Source: Lineus longissimus (taxonomy: Eukaryota > Nemertea > Pilidiophora > Heteronemertea > Lineidae). Taken from it: a DNA stretch of 64,000 nt. Made by a program: the position numbers and the translations under genes. Location of the stretch: the NCBI RefSeq assembly GCF_910592395.1, contig NC_088312.1:12772001-12836000 (forward strand), read 5' to 3'. Below the pieces are notes generated by a model, which was not told the DNA's origin, ran no database searches, and saw only the letters and a list, made by a program, of their open reading frames with translations. Positions 1 through 64,000 of the stretch are shown here, one piece after another (position 1 is the stretch's first letter; each line of letters starts with the position of its first letter).

Positions 1-68
1 CCGACACTATAGGCATACGATGAGGACGCTAGTTGTATTACTTTCATTCATTCAGTACAGGACTACCC

Positions 69-222
69 TGTATAGTACCCCCAGGTATATGGCACGGCTT
101 AACCCGCCGGCCATGAGGGAATTCCTTTATGGCCCAGTGGTTGGCGCGTTGGCCCCAGAGTGGAAGTTAAGCAACGTTGAGCGCGGTCAACCTTTGGATC
201 GGTGACCGGCGCGTACAATACA
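69..222 (+). mobile_element. Solo LTR of a 5S-like miniature LTR retrotransposon (TRIM)
   Basis: A 154-bp segment begins TGTATAGTACCCCC and ends GTACAATACA, so it has TG...CA termini. It is flanked by a perfect 5-bp direct repeat TACCC (64-68 and 223-227). The same sequence forms both terminal repeats of the complete elements at 22351-22770 and 60025-60440, so this copy is a solo LTR. Its 3' half reads GAAGTTAAGCAACGTTGAG ... TTTGGATCGGTGACCGG, which matches the box A and box C arrangement of the 5S rRNA internal promoter. The 5' half does not look like 5S rRNA. No protein is encoded. Confidence 0.88.
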
Positions 223-227
223 TACCC

Positions 228-1127
228 CATGTCAATGTTCATGTCTTTTATCCACCTACGTGGAAGGCATTGGCATTGCCCATGAAAAGGGAGTCAATTA
301 TCAGCTGTGACTGTTCTTTCTAATGTTCGCCTGCCACCAGTAAAATCGGCCTATTCATTTGGACTTAGTCATTTTACGATTCAGCCACGCTCGGTTAAGT
401 GGGAGAAGACAGTATATACTTGGAGATAGATCGCAACACAAATGGATTCTTTACTATGAAATATCAAATATCGACCTGTATTGATGCCAGTGGTCGACGC
501 GCAGCCATGTTATACATTATTGTTCATTGGTGCCTCAGGCAAATTTACGGTACACAAAAATATGTTTTTTTTGATTTGATGCAATGTACAACCTGAATAG
601 CCCTTCTATTTTCAATAAAAAAACGTTTTAAATACAACCAATCGCTTTATGATACAGATCGAGTATGTTTAATCATCACTATTCTGGAAGATACAAGTAG
701 GCCTATTGCCATTCATGGCGTCTCCCGGTTATTTGATGATGCTGTAGTCCAGGTAAACTCGACCGTATCCGTCGCGCAGCGGAGGGTCGAGGAAGCCTCG
801 TTATTTTACCCGAGGCTAGCATACATTTTCAGTGCATACCGTGGATGCACTGTCATACCGAGTGCTCTGGTATAGCAGATTATCAACTCGGATCGAGGTT
901 ATCCATCCTACAGAAAAACACGTGACCGGGGACACCAGACGCTTACGCCCCCAAATCGAGTTTATGACGAGAGAATGTCAAGTACCAGTCGATGTAAAGA
1001 GTGAATTGAGGAGACTGGTGAAAGAGTCCAATGATGTTGACACACGATTCATCTGCTACAATTGATGCTGTTCTCTCCGACAGTCACTTTGATCATGACT
1101 AAAAGTTGGGTCTACATTTTAGAAGTA
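228..1127. other. Upstream flank of LamG-PAN unit A
   Basis: No supported coding exon is seen. From about 400 to 1127 the sequence is a near copy of 13265-13982 and partly of 23640-23973, so it is the conserved 5' flank of the tandem LamG-PAN unit. Short open frames here are not conserved in phase between units. Confidence 0.6.
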
Positions 1128-3620
1128 ATGGCACTGGTTGTTCTTTATTTGCAACGGTTTTTGGGCCTTGTAATTACGTCCCGAGGTAAGTGCGATCGGA
1201 GCGTTTGCTGGTTTTTTATCGAGGAATGCCATTTAGGAGAATGTCGGGTGGACATTGTGATTGTGATTATTGTGATTATTTCAACATGGAATTAACCCAT
1301 ACAGGCCAATCTGTCAATGAAGAGATATTCACGCTTCTATACTTTTGAAATAATAGACTTCCGGAAAAATCTGGACAACTGCTGCACATCTGCTTATCGG
1401 ACTTTGCCAAAATGTCAAGTTTGCACCGTCCCTTATGAATTTAAACAATGAAAATAAAGATGATTTTGCAGCGGAATTCCTTCGTTTACCACGGTAATCT
1501 ATTTATTGACAACAAAGCCACTACAGCTAAAAAACAAACCCAAAACAAGCTCAAGAAACGTAGCGTACAGACGACCATAGTTCGGACAAAACTATCGGTT
1601 CATGTTTAAAAGTATATAGCTTTGATGTCAGCAGCAGGTATATTTGAAAGTAAAAATAGCTAAATCACTGCTTCTTCGCCAATAAATGCTCATAATGACC
1701 TACACCATTCCATTCAACAGGTGCCTTTTATCCTGCCCCAATCGCTTTCCTGCCAATGAACAAAATCACCAGAGAAAAGGATGTTTCGGGAAATGGTAAC
1801 CACGCTATATTCAGCGACGTCACACTTACCCAAGGTCCAAATGGAGAAACAAATTACGCGTACGAACTAAAAGGAACCGTTTCTTCTCACATTACGATTA
1901 AGCATACAGAAGCACTGGACATTGGATTGAAGGGGACACTGACAATTGCTGCTTTCATTAGACCTAAACGTCTTCCCAGGGCCCCTATTTTAGAATTTAA
2001 AACTGGCGGGGCCGCACGAACTCTCCATATTTGGATCATCGACGGTTTGATGTACTTTGCGGACCGCGCATACTTATTAAGACCTACTACGTTTCAAAGT
2101 ATGAGACCTATACCTAACAAGTGGCAGTTTTTCGCAGTTTCATACAACAAGGTCACTCAAAATGTTATTTGGTTTCTTGATAGCAAAAGTGCTGTAAGGA
2201 ACTGTGGTGTTTCCACTAGAGTCAACACGAATTCCGATATCATTATCGGAAAATCGGGCGGAGAATCATTCAAAGGTGGCTTCGGCTGTTTGATGCTATT
2301 CAATGTGGCTTTGAGAGTTGTTGACATGAAACGGGCCAGAGATTATTGCCTGGCCAGATCAGGTGAGTAAACGTATTTTAGGCTGCAGTAGTCATTTTCT
2401 CGGTGACGGGGCCAACGCCTCCCCTCTCCTGAAGTCACCAACATGTCATCCATGCCAGATTATCTCAAGAGCCTTTTGCCGCCCAAACAAAAAGTTAGCT
2501 CTCCTTTCACGAGAGGCGGCATAAGGGTAAGACAAGGCAGGGGCGGTGCGATTATGTTGGCTCATAATATCACACAGTGTACAAGCGAGCGTGGCAATAT
2601 CTCCCGGAAGAAGAGTCCATTGATCACATTCCTTTTTTACGAAAGGGTATTTCGGCATTTTTTTTCTATCGGTTATACTCCGTCGGCATTAAAATGTGCA
2701 CTTGTCCACCCTATACAACAAAGAAATGGGCCATTTGAATTCACCACCTGATAGCATAACAGGCTATTCTTATGACGCGCTTCTACACAGTGTATAAGTA
2801 CCTCCTAGGAATATCCAATGATATATGGCTGGCGCGAGTGGACAAAACTCAGAATTATGCCACGGCATAAATCGGAATTGTGGTGCACCCTAAGTCGACC
2901 AATCAAAACATCGGATCGCGTGAATTAAGCCGCGGCAGAATTCAGAATAATGCCACGGCATGAATAGGAATTGTGGTGTTGCATAATTAGACCAATCAGA
3001 AAGTGGCAATTGTTTCTTTATGGTGCGACATAAATCGCACTTCCGTCCACAATTCCTATTTATGCCGCGGCATAATTCACGAGATCCGAGGTTCTGATTG
3101 GTTGATTTGTGGTGCACCACAATTCCGATTTACTTCCGTCCTCAATAAATGACACTTCCGTCCAGATTTCCTATTTATGCCCTGGCATAATTCACGAGAT
3201 CCGAGGTTTTGATTGGTTGATTTATGCCGCACCACAATTCCGATTAATGCCGTGGCTTAATTCTGAATTCTGTCCACTCGCGCCAGCCATAATGATCATG
3301 TGCGAAGTTGTGATCACACGCAGCCGCCGTGATCATTAAGATTTTCTGATGTTTGTTCTTCGACAACGATAGATGGTGTGCGGTATATTCTGTACAACAC
3401 TGAAGGGAGAATACCAGACGGGAAAATACTCATCGAGAACCATACGGCAGATGAACTCGAATGCCTTACTGTTTGCAGCGTGGTAGTTAGCTGCATATCC
3501 ATCTCCTTTTCCTGGACTAGCAAAATATGCCTACTATCGAAAACAAACTTCAGGGAGGTTCCGATTGCACTAGAAGCGGATGTAGGGAGCTCTGTCTATT
3601 TGCGCGAGGCCAGAGTTTAA
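1128..3620 (+). CDS. Secreted LamG-PAN protein, copy A (3 exons)
   Basis: Exons are 1128-1185, 1721-2362 and 3373-3620, joined at AG|GT sites with both introns in phase 1. They total 948 bp and encode 315 aa. Exon 1 is a signal peptide (MALVVLYLQRFLGLVITSR). Exon 2 is a laminin-G/ConA-like jelly-roll domain: DVSGNGNHA near its start, WQFFAVSYN in the middle and GGFGCLMLFNVAL near the end. Exon 3 is a cysteine-rich PAN/apple-like domain with DELECLTVC and KICLL. ATG 1128 is chosen because copy B has an in-frame stop just upstream of the same ATG. The product is probably extracellular and binds carbohydrate or protein; its ligand is unknown. A 468-bp MITE sits in intron 2. The third acceptor (CGATAG) is weak but shared with copy B. 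Confidence 0.75.
2823..3290. mobile_element. MITE in intron 2 of LamG-PAN copy A
   Basis: The ends are inverted repeats (ATGGCTGGCGCGAGTGGACA on the left and its near-complement on the right), continuing imperfectly inward for about 60 bp with repeated ATGCCGCGGCATAA-type palindromes. AATGAT lies on both sides (2817-2822 and 3291-3296). Sibling units carry the uninterrupted site at 15687-15692 and 17027-17032. No coding capacity is seen. The superfamily is not assigned. Confidence 0.8.
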
Positions 3621-3982
3621 AACATGGTATTGACAAAGGTATTCGTATTACCAATTGGCAGGTTTCGCAACCCTTACGGAAAGCTGCGAACTGTAACGTG
3701 AAGTCCTGAAACTATATGCTTCACGGTATTCATATGGTTAATTTGTAAAACGGATAGGGACCGGCCTTATCTTAATTCGGTAAGCTCTTCGCCTTTGTTT
3801 TACGCTGCAACGTACTTGCGGAGAGATCAATCATCGGGTAGCGCATGAAGTCGGCATAGGCCTATTCTTCTATGTTTGCGCAACAGGGCCTTGAATTTTT
3901 ATTCCAGTTAAATCGGGTTGATCGTTTTATTAATATTTTGTATTTAACATCACCCCCTAAAGTTAATTGTGGTGCCGACAAC

Positions 3983-4704
3983 ATGGCTTATAGTCCGTTT
4001 TCGAAGGGCAGTTCTCAGGACAAGGCGAGTGGGATTGTTCCCAGCTCACAGTGTACGTGGACCGACATCAAGGACTTGTTCAGCGAATTGACTGGCAGTA
4101 GTGTCAAACTTTCAGAAATCAAGATCGAACCGTGGTTCGGAATGAAAGATAGGGTAGGTGCGAGAGATTGGCTCACACGTTTTTCCCTATATGCAAAGAC
4201 GAAAGGCCTAATCAAGGAAGGCGCATGGCTATGGTTTCTTAACTTGAGATCAGTCATACGGAGTGATTGGGATAGACTAGCAGAGGCTTTCCTAAGTCAT
4301 TTCGAAAATGAGAAATTCAGATTTGTCAAATTAAATACCCTTATGTCCAAGCAAATGGGACTTAGTCAAAAGGATTGCAGTTTTTTCAAGACTTTCTTGA
4401 GAGCGGTATGGCGCTTAACCTCTCTACTTCTGAAATTCTCAGCTATTTCATACGAGGTTTGCGACCTCATATTAAAGCTCATGTACTTCGGTCCGCCCCT
4501 TCGGACATGGATGAAGCGGTGGTGGCAGCCCGTCTGTTTGAAGAGACGGAATGCCTTGATGCAGACGTTTTGGCAACTCCGGCTATTTTTGCTTTACAAG
4601 ACTCGCAAAACCTCGACTTGTTGGAGGAAATTCATGAATTACGTGAGGAGATTGAAAGTCTCAGCAGGCAGGTGCACCAGACACAACCCTGGACACAGTA
4701 TTAG
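3983..4704 (+). pseudogene. Ty3-like retrotransposon gag remnant, frameshifted
   Basis: The frame starts at ATG 3983 (MAYSPFSKGSS). It contains a retrotransposon-gag-like core with IEPWFGMKDRVGARDWLTRF and SDWDRLAEAFLSHFE. Near 4375 the matching sequence moves to another frame (FFQDFLESGMALNLSTSEIL ... DEAVVAARLFEETE) and ends at 4704 after a leucine/glutamate-rich coiled-coil-like tail. One frameshift therefore splits the gene. No reverse transcriptase, integrase or protease motifs were seen downstream, so the element is incomplete. A TGGTGCCGAC string just before the ATG could be a primer-binding site, but no adjacent LTR could be shown. Confidence 0.55.
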
Positions 4705-5017
4705 GTTGGAGATTGTGAGTATAGGGAGTGTGATAACAGCCAGTCTTTAAACTAAATAGTTGGGTCCATGAGAGGGGTTACTTAAACCTATGTGGGCCCG
4801 GATACTGGTGTGCTAAAAGAAGCGTTTTCAATCAAAGAAGGAATAGGGTGTATGCTCGTGTTCAGTTTCGAAACCGAGACGTTTTCGGAACTTTCGACAG
4901 AATAAGTATCACAGTGTCAGGTTTGATGAAAATAGTAAGTATGAGTGTAGAGTGGGCAGGCGTTTTGAGTAAGAGAGGGATGAAAAGCAGGAGGGAAAGG
5001 TTGGTTCACCACCACGG

Positions 5018-5674
5018 TTGATTAAAAGAATGGTAAGGGAATTCACACCTCCTGCCGAAGTTGCAAATACAGGTATAGAGGTAGAAAGAAACGGTGCATC
5101 TCAAGTTCTATTTCCTAATTTAAATGCTAGGGAAGACTGTAGCTCTATGTTATATTTGAAAAATTATCTAAACCTAATTGTAAGAAGACAAGATGAAATG
5201 TATTGTAGTAAAGGGGTACTACACTCCCCGAATAAGTTAGGGTCTAGCTGTAGATCTACGTTATATTTGGAAGATTATCTAAACTTAGTTGTTCGAAAAG
5301 AAGATGAAATGTATTTTAGCAAGGGCGTACTACTCTCCCCGAATAAGTTAGGGATTATACATAGTTGTAGGTCTAGTTTAAATTTGGAGAATTATCTCAA
5401 CTTGGTTATTAGAAAACAAAATGTAATGTATTGTAGTAAGGGGGTACTACTCTCCCCAAATAAGTTAGATATTAGCAATATCGACTCTGGATGTTGTGAT
5501 AGTTCAACTGTAGGTGGATTTGAAGGTACTGCAGAGCAAGCCGACACGTTTGCTAATAATGACGAATCAGACAGCGGTTTCTCTTGTACGCTTACACATA
5601 ATTTGCTGGCGAAAGACATTCGGTCAGTAGCACATAGGCCCGAGTCATTGGGTGATAATATGAATAAAGACTAG
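5018..5674 (+). CDS. Unrecognised 218-aa ORF with three internal repeats
   Basis: This open frame of 218 codons is not recognised. It contains three imperfect repeats of about 37-39 residues (roughly aa 41-77, 78-115 and 116-153). Each carries a YLxNYLNLVVRKxDEMY-like core followed by SKGVLLSPNKLG. The nucleotide repeats are 111-117 bp, a multiple of three, so the frame survives repeat change. The C-terminal part is acidic and serine-rich. It lies downstream of the gag remnant inside the composite insertion and may be part of that mobile element. It could also be a repeat-driven open frame with no product. Confidence 0.3.
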   Translation: MIKRMVREFTPPAEVANTGIEVERNGASQVLFPNLNAREDCSSMLYLKNYLNLIVRRQDEMYCSKGVLHSPNKLGSSCRSTLYLEDYLNLVVRKEDEMYFSKGVLLSPNKLGIIHSCRSSLNLENYLNLVIRKQNVMYCSKGVLLSPNKLDISNIDSGCCDSSTVGGFEGTAEQADTFANNDESDSGFSCTLTHNLLAKDIRSVAHRPESLGDNMNKD

Positions 5675-5772
5675 CAAATGCTTTTATCTAAAACTCCATG
5701 TACATTTACACTAGGCCTTTCTGTACAAAATTGTAGTAAAAGTATTTGCTCGTCTTTATTCATATCACCCAT
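5647..5772. repeat. Long imperfect inverted repeat
   Basis: The arm 5647-5686 (ATTGGGTGATAATATGAATA...) is nearly the reverse complement of 5737-5772, with a spacer of about 50 bp. The left arm overlaps the stop codon of the 218-aa frame. It could be a foldback end or an RNA hairpin. Confidence 0.7.
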
Positions 5773-5929
5773 TGTCTGTGCAAGGTACTGTTGTGCAAAA
5801 GCCCCAGTTATTAAACTCGGAAAGGCGGGTTGTCACATATGTTAATAGGACTTCGTCCCGAAAAAATATGGTGTCGGAGGGAAGTCCCGCGTTATATGCG
5901 TATTATGCGGGTCTGTGAAGTTGGCTCCC

Positions 5930-6720
5930 AGTTCCCAGTTCCCAGTTCCTTATTCGTGCTCATTTTGAAACATGGTATGTTTGGATACGAATAAGGAACT
6001 AGGAAATGGGCTAAGCATTTTCCAGTTCCCAATTCAAATTTCTTTCAAATATTAACCCTCCACAGTCCGATAACTCAACTTGGTGGTTTTAACCCTTTCC
6101 TACCAAGCTCCCGATTCAACTATCAGTGACTTTAACCTTTTCTGACCCATTTCCCGGTTCAAAATACCAGCTCCTTATTCGTCTTAACTCATTTTAACCC
6201 TTTATAACTCCATTTCCCGATTCATTTACAGTCACTTTAACCCTTTCTGACGCTATTTCCTGGTTCAAAATGCCAACTCCTCATTCGTCTTAACGCATGC
6301 TAGCCATTTATAAGTCCATTTCCCGATTCAAATACTAGCTCCCAATTCAGCTACAAGTCACTTTAACACTTTCTAAGCCCATTTCCCAGTTCAAAATGCC
6401 AGATGCTTGTTCGTCTTAACGCATTTTAACCCTCTATAACTCCACTTCCCGATTCAAATGCTGGCTCCCGATTCATCTACAAGTCACTTTAACCCTTTCT
6501 GACTCCATTTCCCAGTTCAAAATGCCAGTTCCTTATTCGTCTTAACTCCTTTTAACACTTTATAACTCTATTTCCCGATTCAAATGCTGGCTTCCGATTC
6601 AGATACAAGTCACTTTAACCCTTTCTGACTCCATTTCCCGGTTCAAAATGCCAGCTCCTTATTTGTCTTAACTCATTTTAACCCTCTATAACTCCATATC
6701 CGGTGACAAATACTCAAATA
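5930..6720. repeat. 126-bp tandem repeat, about six copies
   Basis: A unit containing CATTTCCCGGTTCAAAATGC, CTTATTCGTCTTAACTCATT and CACTTTAACCCTTTCTGACT recurs. The TTCGTCTTAAC landmark occurs at about 6177, 6283, 6409, 6535 and 6661, so the period is 126 bp after a shorter first unit (106 bp). At the left edge GTTCCTTATTCGT (5945-5957) and its exact complement (5987-5999) form a 13-bp stem. Non-coding. Confidence 0.8.
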
Positions 6721-6783
6721 ACACTAATATGACCCTAAACCAATTCTCTATCGTCACCATTAAACATATGACTATCATATCAG

Positions 6784-7218
6784 TTGATACACAACGGTTG
6801 GGATTTGCTGTTGGTTCTCAGAAGTTTGGCGAGTAGTTTCGCCGAGTTTATAAGAGTGAAACTAAAGGACTATCAAAGCAAGCGCGCTGGAAAATTTCAA
6901 TCGACCGATAAGGTAGGTGGATTTAGGCCTTTATTTAGATGCAGGGCCGTGAAATATGGTTATGATAATAACAGATCAGTTGAGCTCGAGTGCTCTTTTG
7001 TGATAAATTACGTGTCTATAGACGTAACGGAAAAGTTGACTTCAGCTACCAAAAGTTGCGGTAGAGACGGAGGTATCATTGAGATCGACTCCAGCTTCCA
7101 TAAAAGGCTGTCAAGATTTTTTCACCAGGTAGCATCAAATGCTCAGTTGAAACGTGCACACATGAATGTATCAGAAGTTACAGGTGAATTTGGTTTTGCT
7201 GAGGGGATCAGTGAATAA
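6784..7218 (+). CDS. Unrecognised 144-aa ORF
   Basis: This 144-codon frame follows directly after the 126-bp repeat. The protein has a basic N-terminal half (FIRVKLKDYQSKRAGK), two FRCRAV/ELECSF cysteine stretches and ends FGFAEGISE. No domain is recognised. It lies inside the composite insertion and may be a fragment of a mobile-element gene. Support is limited to its length. Confidence 0.22.
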   Translation: MIHNGWDLLLVLRSLASSFAEFIRVKLKDYQSKRAGKFQSTDKVGGFRPLFRCRAVKYGYDNNRSVELECSFVINYVSIDVTEKLTSATKSCGRDGGIIEIDSSFHKRLSRFFHQVASNAQLKRAHMNVSEVTGEFGFAEGISE

Positions 7219-8615
7219 ACGAGAGAGAAAGCTACTCTCACCCTACTACTACTTGAGATTTTGTAGTTTTATCTCTATTGTTGTTTGTTATGATGCATCT
7301 TTCCATATAAGATAAATTTCAGTTCGGATGATAGCCCATTTGAAGGATGGATTTTCCGCCATTTCCTATTTCTTCGCTCTGGCGCAGTTAGTGGAACTGC
7401 GATAAAGGTTTGCAAATAAAGGTTGACCTTGCTGGGGTGCACCGTGAGGCTGATAGGGATGACGGTGCAGAGGTACGTCGTTATGGTCCAAGGGTATCGT
7501 GAAGAAAATTTGCTAAATAGTCATAGTAAAGCCAGCGTTTTTTTAGTTTTAGAGCTGTTTCACATTAGTTGGTGAAAAGCAAAAGCAATAGCAACCATAC
7601 ACATTATGGTTCTCACGAGCTCGTCTAGACAAGTAGGTCGCCTCAAGGTGACGACTCTACTCGTAACCGGTGTAACATCTGTGGTTGTTTCCCATGTGTC
7701 AGTGTTTCCAAACAATAGGCAGCTAGAGAGACCATGACTTTTCAATAGGGGGAAACACAGAAAAACTTGTCAATCTATCTTTTAGCGTTCCCAAACAATG
7801 AGGGGAAACACTCAAAAATAGAAACACTCAAAAACATTACACCGGCACTATCTTAGATTCTCATTGCAGGATAACCTTCGTCGAGAGAGCTACGTAATTA
7901 CTGGCCGTGCGAATGCACATCTTTTGGGAATGTCATCGACCGCTTCCTGAGGCTGGTGCATTGTCGTGGTGGGAAGCCACTTCGAGAACACCTTGCGATT
8001 TCTGCTTTTTTGGAGAGCATGAAGATGTATTTTTTGAGCCAGAATGTTGCCAAGTGTAGAGCTCAAGACTAGTCGTACATAGATGAGAGTTGGAAGTGGC
8101 ATTTCCTGATATGATTGTTCTTGAGTGAATAGATAATTCATCCCATAACAAATATTATCGAGACTATCTTTTGGAAGAGTTATGTACAAAATATCGATAT
8201 GCAAATCATAACAATATAGATTAGTAATGTTTGTAAATAACGGTCGGTGTTCCAGTAGACCGGGGTAGAATTTAAGGATATTGAGATATGGATTACTTTT
8301 GTCGGTCGAAATTATAGATAACATTGAAATAACTTACGATTGTCTTGTCTACATTGACGCGATCTTTGTTGGTGACTTATATGCAGAGTAGTGTTTCTTT
8401 ACAAGTTAAATCTTCGAATGTATGTTACGCGTTATATTTTTGAGTGAAGCTTTTAAATGATTATCGTGATTTGTGTTACGATATACCATTGGTTTGTCAA
8501 CAAGTCTTGAATTTTGTTAACTTGCATTGACGATACTCTTAACGATAGTACCATAGTAATACGATAAAGGGTAGGACTAACCGCGTGCCAAATGTGGTTA
8601 TTAGTATGTCATTTG
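7219..8615. other. No supported gene
   Basis: AT-rich sequence within the composite insertion. A 144-codon minus-strand frame at 7890-8324 has no recognisable domain and no supporting context. Nothing else is identifiable here. Confidence 0.5.
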
Positions 8616-9093
8616 ATTACATATTACGACGTCCATTTAATTAGTCTTGGAATAACTGTGTTAAAAAAAAGGCTTTTTCAGTGCAACCGCGCCCTTGGTT
8701 TAGCCAGTGAGATCGTATGTGCTATTTGATAATAGAAATCATTTCAAAAATCATAGGTGGTACGGGATCAAAAGGTGAATGGACATACGAAAAAAATAAG
8801 AGGTATAGGGTCTTGTCCTTGCGACTATATTTAAAAAAACCAAAACAAAACAAGGTCAACCTTAACAAAAAACAACAACAAAACTTAACTCGTGGCTAAG
8901 TAAGTGCTCTTTAAAAAGTACCAACGAAGGATCGAGCGAATGTCTCCGCTATAGCCAAGGTAAAGAATATGCGTGTGGCTAATTTTGTGAGCATAGTCTA
9001 ATAGTAGCATTTGTTTGCTGCCACCCAGTAAATTGTGTACGGTCGGCGTTGCCTCTATAGCAGCCTTTAAAAGTAGGTACAGTCTATCAGGTA
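8616..9093 (+). repeat. Long direct repeat, left copy
   Basis: This is about 478 bp and highly similar to 11652-12117. Shared landmarks are ATTACATATTACGACGTCCA, the CCAGTGAGATCGTATGTG string and a purine-rich stretch with many AAAC words. The pair is separated by about 2.6 kb containing a 35-bp minisatellite. The repeats could be degenerate LTRs or a local duplication; no TG...CA termini or target-site duplication was found. Confidence 0.75.
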
Positions 9094-9770
9094 CATTGTA
9101 TCAAAGGCTCAAGATCGTGAATGATTTGTCTTGTTCTCGTGGTTGACATACCTGTACAAGGTATCCAGCAAGAGGCCGACATAATCACCTCTCTGAAAGT
9201 TTTCTGAAGTGGAGAAGCGTTCTGGGTACAGATCCTGGTCAGTATAGGTAACCGCTTTGGAACGACTCGCCAATATCCTATATCTTCCTGGTGATAGTTG
9301 AGTGGCAGGGGCAGTGTGAGTATTTCGAAAAGCTGCTACTTTTATCGCTTTCTCAAAGGGATCATCTCATGCAACGTGGTTTTGCCACGGGATGATCATT
9401 TTGTTGCTCTGTTTCACCACAGTTACAGGTGCATTAGACTCGTTTTATTCTCCTCTTCAAGTTACACTCACGGATAAGCGCGTATCGTGTTTTTTTAAAG
9501 TGGCACAAGTAACATTGAACATGCTCTTCTTCAGTAAACCACCAGTTGGTCCTTACTATTCTCCATCCCACAAATGCTCTTTCCGAATATGCAGTGGAGA
9601 GCGACCATTATCCGGGGTTCATCATGATCACGTCGATAGTAGCCGGCCACATCGTCCTACGGACACTGCAACGAACATTCAATCATTAACGTCTTGTATA
9701 CCAACCAATGACATGGACAGGTTAAATACCCCAGTACGGATAAGGAGGGAATGTTACATACGGCTAAGTA

Positions 9771-10799
9771 CAGTGGAGGGTGCTACCAAAGTCATCCTTT
9801 CTGAACAGCGAAGGGTGCAACCAAAGTCATTCTTTCTGAACAGCGGAGGGTGCAACCAAAGTCATCCTTTCTGAACAGTGGAGGGTGCAACCAAAGTCAT
9901 CCTTTCTGAACAGCGGAGGGTGCAACCAAATTCATCCTTTCTGAACAGTGGAGGGTGCAACCAAAGTCATCCTTTCTGAACATCGGAGGGTGCAACCAAA
10001 GTCATCCTTTCTGAACAGCGGAGGGTGTAACCAAAGTCATCCTTTCTGAACAGCGGAGGGTGTAACCAAAGTCATCCTTTCTGAACAGCGGAGGGTGCAA
10101 CCAAAGTCATCCTTTCTGAACAGCGAAGGGTGCAACCAACGTCATCCTTTCTGAACAGCGGAGGGTGCAACCAAAGTCATTCTTTCTGAACAGCGGAGGG
10201 CGCAACCAAAGTCATCCTTTCTGAACAGCGGAGGGTGCAACCAAAGTCATCCTTGCTGAACAGCGAAGGGTACAACCAAAGTCATCCTTTCTGAACAGCG
10301 GAGGGTGCAACCAAAGTCATCCTTTCTGAACAGCGAAGGGTACAACCAAAGTCATCCTTTCTGAACAGCGGAGGGTGCAACCAAAGTCATCCTCTCTGAA
10401 CAGCGAAGGGTGTAACCAAAGTCATCCTTTCTGAACAGCGGAGGGTGCAACCAAATTCATCCTTTCTGAACAGTGGAGGGTGCTACCAAAGTCATCCTTT
10501 CTGAACAGCGAAGGGTGCAACCAAAGTCATTCTTTCTGAACAGCGGAGGGTGCAACCAAGGTCATCCTTTCTGAACAGTGGAGGGTGCAACCAAAGTCAT
10601 CCTTTCTGAACAGCGGAGGGTGCAACCAAATTCATCCTTTCTGAACAGTGGAGGGTGCAACCAAAGTCATCCTTTCTGAACAGTGGAGGGTGCAACCAAA
10701 TTATCCTTTCTGAACAGCGAAGGGTGCAACCAAAGTCATCCTTTCTGAACAGCGGAGGGTGCAACCAAAGTCATTCTTTTCGAATGGCGGAGGGTGCAG
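9771..10799. repeat. 35-bp minisatellite, about 29 copies
   Basis: The unit CAGCGGAGGGTGCAACCAAA + GTCATCCTTTCTGAA is 35 bp and is tandemly repeated over about 1.03 kb. Variants include CAGTGG, CAGCGA and CATCGG starts, TGTAACC and TGCTACC, and AATTCATCC. The order of variants beginning at 9771 recurs at 10471, exactly 700 bp (20 units) later, for about 210 bp with one mismatch. Since 35 is not a multiple of 3, the open frames across it are not coding. Confidence 0.95.
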
Positions 10800-11651
10800 C
10801 GGCTATCATCTTATTTTGTGATCATTCGTTGTATAGTTTCAAACATAATATTTGAAAATTGTTCACTTGTTTCGCGCGAACGTTTCGCAAATTTGGCATA
10901 CCCGAGGGTTTTGTACAGTGCAAAAAAAGATGATGGTTAAAATGATAACTGATTAGTTTAGTTCAAAAGGTTCAGTCTGTTGATAAGTATGAAATTATAT
11001 TGGTGAATCTTAATTCAGGATGAATGTGCGTGTGAAGCTGACCAGCATGGTGAATTGTCTGTGTGAATTTATCGACAGTACCTCGTGTAACAACATAATT
11101 ATTGGCCAAATAGCAGATAGTCGGTCCTACTTCTGTTTCAAGTGGTGCCATCCTTGCTGGGCTTATATTGTAGTGTTGGGTTAGTCCTTCAAAGGGCGAC
11201 GAGAATAATTTTTTTAATGAATTGTACGAGGTACGGTGTATCGTTTGGATGGTCTTAAGACATGGGTGTTTCTGTATTCTAGCATATTAATAGAATGTAA
11301 TATTTATCTGGGATGCTCCGTCTAATAGTTGCAAAGAAGGAGTTGAGTGAAGTACTTTGGAATCAGTACAGGCGAATTGATTAATAATGTAATCAAGGTA
11401 AAAGGAGCTTAGACCTATCGTGTATTTTTATGTGATAAAAATTAGGAAGGTGAAAAATCTTGGCGAAGCATGTGCGGTGTTGCAAGGTCGTCTTATACGA
11501 CTTTGGAACGTCGTACTTGCCTTATCAAACATTTATCTAAAATCGTTATCTACTCTTCTTTCATATGGGTTACATAGTCCCACGGGACATAAATATCATA
11601 TCAATTGGGTCAATAACAATCTCCCATTCATTAACTTACTTTTTTAGTTTT

Positions 11652-12117
11652 ATTACATATTACGACGTCCATTTAATTAATCTTGGAATAACTGTGTTTA
11701 AAAAAAGGCTTCAGTACAACCGCGCCCTTTGTTTAGCCAGTGAGATCGTATGTGTTATTTGATAATAGAAATCATTTCAAAAATCATAAGTGGTACGGGG
11801 TCAAAGGTGAATGGACATACGAAAAAAGTAAGAAGTATGGGGTCTTGTCCTTGCGACTTTATTTAAAAAAACCAACACAAAACAAGGTCAACCTTAACAA
11901 AAAACAACAACAAAACTTAACTCTTGGCTAAGTAAGTGCTCTTTAAAAAGATGGTACCAACGAAGGATCGAACGAATGTCGCCGCTATAGCCAAGGTAAA
12001 GAATATGCGTGTGGCTAATTTTGTGAGCATAGACTAATAGTAGCATTTGTTTGCTGCCACCCAGTAAATTTTGTAGGGTCGGCGTTGCCTTTAAAAGTAG
12101 GTACAGTCAATCAGGTA
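11652..12117 (+). repeat. Long direct repeat, right copy
   Basis: About 466 bp, the partner of 8616-9093. It is missing a few bases near GGCGTTGCC and has small indels in the A-rich part. It ends at TCAGGTA, directly before an LTR-like segment. Confidence 0.75.
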
Positions 12118-12465
12118 TGACATGGTCAGTTCTTACTGGACATCCTCATATCATATGGCCTCGGCAGTTATTTAATTAACAACCTTTCATAATAATGCCG
12201 GACTCTGGACTCGTGGCTCGGCTCCTGAATACTTAAGCGGCGGTTGCAGGACACACTCTCTCTCTGTTGCCAACCACCTCTGAACTAGGACTTCGAGCGT
12301 GCTCTGCCGTTAAGGATTACAAACTGATTGTGATTATAAGTACGAATAAACAATTCTAATTGTCTTCCGGCTTAATCTTCTGCCAGTAGTTAGTCTCTTT
12401 GCAAGTTCAGCCGGTCTACGGCAGCAGGTCTTCTGGATACCCCGTATCCAGGGAGCTTGTGTACA
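12118..12465 (+). mobile_element. Possible solo or terminal LTR
   Basis: A 348-bp segment starts TGACATGGTCAG and ends TGTACA. It has a polyadenylation-like signal (CGAATAAACAATTC near 12345) followed by a CT-rich stretch, which is typical of R-U5 regions. It abuts the point where LamG-unit homology resumes. No second copy and no convincing target-site duplication of its own is visible, so the assignment is tentative. Confidence 0.35.
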
Positions 12466-13260
12466 GAACGACAAATTACATATATGCACAATATCGACGA
12501 CAACTTAAAGATATCCCTGGTTCTCTCATTCAACTTACAGAAGAACATTTACCATGTTTACGAGCGTTGCGCAATTGAATCAACACTGTACGCGACAGGC
12601 CTTCGCATTTCGTACTTCATCGTCGCCGGTAGGAGCTGCAAAACCTGCCTGTTTAGCCTGAGACCTACAGTGATAATTAAAATATACGACCCCTAATTGG
12701 GTCTCCTAGAATATCCTCATCACAACAAGGAAATTGCTTAGTATGTTCGATATCCTAAATATGTTGGAAGTAATCAATATATAACAGGGGCCAGTTTAGA
12801 GTAGTCCCTTTGACCTGCGAATGGGTGATTAGCCTGCCTATAGGAAAGGTGGACAACCCTCACAGACAGAGATTGTTCCTGCTTTCCCAGGCCGCAGTTC
12901 GGCATAGAATAGGCTCTGGTTCTTGACCAGGGATTTTTGAAAATAACCTTGTCAAATTTATCCTGTACCTTTATTACCACATTTGCAACGGCCAGATCCA
13001 AGACCGATGTAGAACTTTAGACTCTCTTCAGATGGAATGTCTGAGGAACAAATGATTCTATTATGCGCTTTAATATCTGAGCTATAGACGGCCATGGCCT
13101 CTATAGAACAATACACCATACAATTAGGGCCGGACACTATTTCCAGGGGTACATTTTCAACTAATATCCCAACCCATTACGAAAAATTGGATACAATTTG
13201 ACACGTATTAGGAATTTTATACACATTTGTATACACATAACATGTGTAGCACATATACCA
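12466..13260. repeat. Conserved 3' flank block of the LamG-PAN unit
   Basis: This sequence recurs downstream of the PAN exons at about 16090-16560, 17415-18340 and, in part, 30930-31200. It contains GGGCTGCAAAACCTGCCTGT-like and CCAGTTTAGAGTAGTCCCTT strings. The longest frame across the block is interrupted in some copies, so I treat it as shared 3' untranslated or intergenic sequence. Confidence 0.55.
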
Positions 13261-13982
13261 TGTATAGCTAGCTACATGGAGATAGATCGCAACACCAATA
13301 GATTCTTTACCATGAAATACCGAATATCGACTCGTATTGATGCTAGTTGTCTGCGCGCAGTCATGTAATATATTATTGTTCATTGGTGCCCCAGGCAAAT
13401 TTACTATTCACAAAAATATATATTTTTTTGATTTGATGCAATGTACAACCTGAATAGTCATTCTGTTTTCAATAAATATACGTTTTACATACAACCAATC
13501 GCTTTATGATAACGATCGAGTATGTTTGATTATCACTATTCTGGGAGATACAAGTAGGCCTATTGCCATTTATGGCGTCTCCCGGTTATTTGACGATGTT
13601 GTAGTCCAGGTAACCTCGACCCTATCCGTCGCGCAGCGGAGGGTCGAGGAAGCCTCGTTGATTTTCCCGAGGCGAGCATACATTTTCAGTGCATACCGTG
13701 GATGCACTGTCATACCGAGTGCTCTGGTATAGCAGATTATCAACTGGGATCGAGGTTACGCATCCTACAGAACAACACGTGACCGGACACCAGAAGCTTC
13801 GCCCCCAATCGAGTTCGTGACGAGTGAATTGCCGTCAAGTACCAGTCTCTGTAAAGAGTGAATTGAGGAGACTGGTGAACGAGTCTAATGATGTTGACAC
13901 GCGATTCATCTGCTACAATTGATGCTGTTCTCTCCGACAGTCACTTTGATCATGATTAACTTGGGTCTACATTTTAGAAGTA

Positions 13983-16016
13983 ATGGCACTGGTTGTTCTT
14001 TATTTACAACGGTTTTTGGGCCTAGTAATTACGTCCCTAGGTAAGTGCGATCGGAGCGTTTGCCGTATTTTTATCGAGGAATGTCACTTTAGGAGTTGTC
14101 GGGAGGACCAAAGAGTTTAGCCTTGTGATTATTTCAACATGGAATTAACCCATACAGGCCAATCTGTCAATGAAGAGATATTCACGCTTCTATACTTTCA
14201 AAATAATAGACTTCCGAAAATATCTGGACAAATGTTGCACCTCTGCTTATCGGACTTTGCCAAAATGTCAAGTTTGCACCGTCCCTTATTAATTAAAACA
14301 ATGAAAATAAAGATGATTTTGCAGCGGAATTCCTTCGTTTACCACGGTAATCTATTTATTGAAAGCAAAGCCACTACAGCTAAAAACTGAACAAACCCAA
14401 AACAAGCTCAAGAATCGTAGTGCACAGACGACCATAGTTCGGACAAAACTATCGGTTCATGTTTAAAAGTATATAGCTTTGATGTCAGCAGCAGGTATTT
14501 TTGAAAGTAAAAATCGCCAAACCACTGCTTCTTCGTCAATAAATGCTCATAATGACCTACACCATTCCATTCAACAGGTGCCTTTCATCCTGCCCCAATC
14601 GCTTTCCTGCCAATGAACAAAATCACCAGACAAAAAGATGTATCGGGCAACAGTAACCACGCTATATTCAGCAACGTCACACTTACCCAAGGTCCAAATG
14701 GAGAAACAAATTACGCGTACGAACTAAAAGGAGCCGTTTCTTCTTACATTACGATTAAGCAAACAGCAACACTGGACATTGGATTGAAGGGGACACTGAC
14801 AATTGCTGCTTTCATTAGACCTGAACGTTTTCCCAGGGCCCCTATTTTAGAATTTAAAACTGGCGGGGCCACACGAACTCTCCATATTTGGATCATCGAC
14901 GGGCTGATGTACTTTGGTGTCGTTGCAAACATAGGTCCGACTACGTTTCAAAGTATCAGACCAATACCTAACAAATGGCAGTTTTTTGCAGTTTCATACA
15001 ACGAGGTCACTCAAAATGTTATTTGGTTTCTTGACAGGAAAAGTGCTGTGAGGAACTGTGGTGTTTCCACTACGGTCTACACGAATTCCGATATCATTAT
15101 CGGAAAATCGGACAGAGAATCATTCAAAGGTGGCTTCGGTTGTTTGATGCTATTCAATGTGGCTTTGAGGGTTGTTGACATGAAACGGGCCAGAGGTTAT
15201 TGCCTGGCCAGATTTGGTGAGTAAACATACATGCTTTCAGTGCTGTAGTAGTCTTTTTCTCGGTGACACGGCCAACGCCTCCCCTCTCCTGAAGTCGCCA
15301 AAATAGTATTATCTATGCCAGATTATCTGATGAGCCTTTTGCCGCCCAACAAAAAGTTAGCTACCCTTTCACGACAGGCGGCATAAGCGTAAGACAAGGC
15401 AGGGGCGGTGCGATTCTGTTGGTCCATAATATGACACAGTGTACAAACGAGCGTTGCTATATCGTCCCAGAATAAGAATCCTTGATCACATTCTTTTGTT
15501 ACGAAAGGGTATTTCGATGCGAATCGGCTATTTTTCAATCGGTTATACTCCGTCGGCATTATAATGTGCACTTGTCCACCCTATACAACAAAGAAATGGG
15601 CCATTTCAATTCACTACCTGAAAGCATGGCAGGCTATTCGTATGACGCACTTGTAGACAGTGTATTAGTACCGCCTAGGAATATCCAATGATCATGTGCG
15701 AAGTTATGTTGACACGCTGCCGCCGTGATCATTAAGATTTTCTTATGTTTGTTCTACGACAACGATAGATGGTGTGCGGTATATTCTGTACAACACTGCA
15801 GGGAGAATACCAGACGGGCAAAGACTCATCGAGAACCATACGGCAGATGAACTCGAATGCCTTACTGTTTGCAGCGTGGTAGTTAGCTGCATATCCATCT
15901 CCTTTTCCATGACTAACAAAATATGTCTGCTATCGAAAACAAACTTCAGGGAGGTTCCAATTGCCCTAGAAGCCGATGCAGGGAGCTCTATCTATTTGCG
16001 CGAGGCCAGAGATTAA
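13983..16016 (+). CDS. Secreted LamG-PAN protein, copy B (3 exons)
   Basis: Exons are 13983-14040, 14578-15216 and 15769-16016, all phase 1. They total 945 bp and encode 314 aa. The organisation is the same as copy A: a signal peptide (MALVVLYLQRFLGLVITSL), a LamG-like exon starting AFHPAPIAFLPMNKITRQ and ending in GYCLARF, and a PAN/apple-like exon ending SIYLREARD. An in-frame TGA upstream of ATG 13983 fixes the start. This copy has no insertions and is the cleanest reference unit. The LamG domain differs from copy A mainly in the loop around 14925 (FGVVANIGPTTF). Confidence 0.78.
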
Positions 16017-16729
16017 AACATGGTATGGACAAAGGTATTTGTATTACCGATTGGCAGGTTTCGCAACCCTTACGGAGAGCTACTTATGACAAATTACATA
16101 GATGTACAATATTGACGACTTCTTAAAGAATCCCTGGTTCTCTCATTCAAGTTACAGAAGAACATTTACCATGATTACGAGCGTCACGCAATTGAATTAA
16201 CACTGTACCCGACGGGTCTTCGCAGTTCGTACTTCATCGTCCGTAGGGGCTGCAAAACCTGCCTGTTTAGCCTGAGAACTACAGTGATAGTTGAAATATA
16301 CGACCCCTTGGGTTTCCTAGAATATCCTCATCACAACAAGGAAATTGCTAAGTATGTTCGATATCCTCAATATGTTGGAAGTAATCAATATATAACAGGG
16401 GCCAGTTTAGAGTAGTCCCTTTGACCTGCGAAGGGGTGATTAGCTTGCCTATAGGAAAGGTGGACAACCCTCACAGACAGAGATTGTTCCTGATATCTCA
16501 GGCCGCAGATCGGCATAGAATAGGCTCTGGTTCTTCACCAGGGATTTTTGAAAATAACCCTGGTCAAATCTGTGCCTTATTACCACATTACAACATTTCA
16601 TTTATCAAGTGCCTTATAACCACATTACCACATTTGCAGCGGCCAGATCCAAGACCGACCAATGATATTCTGAAAATTACCCTGGCTGCTCAAATCTACT
16701 ACAGACCAGCTGGGATATTCCCTTCTATA

Positions 16730-18350
16730 GGGTAAGACAAGGCAGGGGTGGTGCGATTATGTTGGCTCATATTTCACAGTGTACAAACAAGCATGGCTAT
16801 ATCTCCCGGAAGAAGAATCCATTGATCACATTCTTTTGTTACGAAAGGGTATTTCGATGCGAATCGGCTATTTTTCAATCGGTTATACTCCGTCGGCATT
16901 AAAATGTGCACTTGTCCACACTATACAACAAAGAAATGGGCCATTTGAATTCACTACCTGATAGCATAGCAGGCTATTCGTATGACTCGCTTGTAGACAG
17001 TGTATTAGTACCTCCTAGGAATATCCAATGATCATGTGCGAAGTTATGTTGACACGCGGCCGCCGTGATCATTAGATTTTCTTATGTTTCTTCTTCGACA
17101 ACTGGATGGTGTACGGTATTTTCTGTACAACACTGAAGGGAGAATACCAGACGGGAAAATACTCATCGAGAACCATACGGCAGATGAACTCGAATGCCTT
17201 ACTGTTTGCAGCGTTGTAGTCAGCTGCATACCCATCTCCTTTTTCATGACTAGTAAGATATGCCTGCTTTCGAAAACAAACTTCAGGGAGGTTCCAATTG
17301 CCCTATAAGCCATTGTTGGGAGCTCTGTCTATATGCGCGAGGCCAGAGTTTAAAACATGGTATGGACAAAGGTATTTGTATTACCAATTGGCAGGTTTCG
17401 CAACCCTTACGGAGGGCTACGAGCGACGAATTACGTATATGTACAATATCGACGACTTCTTAAACTCTACTTTCAAGTACAGTGGTTGGTTTTCTAATCG
17501 GACGTACAAAATTGTATTAACTTCACTTTAATTTGCACCTTTTGCACCTTTTGCACATTATCTGTACACAGCTTGCTATGGTACGAAATGAATACATATA
17601 TATAAAGATATCCCTGGTTCTCCAATTCAACTTACAGAAGAACTCACCATATTTAGGAGCGTCAGGTAATTGAATCAACACCTTCGCATTTCGTACTTCA
17701 TCGTCGGTAGGGGCTGCAAAACCTGCCTGTTTAGCCTGAGACCTACAGTGGTAGTTAAAATATACGACCCATTGGGTTTCCTAGAATATCCTCATCACAA
17801 CAAGGAAATTGCTAAGTATGTTCGATATCCTCAATATGTTGGAAGTAATCAATATATAACAGGGGCCAGTTTAGAGTAGTCCCTTTGACCTGCGAAGGGG
17901 TGATTAGCTTGCCTATAGGAAAGGTGGACAACCCTCACAGACAGAGATTGTTCCTGATTTCCCAGGCCGCAGATCGGCATAGAATAGGCTCTGGTTCTTC
18001 ACCAGGGATTTTAAAAATAACCCTTATCCTGTGCCTTAATACCACATTTGCAACGGCCAGATCCAAGACCGACCAATGATATTTTGAAAATTACCCTGGC
18101 TGCTCAAATCCACTACCGACCACCTAATATACTGTGAAAATAACCCTGGTCAAATTTATCCCGGTGTTATATGAACTGAAATATTCCCCAATCCCACCTT
18201 GGATAACACCAGTCAATTTAATAGGCTGTAGGTGTAAAACTTTAGACTGTCTTAAGATGGAATGTCCGAGGATAAATGATTCTATTATGCACTTTAATCT
18301 CTGAGCTGTAGACGATCATGGCCTCTATAGGCGTGTACCAGCGTGTACAT
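16730..18350 (+). repeat. Partial tandem duplication of the 3' half of unit B
   Basis: From GGTAAGACAAGGCAGGGG at about 16731 the sequence repeats 15380-16560: intron 2, a PAN exon and the 3' flank block, but no signal or LamG exon. It looks like an unequal-crossover product. Confidence 0.7.
17106..17308 (+). pseudogene. Orphan PAN/apple-like exon, disrupted
   Basis: This is homologous to the PAN exons of copies A-D (VRYFLYNTEGRIPDGKILIE ... KICLLSKTNFREVPIAL). A GAA-to-TAA change ends the frame at 17308, about 10 codons early. The splice acceptor preceding it reads ACTGG instead of ACTAG. No LamG exon lies directly upstream. It is therefore a relic. Confidence 0.7.
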
Positions 18351-18972
18351 TCTGTGTACATTTTAATGAATATAGGTTGGTGAAAAAAGTACACCATGGG
18401 TGCTTTAATTCCCACCAAATTTTATATGTGTTTTGAAGAGGCTTTTATTGAAATAATAGTAAAAATTCAAAACATTCCAATACCGATTGCCTGAGAAAAA
18501 ATTGATTAACAGCATTGTCATCAAATCGTCACTCGCGGACTGATATGGGCCAATTAGATACAAGTTCTAAACTGGCCAGTGAGACAATATTTCCTTAAAT
18601 TAATTATCAAAAAGTATTTCCCCGTTATGGCCTGGCTCTGCAGATTAAGAATCCACCAAAGATTGAAGAATAAATCCACTTTCACCCATCACAGTCATGT
18701 ATTTACCACAGCTACACAGTTCAGTACGGACTATACCCGACCCGTTACGAAAAATTGGATACAATTTGACACGTATTAGGAATTTTATACACATTTGTAT
18801 ACATATAACATGTGAAGCACATATATCATGTGTATATACATGGAGATCGGTTCACGTTTAAAAGTATACAGCTTTGATGTTAGCAGCAGGTATTTTTGAA
18901 AGATAAAATAGCCAAATCACTGCTTCTTCGCCAATAAATGCTCATCATGACCTACACCATTCCATTCAACAG

Positions 18973-20586
18973 GCGCCCTTTATCCTGCCCCAATCGCTTT
19001 CCTGCCAATGAACAAAATCACCAGGGAAAAAGATGTGTCGGGCAACAGTAACCACGCTATATTCAGCAACGTCAGACTTACCCAAGGTCCAAATGGAGAA
19101 CAAAATTACGCGTACGAACTAAAAGGAACCGTTTCTTCTAACATTACGATTAGGCATACAGCAGCACTGGACATTGGATTGAATGGCACACTGACAATTG
19201 CTGCTTTCATAAGACCTGAACGTCTTCCCAGGGCCCCTATTTTAGAATTTAAAACTGGCGGGGCCACACGAACTCTCCATATTTGGATCATCGACGGGCT
19301 GATGTACTTTGTCGAGGCAAATATAAGTCCGACTACGATTCAAAGTATCAGACCAATACCTAACAAGTGGCAGTTTTTTGCAGTTTCATACAACAAGGTC
19401 ACTCAAAATGTTATTTGATTTCTTGATAGGAAAAGTGCTGTGAGGAACTGTGGTGTTTCCACTAGGGTCAACACGAATTCCGATATCATTATCGGAAAAT
19501 CGGGCAGAGAATCATTCAAAGGTGGCTTCGGTTGTTTGATGCTATTCAATGTGGCTTTGAGAGTTGTTGACATGAAACTGGCCAGAGATTACTGCCTGGC
19601 CAGATTAGGTGAGTAAACGTATTTCAGTGCTGCAGTAGTAGTCTTTATCTCGGTGACGGGGCCAACGCCTCCCCTCTCCTGGAGTCGCCAAAATATGTCA
19701 TCTATGCCAGATTATCTCAAGAGCCTTTTGCCACCCAAACAAAACGTTAGCTCTCCTTTCACGAGAGGCGGCATAAGTGTAAGACAAGGCAGGGGTGGTG
19801 CGACGCAGTTTATATATCCTGGAAGAAGAATCCATTGATCACATTCTTTTGTTACGAAAGGGTATTTCGATGCGAATCGTCTATTTTTCAATCGGTTATT
19901 CTTCGTCGGTATTTCAATGTGCACTTGCCCACCCAATACAACAAAGAAATGGGCTGTTTCAATTCAATACCTGATAGCATAACAGGCTATTCTCATGACG
20001 CACTTGTACAAAGTGTATTAGTACCTCCTAGGAATATCCAACGATCATGTGCGAAGTTATGTTGACACGCGGCCGCCGTGATGATTAAGATTTTCTTATG
20101 TTTCTTCTTCGATAACTAGATGGTGTACGGTATTTTCTGTACAACACTAAAGGGAGTATACCAGAATGGAAAGGACCCATCGAGAACAATACGGCAGATG
20201 AACTCGAATGCCTTACTGTTTGCAGCGTGGTAGTTAGCTGCATATCCATCTCCTTTTCCATGACTAGCAAAATATGCCTGCTATCGAAAACAAACTTCAG
20301 GGAGTTTCCGATTGCACTAGAAGCCCATGCAGGGAGCTGTGTATGGACAAAGGTATTTGTCTTATTAGTAGGTCGATTTCGCAGCCCTTACGGCAGAGTG
20401 AGGTTTCGCTATCCCGACCCGACAACCAATTTACCAAGAATGACCAATTTGACACTAGAGGCACTGATGTCGTTCGTTACAACGCCTCTAGAACTGGTAA
20501 CTTGCCACCATCTTGAAAAGCAATACCGCGGATGTAGAAAAGGAAAGAATCTTTCTTATTATAATGAGGCTACGCATCACCACTAA
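18973..20586 (+). pseudogene. LamG-PAN copy C, pseudogene
   Basis: The LamG exon (18973-19608) aligns end to end with copies A and B. A tryptophan codon is changed to TGA at 19416-19418, after NKVTQNVI, while the downstream sequence stays in frame up to DYCLARL. The PAN-like exon begins at 20120 and reads on to 20586, because a deletion of about 35 bp relative to A and B removes the usual stop (SCVWTKVF instead of SVYLREA). No signal-peptide exon was found in the upstream 600 bp. The combined evidence indicates a non-functional copy. Confidence 0.7.
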
Positions 20587-21942
20587 GCCCGCGAAAATGA
20601 TTTCTGCACTACGCTACGTTTATAGTTCTCCATACAATAATCTTAAAACCCACCTGTAAGTGTCAGATTTTATTTATAATGATCATATTTTCTTAGTTAT
20701 CAAAAATAAAAGGTTTTATGAGAGAAAGTGGCACTAATTCGGCCTGAATACGATATACAGCCTGCCGAACTGGTGATGCAGTGGAGGACATAGGATTATC
20801 AAAACCCTGACTCTCAGGATGCCGACATCCAAGGAGGCGGCAATGGATCAATTCCAGTCTGAAATTTTTTAATTGCGGCACTGGGGCGAATTTGGAGAAT
20901 GACAAGTTTTTGTATGACGTCATCAATTTTAGGACTGGTCTTCCCGTTGTCGAAAGCGGATACAGTGATTCAGGCCGTGAAACCCGATGGCTTCATCGCG
21001 AACAAATAATGACAAATTTCGTTTCGGCAGTACAAGTATATTATAATTGTTCATATCTAATCGAATGTCCAGATCCAGTATAAACTATTTTACAAGTCGA
21101 GACAACATGATAGACAAGCCGTTCTACGCCACTAAAACAGTCAGTCGGAACGCTGAAAACCGTGACAAAACGTCAGTTCCTGCTGGATATCGGTCGAGAG
21201 TGCGAAACCCTTTTTTATATATTCGATAGGGGGAGAGGAAACAAGCCATTCTCGGTAAATACATGTAGGTTCTCGGAACGGAATAGCGAAACCACACCAA
21301 TATGCTGAAAACCCTTTTTTGCCAGGACTCCTTTGCGTCCAGTTTCAGTCCTTGATTTGGTCAAAGCGCAAGAATTAACTTTACCTATGATTATCTTGGA
21401 GTTTACCGTCATTTTACATTTTTCACCGCCCGTGAAAACGTACCTTCTTATTTCCTGTTTCAAACACCGGCGCAGGTTGCCTGGAAACGGCCATACTCAT
21501 TGTGCAGTAATAGTAGTGTAATGAGGTTGTCCTATATATTCTTACTGAAAATTGCTTCGTGATCAGGACTGGTTTAGTCGTGCAGAAGATGATTTGAAGC
21601 GAGTTGAGTTTTGGCCCTTAAAAAGTTTTAATCGGTTAAATAATGGGAACAAACATTCACTTTAGATCGTTAGTAAATCGCCTCATTTAAAGCATCCACT
21701 TGCAATGGAAGCAAATATATACTAGCAGAGAGAATATGCTTTTAAGCATATTCTCTTTGCCAGTATATATTCATCGCTGCTTTGGGGAATGGGATTCGGC
21801 CTGCTCAACATGTGGACAACAGGCTTCCATTTATAAACTCGCGAAAGGGAATTCAATAGTAACGACTCGATGCACAGATACCGACGGAGGGGCACTGCAT
21901 TGCAACGTTTTCATTTTTGTTCATCTGTTTAGACCGTATAAT
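20587..21942. other. No supported gene; AT-rich hairpin at 21712-21770
   Basis: No coding exon is recognised. At 21727-21754 AGAGAATATGCTT is followed by TT and then its exact complement, and the pairing extends outward through ATATATACT / AGTATATAT with small mismatches, giving a foldback of about 59 nt. The remainder shows no structure I can name. Confidence 0.5.
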
Positions 21943-23057
21943 CCCATCATTGCTCGAACCAGTTGAAGTAAACGTGCCAGCGCCCTGTCCTTTGCACTGG
22001 ATGTGACAGTGTCCCATCATTTGTCGAACCAGTTGGAGTAAACGTGCCAGTGCCCTGTCCTTTACACTGGATGTGACAGTGTCCATCATTTCTCGAACCA
22101 GTTGAAGTAAACGTGCCAGCGCCCTGTCCTTTACACTGGATGTGACAGTGCCCATCATATCTCGAACCAGTTGAAGTAAACGTGCCAGCGCCCTGTCCTT
22201 TACACTCGATGTGACAGTGTCCATCATTTCTCGAACCAGTTGAAGTAAACGTGCCAGCGCCCTGTCCTTTACACTGGATGTGACAGTGCCCATCATTTCT
22301 CGAACCAGTTGAAGTAAACGTGCCAGTGCCCTGTCCTTTACACTGGATGTTGTAGAGTACCCCAGGTATATGGCACGGCTTAACCCGCCGGCCATGAGGG
22401 AATTCCTTTATGGCCCAGTGGTTGGCGCGTTGGCCCCAGAGTGGAAGTTAAGCAACGTTGAGCGCGGTCAACCTTTGGATCGGTGACCGGCGCGTACAAT
22501 ACATCTGGCAGACCTTCCCACGCGATGCGAGCTCTCGATTTGTAGTTCGGTACTGAGACGCATGAAGCGCTAAGTAGGATCGAGGACGATCCATCTCTGT
22601 CCGAAGGGGGGAATGATGTATAGTACCCCCAGGTATATGGCACGGCTTAACCCGCCGGCCATGAGGGAACTCCTTTATGTCCCAGTGGTTGGCGCGTTGG
22701 CCCCAGAGTGGAAGTTAAGCAACGTTGAGCGCGGTCAACCTTTGGATCGGTGACCGGCGCGTACAATACAGATGTGACAGTGTCCATCATTTCTCGAACC
22801 AGTTGAAGTAAACGTGCCTTTCTGTCCTTTACACTGGATGTGACAGTGCCCATCATTTCTCGAACCAGTTGAAGTAAACGTGCCAGTGCCCTGTCCTTTA
22901 CACTGGATGTGACAGTGTCCCATAATTTCTCGAACCAGTTGGAGTAAACATGGCAGTGTCCTGTGCTTTACACTGGATGTGACAGTGTCCCATCATTTCT
23001 CGAACCAGTTTGAGTAAACGTGGCAGTGCCCTGTCCTTTACACTGGATATGACAGTG
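21943..23057. repeat. 69-bp satellite, about 10 copies, split by a TRIM
   Basis: A 69-70 bp unit containing CCATCATTTCTCGAACCAGT, TGAAGTAAACGTGCCAGCGC and CCTGTCCTTTACACTGGATG repeats from 21943 to 22350 and again from 22771 to about 23057. The gap is exactly the miniature LTR element at 22351-22770. Because 69 is a multiple of three, the minus strand has a 180-codon repeating frame, which is best explained by the period. Confidence 0.9.
22351..22770 (+). mobile_element. Complete 5S-like TRIM retrotransposon (420 bp)
   Basis: The 5' LTR is 22351-22503 and the 3' LTR 22617-22770, with an internal region of 113 bp. The LTRs begin TGTAGAG/TGTATAG and end CAATACA, and differ at only a handful of positions. 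GATGT is duplicated at both sides (22346-22350 and 22771-22775). The internal region starts TC then TGGCAGACCTTCCC, a possible primer-binding site, and ends CCGAAGGGGGGAATGA, a polypurine tract. Each LTR carries the 5S-rRNA-like box A/box C block. There is no coding capacity, so replication would need proteins from another element. It interrupts a unit of the 69-bp satellite. Confidence 0.92.
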
Positions 23058-23973
23058 CATCATTTCGCGTGAATGTGACAGTTTTGAGCGAATGAGACAG
23101 TTGCCCCCACGAGAACCATGTTGGACAGTCTTCTGTATTTTAGACTGGATGTGTCGGAGGCCTTGCCCCACGAAATCCCAAATGATCAGATTGAAACTGA
23201 CATGAGTGAGGGGATATGCTTAGGTGATCAAAGGAAATAACCATTTTATACGGTCGGTTTTTGTAAGGGGTGGAATTTCTAGTTTCACCCGCCTCAAATC
23301 TGACGGGTCCAACATACATTTCCGAGATGTGAAATTATACAGTATGTGATGATAGTTATTTTTAATGACCGCAAGAAAACCGGTCGGTATAGAAGTTTAA
23401 AGTGTCCTCAGATGGAATGTCCGGGAACAAAGGATTCTATTAATGTGCGCTTTTATATCTGAGCTATTGACGGAAAGAGTCTCTGTAGCACCATATCCAT
23501 AATCCATCGGAATACGAGAGGGCCGTACATCATTTCTATCGGTACATTTTGTGCCGATACACCGGCCCGTGACTGAAAATTGGATAGAAATTTGCCCCAT
23601 CTCTTAAGTTTTATATATATTTATAACAGGTGTAGGCTACATGGAGAATAGATCGCAACACAAATATGGATTCTTTGATATGAAATACCAAATATCGACG
23701 TGTATTGACGCTTGTTGTCGACGGGCAGTCTTGTAACAGATTATTGTCCATTGGTGCCTCGGGCAAATTCACGATGTACAAAATAAAAATTACTGACGTG
23801 ATACATTGTACTACCCTTCTCTTAGAACTTACATAACAATTATGTTTATGATACAGATCGAGTATGTTTGCTCACTACTGGGATATTGTGAATTATGGCG
23901 TCTCTCGGTGATGATGATGTTGATAAGAGATTCATCTGCTACTGACGCGTCTTACACTTTAGACAGCTCTATA
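23058..23973. other. Upstream flank of LamG-PAN copy D
   Basis: From about 23390 the sequence resembles the 5' flanks of the other units (TCAGATGGAATGTC, GATCGCAACACAAAT). No coding exon is supported before ATG 23974. Confidence 0.5.
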
Positions 23974-26900
23974 ATGGCTCAGGTTCCTCTCTCTCTTCTA
24001 CGGTTCTTTAGCCTGGTAATTACGTCAATAGGTGAGGGCGATCGGAGCGTTCGCTTTTGTTTTATCGAGGAATCACCCCCAATGTGTACAAAATGGCTTG
24101 CTACATGTACATTAGTGACGCTAAAGAGAATTTGAGAATGCAATAGCCTAACGCAGCTATACCCCGCAACAGCTATACCACGCGCATCTAGACAAACACT
24201 ATGTGCTATAACCGATTTTCTGTCATTGCTATACAAATGTTCTTCGATGATTGGACTCCCAACGTTGTCACATTTCTGCTACTTTTAGCAACAGCGCATG
24301 TCCGTGACTCTGTGTTCAGCCAGACGTATACAGTGACGCGATTCGGACAGTGTCAGCAAATCACTGTCCACTATGGTTACCAAAACGGCTAGCAGACGAC
24401 AGCAAATAAATTGAAAGCAGGCAGATTTAACCACGAATATTTCCTGTTCTGGCACTCAACGTGGAGTTGCTGGTTGGAATTTCGAGATGATAGCTCAAAC
24501 ACATCTGTTGATAGGTTTATATTCATGAAGCTGTCCTGAATGAGTGGTGAAATAAGTGTTTTTGTAGCCTTACGCCAAATTTAGGATACAAATTGCGCTT
24601 TTATCTACTAATCTACCGATCTGCCAAAGTTGTGATTATCATTGCACGGGCTGTGTTGTGTAGCATGTACACCAGAATAGGAAGATGTGATAACAAGCAC
24701 TTTGCTCAAAGTGTTTCATAACGTGACTTAAAATGCAATTATAGGAGGCAGACTGTCCGCTATGGTTACATGTGGACACTTTCATGACTGTCCGCAATGT
24801 TTTTACTGTAGGCTTGGAGGACAGACACACTGCAGGTGCGCAGAGGTAACCGTAGCGGACAGTCTGCCGTATATTTGTACAACCCCAACTCCAACGCGCC
24901 GTTTCTACTCTGTTCCAAAATTGAATCCACACACTGTTGTATTACAATGACATGTGTGCTTTTTAAAAGTTTTATATCCGGTGATGAAGAGCTGATCTGG
25001 CTGCGTGGTGTAATCAATTCAACTGCCTTGACGCTTATTCCGGCAATACATGATTGCATGGTGGCAACCTGGGAGCGCGAAAAGCCGATTGACGAACGCT
25101 GAAATATGGAAAACAATCACAGGTGTGTCACAGGCACAAGTATGCATGTAGCATACGTATATCACATTCATTAATGAACTGTCAAAACTTAGAGTAACTA
25201 ACACTCTACGATTTAAAAACCCCATAGAAATACATGATTAAAAATTGTAGTCCCGTTTCAAATACCGCCTTGGGGACAAAGAAAGTATAGATACCTTTTT
25301 TTGCTTGGATCCCAAGGGGTTCGTTACAGCGAGGTTGCACTACAGTTCCTATCATACTCCATGATTTGTGATTTCGGGTCGTCGGATTCATTTGACGCAA
25401 AAGGCCCTGTTATGGAGACAGTTTATCTTAAAATCGGGACATTACCCTCCTCTTTAGAATAAATTATAAAGCAATATGCGAATCATTTGAGCAAATGCTG
25501 TATTCGTCACTCTTGGAGCACTCAATCGGCAAAAAGGCCGGTGGAATTGCTCATAAACTCAATGTAGTATAGCACATTCACTTGTAGCGCCCATCTAGTA
25601 TATCCCATAGCCCGGATTTGAGTACAGTGCATATCAAAATCGACAACACTTTTTTGAAGGAGATAGATGAGAAATTAGTGGCCAACTTGGAGTTACCAAA
25701 TCCTCGAAACTTTATTACATGCATGGCATTGACCTCATAATTTGGGCAAAGTTAGCAAAGTAGAATTGTTATTCTACAGAACCCCCACATTTTAGACTTA
25801 CATGTATGTTCGAGGTACCTCATAATCATCATATCTTACCAGACTTCTCAACCCATACACCGTCAATTTGCTTGAGGTTTGTGCGGAATGTTCTTCCAGA
25901 TACCATAAACTGCGTAAAAATCACGTGGGGGAAGTGAAAAACAGGAGCGCCAAGGTTCAGGGAATTTCTTAATAGACAAATTAAAGGAGTATGCCGTTCG
26001 AAATTACTGCTGTTTTAGGAAATTAGAAATGCAGTTAGTGTACACAAAGCCGTGGTGTAGTTATTATGCATACGAATATGCTGAAACTTGGTTTTCAGAG
26101 AATTAGTATATCAGTCTACACGACGAAAAACCAGAAATGTATAAATTAAGTACGTATATACGCAACTAGAAATTTTCAAATTCAATTACAAATTTCAAAT
26201 TTTTAATTGAACGGCGTATGCCTTTACTAATATATGAGAACAAGGACGATTCTTCAAATATTTATTTGTGAAACTGTCAAGATATAATTAACCCATACAG
26301 GCCTATCTGTCAATGAAGTGATATACACGCAAATACGTAATGGGAACAGTACACTTATGCGGACCCATGTTCTCCGACATGTCTGAAGCAGAATTTCAAG
26401 CCGGGGGCTTGAACAGGCGAGTTTGGCGAAGGAAGGAGTGCTGATACATAACAACACGCAAAATTCACGATTTGGGCGATTGGTTTCCCTCCTGGTTGAA
26501 GTCAAGGTAGCTCTATGTATAGCCATTTTAACAAACCTACGTCACACTACATTTTACCTCAAAATTGTGTTTATTATAATGCCTATCAATGCCTTACAGT
26601 ACACACTCACGGACGTTACAGGTGATGATACCTAAATGACCATACCACACCAATTGTAAGAGCCATATGCTTTGAATTTCCCTCAATTTTTTACTTTGAG
26701 TCTAATAGGTGTCACCACTGTCTATTAAGCCTAGTCATGTGTTTGTGGACCCTTTTTGTGCTCAGCCATTTCTTTTCTAGTCCTCATTGAGGAAACGTGC
26801 AATTCTCTGGCTTATTCTCTGGCTTATTCTCTGGTCATTTTCATTGGATATGTGTCTCCTCTCTGGTTGGGCCCATGATATTGGGTAAGTGTTTTATTGT

Positions 26901-29821
26901 TGTTTATGCTGAATTATGGTTGTATTTGAATACGATGCAATAGATGATCACACTAAACCTGCACATGGCAAAGACGTACCACACGCGTATGGATATACTG
27001 ATATCCATACACGGTCCTAGAGGGCACCACCTTACAGTACATTCCGTGTGACTGCTAGCAGATTCGACCACAGTCAGTCGCGGTTGGCATTCAAATGTGT
27101 GAAATACCATGCAAATGAACGATTTAAATCGATGTAGCCTAATCTGTAATACTATGATCACATGCGGCGACGAAAATCGCTCGTTTGGGGTGGTCTTTGC
27201 AGGCGCTTCGACAATCGGTGATCGCTGCAACCTGCGGTCAATATCAAACCCGACGGTTGCTGATTTTACCGCAGACGAGAAATCTTATTGTCACACATAG
27301 CAACGATTATAATCGCAGATCGCAGTGATCTTAATCGTTGGCTTTCGGAATTCAAATAGGACATACATTTGATCAGCGCACGTAGACCTATGTCATGTTT
27401 AAACTCATAAAATTACGTTGCCTGTAACCTGCATCTGGGACAGCATGGAATGGGCTAAGGGCGTACAGTCGCCGCTACGTGGCGCTGGCTGTCACTAGGG
27501 TATGCCTGACTTTGTCAAATGAAGTAAGCGACACGACGAGTATTCCCATTACCAGCAATGCCAGCGGCACTCTTGGTTTGGAATAGAAGGAGCGTCTATC
27601 ATCTGAAAGCTCAACCCACTGCAGGCTTCGATTGAGGTTCATGGACATTGATGGATGTCGTGGAGCAAATTTGATGTTGTTACATTTATCATCGATGATG
27701 TATTGTGATATCAATTGGTCATCGATGTATTAAATGATCATTACCTAATTATACAGGGTATTTCATTTGTAACCAAGAGTTACTGCAATCGATATTTGTA
27801 GCGTGCAATGACCCCTGGGTAATCAAGGTTGCCCAGGCCCCTCCGAAATCCCAATATGGTCATATCACATCAGGTTTCAGTGAGGGGATAACACCATGTG
27901 ATCATTGTTTTTTTGCAAGGGGTGTAATTTCTGTCGCCATTTGTCAAACTAAGTATTTTTGAGAGACAAAATCTTCCTGAATGATCAACTTCATACGTAG
28001 CTTATGATAAAGATCAAGAAACGTGGCGTAAAAACGACCATAGTTCGGACAAAACTATCGAATTCAGCAGCAGGTTTTAAAAATAAAAATAGACAAAGTC
28101 ACTGCTTCTTCGCCTGTAAATGCTCATCGTGACCTATGCCATTCCATTAAAGCTACCGTTAGTACTGCCCCTGTCGCTTTCCTGCCAATGAACAAAATCA
28201 CCAGAGAAAAAGATGTATCGGGCAACAGTAATCACGCTATATTGAGCAACGTCAGACTCACCCAAGGTCCAAATGGAGAACAAAATAACGCGTACGAACT
28301 AAAAGGAGCCGTTTCTTCTTACATTACGATTAAGCATACAGCAACACTGGACATTGGATTGAAGGGGACACTGACAATTGGTGCTTTCATAAGACCTGAA
28401 CGTCTTCCTAGTGCCCCTATTATAGGTTTTAAAACTGGCTACGCCCCACGAACTCTTCATATTTCGATCATTGAAGGGCATATTAACTTTGGTGACGATG
28501 ACGCAGACGACATAGCTCCGACGTGTCCAAGTATCAGATCAATTATACCTAACCAGTGGCAGTTTTTTGCAGTTTCATACAATACGATCACTCCATACGT
28601 TATTTGGTTTCTTGATAGCCAAAGTACTGTGAGGAACTGTGGGGTTTCCACGAGAGTCAACAGGAATACCGATATCATTATCGGAAAATTGGGCAAAAAA
28701 TCATTCAAAGGTGGCTTCGGCTGTTTTATGCTATTCAACGTGACTTTGAGAGATGTTGACATGAAATGGGCCAGAGAGTATTGCCTGACCAGATCAGGTG
28801 AGTAAACATACATGTATTTCAGTGCTGTAATAGTCTTTTACCCGGTGAGACCGCCAACGCCTCCCCACTCCAGAAGTCACCAAAATATGTCATCTGTATA
28901 TCAGATTGTCCAAAGGGCCTTTTGCCGCCAAAGCAAAAAGTTAGCTACAATCCTTTCACGAGAGGCATCATAAGTGTAAGACAAGGCAGGGGCGGTGCGA
29001 TTATGTTGGCTCATATTACATAGTGTACAAGCGAGCGTGGCTATAGAATAGTCCATCGATCACATTCTTTTGTTCCGAAAGGGTATTTCGATGCAAATTG
29101 GCAATGTTTTTAATGCACTATACTCCGTCGGTATTAAACTGTGCACTTGTCCACCCTATACAACAAAGAATTGTGCCATTGGAATTTACTACTTGTCAGT
29201 ATAGCCGGTGTAGAAGTTTAAAATGTCCTAGGATAAAATGTCCGGGAACAAAGGATTCTATTATGCGCTTCAATCTCTGAGCTATTGATGGTCAGGGTCT
29301 CTATAGAACCATATTGTAGAATACAATAGGGCCGGACACTTTTTCCAGGGGGGGCACTTTTTACTTTTACACCGGCTCTTCTTATGACGCGCTTGTACAG
29401 TGTATTAGTACCTCCTAGGAAAATCCAATGATCATGTGCTAATGGTCACCCGCGGCCGCCGTGATCATTAAGGTTTTATTATGATTATTAAGGTTCTTGG
29501 AAAACGACAGATGGTGTACGGTATGTTCTGTATAATACTGAAATGAGAATACCAGACGGAAAAAGACTCATCGAGAACCATACGGCAGATGAACTCGAAT
29601 GCCTTACTGTTTGCAGCGTGGTAGTTAGCTGCATATCCATCTCCTTTTCCATGACTAGCAAAGTATGCCTGCTATCGAAAACAAACTTCAGGGAGGTTCC
29701 GATTGCACTAGAAGCCGATGCGGGGAGCTGTGTATGGACAAAGGTATTTGTATTATCAGTGAATGTAGGTAAAATAGGTACAGGTAAATTAGGTACGGGT
29801 AAAACAGGTACAGTAAAATAG
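23974..29821 (+). CDS. Secreted LamG-PAN protein, copy D (3 exons)
   Basis: Exons are 23974-24031 (signal peptide MAQVPLSLLRFFSLVITSI), 28153-28797 (LamG-like) and 29511-29821 (PAN-like), all phase 1. They total 1014 bp and encode 337 aa. The LamG acceptor is CATTAAAG|CT, different from CAACAG|GT in A-C but in the same phase. Intron 1 is 4.1 kb and filled with small mobile elements. The C terminus is unusual: the deletion shared with copy C removes the normal stop. The frame then enters the iteron arm of the element at 29760 and ends with lysine/glycine repeats (GKIGTGKLGTGKTGTVK). The last about 20 residues are transposon-derived if this copy is expressed. Confidence 0.6.
24747..24868. mobile_element. 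Small 122-bp inverted-repeat element
   Basis: GGCAGACTGTCCGCTATGG (24747 on) and its complement at 24846-24868 form 23-bp ends with one mismatch. The size is 122 bp. No coding sequence and no clear target-site duplication is seen. It is probably a MITE or a foldback. Confidence 0.6.
25983..26225. mobile_element. 243-bp MITE-like element
   Basis: The left end AAAGGAGTATGCCGTTCGAA and right end ...GAACGGCGTATGCCTTT are imperfect inverted repeats of about 17 bp. The right subterminal part is AT-rich. It lies in intron 1 of LamG-PAN copy D. The target-site duplication is unclear. Confidence 0.55.
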
Positions 29822-30856
29822 GTACGAGGTAAAATAGGTACGGGTAAAGTAGGTACAGGTAAATTAGGTATGGGTAAATTAGGTATGGGTAAAATAGGTG
29901 CTAGGTAAAATAGGTACTGGGTAAAATAGGTACACAAAAAAGAGAAACTAGGTAATATAAAGGTATGATCATATATTTTTATCATGATTCTTTTATTTCT
30001 GATTTTATCAATGCTTATTGAAAGAGTTCTCTTAATGATTACTTTTTACTTTTTATGGGAAAAAAATCATGCACTTTAGATAAGTTTAAGTAAGTTCAAT
30101 AGATTAATGCATTTTCATTTAAGTGTGCCAAGTTTGTGCTGTAACTCAGAGGTCGTCATTTGTGTAAAAACAAATACATGCAGTTTCATTAAACTATATT
30201 TTGCCTTCGTTGTTACCACTTGTCGTTGTCACCAAAAAACTCTCAATTCAACATATAAAAAAACCCAGAAACCCAACCCCAGACTTGAAACCTAAGAAGC
30301 CATACGATCATTAAAGAAGAACTTTTCCCCTCTGTTATTTTTGATGAGACATAGTAAATATTGAGGCCATACCAAGCTGTTGGAAACCATACAAAAGCAG
30401 AAAAAAGCAGGTGCACTCTTGCTGTTCTACCAGACAAAACTATTTTTCTAACAACAATCAATCATAGTTACTTAGCAACAGTTAATCATTAGTTGGTAGT
30501 GATATCACCACCAGAAAAAAACAACGATCACTAGAGAATTATTTCAATAACAAGCATTAATTAGCATTCCAAATAATTGATTAAAACAAAATTATCATAA
30601 AGTGAACCCTTTCAATAAGCTCAATTAGCTTTGAAAAAGTGAAAAATTAAAAAAATCGGGAAACTCAGATAAAATTTTGTGATTGTACCTATTTTACCTA
30701 GTTTCTCTTTTTTGTGTACCTATTTTACCCGTACCTATTTTACCTGGTACCTATTTTACCCGTACCTAGTTTACCCGTACCTATTTTACCTGTACCTATT
30801 TTACCGTACCTATTTTACCCGTACCTATTTTACCTGTACCTATTTTACTGGATACC
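29760..30856. mobile_element. Iteron-armed non-autonomous DNA element (1,097 bp), 8-bp TSD
   Basis: ATTATCAG is duplicated at 29752-29759 and 30857-30864; copy C shows the uninterrupted context near 20365. The left arm (to about 29940) is a tandem array of GGTAAAATAGGTACAGG-like units. The right arm (30685-30856) is the same array in inverted orientation. The core is AT-rich and non-coding. An 8-bp duplication is typical of hAT- or P-type elements, but no transposase is present to settle this. Confidence 0.8.
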
Positions 30857-31200
30857 ATTATCAGTAGGTCGGTTTCGCAGCCCTTACGGCTGAGAGCTAC
30901 GAACAACGAAGTACGAACAACGAGAGCTACGAACAACGAAGTACGTATATGTACAATATCCACGACTACTTAAAGATATCCCTGGTTCTCTCATTCAACT
31001 TACAGAGAACATTCACCATGTTTACGAGCGTAACGCAGTTGAATCAACACTGTACCCGACAGGCCTTCGCAGTTCGTACTTCATCGTCGGTAGGGGCTGC
31101 AACACCTGTCTCTAGCCATGTGACCTTTTTTGTAGTTAAAACGATTGTTTGAAATTATACGACCCATTTAGTTCCCTAGAATATTCTCATCACAACAAGG

Positions 31201-31939
31201 AAACTGCGAAGTACTATATAGATGACTTGCATGAAGTAATGGCAGAAAACGCAATACAGCCACAGCGCTAGTGACGTCTGGTTGAACTTTCACCAATTCA
31301 CCAGACATCACAAGCGACGTGGCTGATCTGCTGCACTTATTTTATTTACGCCGTCCGCCACTACGCCATTCAAGTTATTATATTCGATATCCTCAGTCGT
31401 ATATGTTCACTGTGGATTACCGGACGAAGGTAATGCTCTCAGTTATTGACAAATAGTTCAGGGCCCTGAAAAAGAGTAAAAAGATATTACATTGTACTCT
31501 TTTTCAGGAATGAGATCAAAAGTTTTGGGTTAAAAAAGTTCTGGCCTCCTGAAAATGAGTATTTTAGAATTACTCATCTTCAGTGAAGACTTGGACATTT
31601 TAAGGATAGTCGTTATGATATGTAACAAACAATAATGTGTTGTAAATGAGAACATTTGATACAGATGGTGTAAATGAAAATTACTGACAATCATTAGCAA
31701 TTTTGGATACTGCATTATGATCGAAATTGTGAATTTTGTACGCAATTGTTTAATTGTTTTCTTAGATTTTATAAGTAAATTTGTTCTTGTTAGAATATCG
31801 TTGTTTTCGTTGGTATCTCTGTGATTTGCAAACCTAGCATAGTTTACATTGCTGCTTTACTTAATTTAGATTTGAAAAAAAAGAAAATCTTATTTAATCT
31901 TATTTAATTTCATGCTGGGCCTGTCATCAGATGTAATTT
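31201..31939. other. No gene; two successive related hairpins
   Basis: CCTGAAAAAGAGTA (31465-31478) pairs perfectly with 31495-31508. About 40 bp later CCTGAAAATGAGTA (31548-31561) pairs with 31571-31583. The two hairpins share almost the same arm sequence. No coding exon is seen in this stretch. Confidence 0.6.
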
Positions 31940-32195
31940 TATTGGAAGTGACTATTTGGCAAGCCCGGCTTACCAAACAGCGACTTTTTCTTGTCCTGAA
32001 TGGAGAGCCGAACTCTCTGGCTAATGTGTTGTAAAGTCTCCAGCTCGCCAAACAGGGTAGATTTTTACCTGTTTGGCAAGCCCGGCTGGCCGAACAGGGT
32101 GGCTTTTTAGTACTGTTTGGCAAGCGGCTCTCCAAACAGGACAAAAAAGATGCCTGTTCGGCGAGCGGCTTGCCAAATAGACCTGGCCAATTTTA
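31940..32195. mobile_element. Palindromic GGCAAGCC-rich element
   Basis: Repeated CTGTTTGGCAAGCCCGGCT-type words occur in both orientations between 31950 and 32170. The outer parts (CTATTTGGCAAGCC on the left, GGCTTGCCAAATAG on the right) are inverted. The layout resembles the other iteron-armed elements in this window. No target-site duplication was resolved. Confidence 0.5.
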
Positions 32196-32711
32196 TTTAC
32201 AGATTATAATATCAAGGGGGTCGATTGAATTTAACTCAAATTTAAATAATGTCTTCTTTTAGAACATAAGTTATTTCAGCAAACCGTTTGGGATTAACGA
32301 ATGCTTTGTCTTTTACCTTATGATATGAAAGCATTTATTTGAACTATTGAATGAGTGAAAAAGAGTATATCAAAAGGAAAAACAGATTTTTGGTAAATTG
32401 GACTTGAATTCAAGGAATGTCGAAAAAATTGTTTAATCGCCACAAATTAATTGCAAAATACTTTTAAAAAATAAGCATGACGTAACACTTCATGAACTTC
32501 AAGAAAAAGTTGTTAGAAATAACATCTTGTTCAGAATGTAAGGAAAATACCGAGGGAATTTTGCCAAATTAGGCAAATCTTATAATGCAGAGTTAGCTTT
32601 TACTCTGTTACTAACAATTTTTTAAAACTTTATATGTCTTTCTCATAGTAGTGGCCATTAATCAGCTTAGTAAACAACGATTGTGTAATTTATATCGAAA
32701 ATCACAATAGG
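32196..32711. other. No feature recognised
   Basis: AT-rich non-coding sequence. I see no gene, RNA or repeat structure here. Confidence 0.5.
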
Positions 32712-33247
32712 TCAGTTCGAGAAATGTTGGAATTCGGATACGTATCCGAATTCAGATACCCATATCATAATTGAGATACATATGGTATCAGAATACTGAT
32801 ACTTTGGGCCAGATTTTCACAAATATGTCCATGGGGGGGGGGGGGGGGGAACATAGATAGGACAGCAGTTTATGCTTGCATGATTTAGTAAATAATGTTC
32901 AAAACACTGTCAAACCAGCTTTTGAAAATTCTCCCGAGCGTTTGTTTTTAAGCAGCAATTATATCCAGCCCCTGAACATTTACCTGTGCATCATATGTGT
33001 ACATTATTTCGTACTGAAGGATTCGGTAATTTCTAAAAGGGTGCAAATGATGTGGTCCAAAATCTGGGGTCAGCTTCAGAAACGGAAGCCAAGAAGAGCA
33101 TCTGTCTTCACAAAGGTGGTAGCCCTGGTTGGGTAGTGGGGCTGTCCTTCAATTAAGTCCTTTACTAAAGATTTAGGGGTATCCGAATTTGGATATGGGG
33201 TATATGAATTCTGATACGTATCCGAATTCTAACATTTCGCGAACTGA
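32712..33247. mobile_element. 536-bp MITE with ~55-bp inverted ends
   Basis: The left end TCAGTTCGAGAAATGTTGGA continues to AATTCGGATACGTATCCGAA. The right end is its near-complement (TCAGTTCGCGAAATGTTAGA read on the minus strand). Inside the left arm lies an 18-nt run of G at about 32833. An 86-codon frame in the middle has no recognised domain. The target-site duplication was not clear. Confidence 0.75.
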
Positions 33248-34139
33248 GGTTACTCACTATTCGTATAACTCGTGACAGAAGGCAGGTTTTGCAAGCTTTA
33301 TGAGGAACTAGCAACGACAAAGCATGCATTATGCAAATGGTTTTCATCGACCACTTTATTTTAAAAATTTCGGCGATTACTCCCGCAGCTAACTAGGAAA
33401 GAGGATGATTTACAAGTGTTGCATTAGCACAGGACTTGATGACACCACTGATCTTCGTACTTCCTCGTAAATTTTATGTACCAATTGCGAAAACTGCCTT
33501 TTAGTGGAACCTACATGTACACTTAGCTCCCTAGCAGGGAGTGTTCGCATATTCCTCGAAACGTCAATGCGTCAATTGCTTGGATACCGACTGTGGCGCG
33601 GGAAGGATATTATATTGCTTGTCCGAAATTCGCTTTAAAGTATGAACGCCGATTTACGACGGGTGTCGCGCAAGTGAGTTCTTACAGGACGTGGTTAAAC
33701 CACAATACGTTCCTACTTTGTGTTTTCGGAAGAGTTTCGAAATCTGCACACACCGCGAGGTGAAAGGCGAGCTAAAGCAGTTTTGGTAGCCCATATCTCC
33801 TACGGTATAAGCAGTGATATGATATCAGATGAATACACATAAGAAACGACCTCAAAAACGACCAATCTGTTTTCTAGTGTTCCAGAAAAACTAGGGGATG
33901 CACTGATAAAAATGTCCACTTCGAAACATTACGCCTGGTTGTGCGAGCTGGCCATGTCAACTGTACATACATCGAACATTTTTGTTATCATGCAATGTAC
34001 TTTCAGTGCGGCCAGATGCACACTATATATACAAAGTACATTTCAATAACTGCTTCACAATCATGTTTCCTTTGAATATCAAAGCCACATGTAATAAGAG
34101 AAAACGAACCAGTAGCAAAATTTTGCCAATCGCACTGAA
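33248..34139. other. No feature recognised
   Basis: Non-coding as far as can be seen; it is the 3' flank of the minus-strand gene that ends at 34140. Confidence 0.5.
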
Positions 34140-35441
34140 CTACCAGTCATCTGCGGGAGCTCGCCCAATCTGAATATCCGGGGTCTCTGGCGCTAACACA
34201 CGGACTGAGTCCTGCACCCAGCCTGGCCTAAGCTGGTAATCTCTGCCAGACATGAAATTATTCTTAGGAAGACGAGGACTTGGACGATAGTAAGTGGACT
34301 TGAAACCAGATGGTGTGATCGCACGAGGAAACGCGTGCCTATCGATTAGGGACGTGTTCGGGCGAAGACTTCGGCTTGGCGATACCGCTGACTTGGCATT
34401 GTTGTGCGTCCTTGGCCTCTCATGACCATGACCTTTGACCACTTTGGTTTCCATGGTAGCGTATGATGGTTGATCATCTGCGCCAACCTCAGCAATCTCA
34501 ATGTCTTTCTCGGTTCTGGAACTGTCTTGGTCTACGTTGTCATTTGGAGTCGACATCATGATATTGATATGAAGAGAAAGTTTCAGTTTATTCGGCGACT
34601 CCGATGATTTTTCTGCTGTGGCAAACATCTTTTTTGACACTTCCATATATTTCTCGCGACGAATTTTTCCCCTTACGATACTGTGTGATCTGCTCGGTAT
34701 ATGCAGCACCGGCCCTAGACCTGAGTCCACGTCACTTGATTCAGAACAAGGGATGATATTCTGCCCGGTCAGCTCTAAACCCTCCTCTGGTGCATCGGTG
34801 ATACTCAACCTATGTACGAGTTCAGGGAGATTGTCATCACTCGGGGGATCAAAGTTTGGACAACTGCGGACACTTTTATCGTCTTTAACATCGTTTAGTC
34901 GCCATGTCGGTCTGGAGATGCTTGGGCCATAATATCGCCTACCAGCAGATGCGACTTCTGTCCTTTTTTGTCGCGATCGTATAGCACTGGTTCTCATAAG
35001 CGCTTGTCTCATTCGGTACAGTTTCAATGCAACTTCTGAATTCGACATCGACTGGCGGATCACAGGTGGTGTATTCACAACGAACCGATCGCCAGCCACC
35101 GCGGATCCGATCCGAGAACATGGCGGTGGAACAGGTTGTCCAAGTTTGTCAATCCGTCTGCCTTTTACAACGAACTGTTGAAGTTGAAACTCGGGATTGA
35201 TGACTGATTGGCTTTTCACACTTCCAGCTGATGATGTGGCATCGTAGATACTTCCGTTAATACTGAGATAGGATGGAAATTGTTGAACAGGTACCACCCT
35301 ACAGTTGGCCAAGGCCACGGAGTACGCATTTCCCGTACTATGCAGGGTGTCGCGTAATTGGACGTCAGCATAATCTGGTCTTCGTCTTCTTTCCCTTTGC
35401 CTCGGCACTGTAAAACCTTTGACTGCTAACCGTGAGGACAT
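34140..35441 (-). CDS. Unrecognised 433-aa basic, disordered protein
   Basis: This is a long open frame with balanced codon use; the ATG at 35441 gives MSSRLAVKGFTVPRQRERRR. The protein is basic at its N terminus, rich in Ser/Pro/Arg and mostly without predicted globular patches. Around the middle it has an acidic stretch (CSESSDVDSGLG), and the tail has PRAITPSGFKSTYYRPSPRL. No signal peptide or membrane segment is seen in this frame. A GTAAGT donor-like site just upstream (about 35456) and a short hydrophobic frame at 35480-35560 leave open that this is the last exon of a longer, possibly membrane, gene. Function unknown. Confidence 0.6.
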   Translation of the reverse strand: MSSRLAVKGFTVPRQRERRRRPDYADVQLRDTLHSTGNAYSVALANCRVVPVQQFPSYLSINGSIYDATSSAGSVKSQSVINPEFQLQQFVVKGRRIDKLGQPVPPPCSRIGSAVAGDRFVVNTPPVIRQSMSNSEVALKLYRMRQALMRTSAIRSRQKRTEVASAGRRYYGPSISRPTWRLNDVKDDKSVRSCPNFDPPSDDNLPELVHRLSITDAPEEGLELTGQNIIPCSESSDVDSGLGPVLHIPSRSHSIVRGKIRREKYMEVSKKMFATAEKSSESPNKLKLSLHINIMMSTPNDNVDQDSSRTEKDIEIAEVGADDQPSYATMETKVVKGHGHERPRTHNNAKSAVSPSRSLRPNTSLIDRHAFPRAITPSGFKSTYYRPSPRLPKNNFMSGRDYQLRPGWVQDSVRVLAPETPDIQIGRAPADDW

Positions 35442-38400
35442 CGTTGAAATCACTTACGTCTATTTCTGGCTTGACATTCTAGCCAGTCAGTCTGAAAGAT
35501 ACAAGTCATGCTTCCATGTAATGTCGACCAGGAAGAACAAAAACATGATGAGAGGCCCGGCCCAGAATATCGACGTGGCCTGTTTCGACCATAGTTCGAG
35601 ATGGCAGCTTTATAGTTTTGACAAAATAATCTGTCCATTGCAAGGAGTGCAGCCATCGTGAAAGCTGAAACGCCATCTGATGCCTTCATTTCGCCTCTGC
35701 TGTCAGAGACTGTTGTTTAGTGAACAGCAGGGTGTAGATTCGAGAGACCAAGCATGCATGCATTAGATTACAGTCATGCAATAGATTTGCGTTAAGTCAG
35801 ACCCCCCCCCCCCCCCCGTCGATCGTTTGATGAATGCAGGGAAAATATTCGAGGCGTTTCTCCGCCTGTCGCAATACCTTGATGAACGGATGGTGAACTC
35901 GGAGACAATGTGAACGGCCAAAAACGTGCTGTTGAGATCGTAAGCCAGACGCATCAAATCGCGAAGTTATCATGATATTGGTATGATATAGCGTGAGTAT
36001 TATATATCAATTGTCAAGAAAGTCTAGTCCACTTCCAATTAAATTTTAACAGCATAAATTACTCAAAGAACCTGCTTTTAGAACTGATTAGTGCACAAAT
36101 ACATTTCAATATTTGCAAAGCGAATTAAACTTTTCGACAACCAGCGGGGTGTTTCGGTAAACACAACGGCGTTTCATTTTTTTGCTATAAGTTTCAAGTT
36201 CAAGTTTTGACATTGCTCCGATCACATTACATATAACATTTCACTGGCCAGTTTCCATTCTGCTGGAGTAGAACGGAGCGGAAGAGGTTACAGCGCGTAA
36301 TCTGTCATGTAAAATCCTCACAGACTGGATAGTACTGTGTTGATGTATTTCAGTCGATCGATGAGGGTCGCCTCTACCGTAGGCCTGTTTTACATGTCAT
36401 TGGCCAAGGTGTAACAGATATCGGTCAGCCAGCTTAATAGCGTCGACACAGTATCATTCAGATTAATCGTTGTGCTGTTAGTGGCTTTATCTGTCTAAAG
36501 CTTGTTTCAATATTGTGACCAATAAACGCGCCAAACGTGGGAAAGCATGTGTGCTTGTGGATGATTTCTTTTAGCTGCGATTTGTTGAAATAACTGCTTT
36601 AAAAATATAATGACAATATCTGCATGCTCTTTTAGAGCCAGTGCGTCCCTCATATGAAATATTTGACGCCTCTACTTTGTTCTACACCACTATTTTCTTC
36701 TGGCATTGCTCAAAAAGATCAAAGCTGGCTCTAGGAGTCTAACTTGCATTGCTCTCAGCTCGGCGATGGATCGCCGTGCATCGTAAGTGGAGATTTTGAG
36801 AGAAAATATTACAGATACGTCGAAAATAAGGACAGAAATACAGCGTTCTTAATACAGAGTTCAAGATTGAGCACATTAACGCTAAAAAGTTATTTGAAAT
36901 ATAAACCACCATTTTTGTTACGGTTACGCGACGATCTCTTTAACTCATTTACAACTGCACGGAATCCCCCTTTGTCGAAACACTGCTCCAGGAGAGATAT
37001 TTGTCTTCAGAAACTAACTGGCCTTCTTTTTAGAACACGGTCTAGCTCACTCTCTTGCGATCGGGCTTGCGATTTATGTCCAAAAAGCATTAATCATACT
37101 GTCCCCTTGGGGAAGCAACAAATATACACGTTTTTTTTCAGAAACACTAACATAAAGTGCACGTACCCCGAGGGGATAAGATTATCTTATGATGAAAGTA
37201 CGCCATGACAGCATTGATGCCTGAAAATTCACTGTTGAACAGGATCAGGAACGTACTCAATTATTGGGCCGTCCTTAAAGTACGCCTTCACCAACCATCG
37301 GTTTCGCCCCTCTCCGTTTGCCCTATACATTGTATATACGCTCTCCTCCTACATGAACGTGGTTTATGGATGATCTCTGCTAACTTTTAACACCTCTTGT
37401 GTCAGAACAATTTTTGCGATTAACTGCATGGATTTCTTGACCTAGCTACGACATATCATGAAATAGAATCAAGTGATGTGATTTATAATGAAATGACGTT
37501 TACTTATTAACGAAATTACCTGAAAACCCGCACGTCACAACCACCTGATCTTAAAGGGTGATGGTTTTAGCACACACTTACTCTTAACAACTCCTTGTCG
37601 ATTCTAATAACGTACATCCCATTGTAATTGAAATTCGCACATCCCGAAATGAAAGAAAGTTTCCATGGTTGGAACCCAACGTGAACTATCCTTCCTTGTG
37701 TACAAGCATGTTTATACTTCGTTGGCCTAACTGCAAATCTCGAAATTTTAATCCCCAATATGATCGTACTCATAAGTGTATAGCAATATTAAAATGCACA
37801 GAAATCCTAAATCTGATGCCGATATATGTTGTATGGGTTTGCACCTAATCAACGGTAAAGGTCGTGTTCGGCTATGTAGGCCTTGTCATAACTCCGTAAA
37901 TAGGTTTAATTAGTCCGCCGGTCATAGAACTCTGGTTAAACATGAACAAGAACACCGAACAGGTAACACCATTGTTAAAATCGCCTTAACATGCACTCTT
38001 GCAAGAAATATATACCTAAGCTTAAGTTATACCGGATTAGCAGCTAGACGAACAAGTACTTAACGGTTATGATGTGTCTGAAATATCGAGCGCGTCTGTT
38101 TCTAAATAATTCATATAACGGGTGTCACAAACGAGCCCAAAACTATAAACTATGATGAGAGGTTTTGATGATCACCAGCATGTACCAATTGGGTTTTCAG
38201 AGAATTCAGTGTTAGGAATATACATGGTGAAAGTTTCTAAGCTACAGAACAGTGATGAGCCAATCCGATTGATGATTATTAGGATTAAAGTTATATTCCA
38301 TTCATTCCCAGCTTTAATTGCCACTTGAATTGTTGTTTTGTGGTGTTTATCGAGGTTTTTTTATCACGAGGGGTGGGGGTGGGAGATGATGAATGATTAT

Positions 38401-38981
38401 TTTAAGGTCGTGCATTAACCAGAAATTATGCAGGTGTGTTCCATGTCTCTAAGAGCCGTTTCGATTGGGCGGAGTGTATTTGTCTGCCTCACTGCAGGAA
38501 CTCATACAATAGCTGTGTATTGTCAACCAATCTGGTTAATGGTTTGGTTAGGGTTAGCTGCATAATCTTCAACAAAGGAACTCGGCGGCTCTATTCACTT
38601 TAACAAAAGGACCGGACTTAGATTCCGAGGGATTTGCATTTCTTTTACACCGGTTTACTCCAAGGTCAGTGCCGTGTGAGGCAAGGGGTGCGTGAATGCT
38701 CTGTTATTCGAGGTTGGTCCAAGAAAGGTCCTAGTGGATTTTTGATTCACGAAAATTTCATTGAGGCCATTCTGCGTCCTGCATTCGGTTCTCGAAATAG
38801 TCGAAAAATAACCCCGGTATATCTTAAATGGGAAATAACAGTATTTCCGAGATAAAATAATGTTATGAAAATCGATGATTTTTTATTTCATGTCAACAGC
38901 ATGGACAACAAAATTAAAATCGATCAGAAATCAACAGCGAATAAATGGAAAATTTCAGCCTCATGTATAATGGAGGTCGAA
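35442..38981. other. Gene-poor stretch
   Basis: No conserved domain was found. It contains a C-homopolymer (35801-35817) and an unsupported 154-codon frame at 36744-37208. An AATAAA on the minus strand at about 38882-38887 is the likely polyadenylation signal of the GM2-activator-like gene. Confidence 0.5.
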
Positions 38982-40964
38982 TTAACGTCCGAGATTGCAG
39001 AGCCATCCTTCGCAACCTCCCATCTCGAACTGCACGTCCAGGCAAGCTAGTGGGGTTCCAGCTTGGTCAGACAACCTAACTTCAGCCTTGAACTCGCCCT
39101 GTAAAATAAAACAAATCAATATTAACAGTCAACGAGTTCTTCACGATCATGATCTTCATGAACAATGTTTTATGAATCGTGCATGTAATGGACTAGTGGC
39201 GTATTTCTGATAGAGAAACTCTTCATTTCACTAAAAAATCCCAAATCTTTTAAAATGGTATGGGTTATTTTTAGTATTTGTAAAAAATTCGGCCGAAAAT
39301 ACGAGCTCATTAAAAGTGCTGTTCTATGACGATAGGGAAAACATCCTGAACAAATCACTTGGGATTAACATAACCTACATTAGAAATATAAAGGGGTAAA
39401 TGCGAAGCGTACTTTGTGTGCTATTAATCATCAGGATATCTCATTCTGTGTTATATATTTGACTCCCTCTCACCTTCATGCACTGACGTCACTGCTATTT
39501 GGGCGCATTCAATGTTTGACTTAGAAAATATTCGATATCTCACTTGATACTGAACCGAATTTCTCGAAACAAACAATTAAATGTAACTGTTATTGTAGGC
39601 AAGCGAAGCCCAATAAGCAATGTAATTATTTGTATTTCTAAGAACTTTAAGTTCTATCTTCACAGACTAGTAAACGTGTTTCCTTGTATCCATCCTGACG
39701 TCATCAGTGGTTTTACGATGTACACGTAGGAGTATCAAAAACCAGTATATCAGGATGCCTTGTATCTCGCGGTCCTTTACGTTCAGCGGTTTGACGACCC
39801 TGTAACAGTATTCAACTTCCGATAGATTTTCCTCGCGGTTATATATTTTCGAGTTGCTGCGAACGAGAAAGATGTTTTTTCTTCGGGGAGAAACTTTTTT
39901 TAACCTGCTCAAAGCGTGGTGTCGGATATCGTTAAAAAGCAACTTACGTTAGCCAAAACGTTGAAGGGGAAGTCCAATTGTGGGAGCTGGAAGGCTTGTT
40001 GGTTCATGGTATAGTGTCCGGCCTTGATAGGGCATTTACAGGTGATGCCATTGCTGGTCAGCTCTGGTGGGCATACGGGGACCGTATCAAGAAGGGCACA
40101 GGCATCATCGTAGTTGCTAGAATAAAAGTGATTTTAGTGACGAAGATTAAAAGAACATCATATTTTTGATAAAAGTAGCCACGCCTACCAATTGCAAGAG
40201 AAGGTCTGGTGTGATATTCTGACAGTTCTATAAGGGCCAAATAGAATCTGGGATTGTACTGAAATATAATAAGCGAGACATTGTTATTGTCAGCTTGGAC
40301 AAGATCCTTAAATAATCATTGCAATATTTTTAGACGTCTATTGCAAATTCTACTGTATAAATGAACTGACATGCCCAGAGTATCACGTCAACTGTGGGTA
40401 TCGTCGACAGTGGGTATATCGAACCAGGGATCTCATGACCGCTAGTCTTAGAGACTGGATCACTCCACCAACGCGGCTCCTTGGATCAGGGATATGGTTG
40501 CTTTCCAATACGCAATGGCTTCCCCAGTAACCACAAAATCTAACAACTCACCAAGTTCCTACATTGGCAACGCAGGGGATGGTGATGAAGGCACCGAACC
40601 ATTTCTGTTGAAGTTTGACGCTCATCTTGACTGGGGCGACAACATCCTGGAGTACGTCAGCATCAAAGGTCACGGTGAAGGGTTTGCCGTTCCCGACTGG
40701 GATCTCATTCGGGTTCACGTCCAGGTGATTCAGTTTGAGGGCGGCACCGGCTGTAATGAGATGGAAGAAATGCAACGCAATCCAGAGATCAGTGGTGCAG
40801 ACCGGTCGTGGTCGATGCAGAAGTTTGAAAACCAGAATTAGGCATTACATTTACTTACAGCAGTCAGTGTAGCTAGCCCTGGTCACGCGGGGACGGCTTC
40901 CCATAGACACGTTAGCCGCTGCAAGGGCGCACAAGGCGCTGAGAAGAATGAATCGGAATGCCAT
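38982..40964 (-). CDS. GM2-activator-like ML-domain protein (4 exons)
   Basis: Exons read on the minus strand: 40964-40859, 40750-40552, 40116-39948 and 39098-38982, joined at GT-AG sites in phases 1, 2 and 0. They total 591 bp and encode 196 aa, close to vertebrate GM2A. Exon 1 is a signal peptide (MAFRFILLSALCALAAANVS) followed by YTDC. Exon 2 has NPNEIPVGNGKPFTVTF and GAFITIPCVANVG. Exon 3 has the cysteine-rich NYDDACALL ... CPPEL ... ITCKCPIKAGHYTMN. Exon 4 ends DVQFEMGGCEGWLCNLGR. GM2-activator family proteins bind lipids and present glycolipids to lysosomal hydrolases; that role is inferred here from family membership. Confidence 0.88.
40411..40483 (-). repeat. tRNA-derived SINE head
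   Basis: On the minus strand GTTGGTGGAGTGATCC (A-box-like) is followed about 40 nt later by CTGGTTCGATATACC (B-box). The acceptor stem does not pair, so it is a SINE head or tRNA relic rather than a tRNA gene. It lies in intron 2 of the GM2-activator-like gene. Confidence 0.45.
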
Positions 40965-42989
40965 GGCGTTTGTTTCGATCTGAGTGAAGTGACAGAGTCA
41001 TAAAAATAACAAGTGTTTTAAATCAGACTTATCAAATCTAATCATTCACATAATTAAAGGTGTAGTTTATCCTGATCTATCAAAGGGAACGAACCAGGTG
41101 GTTTGGTTTGGCTTTCCTTTTTGGTTACGTCACTGAGTCGATGTCGAGGCGACACGTATAGTATTGGTGGTATTCGACTTTCTGTTCTGGCATTGGTGCA
41201 AAAACAATATTCTCCAAAGCGTCAAACGCACTGTGCGAAAATATCGCATGAAGTACATGTATGGGATTTCGCACAACTAAAGTTTCGGCTTACGCTTTTC
41301 ATTTTCTCGGGCGGTGAACATAAATCTTCTCATTTCAAAGTCCAGCGCAGATCAGTGAGCTAGACTCGGTCTAATGAACATGTGGACAGGTCTGCAATAG
41401 GGTTCCATTCGACTGATGCGCGGTAAGGGTATTAAATTGCTCGTGCAAAGTTCGCTTTAATATGTACTAGAAGGGGGGGGGGGGGAGCGGCTGGAAGCCA
41501 TTTTAACAGCCACATATGAAGGTCAAGGTCACCCTAAATCGAGCATATAATCATTCCAGTTGAATTTGTCTTACACTGTGAGTCAGGTTTGAGGCCAAGT
41601 CGCCTGGATTTATTAATTTTCTACCACAGCTAATTTCTAATAAAGCATGGGATTCCCATACGGAGGTACCCGGTCATGAGTATATCGCCCTATCGTTTTC
41701 ATGGACTAATCATGTCGTTTAGTTGCCGTGCTTTAATCTAGGGCAACTGACGTACATTCAGTATAGGTATCACGACCGGACAAATAAATATGCATTCAAC
41801 TTGCTAAAAAATACTGGTTATAAGTTCATGACTTTTTATGAAAACTTCGCATTCACTTGTGGGAAGAGTATATCTACATTTACAGTACAAGTGTCAGAAT
41901 GATAAGGGTCCAAAAATATTGACTAAAAGCAGAAGCTGACGTCTTCACCGCGCCAGTCGTGAGACCCCTCGCTGTTGTTAACAAATTGGCGCTGATGATT
42001 ATCTGACGCGCCTATGGCAACCTTCGTACGAGCACGACAGCGGATAGTTTTAGGCAGGTGATTAGGCAGATTTCGCAACCCCCAGGAAAGGCGAAGTATG
42101 ATCTACGAAGGTCTGCGTGTCACCAGGTCCTGTGCTTATTCAGTATTGCCGCGTTCAAACGAAACCCTGTCCTCACAGTCAAGTTTCGATGCCAATACAA
42201 CTTGGAATTCGTTTGAGACTGATGAAGCCGGAGTCTGATTCAGACACCTTCTCTAGGACAGTTCCCTTTAATTTCGTTAGTGATACCAAAGTATAGGGGG
42301 GTTGGGTCATATGATAATGTTGATGTGTCAATTGTGTTCATGTAACATCGAAAGAACAGATAGACACGTATTCTTATGTACGAATTAATCCATATTCACG
42401 AAATGATCGACTGTTCGACTGTTTTTTTTACATTTTAGATCAAGCTGAATCAGATTACAGGCCGATGACGGTGCCCTGTGGCCATAAAGCAATAATTTCC
42501 CTCTGCTATTCATCATCAGTCCAAATTGTGCATCGGAGAGTCGTTTTACCTTTGAGCGATTAGAGCATTGTAATTGAGTCAGTGAGCATCAGTTTATCCG
42601 CAAGCGTCTTTTTTGCTCTGTGTCAATTTGATTCGGTAGCTGGATCATGGGGACCTCTAGTTAAATAGGCCAGATTTTATGACCCTAACGAAGAACGAAG
42701 TGCGAAGGTCTGTGGTGTCATCAAGTCATTCGCGAATTCATTCACTCGACAACCGTAAATCGGCTGTCACAACGATAGTACGCACTACTAAACGGTCATA
42801 TCTTAATAAAATCGAAGTCGATAAATGCATGATTTACATGATTTGGACTTCTGTCGTTCGTAGCTCTCCGTAAGGATCATGAAACCTGCCTATGGAGAAG
42901 ATCTGAGAAACCAGAATCCTGAAACTTGAATTCATCCTATCGTATTACATTCTTCATCGTTTTTGTCTTCGCAGTCTCCCTCGCTTAAT
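40965..42989. other. No supported gene
   Basis: Upstream region of the GM2-activator-like gene. It contains a G-homopolymer near 41468 and, around 42680-42890, a segment bounded by GAAGAACGAAGTGCG and GTTCGTAGCTCTCCGTAAGG, which belongs to a dispersed repeat described in the findings. No exon was recognised. Confidence 0.5.
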
Positions 42990-43230
42990 GGTAGTTTTTA
43001 TATAGCGCCGGCGCTTTTCATGCGCAGCATGGCCCGGCGATTTATAAGAACTGACATTATCATAGGTCTCATCCACGTTCCATATAGGAGATCGTTTGGA
43101 GTTTCAAGGAGCACACGTCGTACTCGGCAACTGAGGGCGCGCTGGGATAAAGCTGTGATCTGGACCGGGATTCGAGCCCATGTTCCTGTGATTGTGGGTC
43201 GACCACTATCACGCTTAGCGTCATTATTTT
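42990..43230 (-). repeat. SINE-like element
   Basis: On the minus strand CGTGATAGTGGTCGACC (A-box-like) is followed by GGGCTCGAATCCCGG (B-box) at about 43180-43166. The other end contains TTTTTATATAGCGCCGG, a word often seen in the tails of invertebrate repeats. An open frame across it is not considered coding. Confidence 0.4.
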
Positions 43231-43954
43231 TCCTAGTTCGAATTTCTTAAAAGGCAGGCGTCGCCAACGTTACGACGAGAAACGAATGAGGACGTGTAAA
43301 GTATGTAAATGTATTTCCTCGACGGCAGTTTTTCAAGAGTTACTAGATTTCTCGTTTTACTAAGTATGAAAGGTTATTTACGAGTGTCGCAAACATCATT
43401 GTACATGTATTCGCGCACATTACGTTTACAGGCCGCTGAGAACCAAATTCGAACGAAGATTGGGCCTATTGTTCCGTGAGCCTCATTCTTGAAGAGATAG
43501 TCGAGCATTACAATGGGGTATCAGCTCTCGGACAATGGGCGGGTTAGATCAGACGATGGACAGCGCGCGATATGACCAACATTAGTCAAACAAATTATCG
43601 CTATGTTTCAGTCAATTTTCAATTTTTAAAAAGGCTATTTGTTAGAAAAACATACTTGTAGGCGAACAGACTAGTTTCCAAAAGCATCGCAGCAAAATGA
43701 GTATAGCCCTTTCTTTGTTCGTGACTGGACGATCATACAACTGATTTCCTTATCTGAAGATTATGAGACATAATCTTGATGATTGTCTGGTCTGTCGTAA
43801 GGGTTTCGAAACCTATCGTAATACATGTACATCAACTAGACATGTACATCAACTAGTTTGGTACATCGACGATTTCGATCAAGATATGCAACTAGCATCA
43901 ACACATAAATCACAAAAAATGGTACACCCATGCTCGTGATTCATAAACATTATA

Positions 43955-45720
43955 GTGGAGAGTATGGATCACACTCAACAAGAAGCATCCACGGATAGCG
44001 ACATTTACTGGCTTAACAACCCTCATTGGACCTTAGAACTTGCCCTGGTTATCTTCAAGAAATGGGCCGCTTTATTGATTGTTCCTATTGGCGTGTTTGG
44101 TAATCTGGCATCTCTGCTTATCACTACCAAGAAGGCGAATCGGAGGATATCAACGTGTGTCTACATGAGTGGTCTTTCCGTCTTCGACACCTTGCACATT
44201 ACGGTGATGGGGATGATTGCCATTCTCAACCACGACGTGGCAGTTAACATGGCAAATCTCTCAGTTATGAAAAGGTATATATGGTACAACTAAATCTGTT
44301 CGCTATAGGAAGTCTCTTTTTACACTCGCGGCATAAAAGTTGGATCAAATAGCCTGCAAATGGTATTGCCCCGCTTTCGTTCGTGCACACGATGTTCAGG
44401 CAATTCCATAGTAGAAGATAGAAATGCTCATCTCGGACATTCCCAAATGTGCCCGGCTTCGGCCGTGCTCGAAAAGTGCATTTCATCCATCATCTTATAT
44501 ATGAGAGTCAACAATATTGGTATGGTGGTGTTATGGTCCATGTTGCCATGCGCTTTCAAAGTTGAACAGAGCGCATGTCAAAATTAACCATAACAACAAA
44601 ATTGGACATTTTACACCGTCGACACATTTTCCGGGCTCGACCAGGTCCAGATTGTTTCAAACTCCGCTATCTGGTTTGGCGGCGGCATGCTAAACCACCG
44701 TTAGTGTGCCGCCAAGTTTGCTCCATTTGGCTTAACTGTGGCAAGCCACAGCAATACGTTAGCGGAACCTCAAGGGTTTTGCCGAGGAGTGCAATACGCA
44801 ATTCCTAGTTTGGTTCAGCTATTAAGTTTAGTAACGGTCGCTAAACTAACCAGGCTTTGAACAACTGGGTACAGCATTTCAGTCTCTCTCCCTCAATGTT
44901 GTTTTAGCATGCGACAAGCACCATCTCAGTCCAAGCTACTAGCTTCGTGTCCATACGTGTTGTGCACGTGAACCACATTTCCTGTTTAAGCTTTTTTACT
45001 GACTTAAAAAGCGGATATTATTATCATGCATATTCTTTCAGGGTCGCCAACTACCTCGCTTTCGCCACCGTTGAGGCCTCGCGATTCTGTCTCGCTGCCA
45101 TGTCGGTGGATCGCGCCTATCCGGTGTTATTCCCGATGAAGGCCAAAACTGCATGCACAGTTTCCCGGGCGTACAAAGGAATCGCTATATCAGCAATACT
45201 GCCACTTTTATGGAGCGTGACTTTACTGACCCCATCATTCCCAGGAACTATTTTGGAGAAGAAGGCTGTACATTCATTTGATATAGCGTTTGCTGTGCTC
45301 ACACCATTTGCGGCCATCACTGTTGCAAACATCCTCATCATATTTGGTTTAAAGAGAGCAGCTTCGGATAGGAATACTTTATCAGATAATTTAACGAAAT
45401 TAAAGGGAAAAGGAATGAGTTCCAAAGAGAAAAGCTTAGCCCGGATGCTTGTTCTTGTGTCATTTGTGTTTCTCGTTTTGTCAACACCGTTTTTTATTCA
45501 TGAGTTGCTACGGTTCGGAGTGCCGTCATTTCGGGCAGGATATGATATGCGATACAGATACTGGAAGATTCGGTGGAATATGGAACACTGGCTAATGATC
45601 ACCATCAGTACAGCAAACAGTGCAGTCAACTTTTATCTCTACGTGCTAGGTGGTGGTCAGAATTATAGAAATGACGTGAAAAAATTGTTTCGCCTTCGAA
45701 TTAAAAGGTCAAACACATGA
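43955..45720 (+). CDS. Rhodopsin-like GPCR 1 (2 exons)
   Basis: Exons are 43955-44274 and 45042-45720, joined in phase 2 (AAAG|GTATAT ... TTTCAG|G). They encode 332 aa. Exon 1 has TM1 with GVFGNLASLL (conserved N1.50) and TM2 with GLSVFDTLH (D2.50). Exon 2 has TM3 ending SVDRAYPVLFP (DRY replaced by DRA), TM4-TM7, and NSAVNFYLYVLGGGQNYRND in place of NPxxY. The usual TM3 disulphide cysteine is not seen at its expected place. It is an orphan-type class A receptor, probably for a peptide, though the ligand cannot be told. It is related to the minus-strand receptors at 52.9-56.8 kb and 60.9-62.1 kb but lacks their second intron. Confidence 0.8.
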
Positions 45721-47212
45721 GAGGGTGAGAGACGAACCTCACGATCACACCATCCGATGAGCACTTTTCCGCTCTGACTTTTACCCCACGATTACGTCCA
45801 GTGCGGTCTCCGACAGTGGTCAGCCGCCCACTTTGCAATCGCCTGCAACTTGAGGCTACTCGTACGTTGCATTGAATCGTGCAATGTACGGCCAGCTGTA
45901 ATCACTGACACATCATGCGACATAGGGTTTGTGAAACAATTTTCTCAAAATCAAGTTACGTAACGTGAAAATAATCTTGATACATGCAGCATCCTGAACC
46001 TCGTGGTATTATACTCACAGTATGTCTTGATAGGTTGCAAAAACCTTCGTGGTCAAGATGAACATGCAGTTGCATATAGCCTGTGTATTGTCTTCGGCAC
46101 TACTATCATTGAATGGAGAAGTGGACAACAACATCAGCAATAGTGATTGTCATGGTCAAGGGAAGTAGAAAATAATGATTACTCATCTCGCGATTTCTCA
46201 TCTCGCGGTTTATAATAAGCCGCACCCTTGTGACAGAGGCTGGCAAAGCAGAAAATCAGGTACAAGTATTTATTCTTTACATGCCACTCTATTTTACAGG
46301 GATTTTGGTGTGTATGTACAACCTTACAGATTCTGCGTAGCGCTGCCAACGTATATGTACATGTACATGTATATCATTACAATCCCTCAAAGGTTAACTT
46401 GGATGTTTGTCATAAGTGTCGCCGCTTCTAATCCTGCTACAACTTAGATTAAAACTAATCACAGCAGGATTACTTGACATGATTGAGGCGTTCTGAGAAC
46501 CAGACCAATGTGACATTCAAGTTTTGAGAAAAATTGGTCGGTTCTGGGTCCTTAAAGGACCATTGGTATTATTGTGATGTCTTCCTGACCAAAGTCACGA
46601 CGGCTCACAGCTATTGGAATCAGACCATAAGATGGATATCACTTTCGCATTGGTTTCGATTTTCAGTTCTAATTTTTAGGCCAAAGATATTTCGTTAAAG
46701 TATCTAAAAAATGCATTAGTTAATATCCCGCACGCCGCACAAGCAGCTTCACTAAACACATGAGCAGCATTACATAACCTTCGACTCTACACGGTCGCCT
46801 GTATTATGCCCAAAACTCCGTGCGGAGCACGGGTAATTGCTAGTTGATATTATGAAGGGTATTATTCCCAAGCTGTCGGCGGTTCATTCACCTTCAATTC
46901 CAAAGTCGCAGTTCCCATCATCGAATAACACATAACATGGAAAAATTCAAAAACTGACTGAATTTGGTTCCGACTGGACCCGTCTGAGGCCTCCGTGCTG
47001 AGATTATTTTGGCGCAGATCAATGCACGGTGACGCGCTCCATGGAGACGAAAATCTACACCACGACGTCACGCTGCTGGCGCTCGATTACCTCGCTACTG
47101 CGACGATAACGGAAATAACGTTGCGTCGTAATAGCGGGGTGACGTGAACTCGGATCTCGGCGTGCACTCACCTGGCGGGAAAGGTCTTCGCGCCAGGACT
47201 TGTGCGTACTAA
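45721..47212. other. No supported gene
   Basis: Intergenic sequence between GPCR 1 and the Harbinger element. It has a short ATGTAC repeat near 46355. Nothing else could be identified. Confidence 0.5.
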
Positions 47213-47468
47213 ACATGGCCCGAACTTATAAAAGGTGTTTTTCTCTTAGACAAGTCTAAATCGCCTAGACAAGTCTTAATCTATCGTTTAGCATAAACAG
47301 CTACTACAGAAGGATGTTTAGTTTGGACGTGTCTAAAACTGTCATCCAAGATAGACTAGGGTGTCTAAATAACAAAGGAATTGAAAAACATACCTGGGGG
47401 CTTGTTTTGCAGCTGTTTAAGCTTATGATTCATACATGTAGAGGAGGTTACGGCGTGTGGTCGGCAGA

Positions 47469-49951
47469 ATGGATGCTCTTGCTATACTTGAATTTGCACA
47501 AGACGAACGAGAGGAGCATGAAAATGAAATTCAGAGAAGACGCATGAGGGTGTTCAGGGACAGAGAAAATCCTTTAGAGGAACTGTCAGACCCGAAGTTC
47601 TTGAGGCGCTTTCGAATTTCTAAAGAAACATTTCGATGGCTACTCGATCTCATCAGTGAAGACCTACGTCGGCCAACTCGGCGAAACCAAGCACTTACAC
47701 CACTTTTGCAACTGGCGATTGCTCTTCGTTTTTATGCAAATGGTGCATTTCAACATGTCACTGGAGATACCTGTGGTGTGTCACAATGGGCCTGCGGCGA
47801 AGCTATCCATCGAGTCACAAGGGAAATATGTGATAGAAAGGGAAATTTTATAACTTTTCCCGAAACCCAGGCGGAACGACTAAGGGTGCAGCAAGGATTC
47901 CGCGATATTGCGCAATTCCCAGGTGTAATTGGTGCTCTCGATGGTTCGCACGTTCCCATCGCAAACCCAAGAGGAATTAATGCCCAGCGTTTCATGAATC
48001 GAAAGGGTTACTATAGCCTGAACTGCCAACTTGTTTGTGACCATGAGTTATGCTTCACCAATGTCGTCTCCAGATGGTACGGCTCTGCGCACGATTCCAG
48101 AATCTTTGAGGAATCACGACTTTGCCAAAGATTCAGAGCAGGAGAGCTCCAGGGTATTTTGCTGGGTGACCCAGCATACACGTGCACCAGATATATGTTG
48201 ACTCCGGTTCGTGAACCAAGAAACGTTGCAGAGCGGAATTACATTCAAGCCCAAAGGAGGACAAGAGGGGTCATCGAGAGAGCGTTTGGGGTTTGGAAAA
48301 GACGATTCCAAGCTGTTGGTAGGGGAAATACCCTTCGATGTTCAGTAAGTAAATCCAGGAGATTTAAAAAATTTCACCCCACCACTCACCTATATTTGAC
48401 ATCGACCTCATGCTTACAAGCCTCACCTAACCTGAACCACACCATAGGACTCCGATTGGCCTACATTGTTGAAAAAACGGTACCGTCTGAATACTAAAAA
48501 ATGGTGCTGGGTTCAACACCAAAATTTTGTATTCATTAAGGACCTATACCGTTTTTTGGTGTTGACTTCCTCAACACCATAATTTGGTACTGGGGCGATA
48601 CTATAATTTGGTACTGAGCTGGTACCATTAAATGGTATTGAATCTGTCAGTACCAAAAACTGGTATTGACATTTGAGTGAATACAAATAAATGGTATTCA
48701 GAATTTCCGGTACCATTTTGGAATACCAAATTACGATATTCAGACCTGGTCAATACAATTTTTTGGTGCCGGGCTAATACCGTTTTTTTACAGTGTAATG
48801 GCTTCCAACAGAATGGTGAACCCTGAATTTTTATCGGTGTACCCCCATTTCGCCTATACCCATTTCGCCTACACCCATTTCGCCTATTACCCATTTCGCC
48901 TACCCCCATTTCGCCTACCCCCATTTCGCCTACCCCCATTTCGCCTATTCACCATTTCGCCTACACCCATTTCGCCTACTCACCATTACGCCTACTCACC
49001 ATTTCGCCTACTAAAAAGGAAAAGAGTGGTGTGCGCTGGACATTTGAACAATTTTACGAATTGTTGAGCTTGGTTTTTTTCCTTCATATTATAGCATATT
49101 TCCCAGTTAAACTTTACCATACTTTATCATTCCAACCCGGCCTCTTGAGACAAGACCACCATTGATTTTTTAAGCCTTTTTCCAGTTAAATTGTCACAGT
49201 TTGACCGCCTTGCATCAAATAATGCTTCGGGTTGTGAATCTGAAATTTGGATATGACATTCCAGACAGTCAGGCGAGTAAATGGTGAAATTTTATTAAAA
49301 CTGGTGGTTGTCCACAAATGTTTTTTCTTCAAATTGGACAAATTTGAGAGACCATGATATTTCCACTGTTTTCAGCCAAATCATGACCCTACTCATGACC
49401 CTACTCAGTTCGTCTGATAGTATTTAGTTGGTATTTAGTTGGATAAACTGCATATTTCTAAAAGCGTTACAAAATTCTGGCACCAATAGACATTTCAAAT
49501 TAGACTAGAAGGCTGAAACATCTTTTGAATTTGAAGTCACTATCATAAAACATTTGAAATGATGTAGGCAAAATGGGTAATAGGCGAAATGGTGAATAGG
49601 CGAAATGGGTGTAGGCGAAACGGTGAGTAGGCGAAATGGGTGTAGGCGAAACGGTGAGTAGGCGAAATGGTGAGTAGGCGAAACGGGTAAATTTTGTAGG
49701 CGAAATGGGTGTAGGCGAAATGGGTGTAGGCGAAATGGGGATGAACCTTTTTATCTGCTTGGATACCAGTTCGCGATCGGTTATACTAACTGGCATGATT
49801 TTTTTAGTTGCAGCACAATATGGCCATAATCATCGCTACAGCATGTCTCCACACCTTGGCCATTCGCAGAAACGATCCACTTCCAGATGATTATCATGGT
49901 GATGCCAATACTGATGCGCCGAGAGCCAGCAGAGGAATCGCATCATCATGA
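47469..49951 (+). CDS. Harbinger (HARBI1-like) transposase, probably frameshifted near the C terminus
   Basis: Exon 1 is 47469-48344 (292 aa) and exon 2 is 49808-49951, joined in phase 0 (TTCA|GTAAGT ... TTTAG|TTG). The N-terminal helix-turn-helix-like part (RFRISKETFRWLLDL) precedes a DDE nuclease domain with D158 (GALDGSHV), D234 (LLGDPAY) and E270 (VIERAFGVWKRRF). Exon 2 gives MAIIIATACLHTLAIRRND, typical of the family's end. The frame stops at 49951. One base over, an open frame EESHHHEANLRGNLF continues to 50008 and resembles the normal C-terminal tail, so a one-base shift probably truncates the protein. The DDE residues are all present, so the truncation affects only the last about 25 residues. 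Confidence 0.82.
48498..48797. mobile_element. Small iteron-rich element in the transposase intron
   Basis: ATGGTGCTGGGTTCAACACC at the left and GGTGCCGGGCTAATACCG at the right are roughly inverted. Between them are many GGTACTG/CAGTACC and TGGTATTG words in both orientations. It is about 300 bp. The borders are approximate and no target-site duplication was fixed. Confidence 0.5.
48836..49747. mobile_element. Iteron-armed MITE (912 bp) nested in Harbinger, 8-bp TSD
   Basis: TTTTTATC is duplicated at 48828-48835 and 49748-49755. The left arm begins GGTGTACCCCCATTTCGCC and consists of about a dozen CCATTTCGCCTACACC-like repeats to about 49015. The right arm (49566-49747) is the same array inverted and ends GGGGATGAACC. 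The core is non-coding; near 49170 it contains a CCAGTTAAATTG word also found at 55545 and 63590. It lies inside the intron of the transposase gene. Confidence 0.82.
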
Positions 49952-50061
49952 AGCTAACCTACGAGGCAACTTATTTCGCCAAAGATTCATAAGACAACAC
50001 TTCCAGTAAGTTTTTATAACCTTTATTTCATTCATCATGTCATATAGGATACATCCATAGG

Positions 50062-51246
50062 CTACAGGTCAATGCGGAGTTTTCGAATTTTTTCCTTGTA
50101 GTAGTCCATCTTCGCCTCGTAGGCACGCTTCTTAAATTTTGCTGCCTCCTGCTGCAAATTAAGCAAACTCATTTTTTGTTCATGTTCATCTTTCAGGTAG
50201 GCAAGTGCTTGGTCGGTCTTCTTTAAGACAGGAGATTCATCGGACATGGTAGCCCTCTTCTCAAGGCTGGAAAGAAGAATGCAAAGTAATTTAGCAACGC
50301 GTGTGGTCAGGAACTCCAAAGTGTTGGAGGTCCATAGTGTAAAGTGATTAGATTTGACTGATACATCGTTGTATTCCATTCACTGCTTACCTTTTACTAG
50401 AACGTGGTTTCCTGGGGGTTGCGGCAGAGCTGTTGTGAAGATCGTAGTTACCTCCAGTATATTCAACTTCCCCATCCACATCTTTCAGGAATGTTTCCGC
50501 GGCTGGAGTGCAGCTGAAAAATAATGAAGGATATCTTTTATTTTTATAACGACTGTGGAGAATGGCGGGCCTAATAACAACCCAATAGAATGTCATAATA
50601 AAGTATCATGATAACTAATCACTTTTCGCATTGTTATTTTATTTCTTTTCTATTTCGGAAAGTAGTTTATTTTTCAAGGGATGAGTTGATGTCATTTGGA
50701 TAGTATTTCAGTATAAGTAAATCTCACTTCGTTTTTGCTGCATATACCTTTGCCTGTTTTTTATGAAAGTTAATTCAAACAGATGACCAATATTTACCTT
50801 CCCAGATCGTCAGCGCTTGTTGATGGTAAGGGTTCATCAATGACGTCATCAGCAACTACAGGAACGGAAGGGGCATCGTCATCCACAGGATTATGTAGTT
50901 GTTGCAGATCCCCAGGTGTGATATTCAGAATGGCAAGGATTTCGTCATCCACCTCCCCTACAGTGGCCGTCCCCCCTCCAGTTTTACCAAGGTCGATCTT
51001 TTTCTCACGGGCTACGGCCTTGGCCTTGATCTTCATTCGTCTCCAAAGGTCTTTCAGGTCCTGTGGACGTTCGGGAAATAAGGCATTCATTTCCCCTGCT
51101 ATCTTCTCCCATGCTGCCTGTTTTCTCTTGTTTGCCTGGACATCCGTTCGCTTGTCTTCAACGATATCTTCATGAGCTCTTACCAGCTCAATTAGAGCTC
51201 TCCGCTGGTCCGGAGTGAAATTCTCACTTCTCTTTCTTCCCAACAT
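50062..51246 (-). CDS. Myb/SANT-like DNA-binding protein of Harbinger (3 exons)
   Basis: Minus-strand exons are 51246-50798, 50513-50391 and 50266-50062, with both introns in phase 2. They total 777 bp and encode 258 aa. The first about 90 residues form a Myb/SANT-like trihelix domain (ENFTPDQRRALIELVRAHED ... AAWEKIAGEMNALF ... LKDLWRRMKIKAKAV). An acidic linker follows, then a basic patch (TPRKPRSSKR), and the last exon is coiled-coil-like (KTDQALAYLKDEHEQKMSLL). Harbinger elements carry such a partner that helps the transposase reach the nucleus and bind DNA; this role is inferred from the family and from its position inside the element's inverted repeats. Confidence 0.85.
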
Positions 51247-51552
51247 TGCCGAGCGATGTACGTCACTTTACGGCCTATGGGCTGAATGCTGTGCAAAGGA
51301 GTTCAGTTAAGGTCAACCCCATTCACCAAGTATTACATGATCGTCTGAACAAAGGAAATGCGATCTATGCTTCACATTGCATCACCAGCTGGACTAGTCT
51401 AGCTGGACAGACGTCCTTCTGTGGTTCAAATTTCCGATGAACACCAGTGTTTTGTAGGACATGTCTACCTCTAGTCTTACAAATGTTTAGGCTTAAACAG
51501 GTCCAAGTTAAACAAAAGAAAAACACGCTTTATAAGTTCGGCCCGTGCGTTT

Positions 51553-52238
51553 TAATACAAAGTTAGAGCTGAAACCATATTGGAAAAAGGATCAAACACG
51601 TTCCGAAAAATAGTTTAGTGATGAACAAGAAGAGGAACAAACATATCGTAGTAAAAACCCGCCCATTCCTTTAACTCCTGATTTATGGAAAAGGAAAAAG
51701 TGGAATGCGAGCATCTATGAGTAACCGGGAAAATTTTCAAAAATGTCGTCGATAAAATGGACTTCTCACCTCGTCGTTCGTAGCTCTTCGTAAGGCTTAT
51801 GAAATCTGTCTAGTTCATGTATTTCCCTTATTTCCTGTTCAAATAGTTCGTCGATGATTTCACGATGATCAATCTGCAAGTTTTTCATTTTGAGAAAACT
51901 CCACTCAAAGATTCCGTATAGTTTGAATGACTCTGTGCATTACACGTGAAAGAGTATAATAATGGTGCGAAATGTATGAATAGAGGGTAAAGAGTTATAT
52001 AATTGACATAGCTTTGGATATCACCATGCATGATAATTGGTATGTATAAGTACTTGACATGGCCAGTACAACTGGGATCGCGCTGTTATCCCAATTTCAA
52101 AAAATTGCCGACTCGGGTCACATTCTAAAATCATCGACAACTAGGCACGACTTGTTGATTATCAGCTGTATGTTACCTGCCAATAATCGACGTATATTCG
52201 TGATAAGAATAAAAACACCTGCCACCAATCATTGGTAG
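51553..52238. other. No supported gene
   Basis: Intergenic sequence. At 51774-51812 there is another copy of the dispersed word CGTTCGTAGCTCTTCGTAAGG. No other feature was identified. Confidence 0.5.
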
Positions 52239-52290
52239 GGATCGGACATAAGTAGCGGAAACAGTCGTTTCTCTTACAAGAAGAAAGCCG

Positions 52291-52363
52291 TGCTGTGCTA
52301 ATGGTTAGCGTGCTGTAATTCTAGCAAAATGGACGATGGTTCGACATCGACAATAGGAGCAGC
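52291..52363 (+). repeat. tRNA-derived SINE head (paralogue of 60475)
   Basis: GCTAATGGTTAGCGTGCTG (A-box-like) is followed by GATGGTTCGACATCGAC (B-box). It is not a foldable tRNA gene. The duplicated copy at 60475-60550 has a better B box (GGGTTCGACATCC). Confidence 0.45.
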
Positions 52364-52494
52364 ACTTCTTACTTAGTCTGCGTTCACGGGCACCAGTCAC
52401 GCCCTCTGTTACGTCTTTAATGTGCGTTATATTTTTATTAGAACCTAAAAGTAGTCCGGCGACTTGATTGATCATCATGCCTTTTTAGGGGCCT

Positions 52495-52660
52495 TGTCCA
52501 AATTATTCGCCGAAATTCGCCGTAATTCGCCCCAAAAACGCCACAAATTCGCCTTAAATTCGCCGAAAGTCTCCGGCGAATTTTGGCGAACTTGTAAAAA
52601 TTCGCCGTAAATTCGCCGTAAATTCGCCAGAAATTCGCCGGTGAATTTCGGCGAATATTG
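52495..52660. repeat. ATTCGCCG-rich tandem/inverted repeat
   Basis: AAATTCGCCGT-like words recur about every 12-13 bp, mostly in one orientation, with inverted CGGCGAATTTTGGCGAA in the middle and GGTGAATTTCGGCGAAT at the right. The segmental-duplication partner near 60.69 kb has unrelated short sequence here, so it is an insertion specific to copy 1. It resembles the iteron arrays of the other elements. Confidence 0.65.
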
Positions 52661-52878
52661 ATGAGAAAACATTGACAGCCAGGACTGCCAGGCGGGAGGT
52701 TGATACCCCAATGTATAATAGCATGACAAAAAAATACGATGCTTTATACGATGCTTTCCAAACCATTTTTCTTTGGATACTTTGAAGTCTATTGAAAAGA
52801 ACTGTGCTATTCTCAATTGTTTTTTTCCATCGCTTTCATAGCCAGATAGAAGTGAATGTTAAGTCTTTCCGTCACATA

Positions 52879-55800
52879 TTATTTGCGACAGCATATTCTT
52901 TTTAGTACATTTTTAGTATCTTCTCTAAATCTGCGCCCCCCTCCTAAAAGGTATAAGTAAAAATTCAATGCGTAATTAAACGCAAAGAGAGCATCAAAGA
53001 CTTGAATTTCAATCGTCATCCGAAGCTTCCAATACATTGTATCCTTGTACATGGCTTTGATTTCTGGTATGTCTAACAGGAAATAGTGTAGTCTATACGG
53101 AATTGAAGTCAGGATGTAAGCAACGCTGACCGAAATCAGCATTTTTGTAAGAGCCTTAGACTCCTGTGTGGAACTTGTGTCTTTCTGGTCTTTTCCTCGG
53201 CTTACATTTAGTTGGGCACGTTTCGTTGACGCACGGTTAACAGTTATAATGATGGCTACATTGCAAATTAGAATGATGGCAAATGGAATAACGGTACCTA
53301 AAGCGAGCTGGAATCCAGTGGCCAGGGCCTCAATTTCTGGCGCTTCCGGGAAATGAGGCACTATTATAGCCAAATCTGAAAGAACGAAAATAGATAAATT
53401 TAATTCTGCATACAATAATTTTTCAGAGGTCGCAAAACCTAACATTCTCATAATTTTTTAGTCAATATCTAACCATAGTGATGTGCAGTCGAACCTCGGG
53501 TGCATTCGAGTCGCGTGTAAGGTTTCCGCGTCCTGGGTTTCGCAGCGGACAATGCGATGCCTATTCACCCCTTGTTCGGGATAGACGCTAATTAACATCG
53601 AACAGACGGCGATCACATTACAGATCCACGCCATATTGATACACAAACCTCTTATATCGCCTGTGTACAACTTGTTAGTAAGATGGGGAATACATTTACG
53701 AGCACTAGCGTAGGCCTACATGCTTCACGCTGGTCAGCCAATTTGGCATTCTGTGGAAAAATGGAGGTGTTCTTTTCTGTAGTTTACCGTCTTCGTCCGA
53801 CATCATTTCATACAGAAAGAAAATATTGAGGTTAAGAATCACGACCACGGCCGAAGTGACCAGTATGCTTTTCTTCGCCCTCGATGCTGTGCAGAGCTGC
53901 TGTGCCTTAATGGGGAATGTCACGGCCATCAGTCTATCAACGGAGAACCCACTCAGTAGCAATGATGACAGCATCCCGCCCGTGTAGCCTACATACCAGA
54001 TACATCTGCAATTAGAAAGATCACATTTACGGTGTTACCGAGTGGTCTTAATTTGACAACCAAGGACCGTCAGCTTGGTCTTAATTCCATAAGCATTTAA
54101 TCTAATCGCTTTGTTTCACCTTAAAGAATCTAAGAGTTTGACCCGCGCAACACAGGTTGTTTTAAGTGTAGCATAACTTAGCATAGTATCGAATGGGAGG
54201 TCCCAAACGTATTTCAGGGGCCCGCCAATAGTTGTCCCGTATGTTCTATGTGCCGGGCTCATCAACAGGAAATGAAGAGGTTCATTTTCTCCGCCCGAGA
54301 AAATGTAAAAAGTTGGCCGAATCATTGGTCGTGCTAAATCCCCTTTAAGTTGTATCCTCGAATGAAGGATCAGCCACACCTGTAAAATCGTATTCCTCCG
54401 TCGCTGATACGACTTTTGGAGACATTCTACATATTTGTATAAACCTCTTCTTCTTTGACCCTCCCCCCCAGACATGCTCACGCGCGCACACCTTATAATT
54501 CTGATTCTAATGCATGAGCGATATCGCGTACAAATAAAATGATTTTGTCCATGATCGGACACATTGATAACGTGTGCGAGGGGAGGAGCATACGAGTGAC
54601 CCTGGTTTCGAGGAGGCTGGTAATGACGGCCATACTTGATATCGGATGAGGCCCAAAATCATCTCTCTCCAGTTCCTCTCCTTCGCACTATAGAATATTC
54701 AAGGTTCAATTGGATATTGGATCTCAAGGTTCGATGCGCGAATTAAGTTTGAAGTATTTCGAACTTCGCATTTCTTATTTCGAATGATCCTGCTGGGCTT
54801 TCGTAATAATGCGTTGTGGTGTTGATCTCTTCGATCAGTGACATTAGAGGTCCAGAAATCCGGTGCAAGAAAGAGAGATAATATGACGTCTACAAAATTA
54901 GTGTACAAGGTATTCTTGAGTTTGATATAAAATATCTCGTAACTTGGACTTGTGAGAAGAGGCTCTGTCTCCCCTTAATTTCTTGAATCAATTGTGACGA
55001 TAGACTTTGATGAGTCCGACTTGCCTTTGCTTAATCAGTCGGGAACTTTAGGGCTCCAAATTTCGGGCAGAAGATGCACCGGTAGATCAGGTCTTGTGAG
55101 TTGAAGCCGTCAAACGCGAAATCTAGTAACATTCAACTAGCTTCATTTCAGCAATCTGGTACTCTCTGTGGTCTCGTATCATGTTCCTGTGAGGAGCCCA
55201 GAAAAACCCTTTCCTTACCCCTGATCAAGGCCAAAACTGCTTTGAAAATTTTTTTCAGAATATGACGGAATGTTACTGCCAAAAATCGGATAATTCATAC
55301 TGCAAATGACGTCAATAGGTCGCGCTGCTGTGAGAATCGGCATTAACACCATGCGTACCTGATAAATTGCACCACTGAACGAACCACTGCAGTTCGAATT
55401 TCTATCACTTTAAACGCAGACAACTTTGGCCGTAAGGCCGCACTATTGTATCATCAAAGAGGTAGCTACCACGCAATAGGGCCCGGGTTCGATTCTTTGG
55501 AGAACCCATGATCAAGGTCATGCACTTGTAATAAACTTTTAAGCCATTTTTCATTTAAATTGGCACAATCCACACGCTCACAACGTTTTACCAGACTTAA
55601 TCTGCGAGGAACGCTTTCGGGAGTACTACGGGAGGACTACTTTTTGGGGTGTATGGTTCAAACCCACTGACAGGAACGCATGTGCATGTGTAGCGATCTG
55701 GAGACTTCAAACCCACCCAGTGCATGAGGGAATTCTCATTTTTTAAAGGGAATATTTTCCTCAACCGCGACCGGATCTTTAATTACAGGTGGGTGACCAG

Positions 55801-56775
55801 GATTTAATGAACTGGATTGGTTTTTAAGGAAACTGAAATTCCTGGCTCATCATTCCTTTAAACGGAAAACCGAGGTACCGTGCATGTTGCGTCTATGTCA
55901 AGGCAAACAAAACACCCCGCCAAGAGAGAGCATAAGGTGCTTGCGTAGATTCAAAGTCAAAGCCAAAGTCGGAGTCAATAGGCAAATGAATCCGATCTGC
56001 GCCTAACCGTTGTGGTACGTGAAACGCTCATCCCACCTGTGAGGAGGAAGCTCATTGGAGAATACGTCAAACACAACCACGTGGAGAGCGAACGCCAAAG
56101 AACAAGATGAAGAAGTCTTTGAAGTTAATCTCGTGAAAGTGGGTAGCTAATTCGAAGTTGGTTCTCGGCGATAACAAAACGCGTAGCTAGCGATCAACGT
56201 TGCCATTCATGCAATATACTTGAGGTTAAGCCATCCGACGCAATCGATACAAGACGACCGACTTCAAGAGAATCCAGGAAAGTCGAATTGTTCCGCAAGC
56301 TAAAGATGAGTACATGCGGGTTCGCTAAGCAAATTACCAATATGAAGTATTTTAAGTAACGCGGCTCCCTCTTAGTCTGGTGAAATAGTGTAAAAAGGGG
56401 AACTTTTATGCGCTCGAAATGTTTTGCCTGCCACACCAATTTTAGTATACCGATGTACATGTATGCTGGTACCTACTTCAAGAATAACTCCATGTGTATA
56501 GCTGGCATAAAGCGCCACAAATGGTACCAAGCGAATGAGAAAAGCATTGAAGTGTCTGCTACAGCTATTCCAGTCATGAAGACACAAGATGCGAGTTTCC
56601 TGTTGTGTTCTTGTGTGGTCACCAATAGAGATATAATATTTCCGGGTATACCAAAGGTGACGGGAATTAAGGACAGGAAATTACACAAAAAAAGTACCAT
56701 CTCAAGGACACTGTAGTCCTCTTCCGCCATGCCCGTGACCGAGCCGCATGTAGAACTTCGCGTCGTTTCCATCAT
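52879..56775 (-). CDS. Rhodopsin-like GPCR 2 (3 exons)
   Basis: Minus-strand exons are 56775-56477, 54005-53788 and 53375-52879, joined in phases 2 and 1 at GT-AG sites. They total 1014 bp and encode 337 aa. Exon 1 has an N-terminal tail and TM1-TM2 (GIPGNIISLLVTT, GIAVADTSM). Exon 2 begins with the TM3 cysteine (KCIWYVGYTGG) and has SVDRLMAVTFP (DRY replaced by DRL) and TM4. Exon 3 covers TM5-TM7 with NYALNFYLYLLGGGRRFRED and ends in KRICCRK, where the cysteines could be palmitoylated. It shares its TM7/helix-8 style with GPCR 1. It is orphan, probably a peptide receptor. The last two exons are duplicated at 60.9-62.1 kb. Confidence 0.82.
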
Positions 56776-57817
56776 TTAAGATTTGCCTTGGTCAATCACG
56801 AGTTTAAACCAGTTCGTGTTTTGAAAATAGTGGCGTTTCTGTCGAGAGGCAACGCATGCACCAGAGCCTCGAGAATATGACGAACAAACAGATTGGTAAG
56901 ACATTTTCAATAATAAATTTAGTTCAGACAATCGTGTGTGATCTGAATAGTAATCCAAAAAAGAAAAAAAGAGATATTTAGCTATACGTATTGCCCAGAT
57001 ACGCTTAAGAAATGAATGGGCGTTCGCTATCTATTATCGTTTCCGATAACAGTAGTTAAGGGATATTTAGCGCGGCTGTACATCCTCATATTTCTGAATA
57101 TGCTCGTCTGCATTAGATAATGCTCATCAGGGCTATTATGTAAAGTCACCGACTTTATAGTGCACCTTCTTCGGGCTTTATGTCTGGGCAGAACCACCGA
57201 ATCCCCCTTCGATAGCTAATCATTTTACCCAGCACAATGGAGGGGTAACCTCCCAAACCCCTCTTGATGGGATCCTCCCATAATTCCTAAAACCTTAATT
57301 AATTTTTCGACGATTTGTTCACAAAAAGGGCCGCAAATGCAATTCCTCATGCATTGTTAATGGCCGAAACGGTCCTGACGTATTCAGTGGTTTTAAATAT
57401 ACTCCGCCTCTCGATATTTCGAACCCCTGATGAAATCCATGCCTTCTGATCTTCATCCGACTTTTAAACAGGAATTAAGTAGGTACATTTTAACGCCCGG
57501 GAAACAGTACGGTAAACAGAGGCTGAATCGGCTGTAGTATGGCGAAGTCCGCTTTTAAGCTTGAGTTATTGAAGGCTCGTTCCTGAATTGCATGTTTCCC
57601 ACTGAAAGTTTGTTTCAATTCGTAATAAATACACAGAATGTTTGACAGCATAAAATCTATGTAGATTGACGAATCAAAACGTTAGGAATTTATTTATTGT
57701 ATTATACCGCCAATCTGAACATTAACTCTTAAGGTGTGTGAAGTAATCGGAACAGCCACCCTTCCAAGCGGATTGTACTGGATTTTCTCAGGGTTTTGTA
57801 TATGATGTATGCGGTGG
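56776..57817. other. No supported gene
   Basis: 5' flank of GPCR 2 and intergenic sequence. No RNA gene, repeat or exon was recognised. Confidence 0.5.
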
Positions 57818-58846
57818 CTACGGTGGCCCATATAGGACATGCATTTATTTTCAATATAATAGAAAAATTTTCTTTTTACAATGCGTTTTTTTTCTCTCGA
57901 ATTACAACCGCCGTCGGATTTATTTCTCACCGCCGAAAAAATAATTTCCACAGCCGGGTAAAAAATAATAATTCCCACCACCGCCAAAGAAAATAATATC
58001 CACCGCGGTGGAAATTAATATCGACCGCGGTGGAAATTAATATCCACCGCGGTGGAAATAATATCCACCGCGGTGGAAATAATATCCACCCGGTGTCAAT
58101 AACGAATTAGCTCCCGCGGTGGATATTATTTCCACCGCGGTGGATATTAATTTCCACCGCGGTCGATATTAATTTCCACCGCGGTGGATATGATTTTCTT
58201 TGGCGGTGGTGGGAATTATTATTTTTTACCCGGCGGTGGAAATTATTTTTTCGGCGGTGGCCCATAGAGGACATGCGTTTATTTTCAATATAATAGAAAA
58301 ATTTTCTTTTTACAATGCGTTTTTTTTCTCTCGAATTACAACCGCCGTCGGATTTATTTCTCACCGCCGAAAAAATAATTTCCATAAATAATATCCACCG
58401 CGGTGGGAAATAATATCCACCGCGAATATCCACCGCGGTGGAAATAATATCCACCTCGGGAGCTAATTCGTTATTTCCACCGCGGTGGAAATAATATCCA
58501 CCCGGTGTCAATAACGAATTAGCTCCCGCGGTGGATATTATTTCCACCGCGGTGGATATTATTTCCACCGCGGTCGATATTAATTTCCACCGCGGTGGAT
58601 ATTAATTCCCACCGCGGTCGATATTAATTTCCACTGCGGTCGATATTAATTTCCACCGCGGTGGATATTATTTTCTTTGGCGGTGGTGGGAATTATTATT
58701 TTTTACCCGGCGGTGGAAATTATTTTTTCGGCGGTGAGAAATAAATCCGACGGCGGTTGTAATTCGAGAGAAAAAAAACGCATTGTAAAAAGAAAAAACT
58801 TCTATTATATTGAAAATAAACGTATGTCCTCTATGGGCCACCGTAG
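57818..58846. mobile_element. Palindromic CCACCGCGGTGG element (1.03 kb)
   Basis: The outer ends are inverted (CTACGGTGGCCCATATAGGA on the left, the complement of a near-identical sequence on the right). The arms of about 160 bp run through ATTACAACCGCCGTCGG and TTCCCACCACCGCCAAAG. The centre is a long array of the perfect 12-bp palindrome CCACCGCGGTGG spaced by AAATAATAT/AAATTAATAT. In the middle (58196-58392) a right-arm fragment abuts a left-arm fragment, so the element is internally rearranged. Open frames across it are repeat artefacts. A target-site duplication was not resolved. Confidence 0.75.
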
Positions 58847-60002
58847 ATGTAGGAGTATCAAACACCTGTATCTCAGGATGTGGCCCAAAAGACCCTCACT
58901 CTCTTGACGCAAGGACCCAACGCGCCGCGTTGCGGCAAAATAGCGAAGTAGGCGAAACATTTATAACGGGTCACCGTGATCTTATTATGGACTTATAGCG
59001 CGATTGTGGGGTTGTAACTATTTTGCTGTATATTGTCACGAGGAAAGAAAAGCACGTGACCTAACGCCGACCTATTTATGTAAAGTGATAATTAGAAGGT
59101 ATATAGTTCAGGAAATGTTAATAAAAAATCATTCCATATCGTCTTTTGAGAGCATATTAATTGTAAAAAATATATGCCTACGTCACAGAGTCTCTGTAAT
59201 GGTCATTTTTATCACAGTAATCTCGCGCAGCCAGACTTTCTTCACTTATTAGTCTGGCGCAAGCCAGGCGTTCTTTGTACTAGACGTTTTCCACCACAAT
59301 GTATCTGGCCCGAAGAAACACTGCTCAAGATTACCTCGAGCTGAAGCTAAGAATACATTATGCTAATGAGCTTACTTCCTCATTGAGTTTTCCAGAATGG
59401 TGCAGATCGCGCGAGGCTACTTAGCCTAATACCATTAGGCCCCGTGTGGTGGCGCTGATGCGGCCGCTGTAATCAAGAGAGTGAGTGGTTGAGTCACTCT
59501 AGACGCTACTTGGACATAACAAAGGACGGACCTATCCAAAATTACCTACATTTTCCCATTGCTATAATGTAAGACCTTATACTGAAACCTCATGTCCTTT
59601 GACTGTGCTTTAAGAGAGACTGGCATCATGTCTAGTCTCTCTTAAAGCACAGTCTGACACCACTATACGCCCTCACACTCAGAAACCACAAACGCCCACC
59701 CCTTCCTGCTACCTTAATTAATACTTCTGGGTCGCATGCTGTACATCATTTTTATTGATTTAGGGTGCTGGAGACAAAACTGTGAAGGAACACGTCATGG
59801 CAACAGTTTCTAGGCGAACCCGTGTCACGTAACCTCAATTTTTTTAAAAGTCAGCCTTTGTGTACATTAACAGTACTACTAGCACTATGCACTAATTATC
59901 TTGGTGAGTTAAAAGATCTCGTTGTTATCCTGGATTTCACAAGCCTTACGAAGAGCTGCGAACGACGAAAGTCAATTTCATCGACGTTATTTCTGAAAAA
60001 GA
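58847..60002. other. Intergenic, with a perfect 21-bp hairpin
   Basis: GACTGTGCTTTAAGAGAGACT (59601-59621; 21 nt, last base paired) and its exact complement (59634-59654) enclose a 12-nt loop. Near 59940 another copy of the dispersed CTTACGAAGAGCTGCGAACG word occurs. No coding exon was found. Confidence 0.6.
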
Positions 60003-60024
60003 GGGATCGGACATAAGCAGCGGA

Positions 60025-60440
60025 TGTATAGTACCCCCAGGTATATGGCACGGCTTAACCCGCCGGCTATGAGGGAATTCCTTTATGTCCCAGTGGTTGG
60101 CGCGTTGGCCCCAGAGTGGAAGTTAAGCAACGTCGAGCGTGGTCAACCTTTCGGTGACCGGCGCATACAATACATCTGGCAGACCTTCCCACGCGATGCG
60201 AGCTCTGAATTTGTAGTTCGGTACTGAGACGCATGAAGCGCTAAGTAGGATCGCGGACGATTCATCTCTGTCCGAAGGGGGAATGATGTATAGTACCCCC
60301 AGGTATTTGGCACGGCTTAACCCGCCGGCCATGAGGGAATTCCTTCATGGCCCAGTGGTTGGCGCGTTGGCCCCAGAGTGGAAGTTAAGCAACGTTGAGC
60401 GCGGTCAACCTTTGGATCGGTGACCGGCGCGTATAATACA
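60025..60440 (+). mobile_element. Complete 5S-like TRIM retrotransposon (416 bp)
   Basis: The 5' LTR is 60025-60174 (150 bp, lacking GGAT in the 5S-like box C) and the 3' LTR is 60287-60440 (154 bp). The internal region is 112 bp and ends CCGAAGGGGGAATGA. The 5-bp duplication GCGGA lies at 60020-60024 and 60441-60445. The paralogous site at about 52239-52270 reads GGACATAAGTAGCGGAAACA without the element, so the pre-insertion state is visible. The internal region begins TC then TGGCAGACC, a possible primer-binding site. No protein is encoded. Confidence 0.94.
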
Positions 60441-60474
60441 GCGGACACGGTCGTTTCTTTTACAAGAAGAGCCG

Positions 60475-60550
60475 TCTTGTGCTAATGGTTAGAGTGGTAG
60501 AATTCGAGCCAAACGAACGAGGGTTCGACATCCACCCAGGAGAGCAGCAC
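60475..60550 (+). repeat. tRNA-derived SINE head
   Basis: TAATGGTTAGAGTGG (A-box-like) and GGGTTCGACATCC (B-box) are about 35 nt apart. The acceptor stem does not pair. It is the duplicate of 52291-52363. Confidence 0.5.
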
Positions 60551-60939
60551 TTCTTTTAAGTCTGCGTTCGCGAGGCACCAGTTATACGCCCTCTGTTACG
60601 TCATTAATGTGCGTTATAGTTTATTAGAACCTTTGTTAAGAGTAGTTCGGCGACTTGATTCATGATCAAGCCATTTTACATTGGAAACAAGTCGCTTACA
60701 TCACTTGATGAGAAAACATTGACAGCCAGCACTCCCAGGCGTGGGTCAATATCTCGTTCCACTGGGTGACGAAAAGTGACTACGATATTTTTCAAACCAT
60801 TTTCTTGGAATATTTTGAAGTATGCTACAGGGAGCTATGCTTTCCTCAATAGGTTTTCTTTCATCGCTATCACAGCAAGATAGAAGTAAATGTAAAGTCC
60901 TTCCGTCTCATGCCAATTATTTGCGACAGCATATTCTTT

Positions 60940-62051
60940 TTAGCACATTTTTAGTATCTTCTCTAAATCTGCGCCCCCCCCCCCTCCTAAAAGGTATAAG
61001 AAAAAATTCAATGCGTAATTAAACGCAAAGAGAGCATCAAAGACTTGACTTTCAATCGTCATCCGAAGCTTCCAATACATTGTATCCTTGTACATGGCTT
61101 TGATTTCTGGGGTGTCCAGCAGGAAATAATGTAATCTATACGGTATTGAAGTCAGGATGTAAGCAACGCTGACCGAAATCAGCATTTTTGTAAGAGCCTT
61201 AGACTCCTGTGTGGAACTTGTGTCTTTCTGGTCTTTTCCTCGGCTTACATTTAGTTGGGCACGTTTCGTTGACGCACGGTTAACAGTTATAATGATGGCT
61301 ACATTGCAAATTAGAATGATGGCAAATGGAATAACGGTACCAAATGCGAGCTGAAATCCAGTGGCCAGGGCCTCAATTTCTGGCGCTTCCGGAAAATGAG
61401 GTACAATTAATGCCAAATCTGAAAAGCAGAAAATAGATAAATTGAACTCTGCATATAAAATTTTTCAGAGATCGCAAAACCTAACATTATTGTTATTTTA
61501 TTAGGTAAGATCTAATTACAGTGATGTTCAGTCGAACCTCGGGTGCACTCGAGTCGCTCGTAAGGTTTCGTGGTCAGGAGTTTCGCCGCGGTCAGTGCGA
61601 TAACTATACAATCCTTTTTCGGGGATCGACGCTAATTTATATCGAACTGACGGCGATCACATAACTGGCCCACATCATATTGACACGAAATCTCTGATAT
61701 CGCTAGTGTACTACTTGCTAGTAAGATGGGGAATGCATTTCCGAGCACTAGCGTAGATACTTCACGCTTGTCAGCCAATTTTGCATTTTGTGAAAAATTG
61801 AGGTAATGTGCCATATTCCTTTCTGTAGTTTACCGTCTTCGTCCGACATCATTTCATACACGAAGAAAATATTGAGGTTAAGAACGACGACCACGGCCGA
61901 AGTGACCAGTATGCTTTTCTTCGCCCTCGATGCTGTGCAAAGCTGCTGTGCCTTCATGGGGAATGCCACGGCCACAAGTCTATCAACAGAGAACCCACTC
62001 AGTAGCAATGATGACAGCATCCCGCCCGTGTAGCCTACATACCAGATACAT
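60940..62051 (-). pseudogene. Duplicated GPCR 3, 5'-incomplete and frameshifted
   Basis: Exons 62051-61834 (same 218-bp length as GPCR 2 exon 2) and 61418-60940 match GPCR 2 closely (SVDRLVAVAFPMKAQ, NYALNFFLYLLGG). A run of 11 C at 60973-60983 replaces the 6 C of the parent, shifting the frame after TM7 so the tail becomes GADLEKILKMC. The block homologous to copy 1 ends before any exon encoding TM1-TM2, so no start is visible in the window. It is most likely a duplicated fragment. A real 5' exon could only lie beyond 64000, and the homopolymer could be an assembly error. Confidence 0.7.
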
Positions 62052-63862
62052 CTGCAATCAGAAAGTTTACATTTTGATTTGACAACCAAGGACCGCTAGC
62101 TCGGTCTTAATTCCTTAACCCTCTAGTTTAATGCATTTTATTTTCTTAATTGGTTGGACCTGTGTGGCTGCCCGATGACATTTACAACAATGTAAGGACG
62201 TTGTCATTAGTCTGCATCTCTGGATGTGGCATTTATCCTGCTGTACATTCTCTTTGGTGGTAATGCATTTGGACTTCCAGGCCTTTCACTCGGCACTTTT
62301 GGCCGTGCCTATACCACGGTCTAGTTCCGATCAAAGAAAAATTATTTTATTCGTACGCGATTTGGTGAAACTTATATTGGTGAATACTTTTGCAGTTGTT
62401 CTGGCAGGCAGAAGGGGTAACAGAGTATTATGCAATCACCCATCACCCTTTTTGCCAGATTAACAGCGAATACGACAAGGAAAATTAGTTATGCATGAGC
62501 GAAAACGCGTACGAATAAAATAATGTTGTCTTTAATCGGACACACTGATAACGTGTGCAAGGGGAGGAGCATGCGATTGACCCTGGTATCAAGGATGCTG
62601 GTGATGGCGGCCATACTTGATATCGGATCAGGCCCATGGTCACCTCCCCCGTCCCTCTCCTTCGCACTATAGAATATTCAAGCCCAAACTGTCTTCTGAA
62701 TGGTTCAATTAGATATTGGATCTCGAGATTCGATACGCGAATTAAGTTTAAAGTATTTCGAACTTCGAATTTCGTATTCTTGTTTCGATTGATCCTTCTT
62801 GGCTTTCGCAATAATGCGTTGCTGTGTTCATCTCTTCGATCAGCGACATCTGACGTCCTGAAGCTACTAACGCAATAATCCGGTGCAAGAAAAAAAGATA
62901 ACATGACGTCTTCAAAATTTGTGCTCAAGGTATTCCTGATTTTGATGTAAAATATCTCGTAACACGGATTTTGCTAGAAGAGGCTCTGTTTCCCCTAAAT
63001 TTCTTGAATCATTGGTGACAATAGACTTTGATGACGCAGACTTGCATTGGTTTGATCAGTCGGAAACTTGAGGGCTCCAAATTTCGAGCAGAAGATTCAC
63101 CGGCAGATCAGGTATTGTGAGTTGAAGCCGTCAAACGCGAAATCTAGTATCATTCAACTTACTTCATTTCAGCAATCTGATTATCTAAGGTCTCATAATG
63201 TTCCTACCAGGAGCTCAAAGGAATCCTTTACTTACCCCTGATCAAGGCCAAAACCTTTTTCAAACTTTTGACACAGAATATGACGGAACATTTTTGACAA
63301 AAATAATTCACACTGCAAATGACGTCAATAGGTCGCGCTGCTGTGAGAATCGGCATTAACACAATGTTTCAGCACATTTGCATGACTGATAAATTGCACC
63401 ACTGAACCACTGCAGTTCGAATGTCTATAAACTTGTGTCACAACTTTAAACTCAGACAACGTTGGCCATAAGGCCGTAACACAGTATCATCTATGAAGCT
63501 GGCTACCACGCAATAGGGCCCGGGTTCAATCCTTGTGAGAACCCAGGGTCGACGTCGCGAAGTTGTAATAAATGTTTAAGCCATTTTTCAGTTAAATTGG
63601 CACAATCTACACTCTCATAACTTTTTAACAGATTTGATCTGCGAGGAACGCTTTCACATCCAAAATAGATCCAACCAAGCCTGACAAACCATGAAATTTA
63701 CGTTGCACGTTTTGTGTGATAAATTCAAGGGGGGGGATTAACCATTTGATTTCCACCGCGGGACTACTTTTTGATGTATGGTTCAAACCCACTGACAGCA
63801 ACGGATGTGTAAGCGTAGTGATCTGGAGACTTCAAACCCACCCAGTGCATGAGGGAATTCAC

Positions 63863-64000
63863 TCATCAAAGAAAGTTAAGGACCGCTTTTTATTTTTAAC
63901 ATATTTTTTACAGCACATATTGAGGACCAGAAAATGCCTAAATATGAATGTCCTGTATGACCTCCAAGACACAGTAATCAATTTCACATGTTGTTTGTTC
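63863..64000. other. Unique end of window
   Basis: Sequence after the segmental duplication; nothing recognised. Confidence 0.4.

What the first reader, a model, noticed from the sequence alone, without database searches (positions are those of the whole stretch)
22351..22770. Cassandra-like TRIM in an animal: miniature LTR retrotransposon with a 5S rRNA promoter in its LTR
The sequence shows two LTRs of ~154 bp with TG...CA ends, a polypurine tract, a possible primer-binding site, a perfect 5-bp TSD (GATGT) and no coding capacity. The LTR's 3' half matches the 5S rRNA box A/intermediate/box C layout (AAGTTAAGCAACGT ... TTGGATCGGTGACCG). Plant Cassandra elements are TRIMs with 5S sequence in the LTR. 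An animal counterpart would be an independent origin or a very old family, transcribed possibly by RNA polymerase III. Novelty is my inference; I cannot search the literature.
Basis: partly seen in the sequence, partly recalled or inferred. Interest (0 to 1): 0.92.

Follow-up and report, generated by a model that had tools for sequence, protein, structure and literature searches.

The report
Ajax TRIM retrotransposon in ribbon worm
This is a real, tiny non-coding jumping element whose repeated ends carry a piece of a 5S ribosomal RNA gene, but it very probably belongs to a family (Ajax) already described in the bootlace worm in 2024.

Summary
Window 22351-22770 is a miniature LTR retrotransposon (TRIM): LTRs of 153 and 154 bp (TG...CA), a 113-bp non-coding interior with a purine tract, and a perfect 5-bp duplication (GATGT), inserted in a 69-bp satellite. 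A second full copy (60025-60440) and a solo LTR (69-222) each have their own 5-bp duplication. The LTR carries the promoter part of 5S rRNA: 42 of 61 positions match the host 5S gene in one register (10-17 in 14 others), and 0 of 20,000 shuffles reach the local score. Rfam does not detect it.

The novelty claim fails. Assembly size and six compared contig sizes match Lineus longissimus. Kojima 2024 (PMC10886601) described Ajax from that species: 5S promoter fragment in the LTR, 5-bp duplications, Ajax-1_LiLo 421 bp long, which equals 154+113+154. The published consensus letters could not be seen, so membership rests on species, length, structure and compatible copy number. Pol III transcription and the mobilising partner remain unproven.

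The parts
22346..22350 (+). left target site duplication GATGT
22351..22503 (+). 5' LTR, 153 bp, TG...CA
   Evidence: BLAST
22444..22489 (+). 5S rRNA promoter-like segment (box A, intermediate element, box C) in the 5' LTR, matching host 5S positions 48-93
   Evidence: shuffle test done on the solo LTR: 0 of 20,000 reach the score
22504..22616 (+). non-coding interior, 113 bp
22504..22514 (+). putative primer-binding site TCTGGCAGACC; TGGCAG would pair with CUGCCA, recalled as the end of some tRNA-Leu
   Evidence: sequence; Kojima reports a tRNA-Leu PBS for Ajax; pairing with a host tRNA not tested, because the searches got no answer
22603..22613 (+). polypurine tract GAAGGGGGGAA
22617..22770 (+). 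3' LTR, 154 bp, TG...CA
22711..22756 (+). 5S promoter-like segment in the 3' LTR
22771..22775 (+). right target site duplication GATGT
60025..60440 (+). second full-length copy (LTR 150 bp, interior 112 bp, LTR 154 bp), TSD GCGGA; its 5' LTR has a 4-bp net deletion at the start of box C
69..222 (+). solo LTR, 154 bp, TSD TACCC

Best explanation
The element is a copy of Ajax-1_LiLo, a non-autonomous TRIM of the ribbon worm Lineus longissimus. The 5S-derived internal promoter in each LTR probably recruits the 5S transcription factors and RNA polymerase III, with a start near LTR position 48, about 50 bp upstream of box A. The RNA is then reverse transcribed from a tRNA primer (tRNA-Leu according to the 2024 paper) and the purine tract by the enzymes of an autonomous LTR retrotransposon, whose integrase makes the 5-bp target duplication. 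Shown here: anatomy, target duplications, many copies, 5S homology, host. Published: the family and its tRNA-Leu primer. Inferred: Pol III transcription, start site, trans-mobilisation.
For: Host: G000 has 391,118,348 bases, and the six contigs whose sizes I saw (C4, C5, C6, C12, C13, C15) match the published chromosomes of the same number to within 0.02 Mb. Length 154+113+154 = 421 bp equals published Ajax-1_LiLo. Published Ajax has 5-bp TSDs and a 5S fragment limited to box A, IE and box C; both are found here. Copy number is compatible: 499 LTR and 137 interior candidates in the first look, only 40 of each scored, against a published 1114 LTRs and 151 interiors. Among the 38 Ajax loci examined, 18 of 40 matched clusters were parsed with both ends and 11 of those 18 carry a perfect 5-bp TSD.
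Against: The Ajax consensus itself was not seen (no supplement look-ups allowed), so letter-for-letter identity is untested. G000 has 30 contigs, the published assembly 32 scaffolds. Seven of the 18 end-complete clusters lack a perfect TSD: three (L030, L033, L034) differ at one base, two (L005, L007) are parsing pieces next to interior sequence, two are unexplained (L004, L024). Inside the family the 5S-like segment is not more conserved than the rest of the LTR: it differs at 3.9% against 1.2% for LTR 1-93, so current constraint on the promoter is not shown. Rfam finds no 5S. No RNA evidence was available. The copies in the window hold no TTTT, so where Pol III would stop is open.
Confidence: 0.75

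Rival explanations
1. A SINE3 dimer or tandem 5S-derived SINE rather than an LTR retrotransposon.
For: SINE3 families also carry 5S promoters, and Kojima derives the Ajax 5S segment from a SINE3.
Against: TG...CA ends, exact 5-bp TSDs in three of three insertions in the window, a solo LTR with its own TSD, and a purine tract before the 3' LTR.
Confidence: 0.02
2. An ordinary Pol II-driven TRIM (Ajax or not) in which the 5S match is a passive relic.
For: The 5S segment is not the most conserved part of the LTR among copies; one LTR of copy B has lost the start of box C yet belongs to an inserted element.
Against: All three promoter blocks sit in one register with 5S spacing, while the first 45 positions of 5S are gone (10 of 45 match); no TATAAA or AATAAA in the three copies of the window. 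The damaged LTR may have mutated after insertion.
Confidence: 0.2
3. A separate, undescribed TRIM family of L. longissimus that merely resembles Ajax.
For: The published consensus letters could not be read here.
Against: Same species, same 421-bp length, same TSD length, same 5S segment, compatible copy number.
Confidence: 0.03

Closest known systems
Ajax-1_LiLo (Kojima 2024, PMC10886601)
   Same: Host species, 421-bp total length, 5S promoter fragment in the LTR, 5-bp TSDs, purine tract, many LTRs per interior
   Different: No difference found, but the published letters were not available for comparison
Ajax-1_NGe (Notospermus geniculatus)
   Same: Same group and architecture
   Different: 434 bp, other host
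Cassandra (land plants)
   Same: TRIM with 5S promoter in the LTR; tandem arrays reported there (abstract and passages seen) and found here
   Different: 565-860 bp, 5S with terminators, reported from land plants; published as an independent origin
Helenus
   Same: TRIM with a Pol III-type promoter in the LTR, present also in nemerteans
   Different: tRNA-derived promoter; 4-bp TSDs in animals
SINE3
   Same: 5S-derived promoter
   Different: Mobilised by non-LTR retrotransposons; no LTRs, PBS or purine tract (and general knowledge)

Membership tests
TRIM | Two LTRs, total under 1 kb, no coding capacity | tested here: met
   420 bp, LTRs 153/154 bp, longest stop-free stretch 88 codons antisense
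TRIM | Fixed-length TSD | tested here: met
   5 bp in 3 of 3 insertions in the window; 11 of 18 end-complete clusters in the loci examined
TRIM | PBS and PPT | tested here: inconclusive
   PPT present. PBS candidate TCTGGCAGACC; pairing to a host tRNA not tested, searches unanswered
Ajax | 5S promoter fragment (box A, IE, box C only) in the LTR | tested here: met
Ajax | 5-bp TSD | tested here: met
Ajax | Host is one of the nemerteans it was described from | tested here: met
   Assembly size and six contig sizes match Lineus longissimus
Ajax | Sequence match to the Ajax-1_LiLo consensus | not testable with these tools
Ajax | tRNA-Leu primer | tested here: inconclusive
   TGGCAG fits a recalled tRNA-Leu end; no host tRNA could be fetched
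Cassandra | Plant lineage; 5S with terminator in the LTR | tested here: not met
   Animal host; first 45 positions of 5S absent (10 of 45); no TTTT in the element

The most novel reading that the evidence does not exclude
Because the element holds no standard Pol III terminator (no TTTT), RNA polymerase III may read through the 3' LTR, and such long RNAs may feed the tandem LTR-interior-LTR-interior-LTR arrays seen here, two of which sit between perfect 5-bp TSDs and so look as if they were integrated as arrays. Separately, the 5S segment of one LTR (5' LTR of the 60025 copy; 1 of 46 LTR rows) is identical to host 5S over 25 bases, which leaves open an exchange with, or a direct origin from, host 5S genes instead of a SINE3.
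Probability: 0.15. Interest if true: 0.4.

Novelty: already known. Interest (0 to 1): 0.15.

Why it matters
Ajax is the animal counterpart of plant Cassandra and, as published, shows that LTR elements captured a 5S promoter more than once. This window adds clean insertion evidence (a copy inside a satellite with a restored empty site), a comparison with the host's own 5S, and tandem arrays. It does not add a new kind of element.

Tried and rejected
Rfam/Infernal for 5S: no match; I attribute this to the truncated 5S core. A first comparison with host 5S used the wrong strand and gave no similarity; the corrected strand is. The box rows and the upstream count printed used a register off by one; one search gives the right ones. 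Autonomous partner: the PBS stretch occurs in the window only in the two full Ajax copies and the interior matches nothing else in the window at E<=0.1; a genome-wide partner search was not done. Host identification by protein search failed (none of 7132 candidates; one unnamed metagenome protein); assembly size settled it. ARAGORN found no tRNA in the window. Literature: searches. Searches returned no paper on Ajax other than Kojima 2024; no search for the bare name was made.

The family assignment alone I still hold at 0.95.

Full report
Observation. The element at 22351-22770 is as described: two LTRs (153 and 154 bp, 97.4% identical, TG...CA), a 113-bp interior ending near a purine tract, and a GATGT duplication on both sides. 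It sits in a 69-bp tandem satellite (21944-22350 and 22771-23057), and joining the flanks gives back a satellite unit. Two more insertions lie in the window: a full copy at 60025-60440 with TSD GCGGA, and a solo LTR at 69-222 with TSD TACCC. A 48-bp stretch holding the 5S-like core occurs without mismatch in four of the five LTRs of the window; no match occurred in 100 shuffles of the window.

5S homology. The host's own 5S gene was found in tandem arrays (47 matches scored out of 11,363 first-look candidates, all 47 at 110.4 bits; the 6 copies fetched are identical). The solo LTR aligns with it at 42 of 61 positions in one register, against 10-17 in the 14 other registers tried (54-61 positions each). 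Box A is 14/15, IE 5/6 and box C 15/18, while the first 45 positions of 5S are not recognisable (10 of 45). None of 20,000 dinucleotide shuffles reaches the local score of 49 (maximum 34), and the best of 813 tiles elsewhere in the window scores 26. The 5' LTR of the 60025 copy matches host 5S over 25 of 25 bases; it is the only one of 46 LTR rows with that exact 25-mer. Rfam's 5S model does not fire, which I attribute to the missing 5S ends and fold.

Host. G000 has 391,118,348 bases in 30 contigs. Contigs C4, C5, C6, C12, C13 and C15 (25.59, 23.93, 21.66, 17.97, 16.85, 16.29 Mb) match chromosomes 4, 5, 6, 12, 13 and 15 of Lineus longissimus (25.60, 23.94, 21.66, 17.98, 16.85, 16.29 Mb; PMC8593623, passages and genome report section read). 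The published assembly has 32 scaffolds, two more than G000 has contigs.

Family. Kojima 2024 (PMC10886601; read: abstract, introduction, methods, results and discussion up to the conclusions, figure legends and tables, and found passages) describes Ajax from this species and from Notospermus geniculatus. Its LTR holds a 5S fragment limited to box A, IE and box C; TSDs are 5 bp; the primer is tRNA-Leu; Ajax-1_LiLo is 421 bp with 1114 LTRs and 151 interiors. The window's 154+113+154 equals 421. The supplement with the consensus could not be opened. Searches returned no other paper on Ajax. Of the two Cassandra papers (PMC7215508, PMC10853983) I saw abstracts or passages only.

Genome copies. 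Of 38 Ajax loci examined (8, 30; each search scored only its 40 best candidates), 40 matched clusters remain after removing those with identical flanks. 18 were parsed with both ends, and 11 of these 18 have a perfect 5-bp TSD; three more differ at one base, two are parsing pieces, two are unexplained. Three clusters (L018, L023, L034) are LTR-interior-LTR-interior-LTR arrays, two with perfect outer TSDs and the third with one mismatch. In the Kojima main text tandem arrays are mentioned for LTR-11_DR only. Five loci on contig C14 show the same five bases at each parsed edge, which may mean co-amplification with a larger repeat; wider flanks were not compared. Among 41 distinct LTRs the 5S-like segment varies more (3.9%) than LTR 1-93 (1.2%); this gives no support for current constraint, and the copies were picked for similarity to the query.

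Mechanism. By analogy with 5S genes the start would lie at about LTR position 48 (inference from register). The three copies of the window hold no TTTT and 1 of 41 full LTRs parsed from the loci has one, so a transcript could cross the whole element; where it ends is unknown. Reverse transcription from the interior's first bases and the purine tract, and integration with a 5-bp stagger, imply the enzymes of an unidentified autonomous LTR retrotransposon.

Verdict. A correct and sharp observation of an element that very probably belongs to a family already described. Low interest as a discovery; the open points are Pol III transcription, the partner element and the tandem arrays.

Noticed in passing
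L018, L023, L034: Tandem Ajax arrays (LTR-interior-LTR-interior-LTR), two between perfect 5-bp TSDs.
   Followed up: partly
L016, L017, L038, L039, L040 (contig C14): Ajax copies at separate C14 places with the same five bases at each parsed edge, perhaps carried along by a larger repeat.
   Followed up: no
window 1699-2370, 14556-15224, 18951-19418, 28044-28805: Repeated gene or exon family with similar translations (by eye); of the three scanned, two match Laminin_G_3, one of them below the curated cut-off.
   Followed up: no
window 47442-48497 and 50794-51267: DDE_Tnp_4 transposase and a nearby Myb/SANT protein, as in a Harbinger-type DNA transposon (the Harbinger label is recalled).
   Followed up: no
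window 9770-10798: 35-bp tandem array, about 29 copies.
   Followed up: no
window 52879-53457 and 60940-61464: Two GPCR-like frames with similar translations (by eye), perhaps duplicates; the first matches 7tm_1.
   Followed up: no
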